Of a DNA stretch of 64,000 nucleotides, positions 1-64,000 are shown one piece after another. Each line of letters starts with the position of its first letter. Position 1 is the first letter of the stretch. Position numbers and translations under genes: made by a program. The stretch covers positions 496,001 through 560,000 of the forward strand of contig NZ_CP102286.1 of the NCBI RefSeq assembly GCF_025151215.1, given 5' to 3'. The notes beneath the pieces were generated by a model. It did no database searches, had not been told where the DNA came from, and saw nothing but the letters and a program-made list of their open reading frames with translations. The DNA comes from Parabacteroides merdae ATCC 43184 (GTDB lineage: Bacteria > Bacteroidota > Bacteroidia > Bacteroidales > Tannerellaceae).

Positions 1-477
1 GATGCCCGGAAACTCGATGCGCAGGGACGATGTGCACTCCGCCAGCGTTTGGCAACTCCCATACTTGACTCCTTTGAAAAATGGATGGAACAGACTTATG
101 GCAAAGTACCACCAAGAAGTCGCATGGGACAAGCTATTACCTATACTTATCCTCTTTGGCCAAGAATGAAGAATTACCTGAAAGATGGAAATCTGAAAAT
201 CGATAATAATCTGGCGGAAAATGCGATTAGACCACTTACTTTGTCCAGAAAGAACTTCCTCTTTTGTGGTAACCACGAGGCAGCTGAAAATACAGCAATC
301 ATATGCTCACTATTAGCTACCTGTAAAGCACAGGAAATTAACCCAAGGGAATGGCTGAATGATGTCATAGCCAAACTTCCATACTATCTGGAAAGAGACT
401 CCGGGAAAAATGTTCGTGAACTTCTTCCGGATGTTTGGAAGTTAGAGAAATCCAACACGAATCCAATTGGAGTTTAA
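1..477 (+). CDS. IS66-family transposase, C-terminal part (cut by window edge)
   Basis: The reading frame is open from base 1, so this is the 3' end of a longer gene that starts outside the window; the TTG at 49 is internal. The protein carries the IS66 signature DGNLKIDNN-LAENAIRP-LTLSRKNFLF, where the Glu of AENAIRP is the third acidic residue of the DDE catalytic core, followed by the usual C-terminal helix (LLATCKAQEINPREWLNDVIAKLP). It would cut and rejoin DNA ends of an IS66-type element. Whether the element is complete cannot be told because its left part is missing and no right-end repeat was recognised before the IS256 element that starts 23 bp downstream of the stop codon. Confidence 0.9.
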   Translation, partial: DARKLDAQGRCALRQRLATPILDSFEKWMEQTYGKVPPRSRMGQAITYTYPLWPRMKNYLKDGNLKIDNNLAENAIRPLTLSRKNFLFCGNHEAAENTAIICSLLATCKAQEINPREWLNDVIAKLPYYLERDSGKNVRELLPDVWKLEKSNTNPIGV

Positions 478-499
478 ATATTTATGTTAAAGAATAAAA

Positions 500-1869
500 G
501 ACACTGTCCAGAATTTTGTGTAAATGAAAACAGGATTCAGTTGTAAGTTTGTTCTTATATCTGGATTCTGTTTTCAAACATAAGCATAAATTGATTCATA
601 ATCAAGCCCCAGTTTGAAATAGGCATTGTCCATTTCTTTTCAATCTCCATAAGCGAAAGATATACGGTCTTTTTTACAGCATCGTCCGAAGGAAATGAAA
701 GTTTTGATTTCGTGTACTTTCTGATTTTTCCATTCAGGTTCTCAATGAGATTGGTTGTGCAGATTATTTTTCTGATTTCCAGCGGGAATTGGAAGAAAAC
801 AGTCAAATCATCCCAGTTGTTTCTCCATGAAAGTATAGCATAAGGATACTTTCCTCCCCATTTCTTTTCCAGATTGTCAAGTTCTGTGGCTGCAACCTCT
901 TTGTTGGGTGCATTATAGATATTCTTCATATCCGCTGTAAACTCTTTCTTATCCTTATAAACGACATATTTACAGGAATTTCTGATCTGATGTACCACAC
1001 AGACTTGAGTGGATGACTGAGGGAATACACTGCGGATAGTATCCGTAAATCCATTCAGATTGTCGGTACAGGTAATCAGTATATCCTGCACTCCACGGGC
1101 TTTTAAGTCGGTCAGGACACCCATCCAGAAAGAAGAGCTTTCCGATTTGCCAACCCACATGCCAAGAACTTCCTTCAGGCCGTTCTGTTTCAGTCCGACG
1201 CAAAGGTAAACGGTCTTGTTTATGATCTTGCCGTTATCCCGTACCTTGAAGACAATACCGTCCATCCAGACTATCAGGCAAACAGGATCAAGGGGACGGT
1301 TCTGCCACTCCTGGGCAGCCTGATTGACTTTGTTGGTAATGATGGAAATGGCCGATGTAGAGAGCTCTATTTCATAAATCTCACGCATCTCTTCCTCTAT
1401 GTCAGAAACGCTCATTCCTTTGGCGTATAGGGAGATAACGAGCTTTTCTATAGAAAGTCCACGACTTTCATGTTTGGGCACTGCTATCGGCTCAAACTGG
1501 CCGTTACGGTCACGTGGAATAGAAATGACAGACTCTCCATGTTCGGTCTGGATTTTCTTCGGATAACTGCCATTCCGGGAGTTGCCGGTATTGTTCCCTG
1601 TCACAGAATTCTTTTCATAGCCCAAATGGGCATCCATTTCGCCTTCAAGCATCTTCTCCAGCACCTGGGCATGCAACTGTTTCAGAAACTTGCTCACATC
1701 CGCTTCTGTCTTGAACTGGCTAAGGAACTCCTTGCTTAACACCTCATCGGGCACTACTTGATTCTTTTCTTTCATAATCTTCTTCATTTTGCAAATCTAT
1801 AAAATAAAAAATACGAGACTCAAACTTGAATCCCGTATTTTCCATTTACACAAAATATTTTATAGTGCC
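500..1869 (-). mobile_element. Complete IS256-family insertion sequence
   Basis: A 1370-bp element whose ends are imperfect inverted repeats of about 30 bp (left 500-530, right 1840-1869; both contain ATTTTGTGTAAATG). It is flanked by a perfect 8-bp direct repeat GAATAAAA at 492-499 and 1870-1877, the target duplication size expected of this family. The single gene inside is an intact Mutator-type transposase on the minus strand. Intact ends, intact gene and an unmutated target duplication indicate a recent insertion. It landed at the foot of a terminator-like stem loop lying between the IS66 gene and the polysaccharide locus. Confidence 0.93.
555..1787 (-). CDS. IS256-family (Mutator type) transposase
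   Basis: A 410-residue DDE transposase, the normal length for IS256. Catalytic residues are visible: Asp176 in VWMDG, Asp242 in CTDNLNGF and Glu349 in TTNLIENLNGKIRK. The CVVHQIRNS segment before the insertion domain is typical of the family. The N-terminal third is the DNA-binding part. The gene has no frameshift or stop, so it is probably functional. It is read toward the left end of the element, and ATG codons at residues 1 and 5 are both possible starts. Its action would be excision and insertion of the 500-1869 element and possibly of related copies elsewhere. Confidence 0.95.
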   Translation of the reverse strand: MKKIMKEKNQVVPDEVLSKEFLSQFKTEADVSKFLKQLHAQVLEKMLEGEMDAHLGYEKNSVTGNNTGNSRNGSYPKKIQTEHGESVISIPRDRNGQFEPIAVPKHESRGLSIEKLVISLYAKGMSVSDIEEEMREIYEIELSTSAISIITNKVNQAAQEWQNRPLDPVCLIVWMDGIVFKVRDNGKIINKTVYLCVGLKQNGLKEVLGMWVGKSESSSFWMGVLTDLKARGVQDILITCTDNLNGFTDTIRSVFPQSSTQVCVVHQIRNSCKYVVYKDKKEFTADMKNIYNAPNKEVAATELDNLEKKWGGKYPYAILSWRNNWDDLTVFFQFPLEIRKIICTTNLIENLNGKIRKYTKSKLSFPSDDAVKKTVYLSLMEIEKKWTMPISNWGLIMNQFMLMFENRIQI

Positions 1870-1875
1870 GAATAA

Positions 1876-1925
1876 AAAACTCGATATTAGCTTTTGACTA
1901 AAGTTGATATCGAGTTTTCTATTTT
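1876..1925 (+). terminator. Stem-loop terminator at the IS/polysaccharide boundary
   Basis: A 12-bp perfect stem (1876-1887, AAAACTCGATAT, paired with 1907-1918) is followed by a T-rich run. The right copy of the IS256 target duplication overlaps the foot of the left arm. Before the insertion it would have lain about 20 bp after the IS66 transposase stop, so it may be that gene's terminator. Confidence 0.6.
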
Positions 1926-2114
1926 ATGAAAATACAATGTGTACTTTATCGGATGCTTACTCATGAAGTCGCAATGAAAACATTTGTAGATTTTTATGCG
2001 ATTTCAAAAGCAAGTCGTGTAATTAGGATATTAGCACCTGAAATGTATAATACTGTCTTTTCTTATTATGCAGCAGTATTAGGGGGGATCATTCCTGAAG
2101 AATTACACGTTTAG
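1926..2114 (+). other. Small ORF of unknown nature, possibly a 3' gene remnant
   Basis: A 62-residue ORF starting directly after the stem-loop at 1876-1925. It has no visible ribosome site or promoter and overlaps the last bases of the convergent glycosyltransferase gene by 12 bp. Its composition looks protein-like (SKASRVIRILAPEMY and an amphipathic end) but I do not recognise a family. It may be the tail of a polysaccharide-locus gene cut off by rearrangement, or a chance ORF. Confidence 0.25.
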
Positions 2115-3197
2115 TAAATTATTATATACATTAAAAGTTTGCTGGGCTATGTGATCCCAATTATATGCTTTTAAGTCATAATATACAGGATAATTGTTTT
2201 GATATATCTTATATGTTAGCTGTTGCTTTAAACTGTTCATGTGATTTACTTTGAAATAGTGCTCTTTTGATAATCCCACTGCCAAATTAGCAGGAATATC
2301 GCTAACTAAAGTATCGATATTGTAGCTCATAGCTTCTAACAATGTGATAGGTAAACCTTCATGGGAAGAGGGTAAAACGAATAATCCTGCATGTGAATAA
2401 AGCTCTTTCAATGATTCACCTTTTACCATTCCAGTCAATATAACTTGCTTTTTTCGAGCTAATTCTTTTAGATAAGTTGAATAAGATGTTTTATGGTCAG
2501 AATCTCCTGCGATAACTAAGTGATAATCCTGTAAGTTTAGATCGGAGAAGGCCATAATTAATTTGTCAAATTCTTTTTCTTTTACAAATCGGCCAACAGC
2601 TAAAATATATTTTCTGTGACTAAGTCCTAATGATTTGATATATTGATCGGTTTGAGTTGGCTGATGAATGTCAACACCGTTATAGATTAATATTGCGTTG
2701 TTTCTATTATATTTCGTTTTTAGTATATTGTCAATAACTGTGGAGATGACAATTATTTCGTCTGCCCATTTAGCGGCGAAGAATTCACCGGTTTTTAAAA
2801 TGAATTTTGCAAAAAAATTCCAATTTTTACGATCATAATCTGGACCGTGATGGGTGACAACCACTTTCAATCCGAGTAGTTTTGCAAATGGAATGGCAAT
2901 TGATGGTCCAATGGCATGTATATGGACTATATCTGCTTTTTGTTTATAGGCATACCAAACCCCACATATAGTGTGGATAGCACTTTCAAATCCTTTTATT
3001 TTGGGAGCTGGGAGATCTTTGAAAAAAACACCTTGATAACTTGTTAATGGAGGATTTTCCTTTACAAAGCAGGATCTTCTTACAACTGTTACATTTACTC
3101 CAAGCTTGCTGAGGCGTGGGTATAATTTTTCACAATGAGTCTCTACGCCGCCTTGTATATTGGGAAAACCTCTTAATCCAGTTACTATGATTTTCAT
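2103..3197 (-). CDS. GT4-family glycosyltransferase
   Basis: A 364-residue retaining glycosyltransferase with GT-B fold. The N-terminal Rossmann half begins MKIIVTGLRGFPNIQGGVE, the glycine-rich start of this group (it resembles the DUF1972/rhamnosyltransferase-like subfamily). The C-terminal donor-binding half contains YILAVGRFVKEK and the E-x7-E type motif SSHEGLPITLLEAMS. It should add a sugar from a nucleotide donor to a lipid-linked glycan at the cytoplasmic membrane. Its start codon overlaps the end of the upstream GT gene by 4 bp, so the two are translationally coupled. The coding sequence is AT-rich compared with the core genes, common for surface polysaccharide loci. Donor and acceptor cannot be predicted. 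Confidence 0.88.
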   Translation of the reverse strand: MKIIVTGLRGFPNIQGGVETHCEKLYPRLSKLGVNVTVVRRSCFVKENPPLTSYQGVFFKDLPAPKIKGFESAIHTICGVWYAYKQKADIVHIHAIGPSIAIPFAKLLGLKVVVTHHGPDYDRKNWNFFAKFILKTGEFFAAKWADEIIVISTVIDNILKTKYNRNNAILIYNGVDIHQPTQTDQYIKSLGLSHRKYILAVGRFVKEKEFDKLIMAFSDLNLQDYHLVIAGDSDHKTSYSTYLKELARKKQVILTGMVKGESLKELYSHAGLFVLPSSHEGLPITLLEAMSYNIDTLVSDIPANLAVGLSKEHYFKVNHMNSLKQQLTYKIYQNNYPVYYDLKAYNWDHIAQQTFNVYNNLLNV

Positions 3198-4420
3198 TTT
3201 GAAGCTTTTAATATTGATTGATAAATAGAGATAAGATAGTTGAAGTGTTTGTCTGCTGAGAAATGTTGTTGTGCAAATTTATTGCAAGCTATAGACATTT
3301 CATAAAGCTTTTCTTCAGGTATTGCTATCGCTTTTCGAATAGTTTTTGTTAAATCGGCTGGGCTTCCCATTGTAAATGTGAATCCTGTTTTTTCGTCTTG
3401 TATAAGTTCAGGAATACCTCCGATATTACTGCCTATTACAGGAGTTCCCAAGGAGAGCGATTCAATAATGCTCAATGGATTGTTCTCATACCATTCAGAA
3501 GGAACGATTGTAAAAAGTGCATTTTTAACGTATTCCTTTAATTCTTGACCTTCCTTAAAACCTAAAAAAGAAACGTTTTTGGGATAGTTGTTTCCTATTT
3601 CTTTTGAAAGTGGGCCTCTGCCGATAATTTTTAAATCAATTTCGGGTATATCTCGTATTGCTTCTAATAAACTATTGATCCCCTTTTCATTAGATAATCT
3701 ACCGAAATAAAGTAAGTATCTATGATTTATTTTTTTATTGATTCTTGTAGGTATATCTGGGGTAAAGTTATATAGTTGGACTGCTTTTGATGCATATCCA
3801 GGATTGAATTCGATATGTTTTTTTTGGGCGAACTTGCTGACGAAAATGAATTTGTCAATATAATTAAGTGGCTCGTAAAAGCAAGATCTGAAGCTGTTCT
3901 CCAATGAAAGTAACATACTATTTGTTAAATTTCCGTTGGAGCACCTGTTTAGTGTGCAGTGGATAAAATGTCGATCTTTGCATAATTCACAAATTTTCCC
4001 TTTTCCGTTTGTTAATGTATAAGCAGGACAAATAAGCCGATAATCGTGAACAGTCATAACAGTTGGTATTCTATATTTCTGTAAAACAGGTAATATAGAA
4101 ACAGATAGGCTATTGAATAGTAAATGAATATGAGCGATATCCGGTTTCTTATCCAAAATTAGTCGTTCTAATTGTTTGGCTGCCTGTCGATTGTAAATGA
4201 ATGCAGGTATGTTTGTTATTTTAGTCCAAATGTTGGATTCTGATAATTCAGGATAATCCACAAAATAAGATTCATATTCTGAAAATTTGTTTTTTTTGTT
4301 TTTTAGGGCAAAAGGTATTACTTGATGTCCTCTGTTTTCCAAGGTTGAGATTGTGTTGAAAAAAACAGTCTCAGCCCCTCCTTTTTGATAAAAATATTTA
4401 TTGAGCTGTAGTATTTTCAT
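3194..4420 (-). CDS. GT4-family glycosyltransferase
   Basis: A 408-residue GT-B glycosyltransferase. The N-terminus MKILQLNKYFYQKGGAE is the glycine-rich loop of the acceptor domain. A Cys-rich stretch (CPAY...CELCKDRHFIHCTLNRCSNG, about residues 130-160) is a recurrent insertion in this subgroup. The C-terminal domain shows LLYFGRLSNEKG and the PSEWYENNPLSIIESLSLGTPVIG nucleotide-sugar site. It is the middle gene of a Wzy-GT-GT unit: both junctions are 4-bp overlaps. It probably builds the repeat unit of a capsule or O-antigen-like polymer; the sugar is unknown. Confidence 0.9.
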   Translation of the reverse strand: MKILQLNKYFYQKGGAETVFFNTISTLENRGHQVIPFALKNKKNKFSEYESYFVDYPELSESNIWTKITNIPAFIYNRQAAKQLERLILDKKPDIAHIHLLFNSLSVSILPVLQKYRIPTVMTVHDYRLICPAYTLTNGKGKICELCKDRHFIHCTLNRCSNGNLTNSMLLSLENSFRSCFYEPLNYIDKFIFVSKFAQKKHIEFNPGYASKAVQLYNFTPDIPTRINKKINHRYLLYFGRLSNEKGINSLLEAIRDIPEIDLKIIGRGPLSKEIGNNYPKNVSFLGFKEGQELKEYVKNALFTIVPSEWYENNPLSIIESLSLGTPVIGSNIGGIPELIQDEKTGFTFTMGSPADLTKTIRKAIAIPEEKLYEMSIACNKFAQQHFSADKHFNYLISIYQSILKASK

Positions 4421-5631
4421 GATTTTGAATTTGCAATTTTATTTTTCATTTCACTAAGCATTAAACCAATCATCATCATCATGAATAATCCTCTATGAGT
4501 TGTTATAGTTGAATCCGATGTCCCTTCTATTCCGAAAAAACAAATTAGTAATAATACGATGATCATTAATTTAGCTTGTTTTGTGTGTTGGAAGAATATA
4601 AGAGCTTTTTTGAATACATATATCCAGAATGTAATATAAAGCATGATTCCTACAAATCCGAATTGTGCCAATGAAGGATAATAAGTATCAGCGATGAAAC
4701 TATAAAAACTTTTGCTAATCCCCCAGACATTCTCAATTCCGTATTGATTATATATGTGGGAGTAGTACAATCCTGAGGCATAGGTAGCAAAACTTCCGAA
4801 TCCGCATCCGAAAGGGAAGTAGTCGATTAATATTTGGATAGAGGTTGTATAGAGTACAAAACGTGCAATTGTATCTGTTTCTGCTTCTCCTGTAATTCCT
4901 TCTATAAAGTAGAAAGAAACTTTCTTCCATGAGACGACTAATATAAGTATTAAAGTAATAATGAGAAGAATAATAGTTTTTATATTTAATTTGAAATGGT
5001 TTATGTTGGAAAAATAGATAATAACCATTACGGATAATGTGAAGAATCCATAGAATTTGGAGCGTCCGGATATAAGACCTATGGAAAGCATTATAATAAA
5101 AAGAATCCTATCTTTCATTGAAAAATCTCCTGTATAGAGAAAGCAAAGAGATGTCGCTATGACTCCTGCCGCAAAATAAGTCGCGTGAGCCATTACATTT
5201 GATAGAGTATGAGGTTTGAATATTTCTATACAAGCCAGTATTAGTAGAATCAACCAAAAAAATACACAAATTATTCTTAGTATTTTCTTTTGATTTGTTG
5301 AAAAATGAGGCCTAAGAGAATATACACAAAATAAGGCTAAATATGGCTTAAATTGAATAATAAAATCTGTGATAATAGCAGCTTTTGTGTTGCTATTGAT
5401 GCACAGAGAATAACATAAATAAAACAGGAATACACCAATGGTTGTTAAAAAAGCTTTATTTATTAACCACTCCTGTGATTTGAAAAGTGAATATCCGAAT
5501 AATATAAATAATAAAGTTGCGCATATTTCATCGATAAAGTCAAATCCGATAGTTCCATATAGAAGTAAACCGAATATGAGTGTAAAGACAAATAGTGAGA
5601 AAAACTGTTTATTGATGAAATCTTGAATCAT
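4417..5631 (-). CDS. O-antigen ligase/polymerase-like membrane protein
   Basis: A 404-residue, very hydrophobic protein with about 10-12 predicted membrane segments and a larger extracytoplasmic loop at about residues 240-310, the architecture of the Wzy/WaaL superfamily. The stretch FPFGCGFGSFATYASG before the loop resembles the short conserved region of O-antigen ligases. It likely polymerises or ligates polysaccharide repeat units in the inner membrane. It overlaps the downstream glycosyltransferase by 4 bp and is the first gene of that three-gene unit. Polymerase and ligase cannot be separated by sequence inspection. Confidence 0.75.
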   Translation of the reverse strand: MIQDFINKQFFSLFVFTLIFGLLLYGTIGFDFIDEICATLLFILFGYSLFKSQEWLINKAFLTTIGVFLFYLCYSLCINSNTKAAIITDFIIQFKPYLALFCVYSLRPHFSTNQKKILRIICVFFWLILLILACIEIFKPHTLSNVMAHATYFAAGVIATSLCFLYTGDFSMKDRILFIIMLSIGLISGRSKFYGFFTLSVMVIIYFSNINHFKLNIKTIILLIITLILILVVSWKKVSFYFIEGITGEAETDTIARFVLYTTSIQILIDYFPFGCGFGSFATYASGLYYSHIYNQYGIENVWGISKSFYSFIADTYYPSLAQFGFVGIMLYITFWIYVFKKALIFFQHTKQAKLMIIVLLLICFFGIEGTSDSTITTHRGLFMMMMIGLMLSEMKNKIANSKS

Positions 5632-5682
5632 ATAGTGTTAATTGTTTTTTGTGTAACGGTATGCATTTGACTTTATTGTATC

Positions 5683-5690
5683 CAAAGATA
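5683..5690 (-). promoter_or_regulatory. Candidate -7 element for the Wzy-GT-GT unit
   Basis: TATCTTTG on the minus strand matches the Bacteroidetes TAnnTTTG box about 50 bp upstream of the membrane-protein start. No clear -33 TTTG is seen at the right distance. Confidence 0.35.
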
Positions 5691-5757
5691 ATCTCTTTGT
5701 TTATATTTAGGAAATAAATGCGGGTGAATTTGTATTTGTAGATATTAGGGGAGGTCT

Positions 5758-7068
5758 TTACATCTTTTCCAATTGATTGATTTTCACGTTCTCGCTCAAT
5801 GAGGAATTGGGGGAAACCTCGCTCTGTGAATATGGAATAATTTGGATTTTGGGATATTCAGCCTTGTCTGTCGGTTTGTAGGCTCCGAAGAATGTAATGT
5901 AGATTTTTTTTTCTTTGGTGTCAATGGCATATATACAAAAGCTGTTGCTGCTGAGACTATCGACTTCACGTATGACGCGATTATAGATAATTCCGACTTC
6001 GCTGGGGGCTTGATTGGTACAGAGAAGCATTTTTTGAGGGGGAATGCTTTTATTTTCATTTTCAAGATCATGTATATCAAAGTTTGTTGTAAAATGGTCA
6101 TGTCCTCCTAAATAACAGATGAATTCTCCCTTACTGTCATGGAAGTTGAAATTGACAGAAATATTTTTATTATCCCTTAATTTATTGAGATATGTTTTTG
6201 ATATGCTGGAGCGAGATCGGTAAGCCTCTATTATCTCAGGGATCATGAACCAAGGGTGGACAAAATCACCATCGCATAGATAAGTATTAGCTTTTGGTGA
6301 ATAGGCTTGGAATGGGTAGTGGTTCAAGATGATTATACTATGTTGGTCAGTTATTCCCTTTTTTAGTGCAATATTACCTAACCAATTGATTTGTTCTTGT
6401 GAATAGTAGGCATAAATGCGTGTATTATATTCAGTGCCTGGTTGATCTAACATGTCTAATGAGATGATTCGAATAGTACCTCCTTGAGGATTGGGTATAT
6501 CTGCATAGAAATAATTTTGATTTGTTTGAGTTTGCTTAGGAAATAGAATGGAGTGAATTTTTTCTTTACTGATGTAATTTTTTGAGACTTTTTCTATCAT
6601 ATTGCAGTCGTGATTGCCTGTGCATATAAAAGACGGGATATGATTCCCTTCGTAGAAATGTTTTGTAAATGATTCCATGAAAAGAATAGCATCTTTTCGA
6701 CTGGAATTGGAAATAAAGTCTCCTGTTGCTATCAAAGCATTGATTTTGAGTTTGGATTGATTGGCGAAGGTTACGGATTGTTTTAGATTTATGGGGTTTG
6801 TATAATTGTTATTAGTAGATATTGCGGATATATGTGGATCTGATATATGAACAATCTTGAAACGTTCATATATCTTGTCGGTATCTGTTTTGTTGTACAT
6901 GATCGAATCTAGGCGTTGGGTTGCTTCACTATTGTTGATTGTATATAAGTAATCATGTATGTCACTGCGTAAGGTGGATACTGTAAGATTGTCTTCTGTG
7001 TCTCTGCATGCAACAGCAAAAGGTAAGACAATTATAACATATATTAAATACAATGTTTTCTTTTCCAT
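5758..7068 (-). CDS. Lipoprotein calcineurin-like metallophosphoesterase
   Basis: A 436-residue secreted phosphoesterase. The N-terminus is a signal peptide ending in the lipobox FAVAC (Cys21), so it should be anchored in an outer or inner membrane leaflet. All metal-binding blocks are present in order: SDPH (Asp77, His79), GDF (Asp117), GNHD (151-154), NHYPF and GGHDH. It would hydrolyse a phosphomono- or diester in the periplasm or at the surface. It lies upstream of the polysaccharide genes on the same strand, but a 126-bp gap with a candidate promoter makes co-transcription uncertain. The substrate is unknown. Confidence 0.85.
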   Translation of the reverse strand: MEKKTLYLIYVIIVLPFAVACRDTEDNLTVSTLRSDIHDYLYTINNSEATQRLDSIMYNKTDTDKIYERFKIVHISDPHISAISTNNNYTNPINLKQSVTFANQSKLKINALIATGDFISNSSRKDAILFMESFTKHFYEGNHIPSFICTGNHDCNMIEKVSKNYISKEKIHSILFPKQTQTNQNYFYADIPNPQGGTIRIISLDMLDQPGTEYNTRIYAYYSQEQINWLGNIALKKGITDQHSIIILNHYPFQAYSPKANTYLCDGDFVHPWFMIPEIIEAYRSRSSISKTYLNKLRDNKNISVNFNFHDSKGEFICYLGGHDHFTTNFDIHDLENENKSIPPQKMLLCTNQAPSEVGIIYNRVIREVDSLSSNSFCIYAIDTKEKKIYITFFGAYKPTDKAEYPKIQIIPYSQSEVSPNSSLSENVKINQLEKM

Positions 7069-7540
7069 ATAATGATTATGTTAGGTGACTTTTGGTAATT
7101 TATGAATCAATGTGTTAATACTATTTGCTAAAGATAGGGAAAAAATTGAATCTTTTTACAGATATAGAGGAAAAAGAATATGATGGAAAATAGAAAGGGA
7201 CAGTGTTCTGTCTTCCCTGTTTTCGGCTGATTAAGACTGGAATCACCTAATTCCTGTGCAGTTGCTCCTATCCATTGTACTGTCTTACCAATATCCGCCG
7301 TCGGAATTCTTTTTATTTGGGGTGGGTTGCCGAAACGCGCCGAGCCAGGTTTTCGACTTGTGTCGTTTTGCCCGTATCCTGGCGAATTGTCGCTTCAAGG
7401 AGTTTTGATAGACAGACAAGATGGTGGCGGCGCGGGCTTCGATTTATATAGCGGGGAAGAACCTTGGGGTGCATTCACTGAGTTCACAGGAAACAACTGG
7501 CTTATAGTTGTTTGAGATGATGTGAAGGTGAAATGGTGAC
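7069..7540. other. Intergenic stretch without a confident gene
   Basis: About 470 bp. The 7069-7180 part is AT-rich and suits a promoter region for the phosphoesterase gene. The 7200-7540 part is more GC-rich and looks like decayed coding sequence: on the minus strand a 53-codon ORF (7313-7474) and a second open frame through 7200-7395 exist, but neither has a recognisable family or start signal. I treat it as a relic region. Confidence 0.4.
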
Positions 7541-8107
7541 TTATCCATTGAAATAAAGATGCTCGATCAGGATTTTGGTGCCGATGCCGATCAGGATCAA
7601 TCCGCCGATTAGGTCCAGTTTGAGGTCTATCTTGCGGCTGAAGTGGTTGCCGAAGTAGACGCCAAAAGCGGAGAACAGGAAGGTGACGATCCCTATCGTC
7701 AAGGCTTCCAGTGCAATGGCTGATTCGATGCAGGCCAGCGATATGCCGACAGCCAGCGCATCGATGCTTGTTGCAATGCCTAATCCGCACAGTGTCTTGT
7801 AGCATAGCGGGTTCGTTCTGCAATCCTCTTCTTTTTCCTGGGTACTCTCGTATATCATTTTGCCTCCGAGGTAAAGCAACAGCAGGAAAGCGATCCAGTG
7901 ATCGAATGCCGTGATGTATTTCTTGAAGCTCATCCCCGCCAGGTAGCCCGCTATGGTCATCCCTGCTTGAAAAATCCCCATCACGCAGCCGATCTTCAGC
8001 ATGTGGTGATGTCTGTAGTTTTGTATGAGAGCCCCACCGGTGACAGAAACTGCGAGACTGTCCATCGACAATCCCACAGCCAGTAACACTATTTCTAAAA
8101 ATGACAT
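7541..8107 (-). CDS. mntP: Manganese efflux pump MntP
   Basis: A 188-residue membrane protein with six hydrophobic segments and an internal repeat, as in the DUF204/MntP family. Both repeats carry the conserved acidic motif: SMDSLAVSVTGG near residue 15 and TSIDALAVGISLA near residue 113. MntP exports Mn(II) from the cytoplasm to relieve manganese excess. A Cys/charged cytoplasmic loop (about residues 88-106) separates the halves. The nitroreductase gene ends 6 bp upstream, so they may be co-transcribed. No yybP-ykoY riboswitch was recognised in front. Confidence 0.93.
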   Translation of the reverse strand: MSFLEIVLLAVGLSMDSLAVSVTGGALIQNYRHHHMLKIGCVMGIFQAGMTIAGYLAGMSFKKYITAFDHWIAFLLLLYLGGKMIYESTQEKEEDCRTNPLCYKTLCGLGIATSIDALAVGISLACIESAIALEALTIGIVTFLFSAFGVYFGNHFSRKIDLKLDLIGGLILIGIGTKILIEHLYFNG

Positions 8108-8113
8108 ATTACA

Positions 8114-8638
8114 TTAAAATGTTTCTTCCTTGATGATCTCCTCCAACGTTTTCCGTTTTTTGGAAGTCTGTTCAAAAAGATCCGGACTTTCCGGATAACC
8201 TATCGTGAGTATAACCGCCGGCTCTATCGTGTCTGGTAAATTGAAATGCTTCCGGCATAGATCCGTGTCAAAGTTACAAACCCAGCAGCTGCCCAGACCT
8301 TGTTCAGCGGCTGCTAAGCTGATATGTTCCGTGGCGATTGCCACATCGATGTCCATATGATCTTTCCGATCCGAAGAACGTTTCCACGACTGGCTGTGGT
8401 CGCCGCAGACGAGAATGTAGAGCGGTGCGGATCGGAACCATTCGCGTGCATAGCATTCCTGTATTTTTGCTCGCCCTGCCTCTTGCCGGATTATGACGAA
8501 ATACCAGGGCTGGAAGTTGACTGCCGATGGAGCCATACGTCCGGCTTCCAAGATATATGCCAGTTTCTCGTCTTCCACCGGGGAGGATGCGTACTTGCGT
8601 ATCGAACAACGTTTCTGTGCCAGTTCTAACAGGTTCAT
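8114..8638 (-). CDS. Nitroreductase family FMN oxidoreductase
   Basis: A 174-residue protein with the nitroreductase fold. The FMN-contacting start QKRCSIRKY is near residue 8, followed by EAGRMAPSAVNFQPWYFVII and the C-terminal GSCWVCNF and IGYPE motifs. It probably reduces nitro compounds, quinones or flavins with NAD(P)H. The length is typical of the short, single-domain class. Its start overlaps the end of the GT2 gene by 4 bp, suggesting translational coupling, although the two functions have no obvious link. Confidence 0.88.
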   Translation of the reverse strand: MNLLELAQKRCSIRKYASSPVEDEKLAYILEAGRMAPSAVNFQPWYFVIIRQEAGRAKIQECYAREWFRSAPLYILVCGDHSQSWKRSSDRKDHMDIDVAIATEHISLAAAEQGLGSCWVCNFDTDLCRKHFNLPDTIEPAVILTIGYPESPDLFEQTSKKRKTLEEIIKEETF

Positions 8639-9588
8639 AATTCTGTTTCGATTTTATATTTGTTTCGATTAGGTGAATCTCTTGAAATCAACTCTCCGAT
8701 GAATCCCGCGAGGAACATCTGTGTTCCGAGGATCATGGCCGTGAGCGAAACATAGAAGTAGGGCGAGTTGGTGACCAGTGGCCGCAAATCTCCCGTGCAG
8801 ATGGAAATCAGTTTCGCACTCAACACAATGACCAGTGCGATGAAACCGATGAAAAACATCACGCTTCCCCATAATCCAAAGAAATGCATCGGCTTCTTTC
8901 CGAATTTGGAGGTGAACCAGAGCGTGATCAGGTCCAGATAACCGTTTACGAAGCGGTTCAGTCCGAATTTGGTCGTTCCGTACTTGCGGGCTTGGTGTTT
9001 CACCACTTTTTCGCCGATCTTGCTGAATCCCGCGATCTTGGCAAGGTAGGGAATGTAGCGGTGCATATCGTTATAGACTTCTATGTTCTTGATTACGATG
9101 TTCTTGTAAGCCTTCAGTCCGCAGTTGAAATCGTGCAGGTTCGTAATGCCGGAGAATTTGCGTGCCGTAGCGTTGAACAGCTTGGTCGGAATGGTTTTTG
9201 ACAGCGGGTCGTAACGTTTTTTCTTCCAACCGGACACCAGGTCATAGCCTTCTTCGGTGATCATCCTGTATAGTTCGGGAATCTCGTCGGGGCTGTCTTG
9301 CAGGTCGGCATCCATCGTGATGACCACATCTCCCTTTGCCCGTTGGAAACCGCAGTTCAGACCGGGGGATTTGCCGTAATTACGGCGGAACTTGACAGCG
9401 TGTACCACTTCCGGATTCTTGCTTTTAAGTGCTTCGATCACTTCCCAGGAGTTGTCCGTGCTTCCGTCATTGATAAAAATTACTTCGTAACTGAAATTAT
9501 GTTCTTTCATCACCCGCTCTATCCAGGCAAACAATTCAGGAAGAGACTCGGCTTCATTGTACAGTGGTATAACTACTGATATGTCCAT
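8635..9588 (-). CDS. GT2 glycosyltransferase, polyprenyl-phosphate type
   Basis: A 317-residue inverting glycosyltransferase. The GT-A domain occupies about residues 1-230: VVIPLYNEAESLPEL, INDGSTDNSWE and the donor/metal site MDADLQDSPDEIPEL. Two membrane segments follow (about 230-260 and 270-295). This is the layout of GtrB/ArnC/DPM1-like enzymes that put a sugar on undecaprenyl phosphate at the cytoplasmic face. It follows the DUF4199 gene by about 20 bp. The sugar cannot be predicted. Confidence 0.9.
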   Translation of the reverse strand: MDISVVIPLYNEAESLPELFAWIERVMKEHNFSYEVIFINDGSTDNSWEVIEALKSKNPEVVHAVKFRRNYGKSPGLNCGFQRAKGDVVITMDADLQDSPDEIPELYRMITEEGYDLVSGWKKKRYDPLSKTIPTKLFNATARKFSGITNLHDFNCGLKAYKNIVIKNIEVYNDMHRYIPYLAKIAGFSKIGEKVVKHQARKYGTTKFGLNRFVNGYLDLITLWFTSKFGKKPMHFFGLWGSVMFFIGFIALVIVLSAKLISICTGDLRPLVTNSPYFYVSLTAMILGTQMFLAGFIGELISRDSPNRNKYKIETEL

Positions 9589-9608
9589 TATTTGTTTTTA
9601 TTTTCTTC

Positions 9609-10139
9609 TTATTTTTCTTCGGACACAGGGCTTGCTGTTTGTTTGCGGCAAACCAGTGCTGCTACCGGTATGGATAATATGATTCCGTAAAATATATTAT
9701 TGAAAATACCCTGGATAGCCATGTGGATGGGAGTGAAGTTGGTCCGGCTGATAGCCTCGATCACTTCACTGTTGAAGTCAGCGTTCTTCAGCGCCACTAT
9801 GGCTTGTGTCATCGTGTTGTTCAGGAAGTCGGGCGGAGCGATAAACTGGAAGAATATGAAATGCTCGATCGAAACGATCAGGGCCGCGAAGAAATACAGC
9901 ATGATGCCGAACCGCCATGCATGGAAGAAACTGATGCTTCCTCCTATGTCCTGCCGGTAACGCTTGGTCAAGTAATAGGCGATGAGAGGAACGGCAAGAC
10001 TTAAGCCTTCATAAATAAAGATAAGCGAGGGTATGGAATACCCGAAAATGAGGAACAGATATTTTATCACCCAATATATGCCCATAGCCAGGCCATAAGA
10101 CATCGCGCACTTCAACAGTAAACCTTTATTCTCTTCCAT
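9609..10139 (-). CDS. DUF4199 domain membrane protein
   Basis: A 176-residue protein with about four membrane helices and a cytoplasmic N-terminus (MEENKGLLLKCAMSYGLAMGIYWVIKYLF), matching the DUF4199 family of Bacteroidetes. The family has no established function. It lies immediately upstream of the GT2 glycosyltransferase on the same strand, so it may support a lipid-linked sugar step, but this is only an inference from position. Confidence 0.8.
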   Translation of the reverse strand: MEENKGLLLKCAMSYGLAMGIYWVIKYLFLIFGYSIPSLIFIYEGLSLAVPLIAYYLTKRYRQDIGGSISFFHAWRFGIMLYFFAALIVSIEHFIFFQFIAPPDFLNNTMTQAIVALKNADFNSEVIEAISRTNFTPIHMAIQGIFNNIFYGIILSIPVAALVCRKQTASPVSEEK

Positions 10140-10206
10140 GATAATGCTGTTTTTTTAATGTTCTCATCAGCAAAATTAATCCTTTTGTGAGAATATACAA
10201 TGCTTA

Positions 10207-10336
10207 GAATTGTCAATTGTCAATTGTCAATTGACAATTAACGAACGATTAACAGATAATTAACAATTGACAATAAAAAAAGACAATTGACAATCGCAAT
10301 TAAATATCTTTCTTAATTGTCAATTGTCAATTGTCC
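10207..10336. repeat. TTGTCAA/TTGACAA short repeats
   Basis: Many head-to-tail and inverted copies of the 8-mer TTGTCAAT and its complement lie between the DUF4199 gene and tRNA-Thr. Shorter copies occur at 20656-20685, 23140-23166, 52281-52306 and 61312-61360. The inverted copies can fold into hairpins. Confidence 0.7.
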
Positions 10337-10347
10337 ATTTGTTTCGA

Positions 10348-10420
10348 GCCTCTTGTCGGATTCGAACCAACGACCCCGAGATTACAAATCACGTGCTCTG
10401 GCCAACTGAGCTAAAGAGGC
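10348..10420 (-). tRNA. tRNA-Thr (anticodon TGT)
   Basis: A 73-nt cloverleaf on the minus strand. The acceptor stem is GCCTCTT/AAGAGGC, the D arm GCTC...GAGC, the anticodon loop TTTGTAA (anticodon TGT, reads ACA/ACG) and the T arm GTTGG-TTCGAAT-CCGAC. The CCA end is not encoded. It begins directly after the SRP RNA 3' end, with no promoter between, so both probably come from one precursor. Confidence 0.95.
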
Positions 10421-10421
10421 A

Positions 10422-10523
10422 GGTGGGTAAGCTTACTACATCGCGCCGCTACAACCAAGTACCCTTGCTGCGGTCAAACCCTGGGGGATTCCGAGGGAGC
10501 ATGCCGTGTAGGACTTACCCGGG
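10422..10523 (-). ncRNA. ffs: 4.5S/SRP RNA (small bacterial type)
   Basis: A GC-rich RNA of about 100 nt closed by a GGGTAAG/CTTACCC end stem. Its distal part holds the SRP helix-8 pattern: CCCCCAGG, apical loop, then CGCAGCAAGGG on the 3' side. The apical loop reads GUUUGAC instead of the usual GGAA-type tetraloop. It would bind Ffh in co-translational targeting to the membrane. A strong consensus promoter abuts the 5' end and tRNA-Thr follows at once. Exact ends are inferred from pairing. Confidence 0.75.
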
Positions 10524-10524
10524 T

Positions 10525-10556
10525 GCAAAAGTAGATATTATTTTTTACAATGCAAG
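10525..10556 (-). promoter_or_regulatory. Promoter of ffs - tRNA-Thr
   Basis: TACTTTTGC (minus strand, 10525-10533) is an exact TAnnTTTG box with TTG at 10553-10555, 19 bp upstream. The start site would fall at the first bases of the RNA. Confidence 0.75.
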
Positions 10557-10677
10557 CGTTTTCTACGAGTACGAGTGTTATTTGTTTGTAAGTGGTTGGA
10601 AACCTTTTGTTTTTAGATGTGTTAAAAAATGTATGCGATGATAGGAGGAAGATAGAGTTTGTTTATAAGGTGGGATA

Positions 10678-10709
10678 TTTCGGATTTCTAAATAATCTTG
10701 TACCTTTGC
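10678..10709 (+). promoter_or_regulatory. Promoter of the PurF-like gene
   Basis: TTTC at 10678-10681, 19 bp spacer, TACCTTTGC at 10701-10709. The start ATG lies about 34 bp downstream at 10743, which rules out translation starts further upstream. Confidence 0.65.
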
Positions 10710-10742
10710 AACCAAATTCAAAAATCAAAAACACTATTTACA

Positions 10743-12149
10743 ATGGGTGGTTTTTTCGGAACTATTTCTAAGTCGGCTTGTTCAACTGATTTATTCTATG
10801 GCACCGACTATAATTCTCATCTGGGAACCCGGCGCGGCGGTATGGCTACATACGATAAGGAAGCCGGTTTCACACGTTCGATTCACAATCTGGAAAGTTC
10901 TTATTTTCGTACGAAGTTCGAGCCTGCTCTCGACAAGTTTGTGGGAAATGCCGGAATCGGTATCATCAGCGATACGGATGCGCAGCCGATCGTCATCAAC
11001 TCCCACCTCGGTAAGTTCGCCATCGTGACGGTTGCCAAGATCAATAACATCGAGGAATTGGAACAGGATTTGCTGAAAGCGAATATGCACTTCTCCGAAC
11101 TGAGTTCGGGCAAGACGAACCAGACCGAACTGGTAGCGTTGCTGATTACGCAGGGAAAGGATTTTGTCGAAGGCATTGAAAATGTTTACGACCGGGTCAA
11201 AGGTTCCTGTTCCATGTTGCTGCTGACGGAAGACGGTATCATCGTGGCCCGCGACAAGTGGGGGCGTACGCCTATTATTATAGGTAAGAAAGACGGAGCC
11301 TATGCCGCTACCAGCGAATCGAGCAGTTTACCTAACTTGGATTATGAAATAGACCGATTTGTCGGGCCGGGAGAAATCCTCCGCTTGCGTGCCGACGGCA
11401 TCGAGCAGATGCGCCGTCCGAACGAGCAGATGCAGGTTTGCTCTTTCCTTTGGGTGTATTACGGTTTCCCGGTTTCTTGCTACGAGGGCAGGAATGTCGA
11501 GGAGGTCCGTTTCCAAAGCGGTTACAAGATGGGGAAGAAGGACGAGAGCGAAGTGGATTGTGTTTGCGGTATCCCTGATTCAGGCGTAGGGATGGCTTTG
11601 GGATATGCCGAAGGCAAAGGGGCTCCTTACCATCGGGCGATAGCCAAATACACACCGACTTGGCCGCGTAGTTTCACTCCGGCTAATCAGGAATTGCGTT
11701 CGCTTGTCGCGAAAATGAAACTGATCCCGAACCGGGCCATGCTGGAAGGAAAGCGAATCTTGTTTTGTGATGACTCGATCGTGCGCGGGACGCAGCTTCG
11801 CGACAACGTGAAAATCTTGTATGACTACGGGGCAAAAGAGGTACATATGCGCATTGCCTGCCCGCCTCTTATCTATGGTTGCCCGTTCCTCGGCTTTACT
11901 TCGTCGAAGAGTCCGCTCGAACTGATCACCCGTCGTATCATCAAGGAACTGGAAGGAGACGAGAACAAAAATCTGGAAAAATATGCGACGACCGACTCTC
12001 CTGAATATCAAAAGATGGTGCAGATCATTGCTGACCGCTTCGGCTTGAGCTCGTTGAAGTTCAATACGCTGGAAACACTCATCGAGGCAATCGGCCTACC
12101 GAAATGCAAAGTTTGTACGCATTGTTTCGACGGAAGCAGTTGTTTCTAA
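10743..12149 (+). CDS. Amidophosphoribosyltransferase (PurF) paralog without glutaminase Cys
   Basis: A 468-residue protein with PurF architecture: an N-terminal class II glutamine amidotransferase domain (about 1-230) and a phosphoribosyltransferase domain (about 240-440) with the PRPP loop FCDDSIVRGTQ (Asp343, Asp344). In real PurF the residue after Met is the catalytic Cys (MCGI..). Here the protein begins MGGFFG, so the nucleophile is Gly. The rest of the domain is kept (HLGTRRGGMATY, NSHLGKFAIV). A C-terminal Cys group KVCTHCFDGSSCF may bind metal. It may use free ammonia, make a related phosphoribosyl transfer, or regulate purine synthesis. The start is fixed by the promoter 34 bp upstream. 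Confidence 0.85.
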   Translation: MGGFFGTISKSACSTDLFYGTDYNSHLGTRRGGMATYDKEAGFTRSIHNLESSYFRTKFEPALDKFVGNAGIGIISDTDAQPIVINSHLGKFAIVTVAKINNIEELEQDLLKANMHFSELSSGKTNQTELVALLITQGKDFVEGIENVYDRVKGSCSMLLLTEDGIIVARDKWGRTPIIIGKKDGAYAATSESSSLPNLDYEIDRFVGPGEILRLRADGIEQMRRPNEQMQVCSFLWVYYGFPVSCYEGRNVEEVRFQSGYKMGKKDESEVDCVCGIPDSGVGMALGYAEGKGAPYHRAIAKYTPTWPRSFTPANQELRSLVAKMKLIPNRAMLEGKRILFCDDSIVRGTQLRDNVKILYDYGAKEVHMRIACPPLIYGCPFLGFTSSKSPLELITRRIIKELEGDENKNLEKYATTDSPEYQKMVQIIADRFGLSSLKFNTLETLIEAIGLPKCKVCTHCFDGSSCF

Positions 12150-12175
12150 AGAGATATGATCGGATGAAATAAGGA

Positions 12176-12208
12176 AAATCATGTGCAGAAATGCGCATGA
12201 TTTTTTTG
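12176..12208 (+). terminator. Terminator after the PurF-like gene
   Basis: Stem AAATCATGTGCA / TGCGCATGATTT with a GAAA loop, followed by a run of seven T. It separates the gene from pepT. Confidence 0.85.
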
Positions 12209-12261
12209 TTGTTAGTGACACTTTAATTACTTTTATGGCTTGTAATATTAATGATAAGCTT

Positions 12262-13491
12262 ATGACTGTAACAGATAGATTTTTGAAGTACGTGACGTTC
12301 GACACCGAGTCGAGCGAAACCACGGGTGTGACTCCCAGTACGCCGGGACAGCGCGTGTTTGCCGAAGCGTTGGTGAAAGAGTTGGAAGAGATAGGATTGG
12401 AAGACATCACCCTCGATGACAAGAGCTACCTGATGGCTACCCTGCCTGCCAATACGGCGAAGGAAGTTCCGACAATCGGCTTTATCGCCCATCTGGATAC
12501 CAGCCCCGATATGTCGGGCAAGGATGTCGAGCCGCGTATCGTAAGTTACGAAGGGGGGGATATCGTGTTGTGCGCCGAAGAAAACGTGGTGCTTTCGCCG
12601 CTTATGTTTCCCGAACTGGACGATTATAAAGGACAGGATATCATCGTGACCAACGGCAAAACCCTGTTAGGAGCGGATGATAAGGGAGGAGTGGCTGCTA
12701 TCATCGCCGCCATGAAATACCTGAAGGATCATCCGGAGATCGAACATGGCAAGATTCGCGTAGGGTTTACGCCCGACGAAGAGATCGGAGCCGGAGCCGA
12801 CTACTTCGATGTCGAAAAGTTCGGTTGCGAATGGGCCTATACGATCGACGGCGGACAGATCGGCGAGTTGGAATACGAGAACTTCAATGCTGCCGGAGCC
12901 AAAGTCGTTTTCAAAGGGCTGAACGTACATCCGGGATATGCCAAGGACAAGATGCTGAACGCATCGTTGCTGGCGGTAGAGTTCGCCTCTTGGCTGCCTG
13001 TCGCGCAACGTCCCGAACATACGACCGGTTATGAAGGCTTTTTCCATCTGACCGGCATAAGCGGAACGGTCGAGGAGGCTTCTCTTTCCTATATCATACG
13101 CGACCATGTGCGCACTGCTTTCGAACGGAAGAAAGAGTTGCTGCACGAGTTGGTGAAGCGAATGAACGAGATGCATCCGGGCAGTACGACGCTCGAACTG
13201 CGCGACCAGTATTACAATATGCGTGAAGTGGTCGAACCGAAGAAATTCATCGTGGACTTGGCGTTCGACGCCATGAAGGAAGCCGGTGTCACACCTTTGG
13301 TGAAGCCGATCCGCGGAGGTACGGACGGTGCTCGCCTTTCTTTCATGGGACTGCCTTGCCCGAATATCTTCGCAGGCGGGTTGAACTTCCACGGACGGTA
13401 TGAATTCCTCCCGGTCAAGTCGCTTGAAAAGAGCATGGAGACGATCGTTAAAATAGCAGAACTATTGGTCAAAGGTAATTATACATCATAA
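12262..13491 (+). CDS. pepT: Peptidase T (tripeptide aminopeptidase)
   Basis: A 409-residue M20B zinc peptidase, the same length as E. coli PepT. It removes the N-terminal residue of tripeptides in the cytoplasm. Visible active-site blocks are [11 protein letters not shown] (zinc His and Asp), [11 protein letters not shown] (bridging Asp), TPDEEIG (general base Glu), YTIDGG and the final [10 protein letters not shown] (zinc His). The ATG at 12262 gives the family N-terminus [17 protein letters not shown]; an in-frame ATG at 12235 is possible, and those further upstream fall inside the preceding terminator. The gene is followed 17 bp later by gcvT on the same strand. Confidence 0.95.
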
Positions 13492-13508
13492 ATCACAAAT
13501 CATAAATC

Positions 13509-14594
13509 ATGAAAACAACTCCGTTTACCGATGTGCACATTGCACTCGGTGCCAAAATGCATGAATTTGCAGGTTTCAACATGCCGATCGAATACACCGG
13601 TATTATCGACGAACACATGACCGTTGTGAATGGTGTGGGTGTGTTCGATGTCTCCCACATGGGCGAGTTTTGGGTAAAAGGTCCGAATGCGCTGGCTTTT
13701 ATCCAGAGCGTTACCTCGAACGACGCTTCCGTGTTGCCGATCGGCAAAGCTCAATATACTTGCTTTCCGAATGACAAGGGCGGTATCGTGGACGACCTGC
13801 TGGTCTATCATTATGAACCGGAAAAATACCTTTTGGTTGTCAATGCGGGTAACATCGCCAAAGATTGGGATTGGTGCGTGAGCCATAATACAGTAGGGGC
13901 GGAACTGGAAAACTCTTCCGACCGTACTGCACAGTTGGCTGTCCAGGGCCCGAAAGCCGTCGAAGTTTTGCAGCGCCTGACTCCGGTCGACCTGTCTTCC
14001 ATTCCTTACTATTCGTTTGTGACGGGTGAATTTGCAGGTTGCAAGAACGTCATCATCTCCAATACGGGATATACCGGAGCCGGTGGTTTCGAACTTTATT
14101 TTTACCCGGATGATGCCATGACGATCTGGAATGCCATCTTCGAAGCCGGTAAGCCTGAAGGTATCAAACCGATCGGCCTGGGTGCACGCGACACGCTACG
14201 TCTGGAAATGGGCTTCTGTCTGTATGGCAACGATCTCGACGACACGACTTCGCCGATCGAAGCCGGTCTGGGTTGGATCACCAAGTTCGCCGAAGGCAAG
14301 AACTTCACCAATCGCGCCGAACTGGAACGCCAGAAGAAAGAAGGCGTTAGCCGCAAGCTGTGTGCCTTCGAGTTGGTAGACAAAGGTATTCCCCGTCACG
14401 GCTATGAGATTGCCGATGCCGAAGGCAACATCATCGGTGTGGTGACATCCGGAACCATGTCGCCTGTCTTGAAGAAAGGTATCGGTATGGGGTATGTGAA
14501 ACCTGAATTTGCAAAAGCCGGGACGGAAATCTGTATCAAGGTTCGGGGGCGTAACTTGAAAGCCCAGGTTGTAAAAGCGCCGTTCCGCAAGTAA
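13509..14594 (+). CDS. gcvT: Aminomethyltransferase (glycine cleavage T protein)
   Basis: A 361-residue T protein. It takes the aminomethyl group from lipoyl-H protein, releases ammonia and forms 5,10-methylene-tetrahydrofolate. Family blocks are visible: the N-terminal [38 protein letters not shown] with the folate-site Asp region, and [21 protein letters not shown]. The gene is full length. It sits behind pepT; the genes for H and P proteins are not in the window, so the glycine cleavage genes are scattered. A string of ATAAATC units lies just before the ATG. Confidence 0.96.
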
Positions 14595-14669
14595 GCTTGA
14601 CGATTGATACAATCGACGGGTCGCGAAGCTTCAATCGCAAGCCTCTTTAAGCGGCTCCGTCAGGCAACG

Positions 14670-14701
14670 AAGCCTGTTTCGTCACACGGCGGAACAGGCT
14701 T
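14670..14701 (+). terminator. Hairpin overlapping the next promoter
   Basis: Perfect 9-bp stem AAGCCTGTT (14670-14678) / AACAGGCTT (14693-14701) after gcvT. Its last bases form the TTTG -33 box of the following promoter, so ending of the gcvT transcript and start of the next one share DNA. There is no long T run. Confidence 0.55.
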
Positions 14702-14732
14702 TGATATATCTGATTATTTGTCGTACCTTTGC
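14700..14732 (+). promoter_or_regulatory. Consensus promoter of the BASS transporter
   Basis: TTTG at 14700-14703, 20-bp spacer, TACCTTTGC at 14724-14732: a textbook Bacteroidetes sigma-ABfr promoter. Confidence 0.8.
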
Positions 14733-14755
14733 GCCCGAAAATAAAAGAAGGTGCT

Positions 14756-15706
14756 ATGTTGAATTTTCTGAAAAACTGGACATTGCCCGTTGCGATGCTT
14801 GCCGGTGCGTTAGGGTATTTTATCTTTGCCAACTTCGCTTTTCTGGAGCCGACGAAACCGTTCATGAGTTCTTTTGTGGCCTATCTGACTCCCGCTTTGA
14901 TCTTTGCTCAACTATTGCTGACTTTCTGCAAAGTGCAACCGCACGAGTTAATGCCTTCTCTCTGGCATGGATGGCTGTTGTTGTTCCAGCTTGTTTCGGC
15001 TTCGCTTGTAGCTGCCTTGTTGATATTCGTACACATGGATGGTGCTTACAAGGAGGTTTTCGAGGGTGCGATGGTCTGCCTGATCTGCCCGACGGCTACG
15101 GCAGCAGCTGTCATCACCGGCAAGTTAGGGGGGAGTGCATCCAGCCTGACGACTTACACGTTGCTGTCGAACGTTCTGGCGGCGATAGTTGTCCCGTTGA
15201 TGTTTCCGTTGGTAGAACCTCATGCCGATATAACCTTTGTGACCGCTTTTCTGAAGATATTGAGCAAGGTGTTCCCTTTGTTGCTCTGCCCGTTTTTCCT
15301 GGCGATGTTGTTCCGCTATTTCCTTCCGGGACTGCATCATTTCCTGTTGGGTTTCCGCGACCTTGCTTTCTATCTCTGGGGTGTCGCGCTTGCCATCGTG
15401 ACGGCCCAGACCGTGAAGTCTCTTGTCGAAAGTAATGCTCCGGTAGGAGTGGAGGTGCTGATAGCCTTGGCGGGCTTAGTGACCTGCGCCGTCCAGTTCT
15501 ATTTGGGTAAGCGGATCGGAACCCGCTACTCCGACCGCATCAGTGCCGGGCAGGCCCTTGGGCAGAAAAACACTGTACTTGCCATCTGGATGGCTTATAC
15601 CTATCTGGACCCGCTTTCATCGGTCGGCCCCGGATCATACGTCCTGTGGCAAAATCTTTTTAACAGTTATCAGTTGTGGAAGAAGAGAAAAAATGATCCC
15701 ATTTAG
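14756..15706 (+). CDS. Bile acid:sodium symporter (BASS) family transporter
   Basis: A 316-residue inner-membrane protein with nine or ten hydrophobic segments. Family features include CPTATAAAVITGKLGG (about residues 105-120, the crossover region with small residues) and the second-half ISAGQALGQKNTVLAIWMAYTYL, where BASS proteins carry a conserved GQ..N signature. It likely imports an organic anion (bile salt, keto acid or pantoate-like compound) with sodium. I start at ATG 14756; an upstream in-frame ATG at 14729 lies inside the promoter. Confidence 0.85.
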   Translation: MLNFLKNWTLPVAMLAGALGYFIFANFAFLEPTKPFMSSFVAYLTPALIFAQLLLTFCKVQPHELMPSLWHGWLLLFQLVSASLVAALLIFVHMDGAYKEVFEGAMVCLICPTATAAAVITGKLGGSASSLTTYTLLSNVLAAIVVPLMFPLVEPHADITFVTAFLKILSKVFPLLLCPFFLAMLFRYFLPGLHHFLLGFRDLAFYLWGVALAIVTAQTVKSLVESNAPVGVEVLIALAGLVTCAVQFYLGKRIGTRYSDRISAGQALGQKNTVLAIWMAYTYLDPLSSVGPGSYVLWQNLFNSYQLWKKRKNDPI

Positions 15707-15714
15707 AGCTTTTT

Positions 15715-16212
15715 TCAGCCGCAAGTCGGGAGCAGCAGAAGTTCGTAGTCTGCGACATCCAGCCAACGGTCGAACTTCAAGCCGACCTTCGTGAAGCGGG
15801 AAACCTGTTTGAACCCCAGTCTTTCATGTAAGATATTACTGGCTTCGTTCCCTTCCGTGATGCAGGCGATCAAGGCTCGGTAGCCATTTTCGCGACATGC
15901 TTCAATCAATCTTTGCATCAGGAGCATCCCGATGCCCTTTCCGGTATGTCCGGGAGACAGGTAGACAGTTGTTTCCAGCGTATAGCGGTAAGCTGAACGC
16001 TCTTTCCACGTATGGGCATAACAATAGCCGGTGATTTCTTTGTCTTCTTCGTAGACGAAATAAGGAAAGCGGGAAGATATTTCTGCAATTCGGGCACGCA
16101 TTTCTTCTTCCTGCACCGGCTCCGTATCGAATGTAGCCACGCTGTGCAACACATATTCGTTGTAAATATTTGTGATCGCCTTTGCGTCCTGGAGCTCCAC
16201 TTGTCTGATCAT
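15715..16212 (-). CDS. GNAT family N-acetyltransferase
   Basis: A 165-residue acetyltransferase resembling the phosphinothricin/methionine-sulfoximine group (Pat/YncA). The start MIRQVELQDAKAITNIYNEYV and the acetyl-CoA loop YLSPGHTGKGIGMLLMQRLIE (about residues 92-111) are typical, as is NEASNILHERLGFKQVSRF near the end. It probably N-acetylates an amino-acid-like toxic compound or metabolite. It converges with the BASS transporter gene with a gap of only 8 bp, so their ends may share termination signals. A promoter box TATTTTTG lies at 16239-16246. Confidence 0.88.
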   Translation of the reverse strand: MIRQVELQDAKAITNIYNEYVLHSVATFDTEPVQEEEMRARIAEISSRFPYFVYEEDKEITGYCYAHTWKERSAYRYTLETTVYLSPGHTGKGIGMLLMQRLIEACRENGYRALIACITEGNEASNILHERLGFKQVSRFTKVGLKFDRWLDVADYELLLLPTCG

Positions 16213-16238
16213 ATCCCTTTTATCTTGTATTCTTGCCG

Positions 16239-16278
16239 CAAAAATAATGTATTAGAAGGAAAATAATCTGTATTTTTG
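16239..16278. promoter_or_regulatory. Divergent -7 boxes for the GNAT and DUF695 genes
   Basis: TATTTTTG occurs on the minus strand at 16239-16246 (toward the acetyltransferase) and on the plus strand at 16271-16278 (toward the DUF695 gene). No convincing -33 boxes were found. Confidence 0.5.
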
Positions 16279-16297
16279 TAGAATAATTGATATTGAT

Positions 16298-16735
16298 ATG
16301 AGATTAAGCAACGAGTGGTTTACCGCTCTTTCAGAGAATGAATCCGGACAACTGGTCACCGTTTCCGGTCGTGATGAATTAACTGAATTTATTCAGTCGG
16401 GCAAGTTCAAGGAACGGGTGGAAATCACCTGGAAATATGAAGGTGACGATAAAGGAATGCCTTCCGAAGCGCTTGCCGAAAAGATGGAGGAGGTACAGGA
16501 AGTTTTGCGTAAGGCGATGGAAAAAGATAAGCTGTCGATCCTGACCGGCGTTTATACCGGCGGCGGAGAGAGGATATGGGTCTATTATACCCGCACCGTC
16601 CGCGTTTTTGGTGAACGGTTGAATGAAGCCCTGGCGCCGTTTGAAATGTTGCCGATCTCTATCTATACGGAGGTGGACCCCGAATGGGAGGAATACTTGG
16701 ATATGTATGAGATGAAGGAGTGGGCCATTGAATGA
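16298..16735 (+). CDS. DUF695 domain protein
   Basis: A 145-residue acidic cytoplasmic protein with no signal peptide or membrane segment. It resembles DUF695 proteins: an N-terminal strand region, ITWKYEGDDKGMPSEALAEKMEE, and GGERIWVYYTRTVRVFGERLNEAL leading to a C-terminal acidic part. The family has no established function. It stands alone between divergent and downstream genes, with its own -7 box. The assignment to DUF695 is from the overall pattern and needs a profile search. Confidence 0.65.
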   Translation: MRLSNEWFTALSENESGQLVTVSGRDELTEFIQSGKFKERVEITWKYEGDDKGMPSEALAEKMEEVQEVLRKAMEKDKLSILTGVYTGGGERIWVYYTRTVRVFGERLNEALAPFEMLPISIYTEVDPEWEEYLDMYEMKEWAIE

Positions 16736-16885
16736 TATGTTTTGCCCGTAGGAAAAAAATCAAGGGAACATGGTTGTAGAACTCGGAAACATGTTTGGTG
16801 ATATCGTCCGGAGTTTTTGCTTCTGAGTTCTAAATAGTTTCTCTTTCCTGAAAGTTTAGAAAAACGAATGCTAAATATATTTACA

Positions 16886-16893
16886 TATATTTG
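16886..16893 (+). promoter_or_regulatory. -7 element of the DUF4434 gene
   Basis: TATATTTG, 27 bp before the ATG at 16921. The surroundings are AT-rich and no clear -33 box is seen. Confidence 0.5.
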
Positions 16894-16920
16894 TGAGATT
16901 AGATAAAATGTATATTTACC

Positions 16921-18021
16921 ATGAAGAATCACAACAGGAGGGATTTTATCAAGCAAGTCTCTGCTACCGGGGCTGTTTTAGCAACCGGAGCATTTGTTTC
17001 GTGTGCAGAAAAGGCATCGGCAAGCTGTTCGGGCGCCGGCACGGAAGAGAATATCCAAAGTAAACTAATCATTCCGAAGGCGCAGGGGCTGAAAATATCC
17101 GGGACTTTTTTGGATGAGATATCCCATGATATCCCGCATCAGAATTGGGGGGAAAAGGAATGGGATCGGGATTTTGCTTATATGAAAGCGATCGGGATCG
17201 ATACGGTAATCGTGATTCGGAGCGGTTATCGCAAGTTTATCACCTATCCTTCGGAGTATCTGATGAAAACATTCGGCTGCTATATGCCTTCGGTCGATCT
17301 GATTGACATGTACCTGCGTCTGTCGGATAAATACGGGATGAAGTTCTTTTTCGGACTATACGATTCCGGCAAATACTGGGATACGGGCGACCTGACCTGG
17401 GAAATCGAATCCAACAAATATGTGATCGAGGAGGTCTGGAAGAAATACGGGCATCATAAAAGTTTCCAAGGATGGTATCTCTGCCAGGAGATCAGCCGTG
17501 CGACCAAGGGGGCGATCGCGGCATTCAGCAGTTTAGGCAAGCAGTGCAAGGAGGTCTCAGGCGGTCTGCCGACTCTCATCTCTCCCTGGATTGACGGAAA
17601 GAAAGCTGTCGCTGCTGCCGGAGGCGACCTGACAAAAGCCGAAGCGGTCTCTGTGGAACAGCATGAAAAGGAATGGTCTGAAATATTCGACGGGATCAAG
17701 GGAAACGTGGATGCCTGCGCTTTCCAGGACGGTCATATCGATTACGATGAATTGGATGCCTTTTTCAGTGTCAATAAGAAGATGGCGGATAAGTACGGTA
17801 TCGAGTGCTGGACGAATGCCGAATCGTTTGACCGGGATATGCCGATCAAGTTCCTCCCGATCAAGTTCGACAAGCTGCGTATGAAGCTCGAAGCGGCCGC
17901 CCGGCAAAAGTACGATAAGGCGATCACTTTCGAGTTCTCCCATTTCATGAGTCCTCAGTCCGCCTATTTGCAGGCAGGGCATCTGTATGACCGTTATAAG
18001 GAGTATTTTGAAATTGGATAA
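16921..18021 (+). CDS. Tat-exported lipoprotein, DUF4434 TIM-barrel-like
   Basis: A 366-residue protein. The N-terminus has a twin-arginine signal (NRRDFIKQ, residues 5-12), a hydrophobic stretch and a lipobox ending in Cys28 (AFVSC), pointing to a folded, lipid-anchored envelope protein. The mature part resembles DUF4434, a glycosidase-like (beta/alpha)8 family: ISGTFLDEISHDIPHQNWGEKEWDRDFAYMKAIGIDTVIV, then FFGLYDSGKYW, GWYLCQEI and ECWTNAESFD. It may act on a surface or host glycan. A strong terminator follows at 18057-18119. Confidence 0.72.
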   Translation: MKNHNRRDFIKQVSATGAVLATGAFVSCAEKASASCSGAGTEENIQSKLIIPKAQGLKISGTFLDEISHDIPHQNWGEKEWDRDFAYMKAIGIDTVIVIRSGYRKFITYPSEYLMKTFGCYMPSVDLIDMYLRLSDKYGMKFFFGLYDSGKYWDTGDLTWEIESNKYVIEEVWKKYGHHKSFQGWYLCQEISRATKGAIAAFSSLGKQCKEVSGGLPTLISPWIDGKKAVAAAGGDLTKAEAVSVEQHEKEWSEIFDGIKGNVDACAFQDGHIDYDELDAFFSVNKKMADKYGIECWTNAESFDRDMPIKFLPIKFDKLRMKLEAAARQKYDKAITFEFSHFMSPQSAYLQAGHLYDRYKEYFEIG

Positions 18022-18056
18022 ATAGGTGATTGCAAAAAGTAGTACGAAGACATGAA

Positions 18057-18119
18057 CATCTCGCCATTCAGGGTTTCGAATTGGTTTTCACCTTGAATGG
18101 CGGGATGTTTATTTTTTTG
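18057..18119 (+). terminator. Strong terminator between convergent genes
   Basis: Left arm 18057-18076 and right arm 18091-18107 pair through CATCTCGCCATTCA / TGAATGGCGGGATG, then TTTATTTTTTT. It ends the DUF4434 transcript opposite thrC. Confidence 0.88.
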
Positions 18120-18129
18120 TGCAAGATGT

Positions 18130-19443
18130 TTATTGTGCCAACAGATAGCTTTTGAAAGTCTCGAAGTCCTTTTCCATCCCTACGCTTTGCTTTTCTCCTT
18201 GCATGAAGGCTTTTAGTTTGGCGGGGATTTCGATGTCGGCATCCAGTATTTTGTCTACCGTCCCTTTGAACTTGGCGGGATGGGCGGTTTCGAGGAACAG
18301 GCCGGTTTCGTTCGGAGCCAGTTTGTTATCGATTAAAGCCTGGTAACCGCAAGCACCGTGAGGGTCTAACACGTAGCCCGTTTCGTTGTAAACTTGCTTC
18401 ATGGTAGCCCCGATCTCTTCGTCTGTGAAACGGTAACCGCTGATCAGCTGGCTGATTTCCGCGTGCGGGTTGCCGTTCTTGCCGTACAAGTCCAGGATGC
18501 GGGCGAAGTTGCTCGGATCACCGACATCCATCGCATTGGCGATGGTCGGAACGGAGGGACGCGGCGTGTAAACCCCCGTGTGCAGGTATTCCAGGAACAC
18601 GTCGTTGCGGTTGTTGGCAGCCACAAAACGTTTGATCGGCAACCCCATCCGATGTGCAAACAAACCAGCTGTGATATTGCCGAAGTTTCCACTGGGGACG
18701 GATACTACCAGTTGGTCCGCTTTGCCTATTTTATCCAGTTGCGCATACGCGTTGAAGTAGTAGAAAGATTGCGGAAGGAAACGTGCCACATTGATGGAGT
18801 TGGCTGATGTCAGCTTCATGTGGCGGTTCAACTCTTCATCCATAAAGGCGGACTTGACCAATGCCTGACAGTCGTCGAACGTCCCGTCTACTTCCAGTGC
18901 CGTGATGTTTTGTCCAAGCGTAGTGAATTGGCATTCCTGGATCGGGCTTACTTTTCCCTTCGGATAGAGCACGTACACATGAATACCCGGTACGCCGAGA
19001 AAACCGTTTGCAACAGCGCTTCCCGTATCACCGGAGGTGGCCACCAACACGTTCACCTGCTTCAATCCTTCTTTTTTAATGAAATAGCCTAACAGGCGGG
19101 CCATGAAACGTCCCCCTACGTCCTTGAAAGCCAAAGTCGGGCCGTGGAATAGTTCGAGGCTGTAGATATTGTCGCGTACAGGGACGACCGGCGTCTCGAA
19201 CGACAGCGTGTCCCGGACGATTGCATCGAGCGTTTCTGGTTCTATATCTTCCCCGAAGAAAGCCTGTGCTGCCGTACAGGCGATTTCATGGAATGATTTG
19301 TTTTTGAGACCGGAGATCGTATCCTTGTCCAAAGGTCGGATATGTTCCGGCATATATAAACCTTTGTCACCGGCAAGGCCTTTTACGACGGCTTCTTCCA
19401 GTGAGGCAAGCGGAGCTTGTTTGTTCGTGCTGTAATATTTCAT
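18130..19443 (-). CDS. thrC: Threonine synthase
   Basis: A 437-residue PLP enzyme of the long bacterial type. It converts O-phosphohomoserine to threonine and phosphate, the last step of threonine synthesis. The N-terminal block KYYSTNKQAPLASLEEAVVKGLAGDKGLYMP is diagnostic, and the PLP lysine is Lys107 in HGPTLAFKDVGGRF. Further sites are VATSGDTGSAVANGFLG and SVPSGNFGN. It is the last gene of the thr operon and overlaps the preceding phosphoglycerate-mutase-like gene by 4 bp, so translation is coupled. Expression should follow the Thr attenuator upstream of thrA. Confidence 0.97.
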   Translation of the reverse strand: MKYYSTNKQAPLASLEEAVVKGLAGDKGLYMPEHIRPLDKDTISGLKNKSFHEIACTAAQAFFGEDIEPETLDAIVRDTLSFETPVVPVRDNIYSLELFHGPTLAFKDVGGRFMARLLGYFIKKEGLKQVNVLVATSGDTGSAVANGFLGVPGIHVYVLYPKGKVSPIQECQFTTLGQNITALEVDGTFDDCQALVKSAFMDEELNRHMKLTSANSINVARFLPQSFYYFNAYAQLDKIGKADQLVVSVPSGNFGNITAGLFAHRMGLPIKRFVAANNRNDVFLEYLHTGVYTPRPSVPTIANAMDVGDPSNFARILDLYGKNGNPHAEISQLISGYRFTDEEIGATMKQVYNETGYVLDPHGACGYQALIDNKLAPNETGLFLETAHPAKFKGTVDKILDADIEIPAKLKAFMQGEKQSVGMEKDFETFKSYLLAQ

Positions 19444-20642
19444 AATAATTCTTTTATAAATTCGTCTTTCTCTAATATGCCATGTTTCCCTTCCAGTACG
19501 GAGAACTCGTCGAAACGCGTCACACTGTCGGGCTCCTGTCCCGGTTTATAGATAAGGAAAGGGACGGGAGTATTCGTATGTGTACGGATGGCACAAGGAG
19601 TCGGATGGTCGGGCAGGACGGCAATCGCTACCGGTTCATCCCATTTCTGCAATTCCTCGAAGAGGATACCGATGGCTCGTTTGTCCAGGTTTTCGATGGT
19701 CCGGATTTTCAGATCTACATCTCCTTCGTGTCCGGCTTCGTCGCTGGCTTCGACATGAAGATAAACGAAATCGTTTGTTTTCAGTGCTTCGAGGGCGGCA
19801 TGCGCTTTTCCTTCGTAGTTCGTGTCGTAGAGTCCGGTGGCACCTTCCACGTCGATTACTTCCAGGCCGGCATAAACGCCTATGCCCCGTATCAGATCGA
19901 CGGCCGAGATGACGGAACCCTGCTTGAAGCCATACATTTCCTGCATGGTTTGCATAGCCGGACGATATCCCGGCGACCAGGGCCATATGCTGTTTGCCGG
20001 GTCTTTCCCGGCAGCGATGCGCTGGAGGTTGACGGGGTGGTCTTTCAGTATCTCCTGCGATTGCAGGATCAGGTTGTTCAGCAGATCGGCCGTCTCTTGT
20101 GCTTCGGGTGCTTCCGGTTTGATCATCAGGGGACGGAAGGGATGTAGGGGCACATCGTGTGGCGGAGTGCAGTCCAGGCGCTTATCGCCTCCTTTCACAA
20201 CCAACAGGTGGCGGTAAGACACACCGGTATAGAAATGTATGCGGTCAGACCCTAATTTCTCATTTAGAAAGCGGATCAGCTCGTCCGCTTCCTCTGTGGT
20301 GATATGGCCGGATGAATGATTCTTCAGGATATCACCTTCCACGCAGATCAGGTTGCAGCGCATGGCCATTTCACTTGGTTTCAGGTCATATCCGATACTG
20401 GCCGCTTCCAGCACGCCCCGTCCTTCGTAGACGGTCGGGAGGTCGTAGCCCAGCACTGCCATGTTCGCCACTTCGCTTCCCGGATGGAAACCGTCGGCAA
20501 CGGTCTTCATTCGTCCGGTAACGCCCATTTCGGCCAGTTTGTCCATATAGGGAGTGTCCGCATACTGCATTGGTGTCTTGCCGCCCAAGGCCTCTATCGG
20601 CTCATCGGCCATACCGTCTCCCAAGATGATGATGCTTTTCAT
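19440..20642 (-). CDS. Archaeal-type phosphoglycerate mutase homolog; proposed homoserine kinase
   Basis: A 400-residue alkaline-phosphatase-superfamily protein of the ApgM (cofactor-independent, archaeal-type) branch. Metal and nucleophile positions are visible: GDGMAD (Asp9), GSEVANMAVLGY (Ser56), HVEASDEAGHEGD and LPDHPTP. It is sandwiched between thrA and thrC, overlapping thrC by 4 bp, and no GHMP-type ThrB is present here. Members in this setting are described as a proposed homoserine kinase that stands in for ThrB. The likely role is phosphorylation of homoserine; a glycolytic mutase role is the alternative. Confidence 0.88.
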   Translation of the reverse strand: MKSIIILGDGMADEPIEALGGKTPMQYADTPYMDKLAEMGVTGRMKTVADGFHPGSEVANMAVLGYDLPTVYEGRGVLEAASIGYDLKPSEMAMRCNLICVEGDILKNHSSGHITTEEADELIRFLNEKLGSDRIHFYTGVSYRHLLVVKGGDKRLDCTPPHDVPLHPFRPLMIKPEAPEAQETADLLNNLILQSQEILKDHPVNLQRIAAGKDPANSIWPWSPGYRPAMQTMQEMYGFKQGSVISAVDLIRGIGVYAGLEVIDVEGATGLYDTNYEGKAHAALEALKTNDFVYLHVEASDEAGHEGDVDLKIRTIENLDKRAIGILFEELQKWDEPVAIAVLPDHPTPCAIRTHTNTPVPFLIYKPGQEPDSVTRFDEFSVLEGKHGILEKDEFIKELL

Positions 20643-20683
20643 AATTCTCTTCTAATAATTGTCAATTGTCAATTATCAATTGT

Positions 20684-23122
20684 TTAACGGATGTTAGCGA
20701 TCGAAATAATATCGGCAAAGACTCCAGCCGCCGTGACATCGGCCCCGGCTCCATAGCCTTTGATGATCATAGGATACTCGTGGTATCGTTCGGTAGAGAT
20801 CATGATGATGTTGTTGCTGCCCTCCAGTTCGTAGAACGGGTGGTGGGCATCCACTTCCTGCAAACCGACTTCGCATGCCCCGTTTTCCATCTTGGCGACG
20901 AAGCGGAAACGCTTGTCTTCCGCTTCCAACTGCTGGCGCTTCTCTTCGAACCGGGCATCTAGGCCCTGTATGTTACGCCAAAAATCGTCCAGCGAGCCTT
21001 CAAAATAGCTTTCGGGAATGAAAAGGTTGCGTTTCACATCTTCCTGTTCTACTTTGTATCCGGCTTCACGTGCCAGGATTACCAGCTTGCGGATCACGTC
21101 TTTCCCGCTCAGGTCGATGCGGGGGTCCGGTTCGGAATATCCTTCTTCTTTAGCCATCATGATCGCTTTGCTGAAAGGAATGTCCGCACTCAACGTATTG
21201 AAGATATAGTTGAGCGTTCCGGAAAGGACTGCCTCCAGTTTCAGGATATGGTCGCCGCTGTTGATCAGGTCGTTCATCGTGTTGATGATCGGTAGTCCGG
21301 CCCCTACGTTCGTTTCGAACAGGAACTTGATGCCGCGGTGACGGGCTGTTTCTTTCAGTTTGATATAGTTTTCGTATGAAGAGGATGCAGCGATCTTGTT
21401 TGCCGCAACGACCGATACGTTATTGTTCAGTAATTCTTCGTACAGATCGGAGACCGCCTGGTTGGCCGTGCAGTCCACGAACACCGAGTTAAAGATATTC
21501 ATCTTCAGGATTTCTTCTTTCAGATGTTCGGGCGAACTTTCCTGTCCGTTCTTTTTCAGTTCGTCAATACAGGTTTCCAGGTTCAACCCTTCGCGGCAGA
21601 AAATGGCATGCTTGCTGTTAGCTATGCCGACCACATTCAGTTTCAGCCCGTTCTGCTGCATCAGTTTCGGTTGCTGGATGCGGATCTGTTCCAACAGGTT
21701 GCCTCCGACCGTACCGACACCCGCTATGAAAAGGTTTAACACTTTGTATTGGGAAAGAAAAAAAGAGTCGTGGATAGAGTTCAATGCCTTGCGCAGGTAT
21801 TTCAGCTTGATGACGAAAGAAATGTTCGTTTCGGAAGCCCCCTGTGCGCAGGCGATTACGCTGATACCTGCGCTGCCCAGTGTTCCGAACAACTTGCCGG
21901 CGATACCCGGAGTACGTTTCATGTTTTCGCCTACGATAGCGACAGTGGCCAGATCCTTTTCTGCTACCGTGTCGCTCATATCACCCTGGGCGCGTTCGAG
22001 TGCGAATTCTTCGTCCAATACTCTAACTGCCAGGTCTGCATCTGCATTCCGGACGGCAAATGTCGTATTGTTTTCCGAGCTGGCCTGTGATACCATAAAC
22101 ACGCTGATGCCATTCTTTGCCAATGTCTTGAAAATACGATAGTTGACGCCGATAACACCCACCATACCCAGACCTTGCACCGTGATCAGGCACGTGTCGT
22201 TGATGGAGGAAATACCTTTGATCATCGCCTTGCTGTCATCCTGCACCCGTTCTTTGGAGATATAAGTGCCCCTTGCAGTCGGGTTGAAGGTATTCAGGAT
22301 GCGGATCGGTATGTTTTTGTGATAAACCGGATAGATCGTCGGAGGATAAATCACTTTCGCTCCGAAGTTGCATAATTCCATCGCTTCCGTGAATGTCAGC
22401 CGGTCGATGACATAAGCCGAACTGATCACACGCGGATCGGCCGTCATGAAGCCGTCCACATCCGTCCAGATCTCCAGCCTGCGGGCATTAAGTGCTGTTG
22501 CCAGGATAGAGGCCGTATAGTCGGAGCCCCCGCGTCCGAGGTTAGTCACTTCTCCTTCCTTGCTGGAAGATATAAAGCCGGGAACCAGCGATACTTTAGG
22601 CAGTGGGTCGAATGTTTCTTCGATCAGGCGGTTTGTCAATTCGAAATCGACGATATGCTTGTTGAACTGTTTGACCGTTTTGATGAATTTGCGCGAGTCG
22701 AACAGTTTGGCCTCGTTTATCACGTTCGAAACGATCAGAGAGGAGATACGTTCGCCGTAGCTGACGATCGTGTCGGAAGTTTTGGCCGACAAGTCGTTGA
22801 TGAGGTACACACCTTTGTAAATATTACCCAGTTCGTCGAGCAAAGCCATCACTTGCTTCTGCACTTCGATCCGTTTTGTTTTGTCGGGGATAACACCTTG
22901 TATGACGTCGAGATGGCGGGCTACGATTTCGGAAAACTCTCTTTCATAAGCTACGTCTCCGTTCGTCGCCATCGAGGCTGTCTTCAGCAGTTTGTCCGTG
23001 ATCCCTCCTAAGGCGGATACTACGACGATTACAGGCTCTTCAATGGCCTCTACTATCTTCTTTACACTCAGGATGCTATCCACGGAACCTACGGATGTTC
23101 CGCCGAATTTCAATACTTTCAT
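20684..23122 (-). CDS. thrA: Bifunctional aspartokinase / homoserine dehydrogenase
   Basis: An 812-residue fusion. The aspartokinase half (about 1-300) starts MKVLKFGGTSVGSVDSI, with NLGRGGSDYTASILA. Two ACT domains follow (about 310-460: ISSINDTCLITVQGLGMVGVIG and VAIVGENMKRTPGIAGKLF) and would sense threonine. The homoserine dehydrogenase half (about 465-812) begins LFIAGVGTVGGNLLEQI and has GLPIINTMNDLINSGDHI and GYSEPDPRIDLSGKDV. It catalyses the first and third steps from aspartate toward Thr/Met. The start at 23122 gives the family N-terminus. A Thr-rich leader and attenuator precede it by 110-250 bp. Confidence 0.97.
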   Translation of the reverse strand: MKVLKFGGTSVGSVDSILSVKKIVEAIEEPVIVVVSALGGITDKLLKTASMATNGDVAYEREFSEIVARHLDVIQGVIPDKTKRIEVQKQVMALLDELGNIYKGVYLINDLSAKTSDTIVSYGERISSLIVSNVINEAKLFDSRKFIKTVKQFNKHIVDFELTNRLIEETFDPLPKVSLVPGFISSSKEGEVTNLGRGGSDYTASILATALNARRLEIWTDVDGFMTADPRVISSAYVIDRLTFTEAMELCNFGAKVIYPPTIYPVYHKNIPIRILNTFNPTARGTYISKERVQDDSKAMIKGISSINDTCLITVQGLGMVGVIGVNYRIFKTLAKNGISVFMVSQASSENNTTFAVRNADADLAVRVLDEEFALERAQGDMSDTVAEKDLATVAIVGENMKRTPGIAGKLFGTLGSAGISVIACAQGASETNISFVIKLKYLRKALNSIHDSFFLSQYKVLNLFIAGVGTVGGNLLEQIRIQQPKLMQQNGLKLNVVGIANSKHAIFCREGLNLETCIDELKKNGQESSPEHLKEEILKMNIFNSVFVDCTANQAVSDLYEELLNNNVSVVAANKIAASSSYENYIKLKETARHRGIKFLFETNVGAGLPIINTMNDLINSGDHILKLEAVLSGTLNYIFNTLSADIPFSKAIMMAKEEGYSEPDPRIDLSGKDVIRKLVILAREAGYKVEQEDVKRNLFIPESYFEGSLDDFWRNIQGLDARFEEKRQQLEAEDKRFRFVAKMENGACEVGLQEVDAHHPFYELEGSNNIIMISTERYHEYPMIIKGYGAGADVTAAGVFADIISIANIR

Positions 23123-23231
23123 CGATATGTATTTATTTAGTTGACAATCGGTAATCGACAATTGGCAGTTTAAAAACAAAACTGCATGCCGGTTTGAGAA
23201 TGTCAGTTATTTACTGATTATTGATTGATTT

Positions 23232-23290
23232 GAAAAAAAGAAACGCAAGTGCAATGTGAGAATTGCAACAACGCGGGACGTGGTCTCCGC
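23232..23290 (-). promoter_or_regulatory. Putative threonine attenuator (antiterminator and terminator hairpins)
   Basis: On the minus strand, downstream of the leader ORF, a terminator hairpin (23244-23274; core TGCAA / TTGCA, with a lower GCG/CGC part) is followed by a U-rich tract (complement of the A run 23233-23243). Just before it, GCGG (23287-23290) can pair with CCGC (23273-23276), which overlaps the foot of the terminator, so the two folds compete. This is the expected layout of ribosome-mediated attenuation. Confidence 0.6.
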
Positions 23291-23309
23291 ATTTGTCTAT
23301 TTGTATATG

Positions 23310-23372
23310 CTAAACCCCCCAAGGGGTCATTGTCAGTGCCCAGGTATGATATGTGAAACCTGTTAATGTCAT
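23310..23372 (-). CDS. thrL: Threonine-rich leader peptide of the thr operon
   Basis: A 20-codon ORF, MTLTGFTYHTWALTMTPWGV, too short for usual gene finders. Six of 20 residues are Thr (positions 2, 4, 7, 10, 14, 16). An AAGGAA ribosome site lies about 9 nt before the ATG and a promoter (23406-23434) about 35 nt upstream. The stop is followed by competing hairpins and a U tract, then thrA. When charged tRNA-Thr is scarce a ribosome would stall on the Thr codons and let transcription enter thrA. Function is inferred from layout; the composition is hard to explain by chance. Confidence 0.75.
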   Translation of the reverse strand: MTLTGFTYHTWALTMTPWGV

Positions 23373-23405
23373 TTGCGATTTTCCTTGTGTTTATATTTAC
23401 GTCGG

Positions 23406-23434
23406 CAATATTACGCATTATTTTTCAAATGCAA
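23406..23434 (-). promoter_or_regulatory. Candidate thr operon promoter
   Basis: TAATATTG (23406-23413) with TTG at 23432-23434, 18 bp upstream on the minus strand. One base departs from TAnnTTTG. It would give a leader of about 280 nt before thrA. Confidence 0.5.
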
Positions 23435-23494
23435 GCATTTTTTTGCCTGAAAGTTGAAATTTGACAGAAAAAAGTTCGATATCACGCCAAAAAG

Positions 23495-23516
23495 AAGGAC
23501 GTAGTTCTAACAGGAC
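23495..23516 (+). repeat. Left inverted repeat of the SusCD promoter segment
   Basis: 22 bp containing GTAGTTCTAACAGGAC, with an imperfect dyad AGTTC-N5-GGACT. It is an exact reverse complement of 23755-23776. Confidence 0.95.
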
Positions 23517-23754
23517 TTGGCGGGACGATGTTTTAGCCGGTTTTCCTGGCCATCGGAACGGAAGATTATAAAACCATCCTACTTGCATGAGGGTATAGAT
23601 TCGGTAGAAAAAAAGCCTGGAAAAAGCTTTCCTGATGGTCTTGTTATTTTACAATCTGAATATTTTTTAGCCTTTCCGATTAAAAAATATATTATTTTAG
23701 TTTGATTAATTATAAATTTAATATATTTGCATCTATTAGTGTGTCGAATACAAT
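23517..23754. promoter_or_regulatory. Probable invertible promoter segment (phase switch)
   Basis: A 238-bp segment between two perfect 22-bp inverted repeats, lying 100 bp upstream of susC. It carries one recognisable promoter, TTTG at 23701-23704 and TATATTTGC at 23722-23730, pointing at susC, so the sequence shown is the ON state. No TAnnTTTG box faces the other way inside the segment. Inversion by a site-specific recombinase would silence susC/susD. This is the known logic of Bacteroides surface phase variation. No recombinase gene is nearby, so it would act in trans. Confidence 0.8.
23701..23730 (+). promoter_or_regulatory. SusC promoter inside the invertible segment
   Basis: TTTG (23701-23704), 17-bp spacer, TATATTTGC (23722-23730). 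The transcript would cross the right inverted repeat before reaching the ATG at 23877. Confidence 0.7.
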
Positions 23755-23776
23755 GTCCTGTTAGAACTACGTCCTT
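23755..23776 (-). repeat. Right inverted repeat of the SusCD promoter segment
   Basis: Exact reverse complement of 23495-23516 over 22 bp; the flanks on either side diverge at once. Confidence 0.95.
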
Positions 23777-23876
23777 TGATTGAGGATCATTATGCTTTCT
23801 ATACCTTAAATTAAAAGGAAACGTTTTTATAGGCCAATGTGGTTATACTTGAATGTATCATTTAAATCTATTGATT

Positions 23877-26800
23877 ATGAAAAGGTTCTTTTGGGTTCTT
23901 TTTGTGATGTCCTTATGGGGACATTTGCTGATGGCGCAGGAAAAGGCTGTGTCAGGTATCGTAGTTTCTACCGAAGACGGCTTGCCGATGATCGGGGTGG
24001 CTGTCGTAGACAAGCAGACGATGAATGGCGTAACCACCAACGAAAAAGGAGAGTTTTCGATGACCGTTTCTCCTCGTACGAAAACACTGCATCTCTCTTA
24101 CTTGGGATATAAGACAAAGGAAGTCACCATTTCCGGCCGTAGCATGAAGATCGAAATGGAGCCGGACATGGTAGCTATCGACGAGGTGATGGTTGTTGCT
24201 TATGGTACAGGAAAGAAGTCGACCTTTACAGGATCGGCCAGCGTGGTCAAAAAAGAATCGCTGGAGAAGATCAAAGCATCCAATGTAACCCAGGCTTTGC
24301 AAGGGCAAAGCAGCGGTGTGCAGGTGTTGAACAATTCCGGTGAGCCGGGCGAAGATGCGACGATCATGATCCGTGGTATCGGTTCCATGAACGCATCCAG
24401 CTCTCCGCTTTATGTGGTCGACGGAACGGCTTATGACGGATACCTGAATGCTATCAACCCGAACGACATCGAGTCCATGACTATTCTGAAAGATGCCTCG
24501 GCCACCGCTTTGTACGGCTCTCGCGCAGCCAATGGGGTCGTGATGATCACAACGCGTAAGGGCGCAAGCGAGAAAGGGCAGATCAATTTCCGTTCAACTT
24601 GGGGATTCTCCAGTTTGGCTGTAGGGTTGCCGGATCAACTGTCACCAGACCAACTATCGCAATTGACTTGGCGTGCTTTGTATAATGGCTATCTGGATTC
24701 AGGTTATCGGGACGAAGATTCCCGTTCCTATGCGTCTTATTATGTGATGGGTGAGTTCGGTAATAACCCTTATAACATTGATATGCCGGTCGGGACAGAT
24801 GGGAAGATGGATCCCGATGCCAAGTTGAATTATTGGGGAGATTGGAGAAACGCTTTGTTGAAATCCCGTCTGCGTCAGGAATATACGATAGACTTCAGTG
24901 GTAAGAATAAAAAAGCCGACTACTTTATATCAGCCGGTTACCTGAACGATAAAGGTGTATTTTCTATCCAGCGTTTCGAACGCTATTCAACACGGGCAAA
25001 CTTGAATTATAATGTAAACAAATGGTTGAAGGTCGGAACCAACATCAGTTTGTCTCATAGCGTGCGCGAAGGGTCTGCCAGTGATCAGACTGTATGGCTT
25101 TTGCGTACGATGCCGACAGTGTATCCTATTTATGAATGGGACAGTGCGACGAATGCCTACAGATTGGACAAGAACGGCAATCGTATTTTTGACTACGGAA
25201 ACTACCGTACATCCTGGAGTGGGACTAACCCGTTGGCTGATGATACCTATAACAAGTCTCCTTGGACACATGACGATGTTTCCAATCGTACCTATTTTGA
25301 AATAACATTCATCCCGGGATTGAAGTGGCGTACCAATTTCAGCGTGGATTTTTATCAGTATAATTATGATGGCTATGTAAACAGCGAATATGGCTTTGCT
25401 GCCGGTTATAAAGGTTCAGCCTATAAGGAAAGTGACCGGAATCTTTCTTATACGATCAACAACCTGGTGACTTATGAGAAATCTTTCGGGGATCATTCTT
25501 TGTCCGTTTTATTGGGACAGGAAGCCTATGCCTTGGAATATAAGTTGTTATCTGCCGAAAAGCAGGGATTTCCTTTTCCTGGTGTTACGGAGATCGGTTC
25601 GGCAGCCGTGATGAGCAGCATGAATTCTTACACCGACAAATACCGTCTGTTAAGCTGGTTGAGCCGTGTCGAATATGATTATAAAGACCGTTATTACATT
25701 TCCGGTAGCTTCCGTACGGACGGCTCTTCCCGTTTTCATCCCGATAATCGTTGGGGGCAATTCTGGTCTTTAGGTGGTTCATGGAGAATATCCAATGAAG
25801 AATTCATGAAACCTTATAGTTCCTGGTTGGATAATTTGAAACTGAAAGCCAGTTATGGTGCTGTCGGTAATGATAACTTGGGGACTTATTATGCTTATCA
25901 AGGTTTGTATGCGACAGGCATGAACAACTACCGGGATCCAGGTGTTATGGTCAGCCGTTTGTCAAACAAGGATTTGAAATGGGAGACGAATTTGCAGTTC
26001 AATGTCGGGTTGGATTTTGCCGTGTTCAATAAGCTGAGCGGTAGTGTCGAGTGGTTCAGCCGTAAGTCTAAAGACCTGTTGTTTACATTGCCGATGGCTC
26101 CGTCTACCGGCATGAGCGGTATTGACCGTAATATCGGTGACGTTAAGAACCAGGGTGTCGAATTCTCTTTGAATTATGCTGCCATATCCAATAAAGATTT
26201 TAAATGGACCATCGATTTGAACGGGACATCTTATAAGAACCGTATAACCAAGTTGCCGCAGGCCGAAGTCAATGCCGGTGTCTTCAAATGGCGTGAAGGT
26301 GAATCCCGCTATAATTTCTGGGGAATCGAGTATGCAGGTGTGAACCCTGAAACCGGAAACGACCAATATTGGAAAACGATTTACGAAACAAACGACAAAG
26401 GAGAAAAAGTCGTGAAGGAACGGGTAAAGACCGAAAATTATAATGAGGTGACAAGCGACAGCCAGCAGAAATATCTGGGCGATGCCATTCCAAAATTGTT
26501 TGGAGGCTTTACCAATAACTTCTCATATAAAGGCATCGACCTTTCTTTCATGATCTATTACAGTATCGGCGGCAAGCTGTATGACAGCGACTATGCGCAA
26601 TCCATGTATTACCGGAGAGGCTATAGCATGCACCCGGATATGTTGGATTCTTGGACTCCTGAAAATCCGAATGCCGAGTTCCCTCGCTTGACCACCTACT
26701 ATAATTATGCGAATTATATGAGTTCCTATACTTCCAAATTTATTTTCAACAACTCTTTTGCGAGGTTGAGGAATATGACGTTGGGATACACGTTGCCTAA

Positions 26801-26981
26801 AAATTTCACGAAGAAGTTCCAGGTCAATTCATTACGCTTGTTCGTCCAGGGGGATAACTTGGTTACGATTGGTAGTGCAGCCCGTCGTGGTACGGACCCG
26901 GAACAAAGCATATCCGGAACGACCGCCAACCGGTTCCCGGTGACGAAGTCCGTTTCATTCGGTCTGCAACTTAATTTGTAA
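23877..26981 (+). CDS. SusC/RagA family TonB-linked outer membrane protein
   Basis: A 1034-residue TonB-dependent transporter of SusC type. In order: signal peptide (residues 1-22, ending LMAQ), carboxypeptidase-like regulatory domain (KAVSGIVVSTEDGLPMIGVAVV to about 95), plug domain (LEKIKASNVTQALQGQSSGVQV, PLYVVDGTAYDG, LKDASATALYGSRAANGVVMITT) and a beta-barrel ending in QLNL. It imports a glycan or peptide ligand with its SusD partner, energised by TonB. The ATG at 23877 gives a clean signal peptide. Expression should depend on the orientation of the 23517-23754 segment. No hydrolase gene is linked, so the ligand is unknown. Confidence 0.96.
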   Translation: MKRFFWVLFVMSLWGHLLMAQEKAVSGIVVSTEDGLPMIGVAVVDKQTMNGVTTNEKGEFSMTVSPRTKTLHLSYLGYKTKEVTISGRSMKIEMEPDMVAIDEVMVVAYGTGKKSTFTGSASVVKKESLEKIKASNVTQALQGQSSGVQVLNNSGEPGEDATIMIRGIGSMNASSSPLYVVDGTAYDGYLNAINPNDIESMTILKDASATALYGSRAANGVVMITTRKGASEKGQINFRSTWGFSSLAVGLPDQLSPDQLSQLTWRALYNGYLDSGYRDEDSRSYASYYVMGEFGNNPYNIDMPVGTDGKMDPDAKLNYWGDWRNALLKSRLRQEYTIDFSGKNKKADYFISAGYLNDKGVFSIQRFERYSTRANLNYNVNKWLKVGTNISLSHSVREGSASDQTVWLLRTMPTVYPIYEWDSATNAYRLDKNGNRIFDYGNYRTSWSGTNPLADDTYNKSPWTHDDVSNRTYFEITFIPGLKWRTNFSVDFYQYNYDGYVNSEYGFAAGYKGSAYKESDRNLSYTINNLVTYEKSFGDHSLSVLLGQEAYALEYKLLSAEKQGFPFPGVTEIGSAAVMSSMNSYTDKYRLLSWLSRVEYDYKDRYYISGSFRTDGSSRFHPDNRWGQFWSLGGSWRISNEEFMKPYSSWLDNLKLKASYGAVGNDNLGTYYAYQGLYATGMNNYRDPGVMVSRLSNKDLKWETNLQFNVGLDFAVFNKLSGSVEWFSRKSKDLLFTLPMAPSTGMSGIDRNIGDVKNQGVEFSLNYAAISNKDFKWTIDLNGTSYKNRITKLPQAEVNAGVFKWREGESRYNFWGIEYAGVNPETGNDQYWKTIYETNDKGEKVVKERVKTENYNEVTSDSQQKYLGDAIPKLFGGFTNNFSYKGIDLSFMIYYSIGGKLYDSDYAQSMYYRRGYSMHPDMLDSWTPENPNAEFPRLTTYYNYANYMSSYTSKFIFNNSFARLRNMTLGYTLPKNFTKKFQVNSLRLFVQGDNLVTIGSAARRGTDPEQSISGTTANRFPVTKSVSFGLQLNL

Positions 26982-26998
26982 GAAGTCTAATTAAATAA

Positions 26999-28510
26999 AT
27001 GATGAAGAATATGAAATCAAAGAACTATATATTGTCGGTTTTGGCTATAGGTCTCATGACGGGAAGTATGGTTTCCTGTAGTGATTTTTTGGATACGAAA
27101 CCATCGACATCTGTCGATGATACGGATGTCTTTCAAACAACTTCCGGCGCACAGTCTGCTTTGAATGGTTGTTACTATCAAATGCGTGCCTATGGTAGCG
27201 GGGGAGCTAACCGGGGTGACGACTACGGTATACCTTCTATCCAGATGATTTCGGACATGTGCGGTGAAGATGTGATGAATAATGGTAGTGGATGGTATTT
27301 ATATAACTATAATTATTGGGGAGAAACTCAAGCTAATATATTCCGTACAGATCAGTTGTGGACCTTCCATTACCGGTTGGTCAATAACTTGAATTCCGTA
27401 ATCACTTATGTCGATGATTCGGAAGGCGAAGATATGGATAAGCAATATATCAAAGGGCAGGCTTTGGCTTTGCGCGGATGGGCCTATTTCGATTTGGCCC
27501 GCTTGTATCAGCAGACTTATGCTATCGCAAAGGACATGCCGGGAGTTCCTATTTATACGGAACCGACTGTAGACGGTACACAAGGTAAACCGCGTGGAAC
27601 GTTGGAAGAAACCTATCAGCAGATCTTGTCAGACCTGACGACTGCCGAATCGATGTTGGAGGGCTTTGTTCGTAGTTCCAGCTATCCGAACGTGTTTGAC
27701 CAAACGGTTGTACAAGGTGTTTTGTCTCAAGTCTATCAAGTAATGAATAACTGGGCGAAATCGGAAGAATATGCTAAAAAGGTGCTGGCGGTTTATCCTT
27801 TGACGACTGCAGAAGAGTATGCAAATGGATTTAATGACCATCTTACCAAATCTTGGATTTGGGGAATTAAACAGACGGAAGAGCAGAATATGGGCGACTA
27901 TTCTCCTTTTGCTATGTGGTACAACGGTGATCGTAAATGTTGGACTTTTGCAGGCTTTATCCTCTCTGATCAGTTTGTGGATTTGTTTGACGAAGATGAT
28001 ATTCGCTTCAAACAGTTCGAGAATTGGTCTACGGGTTCTGGCCAGACGAAAAAAGAATTCTGGATTTCTCATAAGTTCAGGGATAATGAGGACTGCCGCG
28101 GATCGATGGTTGTCATGCGTTCCGACGAAATGTTGCTGAATGCGGCGGAAGCTTGTGCGCACCAGGGAAAAGATACGGAAGCGAAAGCGCTATTGTGGCA
28201 GCTTCAGGACTTGCGTAATGCCAAGCGTACGGAAGCAAGTGGCGATGAACTGATCGAAGCTATTTTAAAAGAAAGAAGAAAAGAACTCTATGGAGAAGGT
28301 TTTTCTTTGTTTGATATGCTTCGGACGCAGAAGGGCCTGGAACGAACCGGTAACCATATGGACTGGGGGGGCTTGATCACGTTGCCCGCCAAATCATGGC
28401 GTTTCATCTTCCAGTTGCCGGGAGCCGAAATGAAGAACAACAAATCTTTAGTCGATGAAATCTGGCCGGCCGGTGACCAGAATCCGTTTGACGGGGTCTA
28501 TGAACCGTGA
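26999..28510 (+). CDS. SusD/RagB family nutrient-binding lipoprotein
   Basis: A 503-residue surface lipoprotein. The signal peptide ends in the lipobox SMVSC (Cys27), followed by the family start SDFLDTKPST. TPR-like helices follow, with GQALALRGWAYFDLARLYQQTY (about 155-175) and the C-terminal ERRKELYGEGFSLFDMLR typical of SusD. It forms the lid of the SusC transporter and binds ligand at the cell surface. It starts 17 bp after susC and is certainly co-transcribed, so it shares the phase-variable promoter. A hairpin at 28599-28658 may end the transcript. Confidence 0.96.
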   Translation: MMKNMKSKNYILSVLAIGLMTGSMVSCSDFLDTKPSTSVDDTDVFQTTSGAQSALNGCYYQMRAYGSGGANRGDDYGIPSIQMISDMCGEDVMNNGSGWYLYNYNYWGETQANIFRTDQLWTFHYRLVNNLNSVITYVDDSEGEDMDKQYIKGQALALRGWAYFDLARLYQQTYAIAKDMPGVPIYTEPTVDGTQGKPRGTLEETYQQILSDLTTAESMLEGFVRSSSYPNVFDQTVVQGVLSQVYQVMNNWAKSEEYAKKVLAVYPLTTAEEYANGFNDHLTKSWIWGIKQTEEQNMGDYSPFAMWYNGDRKCWTFAGFILSDQFVDLFDEDDIRFKQFENWSTGSGQTKKEFWISHKFRDNEDCRGSMVVMRSDEMLLNAAEACAHQGKDTEAKALLWQLQDLRNAKRTEASGDELIEAILKERRKELYGEGFSLFDMLRTQKGLERTGNHMDWGGLITLPAKSWRFIFQLPGAEMKNNKSLVDEIWPAGDQNPFDGVYEP

Positions 28511-28851
28511 GATTTTGGGCGGTATGTCGGAGCTACCTCCTTCTTGGTCAAAGCGATGACATACATAGTCGATGATTAAAGGAGGATTTGTATTCCCATG
28601 ATCACCGGCCTACATTTGCAGGAACGCAGGCCGCCGTTTATAGGAACGCAGGCTGGTGATTGCAGGAACGTCGGGAGACATTCCTTACGGGATTTGACAC
28701 AATTGGCACATTTGACATCGGTTTGCTAAACTATATATAGGTAATAATATATATTCAGGTATATATATACCTACATAGGTATATTAAATAATTAATTATT
28801 TATCTCGCGTATATATATTTCTACAACCCCATGTCAAATGTGCCAAATGTG
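28511..28851. repeat. Intergenic repeats between susD and the DMT gene
   Basis: No gene seen. It holds three copies of a GGAACGcaGG-type unit (28617-28675), a hairpin ATCACCGGCCT / AGGCTGGTGAT (28599-28609, 28648-28658), and a 24-bp inverted repeat (28695-28718 and 28831-28854, one mismatch; core CAAATGTGCCAA) around a 112-bp very AT-rich stretch with internal palindromes such as AGGTATATATATACCT. The right arm includes the stop codon of the DMT gene. Confidence 0.75.
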
Positions 28852-29772
28852 TCATCGTTTCCCTTTCTCCATGTCTTCCCGGCTTTTGCTCTGTGTCACG
28901 AGATAAACACCTGTGAAGACCAAGACAGCCGACAGGACTTTCTGCCAGGAAAGGGTGTCCTGGCCGATCATGACGGCAATGAACGAGGCGACGATCGGCT
29001 GCACGTAGTTGTACATGCTGACTGTTGTCGGGCGGATTCTCTTCAACGACATCGGGATGAGCAGGTAGGGGAGGAACGTCGCCCCGAAGAGGACGTAGAA
29101 GATCGCGCCCAGTTCCGTGAAGTCCCAAACCTCCCGGTGGAAAGCGGGAGCGTCGAGCACATGCCGGAAGGTGAAGGGGACCAGCGTCAGTGTCGTGAAG
29201 AGGAACATCCATTTCATCATCGTGACCGATGAATAGCGCAGGGAGAGCGGTTTCGACAGAACCAGGTAGATGGCATACATCAACCCGCTGACGATCATCA
29301 TCATGTCACCGTCGAGGCTGCTGATGCTGTCGATGGCATGCGTGGAGCTGAAGACAAGCAGCAGGCCGCCACTGACCCCCATGAACACACCGAACGACTT
29401 CTTCCGGGTGATCGGCTCCTTCAGTATGACGGCGGCCAGCAGCAGGACGAAGATCGGCACGGCGGTGGCGATGATGGAGGCGTCGACTGGAGAAGAACGG
29501 TTCAGCCCGACGATGAACAATCCCTGATTGATTCCCACTCCGCAAAGGGCGCATACAAAAAGCATCCCCAAGTCTTTCAACGGCACTTTCTCTTTTACCG
29601 TGAAGAGAGACACGATCCAGAACATCACACAGGCGAAAGCCATGCGCATGATCGTAAGACCTTCGGGGGGAACGTGTGCCGGCAGCAGATATTTGGATAT
29701 CGGCATGTTGACGGCAAACAGGATATTGGTTATCAATATCAGGATGTGACCTTTCAGTTTCTCGCTGTTCAT
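28852..29772 (-). CDS. EamA/DMT family transporter
   Basis: A 306-residue inner membrane protein with ten membrane segments arranged as two EamA repeats (about 8-140 and 158-295). Typical family residues are NMPISKYLLPAHVPPEGLTIMRMAFA in repeat one and PIVASFIAVMIGQDTLSWQKVLSAVLVFTGVYLVT in repeat two. It likely exports or imports a small metabolite such as an amino acid; the substrate cannot be inferred. It lies 11 bp downstream of fbp on the same strand and its stop codon falls within a 24-bp inverted repeat. Confidence 0.92.
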   Translation of the reverse strand: MNSEKLKGHILILITNILFAVNMPISKYLLPAHVPPEGLTIMRMAFACVMFWIVSLFTVKEKVPLKDLGMLFVCALCGVGINQGLFIVGLNRSSPVDASIIATAVPIFVLLLAAVILKEPITRKKSFGVFMGVSGGLLLVFSSTHAIDSISSLDGDMMMIVSGLMYAIYLVLSKPLSLRYSSVTMMKWMFLFTTLTLVPFTFRHVLDAPAFHREVWDFTELGAIFYVLFGATFLPYLLIPMSLKRIRPTTVSMYNYVQPIVASFIAVMIGQDTLSWQKVLSAVLVFTGVYLVTQSKSREDMEKGKR

Positions 29773-29783
29773 GACAAGTGTTC

Positions 29784-31781
29784 TTATTTATAACGCTCTT
29801 TTTCCTTGATAAACCCGTTGCGGAACGCGTAAAGGAGTTTTTCGAGATCATGGATCTGTTGTTGCAGGTCCGCCCCCTTGTCTGTGTCCTTGACCATCTG
29901 GCGGTGGGAGTTCAGTTCGACGACGATGGTGGTCGAACGGATGTCTTTGCCCTCCTTGATGGCCTGGTCGGTCGACAGGAACGGTTCGTGCTGTACAAGC
30001 TGGAAGCCGCGCGAATGGTAGACCAGGGTATAACCTGCAATGCCTGTCTCCGGGTGGTAGGCTTTGGAGAAGCCGCCGTCGATGACAAGCAGTTTCCCGT
30101 TTGCCTTGATCGGGTTCTCGCCTTTGATGGAGCGTACGGGGACATGTCCGTTGATGATGTGGCGGTGCCGGCCGGTGACGCCGAACTCGTCCAGCAGCAT
30201 GTCGCAGACCGATTCTTCTTCCCGGAGGGAATAGTAGGCGCCTTTTTCCTCCTTCTGCACCGATTTGTCGTCGATGAAGCAGCGTTCGAAAGTCGCCATC
30301 CGGCTCTTGTCGAAGAGAGGGGAGTCCTTGCCTTCCCAAAGATACCAGATGTAATCCATCGCGAAGTCCTTCTCCGGGCTGTCGTCGGCATCGAAATAGG
30401 CGGTGCGCACCAGCTGGTCCACTTTATCCAGCAGGGCTTTGCCCTTATATTCCGTTCCTTCGATACGGATCGCCTTGAGCGTGCCGTCCGGGTTCATCGG
30501 GACGGAGGCGTGGAAGAGCAGGTTGGAGTTGCAGACCTGGTACATGCTGCCGTGCGTGAACAGACAGCGCATGTGCTTTTTCAGTTTCTCGCTACATTCG
30601 AACGAGTGCTTGATGCGCCGCATCAGTTCTTCTTCTTCGATCGAAAGGGCATAGGGGTCCTTGGCATTGAGAGTCGGCCAGTTCTTGTCTTTCAACTCGT
30701 ATTCCTTTCCTTCGATACGGATCGTCCCGCGGTGGAGGTCGATATGGTGGAGCAACAGGCGGTCGTCCATCCCGAATTCCGGACGGCGACGGATGATCTC
30801 GCCTTCCAGCTTGAACTGTATGATCGTGATCGCCTTGTGCATGCGGGCGATCAGTTGGGTTGTCTTTTCATCGAAGGTCGCATCCGACGCGTTCGTACGC
30901 GGGATGAACAGTTCGCAGGGGTCGTCTCCATAGACTTCCATGGCGAATGTCGCCAAGGGCAGGAGGTTGATGCCATAGCCGTCTTCAAGGGTTGCCAGAT
31001 TGCCGTAGCGCATGCACATGCGGATCACGTTGGCGATGCTCCCCGCGTTGCCGGCGGCGGCCCCCATCCAGAGGATGTCGTGGTTGCCCCACTGGATGTC
31101 GAAGTTATGGTAGTTGCAAAGCGTGTCCATGATGATGTGGGCGCCCGGCCCGCGGTCGTAGATGTCGCCGATGATGTGCAGCAGGTCGATCGTCAGGCGT
31201 TGGATCAGGTTGCACATGGCGATGATGAAGTCATTGGCCCGGCCGGTCGAGATGATCGTGTTGATGATCTGGTCCACATAGGCGGACTTGTTCGGCTCGT
31301 CGCTCGACTCGTGGAGCAGTTCCTGGATGATGTAGGAGAACTCCTTCGGCAGGGCCTTGCGCACTTTCGAGCGCGTGTATTTGGACGAAACGTTCCGGCA
31401 GACGCGTACCAGTTGGTTCAGTGTGATCAGATACCAGTCGTCCAGGTCTTTTTCGCGTTGCCGGATCAGTTCCAGTTTTTGTTCCGGATAGTAGATCAGC
31501 GTGCAAAGCTCCTTCTTCTCGAAGTCGCGCAGCGTGTTGCTGAATATCTCGTTCACTTTGCGCTTGATCGCACCGGAGGCATTTTTCAGCACATGGTTGA
31601 AAGCCTGGTGCTCGCCGTGGATGTCGGACAGGAAATGCTCCGTCCCTTTCGGCAGGTTCAGGATGGCCTCCAGGTTGATGATTTCCGTGCTGGCGTCTGC
31701 CACCGTCGGAAAGCTGCGTGCCAGCAGCGTCAGGTAGCGCAGGTCGTTTAATACGTGTTCTGCTGTTATATCTTTAGTCAT
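29784..31781 (-). CDS. fbp: Fructose-1,6-bisphosphatase class III
   Basis: A 665-residue class III FBPase, the Firmicutes/Bacteroidetes type. It hydrolyses fructose 1,6-bisphosphate in gluconeogenesis. The calcineurin-like metal motifs are FLSDIHGEH (about residues 49-57), IIGDIYDRGPGAH and IQWGNHDILWMGA, with the conserved C-terminal HIINGHVPVR and GENPIKANGKLLVIDGGF. Length is normal. It stands between the MATE gene (3 bp upstream) and the DMT transporter (11 bp downstream), so the three form a minus-strand run. The strong codon bias produces a long but false open frame on the opposite strand. Confidence 0.97.
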   Translation of the reverse strand: MTKDITAEHVLNDLRYLTLLARSFPTVADASTEIINLEAILNLPKGTEHFLSDIHGEHQAFNHVLKNASGAIKRKVNEIFSNTLRDFEKKELCTLIYYPEQKLELIRQREKDLDDWYLITLNQLVRVCRNVSSKYTRSKVRKALPKEFSYIIQELLHESSDEPNKSAYVDQIINTIISTGRANDFIIAMCNLIQRLTIDLLHIIGDIYDRGPGAHIIMDTLCNYHNFDIQWGNHDILWMGAAAGNAGSIANVIRMCMRYGNLATLEDGYGINLLPLATFAMEVYGDDPCELFIPRTNASDATFDEKTTQLIARMHKAITIIQFKLEGEIIRRRPEFGMDDRLLLHHIDLHRGTIRIEGKEYELKDKNWPTLNAKDPYALSIEEEELMRRIKHSFECSEKLKKHMRCLFTHGSMYQVCNSNLLFHASVPMNPDGTLKAIRIEGTEYKGKALLDKVDQLVRTAYFDADDSPEKDFAMDYIWYLWEGKDSPLFDKSRMATFERCFIDDKSVQKEEKGAYYSLREEESVCDMLLDEFGVTGRHRHIINGHVPVRSIKGENPIKANGKLLVIDGGFSKAYHPETGIAGYTLVYHSRGFQLVQHEPFLSTDQAIKEGKDIRSTTIVVELNSHRQMVKDTDKGADLQQQIHDLEKLLYAFRNGFIKEKERYK

Positions 31782-31784
31782 ACC

Positions 31785-33122
31785 CTATTTTTTTATTGTC
31801 AATCGATTGAAACGTCTCCAAAGTAACAGTCCGAGCGTGGTCAGGCTGATCGGGAAGCCGCACCAGATGCCGATGGCTCCCCAACCAAAAGTGAACCCGC
31901 ACAGGTAACCGATGGGAAGTGCCAGTCCGAAGTGGCAGAAGAAAGCCATATAAGCCATGTATTTGACATCCGAGATGCCTCGCAGAGCGTTGGCGAAGAG
32001 GATTTGCAGCCCGTCGCCTGCCTGATACAGGATCACTGACCAGGCGAGCAGGGCGACCAGTTCGACCACCTCTTTTTCCGGAGTGATGATATATCCCATG
32101 ATGTTACGGAAAATCCCGATCAGGAGAACAACGATGGCTGCCGTCCCCATGACCAGATGCAGGCCGGCAAAAGATGCGTGCCGTATGGCAGGCCAGTCGT
32201 TCCGGCCCCGGAAGTTGCTTACCCGTATGGTAACCGCCGCCGCTATGCCGTAATAGACCATGAAGCCGAGCGTGGTGATCACGCCTGCCACTTGGTGGGC
32301 GGCGAGTGCCGTGCTTCCCAGCCACCCCATCATGATGACACTCAGACTAAACGAGCCTGTCTCGACTCCCATCTGGAAGCCGACCGGCAGGCCGAGGCGG
32401 ACCAGGTTGCCTATGTTCGCCCGGTTGACTGTCCCTTTCTTGAACCCTTCCCTGTAAAGTTTGTAACGGGAATGCTTGGCAAACAGGACGCAGAATATCC
32501 CGAATGTCAGGATACGGCTGGCGAGTGTCGAGATACCGGCTCCGGTAAGCCCAAGTTCAGGGCATCCGAAGTTGCCGTATATAAGCAAGTAGTTCCCGAT
32601 GATGTTGAGCACGTTGGCTCCTAACATGACGCACATCGGGGTGACCGTGTCTGTCGTGCCGTCGCTGAACTGCTTGAACGAGTTGAACAGCATGGCGAAA
32701 ATGACCGAGAAGAGTTGCAGGATATAGTAAGGCACGATATAGGGCATCAACTCTTCCGGCTGCTTCAGGATATGGATGTTCAGAAGCAGTGTCAACATGC
32801 AGAGGCTGAGTAACAATCCCACGATGAGGTTGATACAAAGGCTGTTTTTCAGTGTCTCGCCTGCCTTTGCATATTCTTTCTGCGCAAAATACCCTCCGAT
32901 GATGGGAGTCAGTCCATAGGAAAATCCCATCCCTGCGATGAACACGAGGTTGAAGAAGTTGTTGACAAACGAGGCGGCAGCCAGCTCGGCCGTACTGTGA
33001 TGCCCGACCATGATGTTGTCGGCAAAGCCTACAACAATAATGCCCAGCTGTCCCAACATGATCGGGACACCCAGGCGTATCGTTTCTTTGTAATGTTCCT
33101 TGTAAACCGAAAGTTGCATCAT
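31785..33122 (-). CDS. MATE family efflux transporter
   Basis: A 445-residue, twelve-segment membrane protein with the two-fold MATE layout. Typical sites are VPIMLGQLGIIVVGFADNIMVGHHSTAELAAASFVNNFF in the first half and VRLGLPVGFQMGVETGSFSLSVIMMGWLGSTALAAHQVA in the second. It should expel drugs or metabolites using Na+ or H+. The start overlaps the end of the cyclophilin gene by 4 bp, so translation is coupled. Two adjacent Met codons are possible starts. Confidence 0.94.
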   Translation of the reverse strand: MMQLSVYKEHYKETIRLGVPIMLGQLGIIVVGFADNIMVGHHSTAELAAASFVNNFFNLVFIAGMGFSYGLTPIIGGYFAQKEYAKAGETLKNSLCINLIVGLLLSLCMLTLLLNIHILKQPEELMPYIVPYYILQLFSVIFAMLFNSFKQFSDGTTDTVTPMCVMLGANVLNIIGNYLLIYGNFGCPELGLTGAGISTLASRILTFGIFCVLFAKHSRYKLYREGFKKGTVNRANIGNLVRLGLPVGFQMGVETGSFSLSVIMMGWLGSTALAAHQVAGVITTLGFMVYYGIAAAVTIRVSNFRGRNDWPAIRHASFAGLHLVMGTAAIVVLLIGIFRNIMGYIITPEKEVVELVALLAWSVILYQAGDGLQILFANALRGISDVKYMAYMAFFCHFGLALPIGYLCGFTFGWGAIGIWCGFPISLTTLGLLLWRRFNRLTIKK

Positions 33123-33880
33123 TCCAAAACCTCTACCGACTTAATTACTACATTTTCCGTCGGGCGGTCTTGCTTATTTGTCTTTACTTGTTGGATCGCG
33201 TCTACTACGTCCAGTCCTTCCACCACTTCGCCGTAGACGGTGTACTGGTTGTCAAGGAAGGGCACGCCGCCGATCGTCTTGTAGGTCTCGCGCAGTTCGG
33301 AAGGCATCTTCGTCTCGTCTTTACGCTTTTCGGCCTCCAGTTCGGTCTTGCCGATCAGGGTGTCGCGGAGCACGGCGAGCTCTTCTTTATTGCCGCTGCG
33401 GTAGAGTTCCATGATCTTGGACTTGTTCTCTGTCTGGAGGCGGTTGAAGATGGCCTGTTTCAGGCGTCCTTCCATCTGCTTTTCCATCTGGCCGAGTTCG
33501 GCTTCCGAATATTTCTTGCCTGTGACGATATAGAACTGTGAGGCTGACGATGCTTTTTCCGGGTTCACTTCGTCTCCGGTGCGGGCGGCGCACAAGGCTC
33601 CCTTTTTATGGAAATATTGGGGATAGTTGAACTCTGCCGGAATGGTATAGCCCAAGTCGCCGGCTCCTAACTGCTTGTTCATCGGGGCGTCTTTGGAAGT
33701 GACATCGCCACCTTGTACCATAAAGTCTTTGATGACGCGGTGGAACAGCAGGCCGTCGTATTGTCCGGCTTTTGCCAGCTTGATGAAATTGTCGCGGTGC
33801 TGAGGTGTATCGTTGTATAATTTGAATTTTATCTTTCCGAGTGTGGTGTCCATCACCACTAATGTTTCTTTTGTTTCCAT
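33119..33880 (-). CDS. Cyclophilin-type peptidyl-prolyl isomerase (cytoplasmic form)
   Basis: A 253-residue cyclophilin. The core has TTLGKIKFKLYNDTPQHRDNFIKLA, LFHRVIKDFMVQGGD (active-site Arg in FHRV), ASSASQFYIVTG and FLDNQYTVYGEVVEGLDVVDAIQ. A charged helical insertion of about 75 residues (about 135-205, rich in Lys/Glu) interrupts the C-terminal half. No signal peptide is present, unlike the neighbouring homolog, so it is probably cytoplasmic. It speeds Xaa-Pro isomerisation. It lies 10 bp after the secreted homolog and probably arose by duplication. Confidence 0.94.
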   Translation of the reverse strand: METKETLVVMDTTLGKIKFKLYNDTPQHRDNFIKLAKAGQYDGLLFHRVIKDFMVQGGDVTSKDAPMNKQLGAGDLGYTIPAEFNYPQYFHKKGALCAARTGDEVNPEKASSASQFYIVTGKKYSEAELGQMEKQMEGRLKQAIFNRLQTENKSKIMELYRSGNKEELAVLRDTLIGKTELEAEKRKDETKMPSELRETYKTIGGVPFLDNQYTVYGEVVEGLDVVDAIQQVKTNKQDRPTENVVIKSVEVLE

Positions 33881-33890
33881 TCTTTGTTGT

Positions 33891-34568
33891 TTATTTGTTG
33901 ACTATCTTCATTGACTTGATTTTGATGTTCTTGACAGGACGGTCGTCTGCGTTCGTTTCGGTGAACTGGATCTTGTCGACTGCTTTCATGCCGCTTACGA
34001 CTTCGCCGAAAATCGTGTATTTACCGTCCAGGTGGGGCGTGCCTCCTTCCAGCATATAGGCTTGGCGTTGTTCGGGGGTGAAGGTGATGCCTTGTTCCTT
34101 CTCCATCTTGTCTAGCTCCATTTCCGTAAAGAACTTGCCGGTTACGATATAGAACTGGGTGGCCGACGAGGCGCGTTCGGGGTTCTCTTCGTCGCCTGTA
34201 CGGGCGGCGGCGAACATGCCGCGTTTATGGAAATACTTCGGGTAGACGATCTCTGCCGGAATGGTGTAGTCCAGATCTCCGTCACCTAAGTGCTGTTCCA
34301 TCGGGGCGTCTTTGGAATTAATGTCGCCTGCCTGTACCATGAATTGTTTGATGACACGGTGGAACAACAGTCCGTCATAGCGGTGTTCCTTCACATTTTT
34401 GATAAAATTATCACGATGTTGGGGCGTGTCGTTAAAAAGTTTCACTTTGATCTTTCCCATATCGGTGTCGATCAGTACCAGCGTTTCAACCTCTTGCGCT
34501 TGCAAATGGACGGATATCAGAGCCGAGAGGGCCACTAAACATATAGCAAACAGCTTTTTCATCTTCAT
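33891..34568 (-). CDS. Cyclophilin-type peptidyl-prolyl isomerase (exported form)
   Basis: A 225-residue cyclophilin with a signal peptide (residues 1-24, ending LQAQ), hence periplasmic. It holds LLFHRVIKQFMVQAGDINSKDAP, RASSATQFYIVTGKFF and LDGKYTIFGEVVSGMKAVDKIQ. A short insertion follows the FYIVTG strand but is much smaller than in the downstream paralog. It should help fold envelope proteins. It is the first gene of a run with the second cyclophilin and MATE. A -7 box TATTTTTG lies at 34590-34597 on the minus strand. Confidence 0.94.
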   Translation of the reverse strand: MKMKKLFAICLVALSALISVHLQAQEVETLVLIDTDMGKIKVKLFNDTPQHRDNFIKNVKEHRYDGLLFHRVIKQFMVQAGDINSKDAPMEQHLGDGDLDYTIPAEIVYPKYFHKRGMFAAARTGDEENPERASSATQFYIVTGKFFTEMELDKMEKEQGITFTPEQRQAYMLEGGTPHLDGKYTIFGEVVSGMKAVDKIQFTETNADDRPVKNIKIKSMKIVNK

Positions 34569-34689
34569 CTTATTTTTGTATTATGGCAACAAAAATAGTG
34601 ATATTTACTCGTTAAAGCAATCATTTGACACAACCTTTTCCGTTGGCATCTGTTCAAGTTGGTAATTCATCTAAACAAAAAGCATATTT

Positions 34690-35976
34690 ATGAAAACATT
34701 GTTGAAAAGCGCAGTTCTACTGCTCGGAATGGGATTGCTTTCTACCCATTCCCAGGCTCAGAAAGTTGTGGTTGAGGATAAAGAACCGAATTCCGTCATG
34801 TTCGTCACGATCGATAAGGCGGGCAATGAGATTATCCGGATCATGAATGCGTCACAGAATCCCCGTTTCCACGAACCGAAAGCGCCCCGTTTCCTGCTGA
34901 CAGACCGGAAAGGCAAGTTTGCTCTCGGTATCGGAGGATATGTGAAACTGGCAGCCGAATATGATTTTGGCGGTATTTCCGATAATATCGACTTTTACCC
35001 GGCATTGATTCCCGGCAGAGGACAGTCGTATGTACGGAACCAGTTCCAGATGGACGCCACTACGAGCACGATCTTCCTGAAGCTGGTCGGGCATACGGAT
35101 CTCTTGGGCGATTTCGTGGTGTATACGGCCGGTAACTTCCGCGGTGGAAGCGGCAAGATATTCGAGTTGAGGAATGCTTATGTGTCGGCACGAGGCTTTA
35201 CGGCGGGTTACGATTATGGTTCGTTCATGGACTTGGGCAATGTGCCTGCCACGATCGACTTTGCCGGTCCTAACGGGATGTCGATCTATCATGCCACACA
35301 GATCCGTTACGAACATGCGCTCGCCAAAGGTTTGAAAGCCGGTATCGGTGTGGAAATGCCGGTTGTGGACGGGCTGACAAACGAGCATGTCAGTATTGCC
35401 AAGCAGCGGATGCCGAACTTCCCGGTCTACGTGCAGTATGGCTGGAACCCTAAAAGCCATTTCCGGGCTGCGGCTATTATCAGGAGCATGACCTACGATG
35501 ATTTGACGGCCCGCAAAGCGGAATCGGAGATCGGATGGGGTGTTCTGGCTTCTGCCACTTTTAACCTGACGAATCGTTTGCAGGTCTATGGACAGGGTGT
35601 GTATGGCAAAGGTATCGGGCAGTTCCTGAACGACATGAGCATGTTGAATGTCGATGTGGTCCCGAATCCTGAAAAAGAAGGGAAGATGCAGGTGCTCCCG
35701 ATGATGGGCTGGTTTGCCGGCATGCAGTATAATTTCTCTCCGAAAGTGTTTATTACCAGCACATATGGGCAGTCACGCTTGTATAGCCATGATGGTTATC
35801 CTGTTACTGCTTCCGACCAGTACCGCTACGGACAATACCTGAACGCCACGCTTTTCTGGAACATCACGTCCGACCTGCAGGCCGGAGCCGAATATCTGCG
35901 CGGCTGGCGTACGGATTTCAACGGTGACACACGTCATGCGAACCGGGTGAATCTGGCGGTACAGTATAGTTTCTAA
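34690..35976 (+). CDS. DcaP-like outer membrane porin
   Basis: A 428-residue protein with a signal peptide (residues 1-23, ending SQAQ) and a barrel of alternating strands ending in QYSF, the C-terminal aromatic typical of outer membrane proteins. The early segment LTDRKGKFALGIGGYVKLAAEYDFGG and GMSIYHATQIRYEHALAKGLKAGIGVE fit the DcaP trimeric porin group. It likely lets small anionic solutes diffuse through the outer membrane. It stands alone and is followed by a 431-bp foldback repeat. Confidence 0.78.
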   Translation: MKTLLKSAVLLLGMGLLSTHSQAQKVVVEDKEPNSVMFVTIDKAGNEIIRIMNASQNPRFHEPKAPRFLLTDRKGKFALGIGGYVKLAAEYDFGGISDNIDFYPALIPGRGQSYVRNQFQMDATTSTIFLKLVGHTDLLGDFVVYTAGNFRGGSGKIFELRNAYVSARGFTAGYDYGSFMDLGNVPATIDFAGPNGMSIYHATQIRYEHALAKGLKAGIGVEMPVVDGLTNEHVSIAKQRMPNFPVYVQYGWNPKSHFRAAAIIRSMTYDDLTARKAESEIGWGVLASATFNLTNRLQVYGQGVYGKGIGQFLNDMSMLNVDVVPNPEKEGKMQVLPMMGWFAGMQYNFSPKVFITSTYGQSRLYSHDGYPVTASDQYRYGQYLNATLFWNITSDLQAGAEYLRGWRTDFNGDTRHANRVNLAVQYSF

Positions 35977-36007
35977 GAAGATTAGAGCCTTTAAATGATG
36001 ATTTATC

Positions 36008-36438
36008 TGTTACTTTTGGCTTGATCCAAAAGTAACCAAAAGATCAAGGCTTAAGCAGGCTCGCTACTCCGTTCCCTTCGTTCGCTGTCGCGTCTGAAAC
36101 TCGCTTCGTTCAAACAGCAGACGCTCCGGACGCTCACTCCAGTCTCTGCGCTTAACGCTCACCTGCTTAGGCCGGATATAGAGCCTGACGGCTCTTTGAG
36201 GATGGCCGATACCGACACCTATATAACAGATGGTATCGGCCATCCCAAGAGAAAGCGGAGCTTTCTTGGAAAGGCCTATGCGGACGGTTGTCAAGCGGAG
36301 GGTAAAGGTGGAGCGGCCGGAGCCTGCGCTGTTTGAGCGAGGCGAGTTTCGCAGGCGACAGCGGAACCTTTGCCCGGAGTAGACCGGACGGTTAAGCCTT
36401 GACTTTTTGGTTACTTTTGGGTCAAGCCAAAAGTAACA
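36008..36438. repeat. 431-bp foldback (MITE-like) element
   Basis: Near-perfect 46-bp terminal inverted repeats (36008-36053 and 36393-36438; both begin TGTTACTTTTGGCTTGA and differ at about three positions). Similarity between the halves continues inward, so most of the element can fold on itself. In the centre GGATGGCCGATACC (36210-36223) pairs with GGTATCGGCCATCC. No protein is encoded. Elements of this kind are scattered in Bacteroidales genomes, to my recollection. No target duplication was recognised. It fills the gap between the porin and the nucleotidyltransferase. Confidence 0.8.
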
Positions 36439-36461
36439 GTTATTATCATAGTGAACAATAA

Positions 36462-36498
36462 AATCCCCACAGTGAAACAGAGAGCACTGTGGGGATTC
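36462..36498 (-). terminator. Terminator of the nucleotidyltransferase gene
   Basis: Perfect 13-bp stem AATCCCCACAGTG / CACTGTGGGGATT (36462-36474, 36485-36497), followed on the minus strand by TTATT. Confidence 0.85.
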
Positions 36499-36525
36499 TT
36501 ATTTATTGGATCTGATCTTGTTCGC

Positions 36526-37437
36526 TTAGAACAATTTAGCAGGATATTCGCCTGCGTCGATCAATGCCTGGATCTTATCTACCACTTCCTGACGGTCTTC
36601 CGGATAGGTGACACCGAACCATTTGCTGGCGGTATCCAGTACTTCGACCGTAGCCGTCTTGTCATTGATCAATTTATCAACCATCAGCGGAATGAAGAAT
36701 TCGCTCTTCAGGTTTTCCATGTTCTTCGGATCGCTCAGGAAAGTCTTGAAGAATTCCTGGCTGTAAGCGAAGTAATCAGGAGTGAAGCCCCAGAAGTTCA
36801 TGCTTACCGGAGTCGTGTCGGGGGTAGCTGTCCATTCGCCGTTGTCGTCGATGTATTTCACTTCTCCGTCGATACGCTGGATTTTAGTACGTTCGACAAC
36901 CGAAGTCAACAACTTGTTTGCATCTGTACTACAGATACCGCGTGATACCGTACCGCTTTCGCTCAATGTGTTGCCTACGCGGAAACCTACCATCGAATAT
37001 ACGTTCTTGGAACCTTCAGGCAGGGCAGCCAGGAATTTACCCATTGTCTGGAAAGAGTCGCGTCCGTAGAAGTCATCGCAGTTGATAACGGCAAACGGTT
37101 CTTTGATCACGTCAGCTCCCATCATGACGGCATGGTTCGTGCCCCACGGTTTTGTACGTTCTGCCGGGCAGGTGAATCCTTCGGGCAGGTTGTCCAATGC
37201 CTGGAATACCAGTTCGCAAGGGATGTGACTTTCATATTTGGAGAGGATTTTGTCGCGAAAATCCTGTTCGAAATCTTTGCGGATAACGAAAACGAGTTTG
37301 CCGAAACCGGCGCGAATGGCATCGTAGATGGAATAATCCATGATTGTTTCACCATTAGGACCCAGTCCGTCCAATTGTTTCAAGCCTCCATAACGGCTTC
37401 CCATTCCGGCAGCCAATAAGAATAATGTAGGTTTCAT
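36526..37437 (-). CDS. Sugar nucleotidyltransferase family protein
   Basis: A 303-residue GT-A-like nucleotidyltransferase. The N-terminal loop LLAAGMGSRYGGLKQLDGLGPNGETIMDYSI is the NTP-binding signature. PWGTNHAVMMG and VINCDDFYGRDSFQ (metal Asp) follow at about residues 100-130. Such enzymes join a sugar-1-phosphate and an NTP to form NDP-sugars. The exact sugar is unknown; the closest resemblance is a Bacteroidetes group annotated only as nucleotidyltransferase. A promoter box TACTTTTGC is at 37476-37484 and a clean terminator follows the gene. Confidence 0.85.
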   Translation of the reverse strand: MKPTLFLLAAGMGSRYGGLKQLDGLGPNGETIMDYSIYDAIRAGFGKLVFVIRKDFEQDFRDKILSKYESHIPCELVFQALDNLPEGFTCPAERTKPWGTNHAVMMGADVIKEPFAVINCDDFYGRDSFQTMGKFLAALPEGSKNVYSMVGFRVGNTLSESGTVSRGICSTDANKLLTSVVERTKIQRIDGEVKYIDDNGEWTATPDTTPVSMNFWGFTPDYFAYSQEFFKTFLSDPKNMENLKSEFFIPLMVDKLINDKTATVEVLDTASKWFGVTYPEDRQEVVDKIQALIDAGEYPAKLF

Positions 37438-37475
37438 AATCTTCTAAGTTTATATAGTGTTTTTGTTTTCTTCGG

Positions 37476-37484
37476 GCAAAAGTA
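37476..37484 (-). promoter_or_regulatory. -7 element of the nucleotidyltransferase gene
   Basis: TACTTTTGC on the minus strand, about 40 bp before the ATG. Confidence 0.55.
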
Positions 37485-37497
37485 GGAAATAAATATG

Positions 37498-37591
37498 ATT
37501 TATGATTTATGATTTATGATTTATTCGTTTGCTCCTGACTTGATACCATAGACAACACCATGTTCAATCATAAATCAAAAATCATAAATCA
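37498..37591. repeat. ATAAATC dyad between GH51 and nucleotidyltransferase genes
   Basis: Tandem ATGATTT units at about 37498-37524 and inverted ATAAATC units at about 37568-37591 form a stem of about 23 bp with one mismatch around a 45-bp loop. Confidence 0.75.
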
Positions 37592-37596
37592 TAGCA

Positions 37597-39135
37597 TCAT
37601 TTCACTTCCAGTACGACGATAGACTTGGCGGGCAGGTCGATTTTGAGCTGTCCCTTTTCGATTTTCGCACCGTCGAAGGTTGCCGGTTTTACGACATCCG
37701 GTTTCTCGAAGGTGTTATGGTCATTGATGGAGGCGGAGGTCAGGATACGTCCTTTCACGCTGCCGATCTTTTGTCCTTGCAGGTCGAGGGTGATGCTTTG
37801 GGCGTTGTCGACATCTACATTGGCCAAAGAGATGTGGATACGTCCGTTCTTGTCTTTGGAGGCGGAAGCGCTTACCATCGGTACTTCTCGGCCTCCGCGC
37901 ACTTTGGCCTTGTCGCAGATCAAGTCCATCGGCAGGAAAGTGGCGTCCTGGTGCACGTTATACATCTGGAAAACATAATAAGTTGGCGTGAGCAACATCT
38001 TCGGGCCGTTCGTCAGGATCATGGATTGGAGCACGTTGACGATCTGGGCGATGTTGGTCATCCGGACGCGGTCGGTATATTTATGGAATACGTTCAAAGT
38101 GAGGGCTGCCACGAAAGCATCGCGCATGGTGTTCTGCTGGTACAGGTGGCCGTTGATCGTGCCCGGCTCTTCGTCCCACCAGGTTCCCCACTCGTCTACC
38201 ATCAGGCCGATTTTCTTCTGCGGGTCGTATTTGTCCATGATCTGGATATGCTTCCTGACGACATCTTCTATTTCGAGACATTTGCCCATCGTCCAGTAAT
38301 AGTCGTCCTTGTTGAAATTCGTAGCCGATCCTTTGCTTCCGTTCCATCCCGTGACCGTGTAATAGTGCAGGGAGATGCCATCCATGCGGCCGCCGACGTT
38401 CTTCATCAGCGTCTCCGTCCAGTTGTAGTCGTAGTCGCTGGCTCCGCTGGCAATCTTGAAAAGGCGGTTGCCGTCGTAGTTGCGGCAATAGGTGGAGTAA
38501 CGGCGGTAGAGGTCGGCGTAGTATTCGGGGCGCATGCTTCCGCCACATCCCCAACTTTCGTTGCCGACACCGATGAATTTGACTTTCCATGCTTTGTCGC
38601 GTCCGTTTTGCCGGCGCAGGCGGGCCATCGGGCTGTCGCCTTCCGAAGTCATGTATTCGACCCACTTGGCCATCTCTTCGACGGTCCCGCTACCGACATT
38701 GGCGCTGATATAAGGTTCGCACCCTAACAGTTCGCAGAGGTTTAGGAACTCGTGCGTACCGAAACTGTTGTCTTCGATCGTGCCGCCCCAGTTGTTGTTC
38801 ACCATTTTCGGACGGTTTTCTTTCGGGCCGATGCCGTCCATCCAGTGGTATTCGTCGGCGAAGCAGCCGCCCGGCCAGCGGAGGTTGGGGATTTTCAGTT
38901 CTTTCAAGGCATTCAGCACGTCGTTCCGATAGCCTTGTGTATTGGGTATTTCGGATTCGGGGCCGACCCAAAGCCCGCCATAGATACAGGTCCCGAGGTG
39001 TTCGGCGAACTGGCCGTAGATATGTTTGCTGATCTGTTGGTTTCCTTGCTCAGGATAGATACGGATGCTCGCGTCTTTCTGGGCGAAGAGGGGCAGTGTG
39101 GCGGCTGCCATTAGGCTTACTAATACTGTTTTCAT
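37597..39135 (-). CDS. Alpha-L-arabinofuranosidase, GH51
   Basis: A 512-residue retaining glycosidase with a signal peptide (1-19, ending LFAQ), so it acts in the periplasm or at the surface. The (beta/alpha)8 domain holds the acid/base Glu193 in GVGNESWG and the nucleophile Glu315 in [24 protein letters not shown] (about 85-98) is a family block. The C-terminal beta domain (about 400-512) ends [10 protein letters not shown]. It releases arabinofuranose from arabinan, arabinoxylan or oligosaccharides. It is not in a visible SusCD locus. A -7 box is at 39218-39225. Confidence 0.95.
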
Positions 39136-39217
39136 GTTATTTTCGTTTACTATGTTTTGTTTGAATGAAAGCTATGTCATGATATAAAATTATAGGTTAT
39201 AAGTATTTTCCTGAGGA

Positions 39218-39298
39218 CAAAAGTATATAAAATACACTTATGAACGAAATTATAAAAAGAAAAAGATATTACTATTTGCCTCAATTTGTGTACCTTTG
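39218..39298. promoter_or_regulatory. Divergent -7 boxes for GH51 and the M13 peptidase
   Basis: TACTTTTG at 39218-39225 (minus strand, toward GH51) and TACCTTTG at 39291-39298 (plus strand, toward the peptidase). Confidence 0.6.
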
Positions 39299-39331
39299 TC
39301 GGATAAAATGAATGATTAAACGTTGAACAAA

Positions 39332-41377
39332 ATGAAAAAGTTAATGGTAATACCGCTTGTTGCCGCTGGAATGGCCGCAATGGTGGGGTGCAGCAAAACT
39401 CCTGTGAAGGAGGCTGCAAAGAATGACGCTATCAACCTGGCCAACCTGGACACGGCTGTGGCTCCGGGGACCGATTTCTATCAGTATGCTTGTGGTGGTT
39501 GGATGAAGAATAATCCGCTGAAACCGGAATATGCCCGTTTCGGTACATTCGACCAGCTCAGGGATAACAATCAGGAACAGATCCGTACTCTTATCGAAGG
39601 TCTCAGTGAGACACCCGGGCAGGAGGGGAGCGTCGGGCAGAAGATTGGTATGTTGTTCGCGATGGGGATGGACAGCGTGAAACTGAATGAAGACGGTTAT
39701 GCCCCGATCAAAGACCAGCTTGCTGAAATCAACAAGTTAGGAACGAAGGACGAACTGACCAAGATGGTTGCTACCTTGCATAAGGAGGGGATGGCTCCTT
39801 TCTTCGCCTTGTATGTCGGAGCCGATGAAAAGAACAGTTCCATGAATATCGTACAGTTATACCAGGCTGGACTGGGTATGGGAGATCGCGATTATTACCT
39901 GCTGGAAGACGAAAGCAGCCAAAAAATGCGCGAAGCCTATAAGAACTATATTACCCGTTTGTTTACCCTGATCGGAAGTTCTCCCGAACAGGCCGATGCC
40001 GCCGTCAATGCGATCATGAAGATAGAAAGGGGCATTGCCGAAGTTTCTTTCAGCCGTGAAGACCTGCGCGATTCCCAAAAGAACTATAATAAGATGTCCA
40101 TCGAAGATTTCAAGGCTAAGAACGATCTGTTAAACTGGGATGTTTATTTCGAAAGTATGGGGATGATGGATATCAAATATCTGGATGCGAAACAGCTCTC
40201 GTTCTATGAAGGTCTGTCTGCCTTGATGAAGAATACGACTTTGGATGAACAGAAATATTACCTGACATTCAACTTGCTTAGTTTTGCCGCTCCTTACCTG
40301 AGTGATCCGTTTGTCGCTGCCGATTTTGATTTCTATGGGAAGACGATGTCCGGCCGTCAAGAGCAGCAGCCACGCTGGAAACGTGCCCTGTCTACGGTAA
40401 ACGGTGCCCTGTCGGAAGCTGTCGGCCAGATGTATGTGGCTAAATATTTCCCGGCTTCTTCCAAAGAAAAGATGTTGAAGATGGTCGGTGACTTGCAGAA
40501 AGCGTTGGGTGACCGTATTTCCAGCCTGGAATGGATGAGCGATGCCACTAAGGCGAAGGCGCAGGAGAAATTGGCTGCTTTTATCGTCAAGATCGGCTAT
40601 CCCGACACTTGGCGCGACTACAGCGGTCTGGAGATCAAGAATGATTCTTATTGGGCGAACGTACGCCGTTCCAATATCTTTGAGGTCAATTATATGTTGG
40701 CGGATGTAGACAAACCGGTCGATAAGGCTCGTTGGGGAATGAGCCCGCAGACGGTGAATGCCTATTACAACCCGACAACGAACGAGATTTGTTTCCCTGC
40801 CGCCATCCTACAACCTCCTTTCTTCAATCCGGAAGCTGACGATGCCGTGAACTATGGTGCTATCGGTGTCGTGATCGGCCACGAAATGACTCACGGATTC
40901 GACGACCAGGGACGTAACTATGACAAGGAAGGCAATCTGAGTGACTGGTGGACAGCCGAAGACGCCGCTCTCTTTACGCAACGTGCCGACCGTCTGGCTC
41001 AGCAATATAGTGATATCATTGTTGTGGACAGCGTTCATGCCAACGGACGTTTCACTTTGGGCGAGAACATTGCCGATCAGGGGGGGCTGATGGTCGCTCA
41101 TTTAGCATATCTCAATTCTCTGGAAGGAAAAGAGACACCGGCCCCGATCGACGGTTTTACCAATGAACAGCGTTTCTATCTGGGCTACGCCAATCTTTGG
41201 GCACAGAATATCCGTCCCGAAGAAATCCTGCGTCTGACCAAGATCGACCCGCACTCATTAGGCAAGTGGCGTGTCAATGCCGCCCTTCGCAACATTGATG
41301 CTTTCTACAGCGCATTCGATATCAAAGAAGGCGAACCGATGTATATGCTGCCGGCTGACCGGGTGGTGATCTGGTAG
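39332..41377 (+). CDS. M13 family zinc metallopeptidase (neprilysin/PepO type), lipoprotein
   Basis: A 681-residue peptidase. The signal peptide ends in a lipobox, Cys20 of MAAMVGC, so it is membrane-anchored in the envelope. Zinc ligands are in GHEMTHGFDD (His517, His521) and the downstream GENIADQGGLMVAH (Glu). The substrate-binding NAYYNPTTNEICFPAAILQPPFF and C-terminal YANLWAQNIRPEE...VNAALRNIDAFYSAF are typical. It cleaves small peptides on the amino side of hydrophobic residues. ATG 39332 is chosen over the TTG 9 bp upstream. A terminator follows at 41405-41448. Confidence 0.96.
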   Translation: MKKLMVIPLVAAGMAAMVGCSKTPVKEAAKNDAINLANLDTAVAPGTDFYQYACGGWMKNNPLKPEYARFGTFDQLRDNNQEQIRTLIEGLSETPGQEGSVGQKIGMLFAMGMDSVKLNEDGYAPIKDQLAEINKLGTKDELTKMVATLHKEGMAPFFALYVGADEKNSSMNIVQLYQAGLGMGDRDYYLLEDESSQKMREAYKNYITRLFTLIGSSPEQADAAVNAIMKIERGIAEVSFSREDLRDSQKNYNKMSIEDFKAKNDLLNWDVYFESMGMMDIKYLDAKQLSFYEGLSALMKNTTLDEQKYYLTFNLLSFAAPYLSDPFVAADFDFYGKTMSGRQEQQPRWKRALSTVNGALSEAVGQMYVAKYFPASSKEKMLKMVGDLQKALGDRISSLEWMSDATKAKAQEKLAAFIVKIGYPDTWRDYSGLEIKNDSYWANVRRSNIFEVNYMLADVDKPVDKARWGMSPQTVNAYYNPTTNEICFPAAILQPPFFNPEADDAVNYGAIGVVIGHEMTHGFDDQGRNYDKEGNLSDWWTAEDAALFTQRADRLAQQYSDIIVVDSVHANGRFTLGENIADQGGLMVAHLAYLNSLEGKETPAPIDGFTNEQRFYLGYANLWAQNIRPEEILRLTKIDPHSLGKWRVNAALRNIDAFYSAFDIKEGEPMYMLPADRVVIW

Positions 41378-41404
41378 AGTCCTGACAGCTATATTGTCAT
41401 TAGA

Positions 41405-41448
41405 AATATCCTGATGTAATTCATTTTGCATCAGGATATTTTTATTTA
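41405..41448 (+). terminator. Terminator of the M13 peptidase gene
   Basis: Perfect 12-bp stem AATATCCTGATG / CATCAGGATATT followed by TTTTATTT. Confidence 0.9.
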
Positions 41449-41517
41449 ATACAAATCAGATCTGTTTAGCTGGCCTGACAAACGAATGAGAGAAGTAAAA
41501 GTAAAATTAATTTTATG

Positions 41518-41526
41518 TATCTTTGC
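41518..41526 (+). promoter_or_regulatory. -7 element of the DUF5020-purine permease unit
   Basis: TATCTTTGC 38 bp before the DUF5020 ATG; no good -33 box. Confidence 0.55.
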
Positions 41527-41563
41527 ATCTTTCTTTAACACTTTAACAATTTAGGATAATAAG

Positions 41564-42280
41564 ATGAGAAGGCTCTTTGTGCTGGCGGCTTTGCTGGCGA
41601 TTGTTTGTTACGGGAAAGCGCAAAATGTGCAGTTACATTATGATTTCGGAGGTGCTCTTTATGACAAGGACTTACATGGCCGTCCGGTGCTGACCTCGAC
41701 GGTGGAAATGTTTAAAGCGGATAAATGGGGAAGTACCTATTTTTTTGTCGACATGGATTATACCAGCAAAGGAGTTGCAGCCGGCTATTGGGAGATTGCC
41801 CGCGAACTGCGTTTCTGGCAACCTCCTTTTTCCATACATGTCGAATATAACGGGGGAGCATCGAACAGTTTCTCCTATAATAACGCCTATCTTGGCGGTG
41901 CAACCTATACCTGGAATAATCCGGATTTTACGAAAGGTTTCACGCTTACCGCTATGTATAAATATATCCAGAAACATCGGGAACCCAACAACTTCCAGTT
42001 GACAGGCACTTGGTATGTTCATTTTGTCAAGAACGGTCTTTGCACGTTCAGCGGTTTCGCAGACTGGTGGAGGGAACGGACCGATTATGCGGACGGTAGT
42101 CACCGGAACTTTATTTTCTTGGCCGAACCGCAGTTCTGGGTGAATCTTAACAAGCTAAAACATGTTGATGATAAGTTCAAGCTGAGTGTCGGCAGTGAGG
42201 TAGAGTTGAGCCAGAATTTCGGTGCACGTAAAGGGTTTTATGCTATTCCGACACTGGCGATTAAGTGGTCATTCGATTAA
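41564..42280 (+). CDS. DUF5020 outer membrane protein, Tsx-like
   Basis: A 238-residue protein with a signal peptide (1-19, ending GKAQ) and a series of amphipathic strands rich in aromatic residues (NVQLHYDFGGALY, GSTYFFVDMDYTS, FSIHVEYNGG) ending IKWSFD, as expected of a 12-strand barrel. It matches DUF5020, distantly related to the nucleoside channel Tsx. The purine permease gene starts at 42292, 11 bp later, which supports a nucleoside/purine uptake role. The barrel assignment and ligand are inferences. Confidence 0.78.
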   Translation: MRRLFVLAALLAIVCYGKAQNVQLHYDFGGALYDKDLHGRPVLTSTVEMFKADKWGSTYFFVDMDYTSKGVAAGYWEIARELRFWQPPFSIHVEYNGGASNSFSYNNAYLGGATYTWNNPDFTKGFTLTAMYKYIQKHREPNNFQLTGTWYVHFVKNGLCTFSGFADWWRERTDYADGSHRNFIFLAEPQFWVNLNKLKHVDDKFKLSVGSEVELSQNFGARKGFYAIPTLAIKWSFD

Positions 42281-42291
42281 TCAGATTGGAA

Positions 42292-43587
42292 ATGCTGAAG
42301 AAGTTACTTGGGTTCGACCCACAGACAATGGCATTGCGCACGGAGATCATTGCCGGGATTACGACGTTCTTGACAATGAGTTACATCCTGGCTGTCAATC
42401 CCTCTATCCTGGCAACGACAGGGATGGACAAAGGCGCTGTTTTTACTGCAACCGCTTTGGCTTCGGCCCTCGCTACCTTGCTGCTGGCTTTTATGGCAAA
42501 GCTGCCTTTTGCCCAGGCTCCCAGTATGGCACTGAACGCCTTTTTCGCTTTTACGTTGGTGCAGGGCATGGGTTATTCCTGGCAGACCGCTATGACAGCG
42601 ATGTTTGTGGAGGGGGTGATCTTTATCCTGATTACGTTTCTGAACGTCCGGGAGGTGATCTTGAATAGCATACCGATGAACCTGCGCTTCGCTATTTCGG
42701 CGGGGATCGGCATGTTCATCGCTTTTGTGGGTTTGAAGAATGCCGGCATCATCGTTCCGAATCCGGCGACTTTCGTGATGTTCGGACCGTTCACTCCGGT
42801 TTCGATCCTGGCGATGGTGGGGGTTCTGTTGAGCGGTATCCTGGTCTTGAGGAAAGTGAAGGGAGCGTTGTTCTACAGCATTCTGATCTGTACGTTGATC
42901 GGTATTCCGTTAGGAGTGACGGAAATTCCGGATGGGTTCCTGCCTGTTTCCATTCCTCATTCGATGGTTCCGACGTTCTGCCAGTTTGATTTCAATGAGT
43001 TTTTTACGTTGGATATGGCAATCGTCATCTTTACCTTGCTGTTTATGAATATATTCGATACGGTCGGTACACTGGTCGGCCTGGCTTCGAAAACAGGCAT
43101 TATGGAAGAAGACGGACAGATTCCCCACGTAAAGGAGGCAATGATGTCCGATGCGATCGGTACGACGGTAGGGTCCATGATGGGAAGTTCTACGATTACC
43201 ACCTATGTGGAGAGTGCTTCCGGTATTGCGGAAGGCGGACGTTCAGGGTTCACTTCGCTGGTGACGGGTGTGTTGTTTTTGCTTGCTTTGTTCTTTGCTC
43301 CCCTGTTCCTGCTGATTCCGAGTGCGGCAACGACGGGGGCTTTGGTACTGGTCGGGGTGTTTATGATGGATTCTATCACAAAAGTCGATATGGATGACAT
43401 ATCCGAAGCGCTTCCGGCTTTTATCACCATGATCATGATGGTACTGACCTATTCCATTGCCGACGGAATGGTTTTAGGATTGTTGTGCTATGTACTGGTC
43501 AAGTTAGGATGCGGCAAACATAGGGAGGTAAGCCCTACCATGTATGTGCTGGCAGCCCTGTTCATCTTGAAATTTATTTTTGCATGA
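42292..43587 (+). CDS. NCS2 family guanine/hypoxanthine permease
   Basis: A 431-residue inner-membrane symporter with about 13-14 segments, of the AzgA/PbuG branch of NCS2. Typical blocks are EIIAGITTFLTMSYILAVNPSIL, FAQAPSMALNAFFAF (about residues 73-87), FTLLFMNIFDTVGTLVGLASKTG, and TTTYVESASGIAEGGRSGFTS-like GSSTITTYVESASGIAEGG. It imports hypoxanthine, guanine or adenine with protons. I start at ATG 42292, since the upstream frame overlaps the end of the DUF5020 gene. It ends 8 bp from the convergent antiporter gene. Confidence 0.92.
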   Translation: MLKKLLGFDPQTMALRTEIIAGITTFLTMSYILAVNPSILATTGMDKGAVFTATALASALATLLLAFMAKLPFAQAPSMALNAFFAFTLVQGMGYSWQTAMTAMFVEGVIFILITFLNVREVILNSIPMNLRFAISAGIGMFIAFVGLKNAGIIVPNPATFVMFGPFTPVSILAMVGVLLSGILVLRKVKGALFYSILICTLIGIPLGVTEIPDGFLPVSIPHSMVPTFCQFDFNEFFTLDMAIVIFTLLFMNIFDTVGTLVGLASKTGIMEEDGQIPHVKEAMMSDAIGTTVGSMMGSSTITTYVESASGIAEGGRSGFTSLVTGVLFLLALFFAPLFLLIPSAATTGALVLVGVFMMDSITKVDMDDISEALPAFITMIMMVLTYSIADGMVLGLLCYVLVKLGCGKHREVSPTMYVLAALFILKFIFA

Positions 43588-43595
43588 ATACTCTG

Positions 43596-44537
43596 TCAGA
43601 GTGTGTCGCGAAGTAACCAGAACATGTAAATCACATAGAAGAGAATCAAGACGAATCCTTCCGTCCGGGATATTTTTTGCCCGCTTTTCACCAGCGGCAA
43701 GAGCAGGACGGATATGCCCAACATGACCAGTAGGTCGATGTAGTTTACATTTTTGGCCTCGATGGGATGTATAAGCGAGCAAGAGCCGGCTATGGTCAGT
43801 ATATTGAATAAGTTTGAGCCGACGATATTCCCGATGGCAATATCCGTTTTACGCTTGTAAGCGGCAACAATGGATGTTGCCAGTTCCGGCATACTTGTTC
43901 CGGCTGCGACGATCGTAAGCCCGATAACTGCTTCGCTCACACCAAGCTCTTTGGCGATGGAAACGGCATTGTCCACCAATAATCGAGAGGCAAATACCAA
44001 GACGACCAGACCCCCGACGATGGCCAGCGTATCGACAGCCCAGTGCTTAGGCTGTTCTTCGAGTTCCTGGCTCGACCCTTCTGTTCCATGTTTGCGGGAG
44101 TAGAAGAGGCTGAATATTGTATAAATGATAATACCTGTTAGAAAGAAAAGCCCTTCCGTCCGCCCCAATGTCCCGTTCCAGAAAAGGATGGTGAACAGTA
44201 CGGTTGCGGCCAGCATGACCGGGATATCGATTCGGAGTAATTGCTTTTTTACCTGAAGCGGGCAAATGGTTGCCGAAACTCCTAATATGACTCCAATATT
44301 GAATATGTTCGAACCTACGATGTTTCCGATCGCAATATCGCCTTGTCCGCTGAGCGTGGCGTTCAGGCTTACTACCAGTTCGGGGGCACTTGTCCCGAAT
44401 GCAACGATGGTCAGACCGACCACCAAAGGTGAAATTTTGGCTTTGAGAGCTAAAGCGGAACTCCCCTGAACTAACCAACCGGCCCCTATGTAAAGCGCTA
44501 CCAGCGAGAGAATCAATAACGTCAAACTTGTAATCAT
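43596..44537 (-). CDS. Calcium/sodium antiporter, YrbG family
   Basis: A 313-residue CaCA-superfamily exchanger with ten membrane segments in two inverted repeats. Each repeat has its alpha motif: VAFGTSAPELVVSLNATLSGQGDIAIGNIVGSN (about 46-80) and VAAGTSMPELATSIVAAYKRKTDIAIGNIVGSN (about 210-245). It exchanges Ca2+ for Na+ (or H+) across the inner membrane. It is a single-gene unit that converges on the purine permease. The loop between the repeats is charged (SRKHGTEGSSQELEEQPKH). Confidence 0.95.
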   Translation of the reverse strand: MITSLTLLILSLVALYIGAGWLVQGSSALALKAKISPLVVGLTIVAFGTSAPELVVSLNATLSGQGDIAIGNIVGSNIFNIGVILGVSATICPLQVKKQLLRIDIPVMLAATVLFTILFWNGTLGRTEGLFFLTGIIIYTIFSLFYSRKHGTEGSSQELEEQPKHWAVDTLAIVGGLVVLVFASRLLVDNAVSIAKELGVSEAVIGLTIVAAGTSMPELATSIVAAYKRKTDIAIGNIVGSNLFNILTIAGSCSLIHPIEAKNVNYIDLLVMLGISVLLLPLVKSGQKISRTEGFVLILFYVIYMFWLLRDTL

Positions 44538-44738
44538 AGCCCTTTTTTCCTTATTCGTTTGTTAATCTATTAAAATGTCTTGCTTCCTGTTATCCCGGCA
44601 AAGAATATTTGCCGTAACCAAGTAAACAGCAAGTTGTTTTATAGGCAGAAAAACGTACCTCGGAAAACCTCGAGATCACCACGAAGTAAACAACAGGAAG
44701 CTAATAGACATTCAGTTAGGGTTGTTAGGAATTATTCT

Positions 44739-44948
44739 TTAATATTCGTATTCTTCATCCTTCGGACTATTGGCTTCCTGCCGCATATGAATGAACCGTA
44801 AAGCAATCATCGCTACACTCAGCACGGCAAGACTACCCATTGTTATCTCTTTTAATAACATATTGGAGAAGTCGCTTGTTCCGATTAATACCAAGATAAT
44901 GAATGACAACATCATAGTTGCATCCACAAGATCTTTATTTATTTTCAT
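44739..44948 (-). CDS. Small membrane protein of unknown function
   Basis: A 69-residue protein with two predicted membrane helices (about 8-25 and 35-53) and an acidic C-terminal tail (SPKDEEYEY). I recognise no family. It is read 32 bp after another small membrane protein on the same strand, so the two are probably one unit. Codon use and stable hydrophobic pattern suggest a real gene. Confidence 0.65.
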   Translation of the reverse strand: MKINKDLVDATMMLSFIILVLIGTSDFSNMLLKEITMGSLAVLSVAMIALRFIHMRQEANSPKDEEYEY

Positions 44949-44980
44949 GTCTGTATTTTTTTAGGCTGTGAAACGATCTT

Positions 44981-45187
44981 TTATTTTTCGGGGCTGGCTG
45001 TTTCTTCCGTTGTGGAAGGAGTGCTAAGGCCTTTCATGATGCCATACAAGCCTACACCGAGGGCTCCCATGACGACTACCAGTTTCAGATAATCGTTCGG
45101 AACGATGGAACTGCAAGCGAGTACACAACCGATAATAGTAATAACGACATAAATATAGATACTGAATTTATTCTTTTTAGTAGACAT
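44981..45187 (-). CDS. Small membrane protein of unknown function
   Basis: A 68-residue protein with a basic N-terminus (MSTKKNKF), two predicted membrane helices (about 9-27 and 35-52) and a Thr/Ser/Glu-rich tail (STPSTTEETASPEK). No family recognised. It pairs with the equally small membrane protein downstream. Confidence 0.65.
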   Translation of the reverse strand: MSTKKNKFSIYIYVVITIIGCVLACSSIVPNDYLKLVVVMGALGVGLYGIMKGLSTPSTTEETASPEK

Positions 45188-45300
45188 AATTATTTGATTT
45201 TTTAAGTGAATAATAAAATTGTTCGCATTTCGGAAAATGCAATAAAAGAAACGGTATGGAATTCATATCCCATACGAAATCAGAGATTATTCACTTACGA

Positions 45301-45705
45301 TCAAATAATGATTTTCCGCAGGCCATACACATGGTATCCCATGCGGCAAAGGAGGGTTGAAAAGTTAATGGTCTGACATATTGTTACCTCTTCGGATACT
45401 TTCCGGAGAAGATTGATTTCTTTCAAGCGAAAATACTGGATTGCCTTTTCTTCGATCTTCAGTAATCGTATGTTTAAAGTATTGCTGACATTCTGGATGC
45501 TTCTGCGAGGTGTCAGGCAATTGCAACCTTTCAAGTCGCTGCTGAGTATTTCCAGGTTATGCTGCATGTCAGCTGTTCCTTTTTCTATCATAACAGCCTC
45601 TTTCTGCACTTGTAAATCAAGTGTAGTATCGTTGTTCTGTACGTCTTCGGGTACAAAAAGCAACATTCCGAATAGTAGGGTCAATATGAATAGAAAATTC
45701 TTCAT
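45301..45705 (-). CDS. Exported protein of unknown function
   Basis: A 134-residue protein counted from ATG 45705. The N-terminus is a hydrophobic signal (MKNFLFILTLLFGMLLFVPEDVQ). The rest is a helical region with three Cys residues (GCNC and later CQ, LLC) that could form disulfides or bind metal. I know no family. A -7 box TATCTTTG at 45710-45717 (minus) ends only 5 bp before the ATG, so the transcript would have almost no leader. Confidence 0.55.
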   Translation of the reverse strand: MKNFLFILTLLFGMLLFVPEDVQNNDTTLDLQVQKEAVMIEKGTADMQHNLEILSSDLKGCNCLTPRRSIQNVSNTLNIRLLKIEEKAIQYFRLKEINLLRKVSEEVTICQTINFSTLLCRMGYHVYGLRKIII

Positions 45706-45761
45706 GTTACAAAGATATATGAATTCTTGCGTAAAAAACAAATATGTGCCCTTTTTGTTTT

Positions 45762-45770
45762 TATTTTTGC
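45762..45770 (+). promoter_or_regulatory. -7 element of menA
   Basis: TATTTTTGC about 25 bp before the chosen menA start. Its position excludes the ATG at 45744. Confidence 0.55.
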
Positions 45771-45794
45771 ATGCAAATTATGCTGAAAACAGAT

Positions 45795-46694
45795 ATGGAA
45801 GATAAAAAATCTCTTGCTGGGGCTTGGGTGGAGGCGGCACGTCCCAGGACCTTGCCGGCCTCTGTCAGTCCGGTTTTATTGGGGTGCGCATTGGCCTATT
45901 ATGACGGGATGTTCGATATAACACCGGCAGTATTGTGCCTCCTCGTGGCTCTCTTCGCCCAGATAGCCAGTAACTTTGCGAACGATTATTTCGATTTTAA
46001 GAAGGGAGCCGACCGGGAGGATCGGTTAGGGCCGGAGCGAGCGGTGGCGCAAGGCTGGATCACTCCGAAAGCCATGCTGACAGGTACGTTCGCCATGTTG
46101 GGACTGGCTTGCTTGTCCGGTTTGTTGTTGATCTGTTTTGCGGACTGGCGGCTGATATGGGTGGGACTTGCGATCGCCATATGTGTGCTGGCCTATTCTG
46201 CCGGTCCTTTTCCTTTGGCTTATAACGGACTGGGAGATGTCTGCGTATTGTTGTTTTACGGGGTTATACCGGTTTGTTTCACCTACTATATACAGACGTT
46301 GAGTTTCTCCTTGTTGTCTTTCTTGCTATCTGTGGCCTTGGGGCTTTTGTCTGTGAATATCTTAGTTGTCAATAATTACCGGGACTACCTGCAGGATAAG
46401 GCTGCCCGCAAACGGACGACAATCGTTTTGTTCGGTCGCCGTTTCGGTCGGGTGTTTTATATTTTGAATGAATGTGTGGCGTTTCTCTTGGTTCTCCCGC
46501 TTGTTCTGGATGCTCCTTGGTGGATTCTGTTTTTATTCGGGATCCTGTTCGCCCTTTGCTTTTACACGACACGGGAATTGCTTACACTGGAAGGAAGGGC
46601 GTTAAACCGTACATTGGGACATACGGCACGCAATGTATTTCTTTTTGCGGCAGTCCTTTCCCTTTTATTCGTATATGTGGGATCGAGTCTGTAG
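45795..46694 (+). CDS. menA: 1,4-dihydroxy-2-naphthoate polyprenyltransferase
   Basis: A 299-residue UbiA-superfamily prenyltransferase with eight or nine membrane segments. It attaches the polyprenyl chain to DHNA to form demethylmenaquinone, needed for anaerobic respiration via fumarate. Key motifs are AARPRTLPASVSPVLLG at the N-terminus, NDYFDFKKGADREDRLGPERAVAQGWI (first Asp-rich motif, about 60-86) and NYRDYLQDKAARKRTTIVLFG (second). Start ATG 45795 is chosen from family alignment; ATG 45780 is also possible. A long hairpin follows. Confidence 0.95.
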   Translation: MEDKKSLAGAWVEAARPRTLPASVSPVLLGCALAYYDGMFDITPAVLCLLVALFAQIASNFANDYFDFKKGADREDRLGPERAVAQGWITPKAMLTGTFAMLGLACLSGLLLICFADWRLIWVGLAIAICVLAYSAGPFPLAYNGLGDVCVLLFYGVIPVCFTYYIQTLSFSLLSFLLSVALGLLSVNILVVNNYRDYLQDKAARKRTTIVLFGRRFGRVFYILNECVAFLLVLPLVLDAPWWILFLFGILFALCFYTTRELLTLEGRALNRTLGHTARNVFLFAAVLSLLFVYVGSSL

Positions 46695-46745
46695 CCGGAC
46701 TGCCGTAGATTCTCTCTTGCAAGAGTAAGTACCGTCGGCCCGCAC

Positions 46746-46797
46746 TTATAGTTCTGAGAGTCTGCGATACTTTAATCGCAAGCTCTCAGAACTATAA
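46746..46797. terminator. Bidirectional terminator between menA and EamA gene
   Basis: A 15-bp perfect stem TTATAGTTCTGAGAG (46746-46760) / CTCTCAGAACTATAA (46783-46797) with an inner TGCGAT/ATCGCA stem. It lies between convergent genes. No long T run. Confidence 0.7.
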
Positions 46798-46821
46798 ACG
46801 TAAGACGCCGATTGTAAGGAC

Positions 46822-47763
46822 TTATTTCGAAACCTGAAAATGGGCCGCTTTCCTGTATAATTTCCGTAATGTGCCCTGGATCGATTTGGACAGGATAATC
46901 ATCGTTACAGCAATGATGATAAGCAGGATGCCTACTGCCAGATTGGGGGTGAAAGGCTCGCTGAAAACCAATATCCCGACACATACGGCGGTGATAGGTT
47001 CTACGGCGCCCAATACGGCGGTAAGCGTTCCGCCGATATTGTGCACGGCAAGCACGAGGGTGATATTCGAGATGACTGTCGGAACGATCGCCAACAGTAT
47101 CAGATTGACAAATGACATGCTGTCGGGAATCGGTTGGATACCCTGGTTGGTTCCCGCCTTGATGGCAAACAGAGCCGTGCTGACAATGAATACATAGAAG
47201 GTCAGTTTGCGTCCACCCATCTTTAGCCTGGAGGTTGATCCCCCGGCTAAGAATTTATTGACGGTCGTGATATAGAGCGCATATCCCAGGGCCGACAGCA
47301 GCACGATGAACACACCTAATGCGCTCAGTCTTATTTCTTCTTCACCTATCGAAAGACGTGCCACCCCGCAGATTGCCAAAACGATCGCCATCAAGGTAAT
47401 CCAGGATGTCTTTTCCCGGAAAAACAACAGCATGATAAGCGTTACGAATACCGGATAGGTGAAATGCAGCGTTGTGGCGATCCCCGCCGACATAAAATTG
47501 TATCCCCAGAACAGGAACATGGCGGAGGCCGTATAGAAAAAACCTAACAATATTAATACCGGGATATCTCTCTTGTCTGCGTGGAAAGATTCTTTCTTTG
47601 CGGCCATAATACCTGCCAGGGCCAATGCCGCGAACAGGAAACGGTAGAACAGGATGGAATCGAATTGCATTCCTTTTGCCATCAGGGGCAAGGTAAACAG
47701 CGGGATTAACCCGAAGGTTGCGGATGTCAAGATACCAAAGGCAAATCCTTTTAAATTATTCAT
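46822..47763 (-). CDS. EamA/DMT family transporter
   Basis: A 313-residue protein with ten membrane segments in two EamA repeats. Motifs include NNLKGFAFGILTSATFGLIPLFTLPL at the start, FMSAGIATTLHFTYPVFVTLIMLLFFREK at the end of repeat one and HNIGGTLTAVLGAVEPITAVCVGILVFSEPFTPN in repeat two. Substrate unknown. The start at 47763 is chosen because a consensus promoter sits at 47795-47827, ruling out the longer frame. Confidence 0.92.
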   Translation of the reverse strand: MNNLKGFAFGILTSATFGLIPLFTLPLMAKGMQFDSILFYRFLFAALALAGIMAAKKESFHADKRDIPVLILLGFFYTASAMFLFWGYNFMSAGIATTLHFTYPVFVTLIMLLFFREKTSWITLMAIVLAICGVARLSIGEEEIRLSALGVFIVLLSALGYALYITTVNKFLAGGSTSRLKMGGRKLTFYVFIVSTALFAIKAGTNQGIQPIPDSMSFVNLILLAIVPTVISNITLVLAVHNIGGTLTAVLGAVEPITAVCVGILVFSEPFTPNLAVGILLIIIAVTMIILSKSIQGTLRKLYRKAAHFQVSK

Positions 47764-47794
47764 CGTACTGCGTATTCTTTTTGATAAAACTGAT

Positions 47795-47827
47795 GCAAAG
47801 GTAGTCGAAACGGACATTTGCACCAAA
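47795..47827 (-). promoter_or_regulatory. Consensus promoter of the EamA gene
   Basis: TTTG (complement of 47824-47827), 20-bp spacer, TACCTTTGC (complement of 47795-47803). Confidence 0.75.
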
Positions 47828-47926
47828 ATTTGCGCTCGGTGTCTTTTATATGGTATCGGAATATAAAGGGTAAAGGAGGACGATACTCCGGTATTGTTAC
47901 GGAATGTTTGCAATTAGTAAAAGATG

Positions 47927-47992
47927 GAAGGTGCCCCAAAACAGTCCTGTTCTCACACCAAAGATGGGAATAAGGGCTTTTAGGACACCTTC
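47927..47992 (-). terminator. Terminator of the DJ-1 family gene
   Basis: Stem GAAGGTGCCCCAAAA (47927-47941) / TTTTAGGACACCTTC (47978-47992), one or two mismatches, just after the stop codon. Confidence 0.6.
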
Positions 47993-48016
47993 TATCAATG
48001 TGGACTGATCTTTTTC

Positions 48017-48562
48017 TTACAAAAGCAACCCTGCGGCAACCTCTTCCGCAACCGCATCGTTCTTGATGGCTGCGACCAGGGCGAGGCCAAAATTCATGAC
48101 TAATCCGGGGCCTTTGCCGGTTATCACATTGTCGGAGACTTCAACGGCTTCACCGGTGACGTTCGCACCGATCAGCTTCGGTTCAAAACCCGGATAGCAG
48201 GTCGCCTTGCGGCCCTTTAACAAGCCGAGTCCGCCCAATACCATAGGAGCGGCACAGATTGCAGCTACGATACGGCCTTCGCGGTATTGTCCGAGCAATG
48301 CTTCTTTGACGGTCTCCGAATCGTTCAGGTTCGATGCACCCGGCATGCCTCCGGGGAGAATGAGGGCATCGGCATCATTTAACAGGGCATTGTTCAATGT
48401 CGTGTCGGCTGTGACCGGAACATTGTGTGCACCGATGACAACCGGATCGGTTGTGATGGAAACAGTTGTAACTTCGATTCCACCGCGACGCAGAATATCG
48501 ACAGTCCCCAGGGCTTCCATTTCTTCGAAACCGTTCGCTAAGAATACAATTGCTTTCTTCAT
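48017..48562 (-). CDS. DJ-1/PfpI family protein
   Basis: A 181-residue single-domain protein of the DJ-1 group (YajL/ThiJ-like). The reactive cysteine is Cys103 in AAICAAPMVLGG at the nucleophile elbow, with the supporting Glu in NGFEEMEALG (about residue 14). Related proteins act in oxidative stress protection, as glyoxalases or protein deglycases; the exact role is debated. It follows tonB on the same strand with an ATAAATC dyad between. Confidence 0.92.
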   Translation of the reverse strand: MKKAIVFLANGFEEMEALGTVDILRRGGIEVTTVSITTDPVVIGAHNVPVTADTTLNNALLNDADALILPGGMPGASNLNDSETVKEALLGQYREGRIVAAICAAPMVLGGLGLLKGRKATCYPGFEPKLIGANVTGEAVEVSDNVITGKGPGLVMNFGLALVAAIKNDAVAEEVAAGLLL

Positions 48563-48590
48563 GATTTATGATTTATGAATTATGATTTAT

Positions 48591-48627
48591 AATTTATGAT
48601 TTATCAACTGCTCATAAATCATAAATT
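48591..48627. repeat. ATAAATC dyad at the end of tonB
   Basis: 14-bp perfect stem AATTTATGATTTAT / ATAAATCATAAATT (48591-48604, 48614-48627). Further tandem ATGATTTAT units extend to 48561. Confidence 0.8.
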
Positions 48628-49480
48628 ATTTAAGTTTATACAGATAGGTAATCGTACCACTCTGGTTGTTCGCTCCGCTGATGCTGTTGAACTTGGCGCG
48701 TTTGGCCGCGTCCAGGGCGCTCTTGCGCATGGAACCGTTGTCGATGTTGGTACCTTTGCCTATTTCTGCAAATATAACATTTCCTTTCGGATCTACCGTA
48801 ATGTTGATTACGATTCGTCCTTCTTCCTGGATCGTGTAAGCTGGGCGTGGTAGACCTCCCGCTCCGATCGAACGTCCGTTCAGGTTGAACGAACCATATC
48901 CGCCAACACCTTCATTAGCCCCGTGGTCGGAATTTCCGAACGGGCTACCCTGATTGCCGGTTCCGGATCCGGCATCTCCCTGGCTGTTCCCTTCTTGGCT
49001 GCCTATTCCGAAAGCACCTGCGACCTTGTTGCTGATGGCCTGTTCTTTCTTGCGGCGTTCTTCGGCAAGGCGTTTCTTCTCGGCTTCCTCCTTGCGGATG
49101 CGTTCTTTTTCAGCCTCCTCTTTCCGTTTTTTCTCTTCTTCTTTCTTGCGTTGCTCTTCTTTTTCTTTTTTCTTCTTTGCTTCTTCGATTGCGACGCTTT
49201 CTTCGATCTCCTGCGTCACCAGATCTTCCTTAGGAGTTTCTACCTTCGGTTCCGGAACGGGAGGGGGAGGAGGAGTCGTTTCTTGTGGAGGTTCCTGTCC
49301 GGTATATTTCGGTTCGAAAGTCCCGGCTGCCGCATTGACATTTCCGAAGTTCACCAATATACCGCCGTCTTCATCGGGAACGACGGTTTTGAGAACCGTG
49401 AATCCCAGAATCAGCAGGATGAACAGGTGGAATGCCACCGAACCCGCTATGCCATATATGTCATCTTTATTTAACTTCAT
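48626..49480 (-). CDS. tonB: TonB-family energy transducer
   Basis: A 284-residue protein with one N-terminal membrane helix (about residues 12-33), a Pro-rich segment (TTPPPPPVPEPK, about 69-80), a long Lys/Glu coiled coil (about 98-150), a Gly/Asn/Ser linker and a C-terminal TonB-like domain (RIVINITVDPKGNVIFAEIGKG). It spans the periplasm and passes ExbBD-derived energy to TonB-dependent transporters, here including SusC. The Lys/Glu coil also recalls TolA, so a Tol-type role is an alternative. It is the last gene after exbB and exbD. Confidence 0.9.
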   Translation of the reverse strand: MKLNKDDIYGIAGSVAFHLFILLILGFTVLKTVVPDEDGGILVNFGNVNAAAGTFEPKYTGQEPPQETTPPPPPVPEPKVETPKEDLVTQEIEESVAIEEAKKKKEKEEQRKKEEEKKRKEEAEKERIRKEEAEKKRLAEERRKKEQAISNKVAGAFGIGSQEGNSQGDAGSGTGNQGSPFGNSDHGANEGVGGYGSFNLNGRSIGAGGLPRPAYTIQEEGRIVINITVDPKGNVIFAEIGKGTNIDNGSMRKSALDAAKRAKFNSISGANNQSGTITYLYKLK

Positions 49481-49501
49481 GAATTATGAATTATAATTTA
49501 T

Positions 49502-49559
49502 GATTTATGAATTCTGATTTATCATCGACGCATCAATCATAAATCAGAATTCATAAATC
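49502..49559. repeat. ATAAATC dyad between exbD and tonB
   Basis: Perfect 21-bp inverted repeat (49502-49522 and 49539-49559) containing TATGAATTCTGA, with a 16-nt loop. Confidence 0.85.
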
Positions 49560-49563
49560 TCAA

Positions 49564-49974
49564 CTATTTTTGTGATCGGGTGGCAAGCACCATCTTGAAT
49601 TTATTCTGATTTGCGATGTTCAGAATACGTACGATTTCTTTATAAGGGACCGTCTCGTCTGCATACAAGGCTACAAACATTTCCGGTTCTTTTGCATAAC
49701 TGTCTTGCAGGAATGGGGTGATCTCTTCGAAAGACACCTGTTTTTCCCGCTGGTTACCGAAAGCGACATAGTAATTCAGATTCGCATCGATCGTGACACG
49801 CGTCAGTGGCTTGGCAGCAGTCTGCTTTTGTGCCTGTGGGAGCGTCACCTTGATGGCGTTCGGAATCACGACGGTGGAGGTAACCATAAAGAAAATCAAC
49901 AGCAGGAATATGACGTCCGTCATGGAAGCCATGCTGAAGCTTTCGTTTACTTTTGTTCTTCGTTTTAAAGCCAT
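49564..49974 (-). CDS. exbD: ExbD/TolR family biopolymer transport protein
   Basis: A 136-residue protein: short cytoplasmic N-terminus (MALKRRTKVNESFSMASMTD), one membrane helix (VIFLLLIFFMVTSTVV) whose Asp at about residue 19 is the proton-path residue, and a periplasmic domain (VTIDANLNYYVAFGN to the end). With ExbB it forms the proton-driven motor that energises TonB. It is encoded between exbB and tonB, with palindromic repeats at both junctions. Confidence 0.94.
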   Translation of the reverse strand: MALKRRTKVNESFSMASMTDVIFLLLIFFMVTSTVVIPNAIKVTLPQAQKQTAAKPLTRVTIDANLNYYVAFGNQREKQVSFEEITPFLQDSYAKEPEMFVALYADETVPYKEIVRILNIANQNKFKMVLATRSQK

Positions 49975-49989
49975 AACTTTTTGAGTTAT

Positions 49990-50056
49990 GATTTATGATT
50001 TGTGATTTATGATTGTATCTGTGTCGGGATAAATCATAAATCACAAATCATAAATC
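49990..50056. repeat. ATAAATC dyad between exbB and exbD
   Basis: Perfect 25-bp inverted repeat (49990-50014 and 50032-50056), built from ATTTATG/ATTTGTG units, with a 17-nt loop. Confidence 0.88.
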
Positions 50057-50057
50057 T

Positions 50058-50768
50058 TTAGTTTGCAGGTTCATTCAATAAGTCCATAAATTCCATCGTG
50101 CGGGCTTCCATCTTGTTTACCACGTTGTCTACCTGCGAAACCAGATAGTTGTAGGCAAACAGGGTGATGATACCGACAACCAGGCCACCTACCGTTGTTA
50201 CCAGCGCTTCGTAGATACCGCCCGACAATAAGGTTACGTCTACATTCGTTCCTGCATTAGCCATATCGAAAAAGGCGCGAACCATACCGGTTACCGTACC
50301 TAAGAAACCCAACATGGGAGCGCCGGCGGCTGTCGTGGCGATCAGCGGGAATCCTTTTTCGAGTTTGGCGATCTCCAGGTTACCCACGTTCTCGATGGCA
50401 ACCAGTACGTCGTTCATCGGGCGTCCCAAGCGGGTGATACCTTTCTCGATCATACGGGCGGAAGGGGTGTTGGTGCTTCGGCACAGGTTCAGGGCCGAAT
50501 CAACCTTCCCTTCATGGATGTAATCTTTGATGCGGTTCATAAATGTTTCATCCTCCTTACCGGCGCGGCGGATGACCATCAGGCGCTGGATAAATATATA
50601 ACATGCCATCAGCGACAATAGCAATAAGACAACCATAATCCACCCCCCTTTAAAAGCCAGGTCGATTACATTGATTTCAGCTTCCGTGGGTGCTGTTACC
50701 GCCGTGAGGTCCGGCATTTGTTCTGCTGTTTGTGCCCCTACTGCTTGCAGGGAAAGTAAAATGCTCAT
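50058..50768 (-). CDS. exbB: MotA/TolQ/ExbB proton channel family protein
   Basis: A 236-residue protein with three membrane helices. The first (about 38-62) follows a signal-like N-terminus with EQMPDLTAVTAPTEAE. The conserved pair of helices is in LIATTAAGAPMLGFLGTVTGMVRAFFDMA and LVTTVGGLVVGIITLFAYNYL (about 140-215), the ion-path region. It forms the pentameric stator-like channel of the TonB motor. It comes after pdxJ in the same direction, an arrangement I recall as common in Bacteroidetes. Confidence 0.94.
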   Translation of the reverse strand: MSILLSLQAVGAQTAEQMPDLTAVTAPTEAEINVIDLAFKGGWIMVVLLLLSLMACYIFIQRLMVIRRAGKEDETFMNRIKDYIHEGKVDSALNLCRSTNTPSARMIEKGITRLGRPMNDVLVAIENVGNLEIAKLEKGFPLIATTAAGAPMLGFLGTVTGMVRAFFDMANAGTNVDVTLLSGGIYEALVTTVGGLVVGIITLFAYNYLVSQVDNVVNKMEARTMEFMDLLNEPAN

Positions 50769-50769
50769 A

Positions 50770-50826
50770 TTTGATTTGTGATTTGTGATTTATGAATTAT
50801 CTGTTAATTGTCTATTGTCAATAGAC
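50770..50826. repeat. Repeat and palindrome between pdxJ and exbB
   Basis: Tandem TGATTTG/TGATTTATGA units followed by the palindrome GTCTATTG-T-CAATAGAC (50810-50826) that overlaps the pdxJ stop codon. Confidence 0.7.
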
Positions 50827-51534
50827 GAGACATTCTTTATATAAACGGATTGTTTCCTTCAGCCCGTAATAGAGAGCATCGCTGATCAAAGCATGACCGA
50901 TGGAAACTTCATCCAGTCCCGGGATGTTTTGATGGAAATAAGCCAGGTTTTCCAAACTCAGGTCATGACCGGCATTTATGCCTAATCCTAAGTTTTTGGC
51001 AAGTCCGGCGGCAGAGATGAAAGGAGCGATTGCTTCTTCGCGGTTTACAGGGTAGAGGGTCGCATAAGGTTCCGTGTATAACTCGATGCGGTCGGTTCCT
51101 GTCTTGGCAGCCAGTTCGATATTCTCAAGATCCGTTCCGACGAATATGGAAGTACGGATACCGTGTGAGGTAAAAGTTTCGACTAACTCGCTCAACTGGT
51201 CGAAATGGGCTTTCACGTCCCAACCTGCATTTGATGTGATGGCATCGGGAGCATCCGGCACTAGTGTCACCTGCGTCGGTTTTACTTTCAGAACCAGGTC
51301 TATAAACTTCTCGCAAGGATAACCTTCTATGTTAAACTCTGTTTTTATTTCCGGTTTCAAGGCATACACATCGCTGTATCGGATATGACGTTCGTCCGGT
51401 CTGGGATGAACGGTAATCCCTTGTGCACCGAAAGTTTCACAGTCTAATGCTACTTTTAATACGTTTGGTACATTGCCACCGCGTGCGTTGCGAATGGTTG
51501 CGACCTTGTTAATGTTTACACTTAAATTTGTCAT
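50818..51534 (-). CDS. pdxJ: Pyridoxine 5'-phosphate synthase
   Basis: A 238-residue TIM-barrel enzyme. It condenses 1-deoxyxylulose 5-phosphate with 3-amino-2-oxopropyl phosphate to give PNP, the vitamin B6 precursor. Family blocks are [42 protein letters not shown] (catalytic His), [30 protein letters not shown] and [13 protein letters not shown]. Full length. Its promoter overlaps that of the divergent CBS gene. Confidence 0.97.
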
Positions 51535-51563
51535 CGTATATCGTTATATCTTTTTTCTTTCAT

Positions 51564-51581
51564 TACATTTGCACAAAAGTA
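51564..51581. promoter_or_regulatory. Overlapping divergent promoters, pdxJ and CBS gene
   Basis: TACATTTG on the plus strand (51564-51571) and TACTTTTG on the minus strand (51574-51581) lie 2 bp apart. RNA polymerase could occupy only one at a time. Confidence 0.65.
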
Positions 51582-51619
51582 TCGGCAAATTTAGCAGTAT
51601 TTAGGGAATATACAGAAGA

Positions 51620-52279
51620 ATGTTGGTGAAAGATTTCATAACGAAGGAACTTCCGGTGTTAAAAAGTTTTGACACTGGGGAATACGCATTAGCCTTGATG
51701 GATGATTTTAAGTTAAAGCATCTGCCATTGTTAAGCGAAAACATATATCGGTGTCTGGTTTCGGAAAAAGACCTGTTGGCGATGCCTGATCCAACTGCTA
51801 TTATCGGTGATCCGGTTCTGTTTTCACCGAGTGTTCAAGAAGATACCCATATCTATGAGGCGTTGGCACTGGTCACTCGCTATCAGTTGAGCCTCCTTCC
51901 GGTCGTAAGTACGGAGGGAGAATATCGCGGGGTCATTACGCGCGATAAACTGATCGATATCCTGTCCGAGCTTTGCAATGCCGATACGGCCGGAAGTGTT
52001 TTTGTGCTGGAAGTGATGCCGCAGGATTATTCGATGACGGATATCGCCCGTTTGATCGAGGCGAATAATGCGCATATCTTGAGCCTGCTTTCCTATACGG
52101 ATAAGACGACCGGACGATTGCATCTGATTATCAAAATAGATCTGGAAGACGTCTCTCCTGTGATCCGTAGTTTTGAGCGTTTTAATTATACTGTCCTCTA
52201 TTATTTCATGGAAAAAGGAATGGTGGACGACCTGTTGCAGCAGCGGATGGAAGAATTGGTCCGTTATATGAACATATAA
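51620..52279 (+). CDS. CBS domain protein with C-terminal ACT-like region
   Basis: A 219-residue cytoplasmic protein. Two CBS motifs form the N-terminal half (about 1-60 and 70-128; MLVKDFITKELPVLKSFDTGEYALALMDDFKLKHLPLL and YRGVITRDKLIDIL). The C-terminal part (about 140-215) resembles an ACT-like ligand domain. Such modules bind adenosine nucleotides and adjust partners. It is followed 46 bp later by NAD kinase and may sense nucleotides for that step, which is an inference from position. Confidence 0.87.
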   Translation: MLVKDFITKELPVLKSFDTGEYALALMDDFKLKHLPLLSENIYRCLVSEKDLLAMPDPTAIIGDPVLFSPSVQEDTHIYEALALVTRYQLSLLPVVSTEGEYRGVITRDKLIDILSELCNADTAGSVFVLEVMPQDYSMTDIARLIEANNAHILSLLSYTDKTTGRLHLIIKIDLEDVSPVIRSFERFNYTVLYYFMEKGMVDDLLQQRMEELVRYMNI

Positions 52280-52325
52280 ACAATTGACAATTGATAATTG
52301 ACAATTAGAAAAATACGAATCGGGG

Positions 52326-53204
52326 ATGAAGAAGGTTGGAATATTTGGCAGTGAGTATCAGGCGGACAAGCAACTTGTGATTAAGCGTTTGTTTGAAAAA
52401 CTGGCTTCTTTGGAGGCTGAGGTTTTCGTGGACCGTGACTTTTATCTCTTCCTTACGGATGCATTGAACTATGAACCGCCGGTATCGGGCATCTTGACAA
52501 GCGACGAGTTTGATTTGGATGTGGCGTTGAGTCTGGGAGGAGACGGGACATTCCTGCGTACTGCCGCCAGGGTGAATAAGCAGGATATCCCCATTTTGGG
52601 CATCAATACCGGCCGCCTCGGTTTTCTGGCGGATGTGGCGAGCAATGATATTGAAGATACACTGGACGAATTATTTAAAAACTACTATAAGACGGAAGAA
52701 CGTACTTTATTGCGCCTTCATACGGAAGACCGGGTGTTTCACGGTTATAATTATGCCTTGAATGAGATTGCGATCCTGAAGCGGGACACCTCTTCCATGG
52801 TTACGATCCATACGGCGCTTAACGGGGAATATCTGACGTCTTATCAGGCTGATGGTTTAGTCATTTCTACACCGACAGGTTCGACGGCCTATTCGATGAG
52901 TGTGAACGGTCCGATTATCATTCCGCAAAGTAAGAATTTGGTGTTGAGTCCGGTCGCACCTCATTCGTTGAATGTCCGTCCGCTGGTAATTCCGGATTCC
53001 TTTACGATCACCCTGGGAGTGGAAAGCCGGAACAAATATTTTCTGATCGCCCTTGATGGGCGTTCCGAGATATTCCCGACCGGCATACAGCTGCGGGTGA
53101 GTAAAGCCGATTATACGACCAAGGTGATCAAACGATATAACCATACTTTTTATCAGACTCTCCGTGAAAAACTCATGTGGGGAGCCGATACGAGGATGAA
53201 ATAG
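52326..53204 (+). CDS. nadK: NAD kinase
   Basis: A 292-residue kinase that phosphorylates NAD to NADP. The signature GGDGTFLRTA lies at residues 71-80, followed by GINTGRLGFLADV and the NAD-binding TPTGSTAYSMSVNGPI. Family-typical length. Probably co-transcribed with the CBS gene. TTGACAAT-type repeats fill the gap before the gene. It converges with a broken histidine kinase gene only 18 bp away. Confidence 0.97.
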   Translation: MKKVGIFGSEYQADKQLVIKRLFEKLASLEAEVFVDRDFYLFLTDALNYEPPVSGILTSDEFDLDVALSLGGDGTFLRTAARVNKQDIPILGINTGRLGFLADVASNDIEDTLDELFKNYYKTEERTLLRLHTEDRVFHGYNYALNEIAILKRDTSSMVTIHTALNGEYLTSYQADGLVISTPTGSTAYSMSVNGPIIIPQSKNLVLSPVAPHSLNVRPLVIPDSFTITLGVESRNKYFLIALDGRSEIFPTGIQLRVSKADYTTKVIKRYNHTFYQTLREKLMWGADTRMK

Positions 53205-53222
53205 GCCTTCCTCTCCCTTGTG

Positions 53223-53928
53223 TTATCGTGTGTCCGATACTCCGTTTGTTGCTAGCGGAAGCGTGAACCAGAATGTGGAACCTTTTCCTAAAGTGGAGCA
53301 GACACCGATATTACCACCTAGTTTTTCTATGATGCTTTTACTGATGGATAGTCCGAGACCCGTTCCTTGCTTGTGGGCATTCAGTTTGACAAAACGGTCG
53401 AATATGTTTTTGCATGCTTCTTCGCTGATTCCGATGCCGGTATCTGTTACGGATACATATATCTTATTTTCTTTCAATCGGTAATCCAGTTTGATTTCGC
53501 CATTGGATGTGAATTTGATTGCATTGGTCAGGAAATTGGAGATTACCTGTGTGAGCCGTTTCGGATCGGAGTTAAGTTTGACGGAGGGTAAGTCCCGGTT
53601 GAAAGAGAAGCGTACATGATCCGGTATTTTTAAGGTATGGACGGCATAGATCTCCTCGCAAATTTCTTTGAAGTCGAACTTCTTCGGATGAATGTCGAAT
53701 GTGCTGGCTTCTATTTTTGAGAAATCGAGAATATCGTTGATCAGCTGTAAGAGCAGGTCGCTGTTCTTGTTCAGCCGCATGCAGTTTCTCCCGTATATTT
53801 ATTTCATTCGTGGTATCGATCAAATTGCTTTCTTTGTCGTATAGCTCGATACCTATCGGAAGCTTCTGGTAAATATTTTCCAGGTTCAGCTCTTTTTTCA
53901 AAGGGTTGTGTGTAGGAAAATGAGGCAT
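53223..53928 (-). pseudogene. Broken histidine kinase gene
   Basis: Two pieces in different frames. The 5' piece (to 53928) gives MPHFPTHNPLKKELNLENIYQKLPIGIELYDKESNLID, a PAS-like start, then INIREKLHAAEQE before the frame is lost. The 3' piece (53223-about 53780) holds the end of the dimerisation region (SDLLLQLINDILDFSKIEAS) and a full ATPase domain with N box (QVISNFLTNAIKF), G1 (DTGIGI) and G2 (GTGLGLSIS). The phospho-accepting His region (SHEIRTPL) is missing, so an internal deletion with frameshift has occurred. It cannot make a working kinase. Confidence 0.82.
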
Positions 53929-54348
53929 ATCCGTTTTTTTGCATATGATGTCTATTGTGTTGCATATAAAACATTAATCTATTGCATATAAGATCCTAAC
54001 GCCAATTTCAAAACAGATCTGTTTTTTCTTTTGTTCCGTCTCTTGTGATCTTTTGTATATTTCGTTTATTGGTTTGTTTATTTATGATAAAAGTTATGAT
54101 AATCATGTGATTTCGTAAAACATTGTAAAATTAGGGAATATAAATGGATTGTTATTCTTGATACTCGGATAAAGTTATGCGAATATGCTGTTTTTGTATA
54201 CAAAGCCGGAACTGGAGGTTCTCGAAGAAGCTAAATGTGTATCTAAAATTATGTTTTGTAGCATGATTTTGTTAAACATGGTTAAGTAAATGAATTTTCC
54301 AAGTAAAAATGTATGCTACATAACATAAAGTTCATATATTTGCACTGT

Positions 54349-54415
54349 GTTTTTCATGGTATTAGATTTAAGGTTAACAATGAAGATTGGCTGTCCGTGA
54401 GGATAGCCTTTTTTT
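54349..54415 (+). ncRNA. Small RNA candidate
   Basis: A TATATTTGC box at 54335-54343 is followed about 45 bp later by a clear terminator: GGCTGTCC-GTGA-GGATAGCC (54389-54408) and a T7 run. The transcript would be about 67 nt. A six-codon ORF (ATG at 54380) overlaps the hairpin. No -33 box is evident and no known RNA family was recognised. Confidence 0.35.
54389..54415 (+). terminator. Intrinsic terminator
   Basis: 8-bp GC-rich stem with a GTGA loop and T run. A similar hairpin (GGCTGTC / GGATAGCC) recurs at 55180-55211 after the lipoprotein gene. Confidence 0.85.
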
Positions 54416-54609
54416 GTTTTGCTATTTTGGGTATATAATATTTTTTTAGCGTAGGTTCTTTGTTAAGAGATAGGAACTTTATATAGATGTTTTAAAATGG
54501 TCGAATGAAATATTCGGATAATCAAATGTTATTGGAATATGTAAAAGGGAGGGTTATTTTTTGTTTCTATATTTTTGAAGATAAGTGGGTTGTTTAAAAT
54601 TGAATAATG

Positions 54610-54639
54610 TTGCATTCTTGAATGAATGTATTACTTTTG
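54610..54639 (+). promoter_or_regulatory. Promoter of the small lipoprotein gene
   Basis: TTG at 54610-54612, 19-bp spacer, TACTTTTG at 54632-54639. The ATG is at 54667. Confidence 0.65.
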
Positions 54640-54666
54640 TGCCGTAAATTTAAAAAAGACAAAAGT

Positions 54667-55140
54667 ATGAAGAAAGGTAGATTTTCATTGTTAGGCATTG
54701 TTGCTTTGTTTTTAGGTCTGATATTGGTTAGTTGTAGTGACGATGATGATCAGGGAGGAGTAATTGATACAGGTATACACAAAATTGTAGTGGAACAATC
54801 TGGTGATATAGACGCGTTTGAATTAGGACTTGTTTTTGGGGCGGTTAATACGACTAGTGGGCCTACGAAATTGTATGATGAGGACGGTAAGTATTTAGGA
54901 GAATCGCACTCAGTAACAAGAATGGAAGATGCTAAGGTATCCTGTCAGACAGGGGATGATGCTTTCTTTATGACTTGTGCAGGTTCTGTAACAAGTACTT
55001 CAGATGTATCAGGTAAAAAACTGAAGGTGCTGGTTACTGCTTATATAGATGGAAAAGAAGTAAACCAATTGGTGAAAGAATATGAAACTAAAGGTGAGAT
55101 ATTGATAGAAAATTTTAGTGTATCGACAACTGCAAAGTAA
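54667..55140 (+). CDS. Small lipoprotein of unknown function
   Basis: A 157-residue protein counted from ATG 54667. A signal peptide with lipobox LILVSC (Cys23) is followed by an acidic SDDDDQ stretch, which in Bacteroidetes often marks export of lipoproteins to the cell surface. The mature domain (about 35-157) has alternating strands (GIHKIVVEQSGD, KLKVLVTAYIDGK) suggestive of a beta-sandwich. I recognise no family. It has its own promoter and terminator, so it is a single-gene unit, in an AT-rich islet. Confidence 0.75.
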   Translation: MKKGRFSLLGIVALFLGLILVSCSDDDDQGGVIDTGIHKIVVEQSGDIDAFELGLVFGAVNTTSGPTKLYDEDGKYLGESHSVTRMEDAKVSCQTGDDAFFMTCAGSVTSTSDVSGKKLKVLVTAYIDGKEVNQLVKEYETKGEILIENFSVSTTAK

Positions 55141-55179
55141 ATAAGGAGTATTATTGATACTGTTTTAATAAGAAATCAA

Positions 55180-55211
55180 AAAAGGCTGTCTAAATTAGGA
55201 TAGCCTTTTTT
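55180..55211 (+). terminator. Terminator of the lipoprotein gene
   Basis: Stem AAAAGGCTGTC / GGATAGCCTTTT with a TAAATTA loop and T run. Confidence 0.8.
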
Positions 55212-55372
55212 GTTTGTATTTGAATATTAAAGATTAATGCAAAAAATGATATTGCTGCTGTTGGATATTTATTTTTATTGATGGTTAAGACTTGCCGTGA
55301 TTAGTAAGAAAAGATTGTTTATTGTTTTTTTTATGCTTATGTTTGCAACTTTAATAGTATTTATCAATTCAA

Positions 55373-55380
55373 TAATTTTG
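55373..55380 (+). promoter_or_regulatory. -7 element of the His/Asp-rich protein gene
   Basis: TAATTTTG, 6 bp before the ATG at 55387; if used, the mRNA would be almost leaderless. TTTG at 55342 is too far to be a good -33. Confidence 0.4.
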
Positions 55381-55386
55381 CGAAAT

Positions 55387-55917
55387 ATGAGACAGCTTAA
55401 AATCATACTATTATTAGTAGCCTTTTCTTGTTCCGTATTTGCACAGGATAGGTTATCTCTGTTTATAAGCAGGGCAAATAAATATGCCTCAGTGGAGCTA
55501 TCAGATTATCGAAAGCGTTTATGTGTAGAATATAATATGTCCAATAATTCATTGGATGATTATTACAGGCGGTGCGGAAGAAATTGGGGGAATGTCGGTT
55601 TGGCTCTTGAAATAGCCAGAACTTCCGGTAGGCATATGCGGGATGTTTGTGATTATTATAAACGTTATCATCGACATGGTTGGGATCGCGTATTGATAGA
55701 GATAGGTATAAGACCGGGATCAACATGTTACAAGCCTTTTTATGACAGGATTCATTATCATAGTAACTGTTGGCATGAACATTATTGCTCGTATTGTGAT
55801 CATCACGATAAACACCATTATAAGCATCATAAAAAACATAAACACCACAAACATCATAAACATCATAAATGGCACGATGGCTATGACGATGATGATTGGG
55901 ATGACGATGATGATTAA
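55387..55917 (+). CDS. Exported protein with His-rich and Asp-rich tail
   Basis: A 176-residue protein counted from ATG 55387. Signal peptide 1-20 (ending SVFAQ). A compact helical domain (about 21-125) contains YYRRCGRNWGNVGLALEIARTSG and DVCDYYKRYHRHGWDRVLIEIGI. The tail (about 125-162) is dominated by His with Lys (repeated HKHHKHH), and the last 15 residues are almost all Asp. Such tails bind Zn, Ni, Cu or Co. I infer metal buffering in the periplasm or at the surface. The next gene, 27 bp later, encodes a small barrel with its own Asp/His loop. An upstream in-frame ATG at 55297 is less likely. Confidence 0.75.
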   Translation: MRQLKIILLLVAFSCSVFAQDRLSLFISRANKYASVELSDYRKRLCVEYNMSNNSLDDYYRRCGRNWGNVGLALEIARTSGRHMRDVCDYYKRYHRHGWDRVLIEIGIRPGSTCYKPFYDRIHYHSNCWHEHYCSYCDHHDKHHYKHHKKHKHHKHHKHHKWHDGYDDDDWDDDDD

Positions 55918-55944
55918 CATTTATAGATATAAAAGTATATTGAA

Positions 55945-56472
55945 ATGAGAAAGATTTTAATTTTTTTAGGACTATTGTTTGTTATGTTGAGTAACATTTA
56001 TGCTCAAAAAGGCAGACAAGCGATTGGATTCGGATTGAGTTATGGGACAGAAATTGAAAGTATTGGTTTAGGGTTGAAATACCAATATAACATAACTAAC
56101 CCCATACGTCTCGAACCGTCTTTGAATTATTTTATAGAAAATGACAATGTTAGTATGTTGGACGTGAATATGAATCTTCATTACTTATGTCCTGTGGGGA
56201 GGAGTGTCAAATTATATCCTTTATTTGGTTTTACATTTTCCAATTGGATGTTTGATTTGGGCGATGGATTTGATATAGATGTGGATGGAGATCATATTCA
56301 TATTGACAAGGACGATGACCATCATAATGAATGTAGAGTAGGAGTGAATATTGGTGGTGGAGCCGATTTTGTGTTGACAAGTAATTGGATTATGAATTTC
56401 GAATTGCGATATCAGTTAGTTAGTGATTTTGATCAAGCTGTTTTTAATTTGGGATTTGCTTATCGATTTTAA
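55945..56472 (+). CDS. Small outer membrane beta-barrel protein with Asp/His loop
   Basis: A 175-residue protein with a signal peptide (1-20, ending IYAQ) and about eight amphipathic strands ending in the aromatic terminus FAYRF, as in OmpX/OmpW-like barrels. Between strands lies DGFDIDVDGDHIHIDKDDDHHNE (about 108-130), a metal-binding-like loop of alternating acidic and His residues. It follows the His/Asp-rich protein by 27 bp on the same strand, so they probably work together. AT-rich codon use matches that gene rather than the core genome. Function unknown. Confidence 0.75.
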   Translation: MRKILIFLGLLFVMLSNIYAQKGRQAIGFGLSYGTEIESIGLGLKYQYNITNPIRLEPSLNYFIENDNVSMLDVNMNLHYLCPVGRSVKLYPLFGFTFSNWMFDLGDGFDIDVDGDHIHIDKDDDHHNECRVGVNIGGGADFVLTSNWIMNFELRYQLVSDFDQAVFNLGFAYRF

Positions 56473-56606
56473 TTTACTCCTTAATTAAGGAACTATAAAA
56501 GGAAATTTGTCAGAATTCACAGGATGCGATTCCGGATCAAGCCCAAATCGCATCCAATATTCTTTCTTTCACCTGCGAGATGAAATCTATTTATGAATAA
56601 AAACCG

Positions 56607-56615
56607 TATCTTTGC
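56607..56615 (+). promoter_or_regulatory. -7 element of the FHA gene
   Basis: TATCTTTGC 34 bp before the ATG. Confidence 0.6.
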
Positions 56616-56648
56616 GCAGAATTATATGTCGATATCCAAAAATAAGAT

Positions 56649-57182
56649 ATGAAGAGAGTTTTCTGCCCCAAGTGTGATAATCAGTTAGCGTTTGACGAAA
56701 CGAAATATCCGGAAGGTAAAGTGTTGGCGTTCGTATGCCCGCAATGTGGTTCTCAGTTTAAGATCAAGTTAGGACGAAAAATAGTCCGTACCGAATCGGG
56801 ACAGGAAAAAGAGGTGAAGGAACCTGACTTCTCCTGCGGCTATATTACGGTAATCGAAAATGTCTTTGGATTCAAACAGGAACTTCCACTTGTAATGGGT
56901 GATAACGTGATCGGCCGCCGCAATAAAGATACTGACGGAGTCGATGTCCCCATCATCACAAGCGATCCTAGCATGGGGCGTAAACATTGTGTGATCAATG
57001 TGAAAGAAGATAAGGAAGGAAAGCTCATTTATACATTGCGCGATTTCCCGAGTCTTACCGGAACATTTCTGTGCAGCGTACTTGTCGGAAAGAAAGAACA
57101 GGTGCGGGTTGGAGAAGGCGCCATTGTAACGATCGGTGCTACCACCTTTATTCTTCATGTACCGGGAGGGGAGGAAGAGTAG
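56649..57182 (+). CDS. Zinc-ribbon and FHA domain protein
   Basis: A 177-residue cytoplasmic protein. The N-terminus is a zinc ribbon with two Cys pairs (FCPKCDNQ near residues 5-12 and FVCPQCGSQF near 29-38), like the MJ0042-type ribbon. The C-terminal half (about 80-177) is an FHA domain with GRR, SMGRKHC (the Ser/His phosphothreonine-binding loop) and GT-F. It should bind a phosphothreonine peptide. No Ser/Thr kinase is in the window, so the partner is unknown. Confidence 0.85.
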   Translation: MKRVFCPKCDNQLAFDETKYPEGKVLAFVCPQCGSQFKIKLGRKIVRTESGQEKEVKEPDFSCGYITVIENVFGFKQELPLVMGDNVIGRRNKDTDGVDVPIITSDPSMGRKHCVINVKEDKEGKLIYTLRDFPSLTGTFLCSVLVGKKEQVRVGEGAIVTIGATTFILHVPGGEEE

Positions 57183-57599
57183 CCTTTTCTATTTGAACTT
57201 AGATACTGTCCGGAGTGAAACTGACCTCTACATCAAGGCGATAAGGGAGATAGGGAAATTGGCGTAGGTTTCGGGAGAGATGGATGCAAAAATCCTTTTC
57301 GACTCCGGGGGCAGTAAACTAAGCTAAAGAATCATTATTCATGCTTTTGTATTCGACTTCGAATATAAAACAACTCATATCGGGTTTGGCTCACGCCCTT
57401 TTACATAAAGAACTACAAATATACTAAACGAAAGTTTCATAAATTATGGTCAAATAGACCTTAAAAGGCTATCAGTTAGTCTGTAATCTTGGCGTTGTAT
57501 TAAAATGTAAGTGTTAAATCGGATATTTCGAACAATCTTTCTGACAGATCTCTTTTTTATATGTACTTTTGTAATCGAAAGAGGCAATGAGGTTAATTA
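57183..57599. other. Intergenic region with a decayed coding fragment
   Basis: On the minus strand, 57199-57318 encodes about 39 codons that look protein-like (ends YLPYRLDVEVSFTPDSI then stop) but has an upstream stop and no start, so it is probably the remnant of a lost gene's C-terminus. The remainder is AT-rich, with a TACTTTTG box at 57564-57571 ahead of the MFS gene. Confidence 0.4.
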
Positions 57600-58805
57600 A
57601 TGGAACAGAACAAGGTACAGGCCACTACGGGGATCACTTTCCGTATACTGGTCGCTTTGAGCATATGTCACTGCTTGAATGACACATTACAGTCCGTTAT
57701 CTCGGCTGTTTATCCACTATTTAAGGAAGATTTAGGGTTGAGCTTTGCCCAGATCGGGTTGATAACGCTTGTCTACCAGTCGGCTGCATCCGTATGTCAG
57801 CCGTTGACTGGACTTTTTTTTGACAAATGGCCCTCGGCATGGTCGTTGCCGACAGGGATGAGTTTTACGCTTGTGGGGTTGTTGAGCTTGGCTTTTGCCA
57901 ATACGCTGCCATTAGTCCTTTGTTCGGTGGCATTGGTAGGGATCGGCTCGTCGGTCTTCCATCCGGAGGCCTCCCGGTTGACTTCACTCGCATCGGGTGG
58001 AAAGCGAGGATTGGCGCAATCGTTGTTCCAGGTCGGAGGAAACTTGGGAGGATCGTTGGGACCGTTGCTTGCAGCCGTTTTTGTCGCCCCCTACGGGCGG
58101 AGGCATATCGCCTTGTTTACGATCCTGGCTTTTACTGCGATTATGGTGATGATCCCTGTTGGGCATTGGTATAAAAGTTTCCTGCTCCGGTTGAGGAAAG
58201 CGGAAGGAGAAACGCTTAAGACGAGTGTCTGCAGACCACTCCCGATGGGAAAGACCGTATTCTCGATAGCGATCCTGTTGATCCTAATCTTCTCCAAATA
58301 TATTTATATGGCGAGTTTGAATAGCTATTACACCTTTTACCTGATTCATAAGTTCGGGGTCAGTGTGCAAGCTTCTCAACTTTATCTCTTTGTTTTCCTG
58401 ATTGCGACGGCAATCGGAACGCTGTTAGGCGGACCGATCGGTGACCGGGTAGGACGGAAGTACGTGATCTGGGCTTCTATCTTAGGTGCAGCCCCGTTTA
58501 CACTAATCATGCCTCACGTGGAAAACCTATATCTGACGACGATTCTCAGCTTCTGTGTCGGCTTGACCTTGTCGTCGGCTTTCCCGGCTATTCTAGTGTA
58601 TGCACAGGAATTATTACCGTATAAATTAGGTCTGATCTCCGGTCTTTTTTTCGGTTTTGCCTTTGGGGTAGCGGGGATTGCATCGGCTGTGTTGGGGAAT
58701 ATGGCTGATCGGTATGGCATAGAGGCGGTTTATAACGTATGTGGCTATATGCCCCTTATCGGATTGGTCACGTGGTTCTTGCCTGACCTTAAGAAGAAAC
58801 GGTAG
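57600..58805 (+). CDS. MFS transporter, fosmidomycin-resistance (Fsr) type
   Basis: A 401-residue, twelve-segment major facilitator. The start FRILVALSICHCLNDTLQSVISAVYPLFKEDLGLSFAQIGLITLVYQ is characteristic of the Fsr branch; GLFFDKWPSAW is loop 2-3 and GGPIGDRVGRKYV the matching site in the second half. It is expected to be an inner membrane drug or metabolite exporter. It lies 74 bp upstream of the TolC-HlyD-permease genes in the same direction, so it may belong to that efflux unit. Confidence 0.9.
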   Translation: MEQNKVQATTGITFRILVALSICHCLNDTLQSVISAVYPLFKEDLGLSFAQIGLITLVYQSAASVCQPLTGLFFDKWPSAWSLPTGMSFTLVGLLSLAFANTLPLVLCSVALVGIGSSVFHPEASRLTSLASGGKRGLAQSLFQVGGNLGGSLGPLLAAVFVAPYGRRHIALFTILAFTAIMVMIPVGHWYKSFLLRLRKAEGETLKTSVCRPLPMGKTVFSIAILLILIFSKYIYMASLNSYYTFYLIHKFGVSVQASQLYLFVFLIATAIGTLLGGPIGDRVGRKYVIWASILGAAPFTLIMPHVENLYLTTILSFCVGLTLSSAFPAILVYAQELLPYKLGLISGLFFGFAFGVAGIASAVLGNMADRYGIEAVYNVCGYMPLIGLVTWFLPDLKKKR

Positions 58806-58879
58806 TAGCTGGGGAACAATAAAGGCGATCGCCTTGTTATAAGTCATAAAATTCGCACAAACTAAATTTAGACACATTT

Positions 58880-60313
58880 ATGATTTGTAACTTTACTCAC
58901 TTCAGCATCGCCCTGCTGTGGTTTCTTCCTGTCTTTTCCTCTGCCCAGACAGAGCCGATGGATTTGTCGCTGGAGCAATCTCTTACGCTCTTGCGAAGCG
59001 AGAACAAAAGCCTCAGGATTGCCGGGAAGGAAGTGGAGCTGGCGAAGAATGAACACCAGAAGCTCAATGCTTTTTGGTATCCCACTATCAGTGCTGCGGG
59101 AGCTTATGTGCATATGTCGAACCCGATCGAGGTACGCCAATCCCTGAACCAGTTCACCGATCCGGCGAAAGAATATGTCCATTCTATCCTGCCCAACGAC
59201 CAGTTTATCTCATCACTTCTCGATAAGATTGGACAAAACACATTGACGTTGCCGCTCATCTCGCAAAATATCACGTCGATCGATGCAAACTTGACCTGGC
59301 CCATTTTTACTGGCGGCAAGCGCATCTATGCTGGCAAGATCGGCAAGAAACTTGTCTCCGTTGCCGAAGTCAACCGCGAACAGGTAAGCGCGAACCAACA
59401 GACTTTGCTGATCGAAAGTTATTTTGGCTTACGTCTCGGCCAGCGGGTTGTCGAGGTCAAGACGGAAACTTACAACTCCCTGAAAATCCATTACGACCAG
59501 GCTTTGAAGTTAGAGCAACAAGGGATGATCAACCGGGCTGAGCGTCTTGTAGCCCAGGTAAGCATGGAAGAGGCGAAGCGCGAACTCGAATCCGCCCGGA
59601 AAGACCTCGAAGTCGCCAGTCAGGCACTCAAGAGCTTGATCAACATAGGAGAAGAACAGGTGATCCGCACGACGACTTCCCTTTTTATCAACGAGAGTAT
59701 CCCCTCGGCCAACTATTTCAAGGAGATGATCCCTTTTAACAATTACTTGGTCAACCAACTGAAGCTACAGGAAAATATCGCCGGCGACCAGTTGAAGATC
59801 GGTCGTTCAGGTTATCTCCCCAATATCGCCCTGATCGGCAAGCAGACTCTCTATGCGGATGGAGTCGACAAATATCTCATGCCGCGCACGATGATCGGGG
59901 TTGGCTTTACCTGGAACATTTTCGACGGACTCGACCGGGAAAAACGTATCCGGCAGGCACGTCTGACCAGTCAGTCGCTAGCCATCGGGAAAGAGAAAGC
60001 CGTGACCGATTTGCAGGTAGGAGTCGATAAGTTCTACTCCCAGATGCAGAATGCGATGGACAATGTCAAGGCGTTAAATACTACGCTTGAGATGAGCAAC
60101 GAACTGGTTCGTATCCGCGAGAAATCCTTCAAGGAAGGAATGGCGACCTCGTCGGATGTGGTAGACGCTGAGGTGGTTCTCTCGAAGGTGAAGACCGCCT
60201 TCTTGCTCGCCTACTACCAATACGATGTGGCGCTTGCTAATCTCCTGTCCATTTGTGGTATTCCCGAAGCTTTTCACCAATACCGGATGGACGGTAAAAC
60301 AGAGATCTTATAA
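58880..60313 (+). CDS. TolC family outer membrane efflux protein
   Basis: A 477-residue protein with a signal peptide (ending FSSAQ, about residue 23) and two outer-membrane-efflux repeats (about 35-240 and 265-460), each with long coiled helices (LEQSLTLLRSENKSLRIAGKEVELAKNEHQKL; AKRELESARKDLEVASQALKSL). It forms the trimeric exit duct across the outer membrane and periplasm. It is the first gene of a four-gene export set with the HlyD-type adaptor 18 bp downstream. Confidence 0.94.
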   Translation: MICNFTHFSIALLWFLPVFSSAQTEPMDLSLEQSLTLLRSENKSLRIAGKEVELAKNEHQKLNAFWYPTISAAGAYVHMSNPIEVRQSLNQFTDPAKEYVHSILPNDQFISSLLDKIGQNTLTLPLISQNITSIDANLTWPIFTGGKRIYAGKIGKKLVSVAEVNREQVSANQQTLLIESYFGLRLGQRVVEVKTETYNSLKIHYDQALKLEQQGMINRAERLVAQVSMEEAKRELESARKDLEVASQALKSLINIGEEQVIRTTTSLFINESIPSANYFKEMIPFNNYLVNQLKLQENIAGDQLKIGRSGYLPNIALIGKQTLYADGVDKYLMPRTMIGVGFTWNIFDGLDREKRIRQARLTSQSLAIGKEKAVTDLQVGVDKFYSQMQNAMDNVKALNTTLEMSNELVRIREKSFKEGMATSSDVVDAEVVLSKVKTAFLLAYYQYDVALANLLSICGIPEAFHQYRMDGKTEIL

Positions 60314-60331
60314 ACATAAAACCGTATAATC

Positions 60332-61327
60332 ATGGACAAATCGAAGAAATATCTGGCGATCTCCTTTATAGTAGTGCTGATTGCCGTAATCATCCTGTCT
60401 TTCGTGGGTATGTTCTTGTTGAAGGATAAACCTGTGATCTTGCAGGGACAAATCGAAGCAACCGAGATACGTATCTCCGGAAAACTGCCTGGCCGTATCG
60501 ATACATTCCTAGTAGAGGAAGGACAGAATGTAAAGGCCGGAGACACCCTTGTTGTCATCAACAGCCCTGAAGCGCTTGCCAAATACCAGCAAGTGAACGC
60601 TCTCGAAAGTATCGCCCGTTTCCAAAACCAGAAGGTAGACGAGGGAACGCGCAAGCAGATCATTGCCACTGTCCAGCAGCTCTGGAACAAATCGAAGTCG
60701 GACCTCGAACTGGCAAAGACCACCTACAACCGTATTGAAGTCCTGTATAGGGACAGCGTTGTTTCTTCGCAACGGCGAGACGAAGTGAAAGCTTTATATG
60801 ATGCTGCCGTAGCCGGTGAACGGGCGGCCTGGAACCAATACCAGATGGCGCTCGACGGCGCCCAAATACAGGATAGAGAGAGTGCCCGCTCTTTGGTGAA
60901 CGCAGCTAAAGGCACGGTCGAAGAGGTTGCAGCCCTCTTGCAGGACGCCCGCTTGACAGCCCCGGAATCCGGCCAGATATCGACAATCTTCCCGAAAAGG
61001 GGAGAGCTGGTAGGAGCAGGGATGCCTATCATGAACTTGATCGTGCTTGACGACGTGCATATCGTACTGAATGTCCGTGAAGACCGCCTGCCGTTCTTTC
61101 CGATGGGAGGGACGTTTGTTGCCGATATCCCGGCTATTGACAAGAAGAACATCGAATTCAAGATCAATTATGTCAGCCCCTTAGGTAGTTTTGCTACTTG
61201 GAAATCGACTAAGCAGACGGGCAGCTACGATCTTCGTACGTTCGAGGTACATGCTTTGCCTGTAAGAAAGGTGGAAGGGCTGCGCCCCGGAATGTCGGTA
61301 TTGGTTGAATTGACAATGGATAATTGA
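60332..61327 (+). CDS. HlyD family periplasmic adaptor
   Basis: A 331-residue membrane fusion protein. One N-terminal membrane helix (about residues 8-30) anchors it; the biotinyl-lipoyl-like halves are at LQGQIEATEIRISGKLPGRIDTFLVEEGQNVKAGDTLVVI and LTAPESGQISTIFPKRGELVGAGMPIMNLI, separated by a helical hairpin (about 80-190). It links an inner membrane pump to the TolC protein. It resembles the YbhG/YhiI adaptors that work with ABC-2 permeases. The next gene's TTG/ATG region overlaps or abuts its stop. Confidence 0.94.
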   Translation: MDKSKKYLAISFIVVLIAVIILSFVGMFLLKDKPVILQGQIEATEIRISGKLPGRIDTFLVEEGQNVKAGDTLVVINSPEALAKYQQVNALESIARFQNQKVDEGTRKQIIATVQQLWNKSKSDLELAKTTYNRIEVLYRDSVVSSQRRDEVKALYDAAVAGERAAWNQYQMALDGAQIQDRESARSLVNAAKGTVEEVAALLQDARLTAPESGQISTIFPKRGELVGAGMPIMNLIVLDDVHIVLNVREDRLPFFPMGGTFVADIPAIDKKNIEFKINYVSPLGSFATWKSTKQTGSYDLRTFEVHALPVRKVEGLRPGMSVLVELTMDN

Positions 61328-61329
61328 TA

Positions 61330-62529
61330 ATGAACAATTTTAAGAATAGTGTGATGAATTGTCAATTTGTTCGGGTTTTTCGAAGAGAACTTGTACGGAT
61401 GGTCTCGAGACGTCTCTATTTCGGGGTGTGCGTCGTGCTGCCGCTGTTCTGTATCTTCTTCATGTCCACGATCTTCGGAAACGGACAGATGGAGAACATA
61501 CCCGTCGGTGTCGTCGATGAAGACAATACCTCCATGTCGAGGGAAGTCGTGCGGACTGTCGAAGCCGTTCCCACTTTCAAGGTAACACACCGCTATGTCG
61601 ACGAGACGGCAGCCCGGCGTGCTACCCAATCGAAAGAGATATACGGCTACCTCGTGATCCCCACCGGCTTCACGGCTGATGCCATAGCCGGACGGCAGGC
61701 GACGCTTGCCTACTACTACCACTATGCTCTTCTGAGCGTAGGCGGTGAGGTGCGCGGCGCTTTCGAAGCCGTCCTTCGTCAACTTTCGATGGCTCCGGTC
61801 GTAATGCAAGCCACCGCCTTGGGTATCGGGGAGGAGCGGGTTGCCACCTTTCTGCTCCCCGTCAAGGCGAGCAGTCATCCTCTGTTCAATCCCGATCTGG
61901 ACTATTCGGTCTACTTGAGCAATCCTTTCTTCTTTATCCTTTTCCAGGTCATTATCCTGCTGACAACGGTCTATGTTATTGGTGGTGAGGTCAAGTTCGG
62001 GACAGGGGCGGAGTGGCTCTCAACAGCAGGCGGCAATATCATGACGGCGGTAGTGGGAAAGCTGTTGCCCTATACCGTTATCTTTAGCCTGATGAGCATA
62101 TTGGCGAACTACGTCATGTTCGGCCTTATGCACATACCGTTCTCATGCGGTTTCTGGCCGCTCAACCTAACGGCGATCTTGTTTGTCGTCTCGACACAAG
62201 CGTTGGCGGTCTTCATCTTTTCCGTTTTTCCCGTGCTTAGTATCATTATCAGTATCGTGTCGATGGTCGGTTCGCTCGGTGCAACGCTGTCAGGGGTGAC
62301 TTTTCCCGTGCCCTCAATGTACGCTCCGGTGCATTATGCCTCCTACTTGTTCCCTGTTCGCCACTTCACTGAGATATATCAGAACTTGCTTTATGGGGAT
62401 TACGGCTTTGCTTGGACTTGGATGAATTACGTTGCGCTGCTCTGCTTCCTTCTTCCTGCGCTGCTGATGTTGCCTCGTCTGAAGAAAGCGATTGTGAACG
62501 AAGAGATGTGGAGGCATCTCGTCTCTTAA
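61330..62529 (+). CDS. ABC-2 type permease
   Basis: A 399-residue membrane protein counted from ATG 61330. It has an N-terminal membrane helix (about residues 30-52), a large periplasmic domain (about 55-190, starting NIPVGVVDEDNTSMSREVVRTV) and five C-terminal helices (about 205-390), the ABC2_membrane_3 layout seen in YbhR/YbhS and YhhJ. In those systems a separate ATPase drives export. No ATPase gene lies in this unit. It probably dimerises with the next gene's product. Confidence 0.9.
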   Translation: MNNFKNSVMNCQFVRVFRRELVRMVSRRLYFGVCVVLPLFCIFFMSTIFGNGQMENIPVGVVDEDNTSMSREVVRTVEAVPTFKVTHRYVDETAARRATQSKEIYGYLVIPTGFTADAIAGRQATLAYYYHYALLSVGGEVRGAFEAVLRQLSMAPVVMQATALGIGEERVATFLLPVKASSHPLFNPDLDYSVYLSNPFFFILFQVIILLTTVYVIGGEVKFGTGAEWLSTAGGNIMTAVVGKLLPYTVIFSLMSILANYVMFGLMHIPFSCGFWPLNLTAILFVVSTQALAVFIFSVFPVLSIIISIVSMVGSLGATLSGVTFPVPSMYAPVHYASYLFPVRHFTEIYQNLLYGDYGFAWTWMNYVALLCFLLPALLMLPRLKKAIVNEEMWRHLVS

Positions 62530-62538
62530 AAAAGAAAT

Positions 62539-63759
62539 ATGAATATGAAGGTAATATCTGTTATACACGATGAGTTCAAGACGATTGCCGGCAGCTATGC
62601 CATCCTGCTTGTACTGATGGGCGGCATCTTTGTTTACGGCTTGCTCTACAATTATATGTACGCTCCCGACTTGGTCCGTAAAGTTCCGGTTGCCGTTGTC
62701 GATCATTCTCATAGTGAACTGAGCCGCCACTATGTCCGCCTGCTTGACGCTACCCCGCAGGTCAATGTCGTGACTACGGCTACCGGTTATCCGGAAGCCC
62801 AGGATATGATGAAGTCGGGCAGGGTGGCTGGTATTCTCTATCTGCCGGATGACTTCGAAGATCGTGTTGCCCGTGGTGAAGAGTCTGTTTTCATCATGTA
62901 CGAGACGACAAGTGCTTTCCTTTACTACCTTGCCATGCAGGAAGCTTCGGCCGCCTCCATGTTGGCGCTGAACGATGACTACCGGCCGGAGATGTTGGTA
63001 TTCCTGCCTAAGGAGGCTACCACGAAGCTAGCCTCTGCCCAGGCAGTCGAGGTGGTCGGAACTGCCCTCTACAACCCGACTGAGGGTTATGGAACTTACC
63101 TGATTCCTTCGGTTCTGGTCGTGATCATCTTCCAGACGTTGATGATGGTGATCGCTATGATTAGTGGCGACGAACGGCATAGCGGCTTGATTGTCCGTTT
63201 TGCCGGCAATCCTGTGAACCTCTCTTTGGAACGGATGGCGCAGGTTGTGATCGGCAAGACATTTGTCTATGGTATGTTGTATGCGGTTTTCGCTTTGTTC
63301 CTATTAGGGTTGATCCCCTTGATGTTCGGCCTCCCAGATATCGGCAACCCGCTATATGTCATTATGCTGATGATTCCTTTCTTGTTGGCGACTAGTTTTT
63401 TCGGGCTTACGGCGTCCCTGTTCTTTACGGACTCCGATGCGCCGCTTCTGATGATCGCCTTCTTTTCTGTCGGCCTCATCTTTCTTTCCGGTGTCTCATA
63501 CCCGATGGAACTGATGCCTTGGTATTGGAAATTGGTGCATTATCTCATCCCGGCAGCCCCGGCGACAATGGCCTATGTCAAGCTGAACTCGATGGGGGCT
63601 TCGATGAGCGAGATACAACCCGAATATATTATCTTGTGGGTACAGTGCATATTTTATTTTGTGACGGCATGTTTGGTTTATAGGTATAATATCCGGAAAG
63701 CGGTGGCAAAAGGTACTTCTCTGGTAATAACCGATGACTTTTCATCCCATAAGTCATAG
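62539..63759 (+). CDS. ABC-2 type permease
   Basis: A 406-residue paralog of the preceding permease with the same layout: N-terminal helix (about 18-40), periplasmic domain (VPVAVVDHSHSELSRHYVRLLDATPQVNVV and following) and C-terminal helices ending near 385. SGVSYPMELMPWYWKLVHYLIPAAPATMAYVKLNSMGAS is the conserved pre-terminal loop. It forms the second half of a heterodimeric exporter. It starts 9 bp after its partner. About 240 bp without a clear gene follow to the window end. Confidence 0.9.
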   Translation: MNMKVISVIHDEFKTIAGSYAILLVLMGGIFVYGLLYNYMYAPDLVRKVPVAVVDHSHSELSRHYVRLLDATPQVNVVTTATGYPEAQDMMKSGRVAGILYLPDDFEDRVARGEESVFIMYETTSAFLYYLAMQEASAASMLALNDDYRPEMLVFLPKEATTKLASAQAVEVVGTALYNPTEGYGTYLIPSVLVVIIFQTLMMVIAMISGDERHSGLIVRFAGNPVNLSLERMAQVVIGKTFVYGMLYAVFALFLLGLIPLMFGLPDIGNPLYVIMLMIPFLLATSFFGLTASLFFTDSDAPLLMIAFFSVGLIFLSGVSYPMELMPWYWKLVHYLIPAAPATMAYVKLNSMGASMSEIQPEYIILWVQCIFYFVTACLVYRYNIRKAVAKGTSLVITDDFSSHKS

Positions 63760-64000
63760 CTTTTGCAGGTGTAACTGATAGCTTTTGTTGTCACCTTTTG
63801 CTTGTACCTTTTGTTTCATAAAGGTTTAAGAGATGAAGATAAGCTCATGTCCTCCTTCACTCTTACGAATTACCTTCACCATGTCTCGTCCTGATTTTGG
63901 TTGACTGTGTATTAAAAAAATCCTGTTATAGGTTGTCTATAAATGTAAAAAAACAGACAATCCTTTCTTAATCCTAAAATAAGTTACCTTATCCTGTTTC
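63760..64000. other. Window end, no confident gene
   Basis: A short minus-strand open stretch (about 63832-63930) ends in a protein-like tail (DMVKVIRKSEGGHELIFIS) but has an upstream stop and no usable start apart from an internal ATG; it may be a relic. No ATPase gene begins before the edge. Confidence 0.35.

Follow-up and report, generated by a model that had tools for sequence, protein, structure and literature searches.

A probable invertible promoter for a SusC/SusD pair in Parabacteroides merdae, and the genome-wide family of motif pairs to which it belongs

In the window analysed here, a 64,000-nucleotide stretch of the single-contig, 4,377,447-base genome of Parabacteroides merdae ATCC 43184 (G000:C1:496001-560000, with G000 designating this genome), positions 23495 to 23776 very probably constitute a site-specifically invertible promoter, i.e. 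a phase-variation switch, for the adjacent SusC/SusD pair, with a recombinase acting in trans; the reading draws on sequence comparison. An earlier note had proposed such an invertible promoter, and the proposal gains support from a genome-wide family of similar segments and from two family members that are inverted between relatives. This kind of switch, a Bacteroidales invertible SusC/SusD promoter, is already known; here it is seen as part of a genome-wide set, with an address pattern of unusual clarity and a candidate for the enzyme.

The segment upstream of susC

The arms are 22 nt long, 100% complementary, inverted and 238 nt apart (Table 1), and the exact 22-bp inverted repeats bracketing 238 bp that had been described are borne out by direct reading and by shuffling (0 of 100 dinucleotide shuffles contained the 22-mer). 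With up to 3 mismatches allowed, the two matches to the 22-mer in the window are the arms themselves. The genome search for the same repeat that had been suggested gave exact matches to the inner 16-mer in the 4.38-Mb genome at these arms only, and the other 27 matches listed genome-wide all carry 3 mismatches. The dyad AGTTC-N5-GGACT attributed to the repeats is complete at the left arm (23503-23517), but at the right arm the second half-site departs from it at the last base and reads GGACA. A scan of IMG/VR for the 22-mer gave 0 matches, and in a plasmid collection the matches were thrA-like, plus one that was unannotated, with no strain-level flipped copy.

A short non-coding segment bounded by terminal inverted repeats could equally be a MITE-like insertion, and a regulator-binding or terminator dyad is another form that a non-invertible inverted repeat could take. 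Either is very improbable here, given that the arms lie 238 bp apart, that an Rfam scan of 22900-24000 matched no family and that two members of the family are inverted between relatives (below); a MITE was rejected since the genome has just one copy of the segment and the sequence next to the arms shows no target-site duplication.

Table 1. Coordinates of the features discussed. Plain numbers are window positions, except for motif pairs, which are given as G000 contig positions of the first base of each 15-mer; other coordinates carry their own prefix.
Feature	Position	Strand	Remark
Left inverted-repeat arm, AAGGACGTAGTTCTAACAGGAC	23495..23516	+	half-sites AGTTC / GGACT around core TAACA
Right inverted-repeat arm	23755..23776	-	exact reverse complement of left arm
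Proposed invertible segment, 238 bp	23517..23754	.	single-copy in genome
C-TAACA-G, likely strand-exchange overlap (presumed role)	23507..23513	+	strictest partner-arm agreement in family
-33 element TTTG	23701..23704	+	direct read
-7 element TATATTTGC	23722..23730	+	direct read; aimed at susC
susC-like TonB-dependent outer-membrane transporter	23877..26981	+	PF07715, PF13715, PF00593
susD-like lipoprotein	26999..28510	+	PF14322, PF07980
Divergent aspartokinase/homoserine dehydrogenase (thrA-like)	20684..23179	-	domain match
Candidate tyrosine recombinase, 390 aa	G000:C1:229948-231117		Arm-DNA-bind_5 + Phage_int_SAM_5 + Phage_integrase
FecR segment, G018	L178:1521-2095		FecR + FecR_C Pfam
FecR segment, G021	L183:1521-2095		FecR + FecR_C Pfam
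FecR segment, G023	L199:1524-2097		FecR + FecR_C Pfam
Motif pair	265629/266419		extra copy at 265702
Motif pair	360642/361180
Motif pair	519503/519754		this locus
Motif pair	957909/958267
Motif pair	1160478/1160665
Motif pair	1370033/1370278
Motif pair	1642758/1642926
Motif pair	2088500/2088832
Motif pair	3155300/3155562
Motif pair	3166852/3167084
Motif pair	3449323/3449555
Motif pair	4132715/4133042
Motif pair	4161415/4161584
Motif pair	4213566/4213735		one arm imperfect
Motif pair	4228451/4229246
Motif pair	4250575/4250848

Inside the segment is one directional promoter-like box, recognised by sequence match, that faces susC. The promoter elements reported earlier, TTTG at 23701 and TATATTTGC at 23722, are both present and fit the Bacteroides consensus of a -33 TTTG and a -7 TANNTTTGY (PMC8748976). 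From the end of TATATTTG to the right-arm 15-mer is 24 bp, and in the copies of the relatives G013, G021 and G023 the -7 box is conserved with its position, at this 24-bp distance, unchanged. With the box facing susC, the window shows the ON state, as had been stated; if flipped, the promoter would face the start of the thrA-like gene from a distance of ~380 bp.

Pfam places SusC-like and SusD-like genes directly downstream, in agreement with the proposed target, their control by the segment being presumed. The frame of susC is already open from an ATG at 23853, though the start originally given, 23877, is the likelier one, because a signal-peptide-like stretch appears to begin there. In best-segment comparison, SusC shares 82% identity with a P. 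goldsteinii locus, and 75% with another that is labelled P. distasonis. Just 3′ of susD, at 28695-28854, there is a separate 45-nt inverted repeat (84%) with arms 70 nt apart.

The arms are also kept in G013, G021 and G023, and are exact over 22 bp in the own genome and G013. The core is TAACA in both arms in these two, and TGGTA in both arms in G021 and G023. Comparison of orientation in related genomes, as had been advised, was feasible for the copies in the same three relatives but yielded no flipped form: all four readable copies, the own one included, are ON. Excluded from this count were one relative's orthologue, part of which reads N, and G004, where the contig ends before both arms. 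In the 900 bp upstream of the orthologues in G003, G008, G009 and P. distasonis L078 the repeat pair is absent. In G013 the same switch, upstream of the susC orthologue (L135), is ~200 bp longer, and the added part holds a 25-nt imperfect inverted repeat.

A family of motif pairs and their private cores

Motif searches of the own genome found 16 inverted-repeat pairs of the AGTTC-N5-GRACT-like type, this locus included, a count that rests on those searches and not on an exhaustive inverted-repeat scan, so that degenerate members may be missed; one pair, L069, was set by hand. Relaxed matching of the inner 16-mer already revealed inverted pairs elsewhere, and the core motif added further ones. 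Pfam, run on part of the neighbouring genes, identified SusC-type transporters adjoining six further loci (L063, L064, L070, L071, L072 and L074), a GH127 enzyme adjoining L066, a heparinase-like protein adjoining L075, an HU-binding/DUF4469 protein adjoining L068, sigma-70-type regulators next to arms at L066 and L161, a FecR protein at L073 and a GHMP kinase at L159. One locus (L063:3627-4437) is a three-site switch between two divergent genes of ~1030 aa, the right one SusC-type by Pfam; the extra site is a direct copy of the left one, 73 bp inward, and the spacing is identical in G013.

A different organization is seen where a segment with the same motif takes in the 5′ part of a gene for a FecR anti-sigma protein, with the right arm inside the ORF (L178, L183 and L199; Table 1). 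On the other flank of each is a second, divergent FecR/FecR_C frame whose 5′ end is shorter, so that inversion would swap FecR 3′ parts. Their counterparts are L073 in the own genome, with FecR and FecR_C Pfam matches, and L153 in G013, placed without Pfam.

The wider segment set started from 84 loci. Two (L137 and L214) gave no usable pair, leaving 82 segments selected for equal N5 (positions 6-10) and for 15-mers that differ at no more than 2 bases, and omission of one more (N) left 81 that were readable for promoter boxes. Exactly one outward TAnnTTTG lies 8-40 bp from an arm in 60 of these 81, where mononucleotide shuffles lead one to expect 4.4; among the other 21, the box is on both sides in 1 and on neither in 20. 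By a crude ON/OFF rule, indicative only, that looks for an ORF of 150 aa or more whose start is no further than 550 bp away, 5 of the 16 own-genome segments are OFF and 2 are ON, while 6 lie between two genes and 3 lack a single box; the 23495-23776 locus is classed 'between two genes', with its box facing susC.

Inversion itself is seen on comparing relatives. Pairs without an interior match were left out of the orientation scoring, and what follows concerns the 31 listed of 38 scored rows, with flank score >300. Between G021 and G023, 2 of the 7 comparable loci among these rows are inverted, and 5 of 7, including the 23495-23776 locus, have the same orientation. At L192/L209 the flanks are colinear at 97.2 and 99.0%, and the interior matches at 97.4% reversed vs 68.0% as is; at L189/L206 the flanks match at 94.2 and 97.0%, and the interior at 90.6% reversed vs 75.3% as is. 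At the former, a SusC-type gene (Pfam Plug) lies behind the box in G021 (OFF) and is faced by it in G023 (ON), the orientation in G018 (L166) matching that in G021. The gene at L189 is also SusC-type by Pfam, and no box is assigned there. At L192/L209 motif position 4 differs (C/T), and the difference has remained with the flank, which places the exchange point inward of that position. Between the own genome and G013, there were 0 clear flips in the 6 comparable loci among the rows listed. A further flip between these two, L075/L155, was dropped, the flanks matching paralogous genes on both sides.

Cores were compared using the listed AGTYCNNNNNGRACT sites of five genomes, the own and four relatives: all 46 of G000, all 40 of G013 and the first 50 of 80 (G018), of 71 (G021) and of 67 (G023). 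Among the listed sites there are 77 pairs no more than 1.3 kb apart, not selected on core; 73 are inverted with identical N5, 2 are direct with identical N5 and 2 differ, and all other listed site pairs share a core in 21 of 5413 cases. It is this 77-pair comparison that gives unselected support for equality of cores within a pair, because the orthologous segments were picked for equal cores. In the 82 segments, partner arms agree at position 5 in 82/82, position 11 in 81/82 and position 12 in 78/82, with 67/82 at position 4, 41/82 at position 0 and 50/82 at position 16; by these counts, partner identity is strictest over the 7 bp C-N5-G. Tyrosine recombinases require overlap identity, and that rule, we infer, applies to this motif family.

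At eight orthologous loci, this one included, the core differs between species and is nevertheless equal in both arms within each. The others are CAAGA/CGAGA (L073/L153), TGTAA/TATAA (L177/L182), TTAGT/TGAGT (L180/L185), TTATG/TAAAT (L166/L192), TGCAT/TGTAT (L167/L193), TTGTA/TTGCA (L189/L206) and, with orthology by flanks only, GATTA/GATAA (L068/L149). Such locus-private cores, apparently changing in both arms together, are a less expected element here, as is the position of the motif inside a FecR gene in relatives. That both arms' cores at the present locus differ together between own/G013 and G021/G023 suggests continued exchange between the arms.

These comparisons also bear on whether the segment is a former switch, now locked, in which the repeats remain although this species no longer inverts the locus, so that the promoter stays permanently ON. 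All four readable copies being ON and the 0 clear flips in six own/G013 loci would accord with locking. However, the exactness of the arms over 22 bp in the own genome and G013, the joint change of both cores relative to G021/G023 and the two other members of the family that are found inverted between relatives argue against it, and a locked switch is quite unlikely.

Candidate recombinase

The genome has 23 PF00589 profile matches at E <= 0.001, the nearest to the window being at 230581 and 907800, and the earlier statement that no recombinase lies near holds for tyrosine recombinases at that threshold (0 of 23 in the window). The invertase that had been supposed to act in trans finds a plausible counterpart in a candidate tyrosine recombinase encoded elsewhere in the genome (Table 1). 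It adjoins three susC-like genes, at whose 5′ parts there are three AGTTCTGCAAAGACT sites in both orientations. The region as a whole (L215:595-16621, within G000:C1:214500-234000) has the organization of a SusC/SusD shufflon, in which a tyrosine recombinase accompanies the three AGTTCTGCAAAGACT sites, these being located within susC frames or next to them; the corresponding shufflon in G013 (L242) has four AGTTCTGCAAAGACT sites.

Most of the 120 recombinase matches listed bear the name 'site-specific integrase' and come from Parabacteroides. Of 40 relatives, 12 have a full-length match, with identities of 65-98%, and G005 has a partial one (69%). Neighbourhoods of 17.5-20 kb were read in 11 of 13 genomes, the own included (not G007 and G022). 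By tblastn all 11 have susC-like matches, and each holds one or more motif sites, shuffles leading one to expect 0 to 0.8 per stretch, and 7 of the 11 (G000, G013, G012, G015, G020, G002 and G016) have a core-matched inverted pair; in the other four (G021, G018, G023 and G001) there is one site each, with the partner absent from the stretch read.

Motif excess was gauged as the count of AGTTCN5GAACT vs a reversed-pattern control. The counts are 24/7 in G000, 22/9 in G013, 54/2 in G018, 46/2 in G021 and 45/2 in G023, with excess also in G020 (25/7), G004 (21/2), G012 (14/2) and G002 (14/6). Despite a recombinase orthologue (65-76%), there is no excess in G015 (14/23), G016 (9/25), G001 (6/14), G007 (7/10) or G022 (8/10), in which the targets of the enzyme may be few, and G004 has its excess with only a 29% recombinase match in its draft. 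Presence of the recombinase does not predict site number.

That poor tracking, the 23 PF00589 matches in the genome and a search that covered tyrosine recombinases only leave room for the same switch being inverted by a different tyrosine or serine recombinase, which is possible but rather doubtful. Against it, some of the other recombinases adjoin genes that by eye resemble hsdS of type I restriction systems (L083) or upxY of capsule loci (L098, L099 and L101), and five other recombinase stretches in the own genome (L216-L220, 9-12 kb) lack a core-matched motif pair, compared with its occurrence in 7 of the 11 longer stretches around the favoured enzyme. The recombinase at L083, over cut-off for NCBIfam NF040815, was set aside on account of its position between the genes resembling hsdS.

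In the favoured mechanism, a tyrosine recombinase acting in trans, for which the 390-aa enzyme is the likeliest candidate, would bind the AGTTC/GRACT half-sites and cut around the 7-bp C-N5-G overlap, with strand exchange taking place only between sites whose overlaps match, so that a private N5 would restrict each arm to its own partner and keep it from recombining with other loci. On inversion the promoter would turn away from susC and toward the divergent thrA-like gene, and the transporter would then be off in part of the population. A broader proposal, towards which we lean slightly, is that one Parabacteroides tyrosine recombinase runs a network of ~16 switches (at least 19 in G018), some at promoters and some within genes, with half-sites in common, with locus-private 7-bp overlaps as co-evolving addresses and with sites that also swap FecR 3′ and susC 5′ parts. 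By pairing each arm with its own partner, the overlaps would permit one enzyme to flip many loci without scrambling the chromosome.

Relation to known systems and meaning

By analogy, the nearest known system would be that of Tsr0667 of B. fragilis, which inverts three SusC/SusD clusters in the manner of a shufflon and also acts on nine other regions (PMC4747536). The likeness lies in one recombinase serving both SusC/SusD shufflons and scattered regions (PMC4747536, PMC11852207), its action here being presumed; in G000 the same motif occurs at the recombinase-linked susC shufflon and at distant sites. However, the Tsr0667 system is from B. fragilis whereas the present switch is from Parabacteroides, and the two are likened by description, not by enzyme or repeat sequence. 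The Mpi/FinA capsule promoters of B. fragilis are similar in that a single master enzyme governs a scattered set of short invertible promoters. These are serine-invertase promoters, and the Mpi repeat string, ARACGTTCGTN (PMC8375218), is absent from the arms here; partner arms here share a matching core of 5-7 bp, which would suit a tyrosine recombinase.

Numerous inversion sites are reported in P. distasonis (PMC5903667), which is also among 39 genomes run through PhaseFinder, SusC/SusD-like regions being among those that differ (PMC10939037); neither this locus nor the repeat motif or invertase that belongs to it is mentioned in the accessible parts of these two surveys. A different 20-bp repeat is described at capsule loci (PMC12118408). 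The literature on Parabacteroides that was covered, with subscription papers mostly outside it and so weak as evidence of absence, gave no description of the motif or the enzyme.

Phase-variable SusC/SusD transporters can shape the glycans and phages that individual gut bacteria meet. With a genome-wide set, a candidate enzyme and per-locus cores in hand, the question of how one recombinase can serve many sites and yet leave the chromosome in order becomes directly testable in Parabacteroides.
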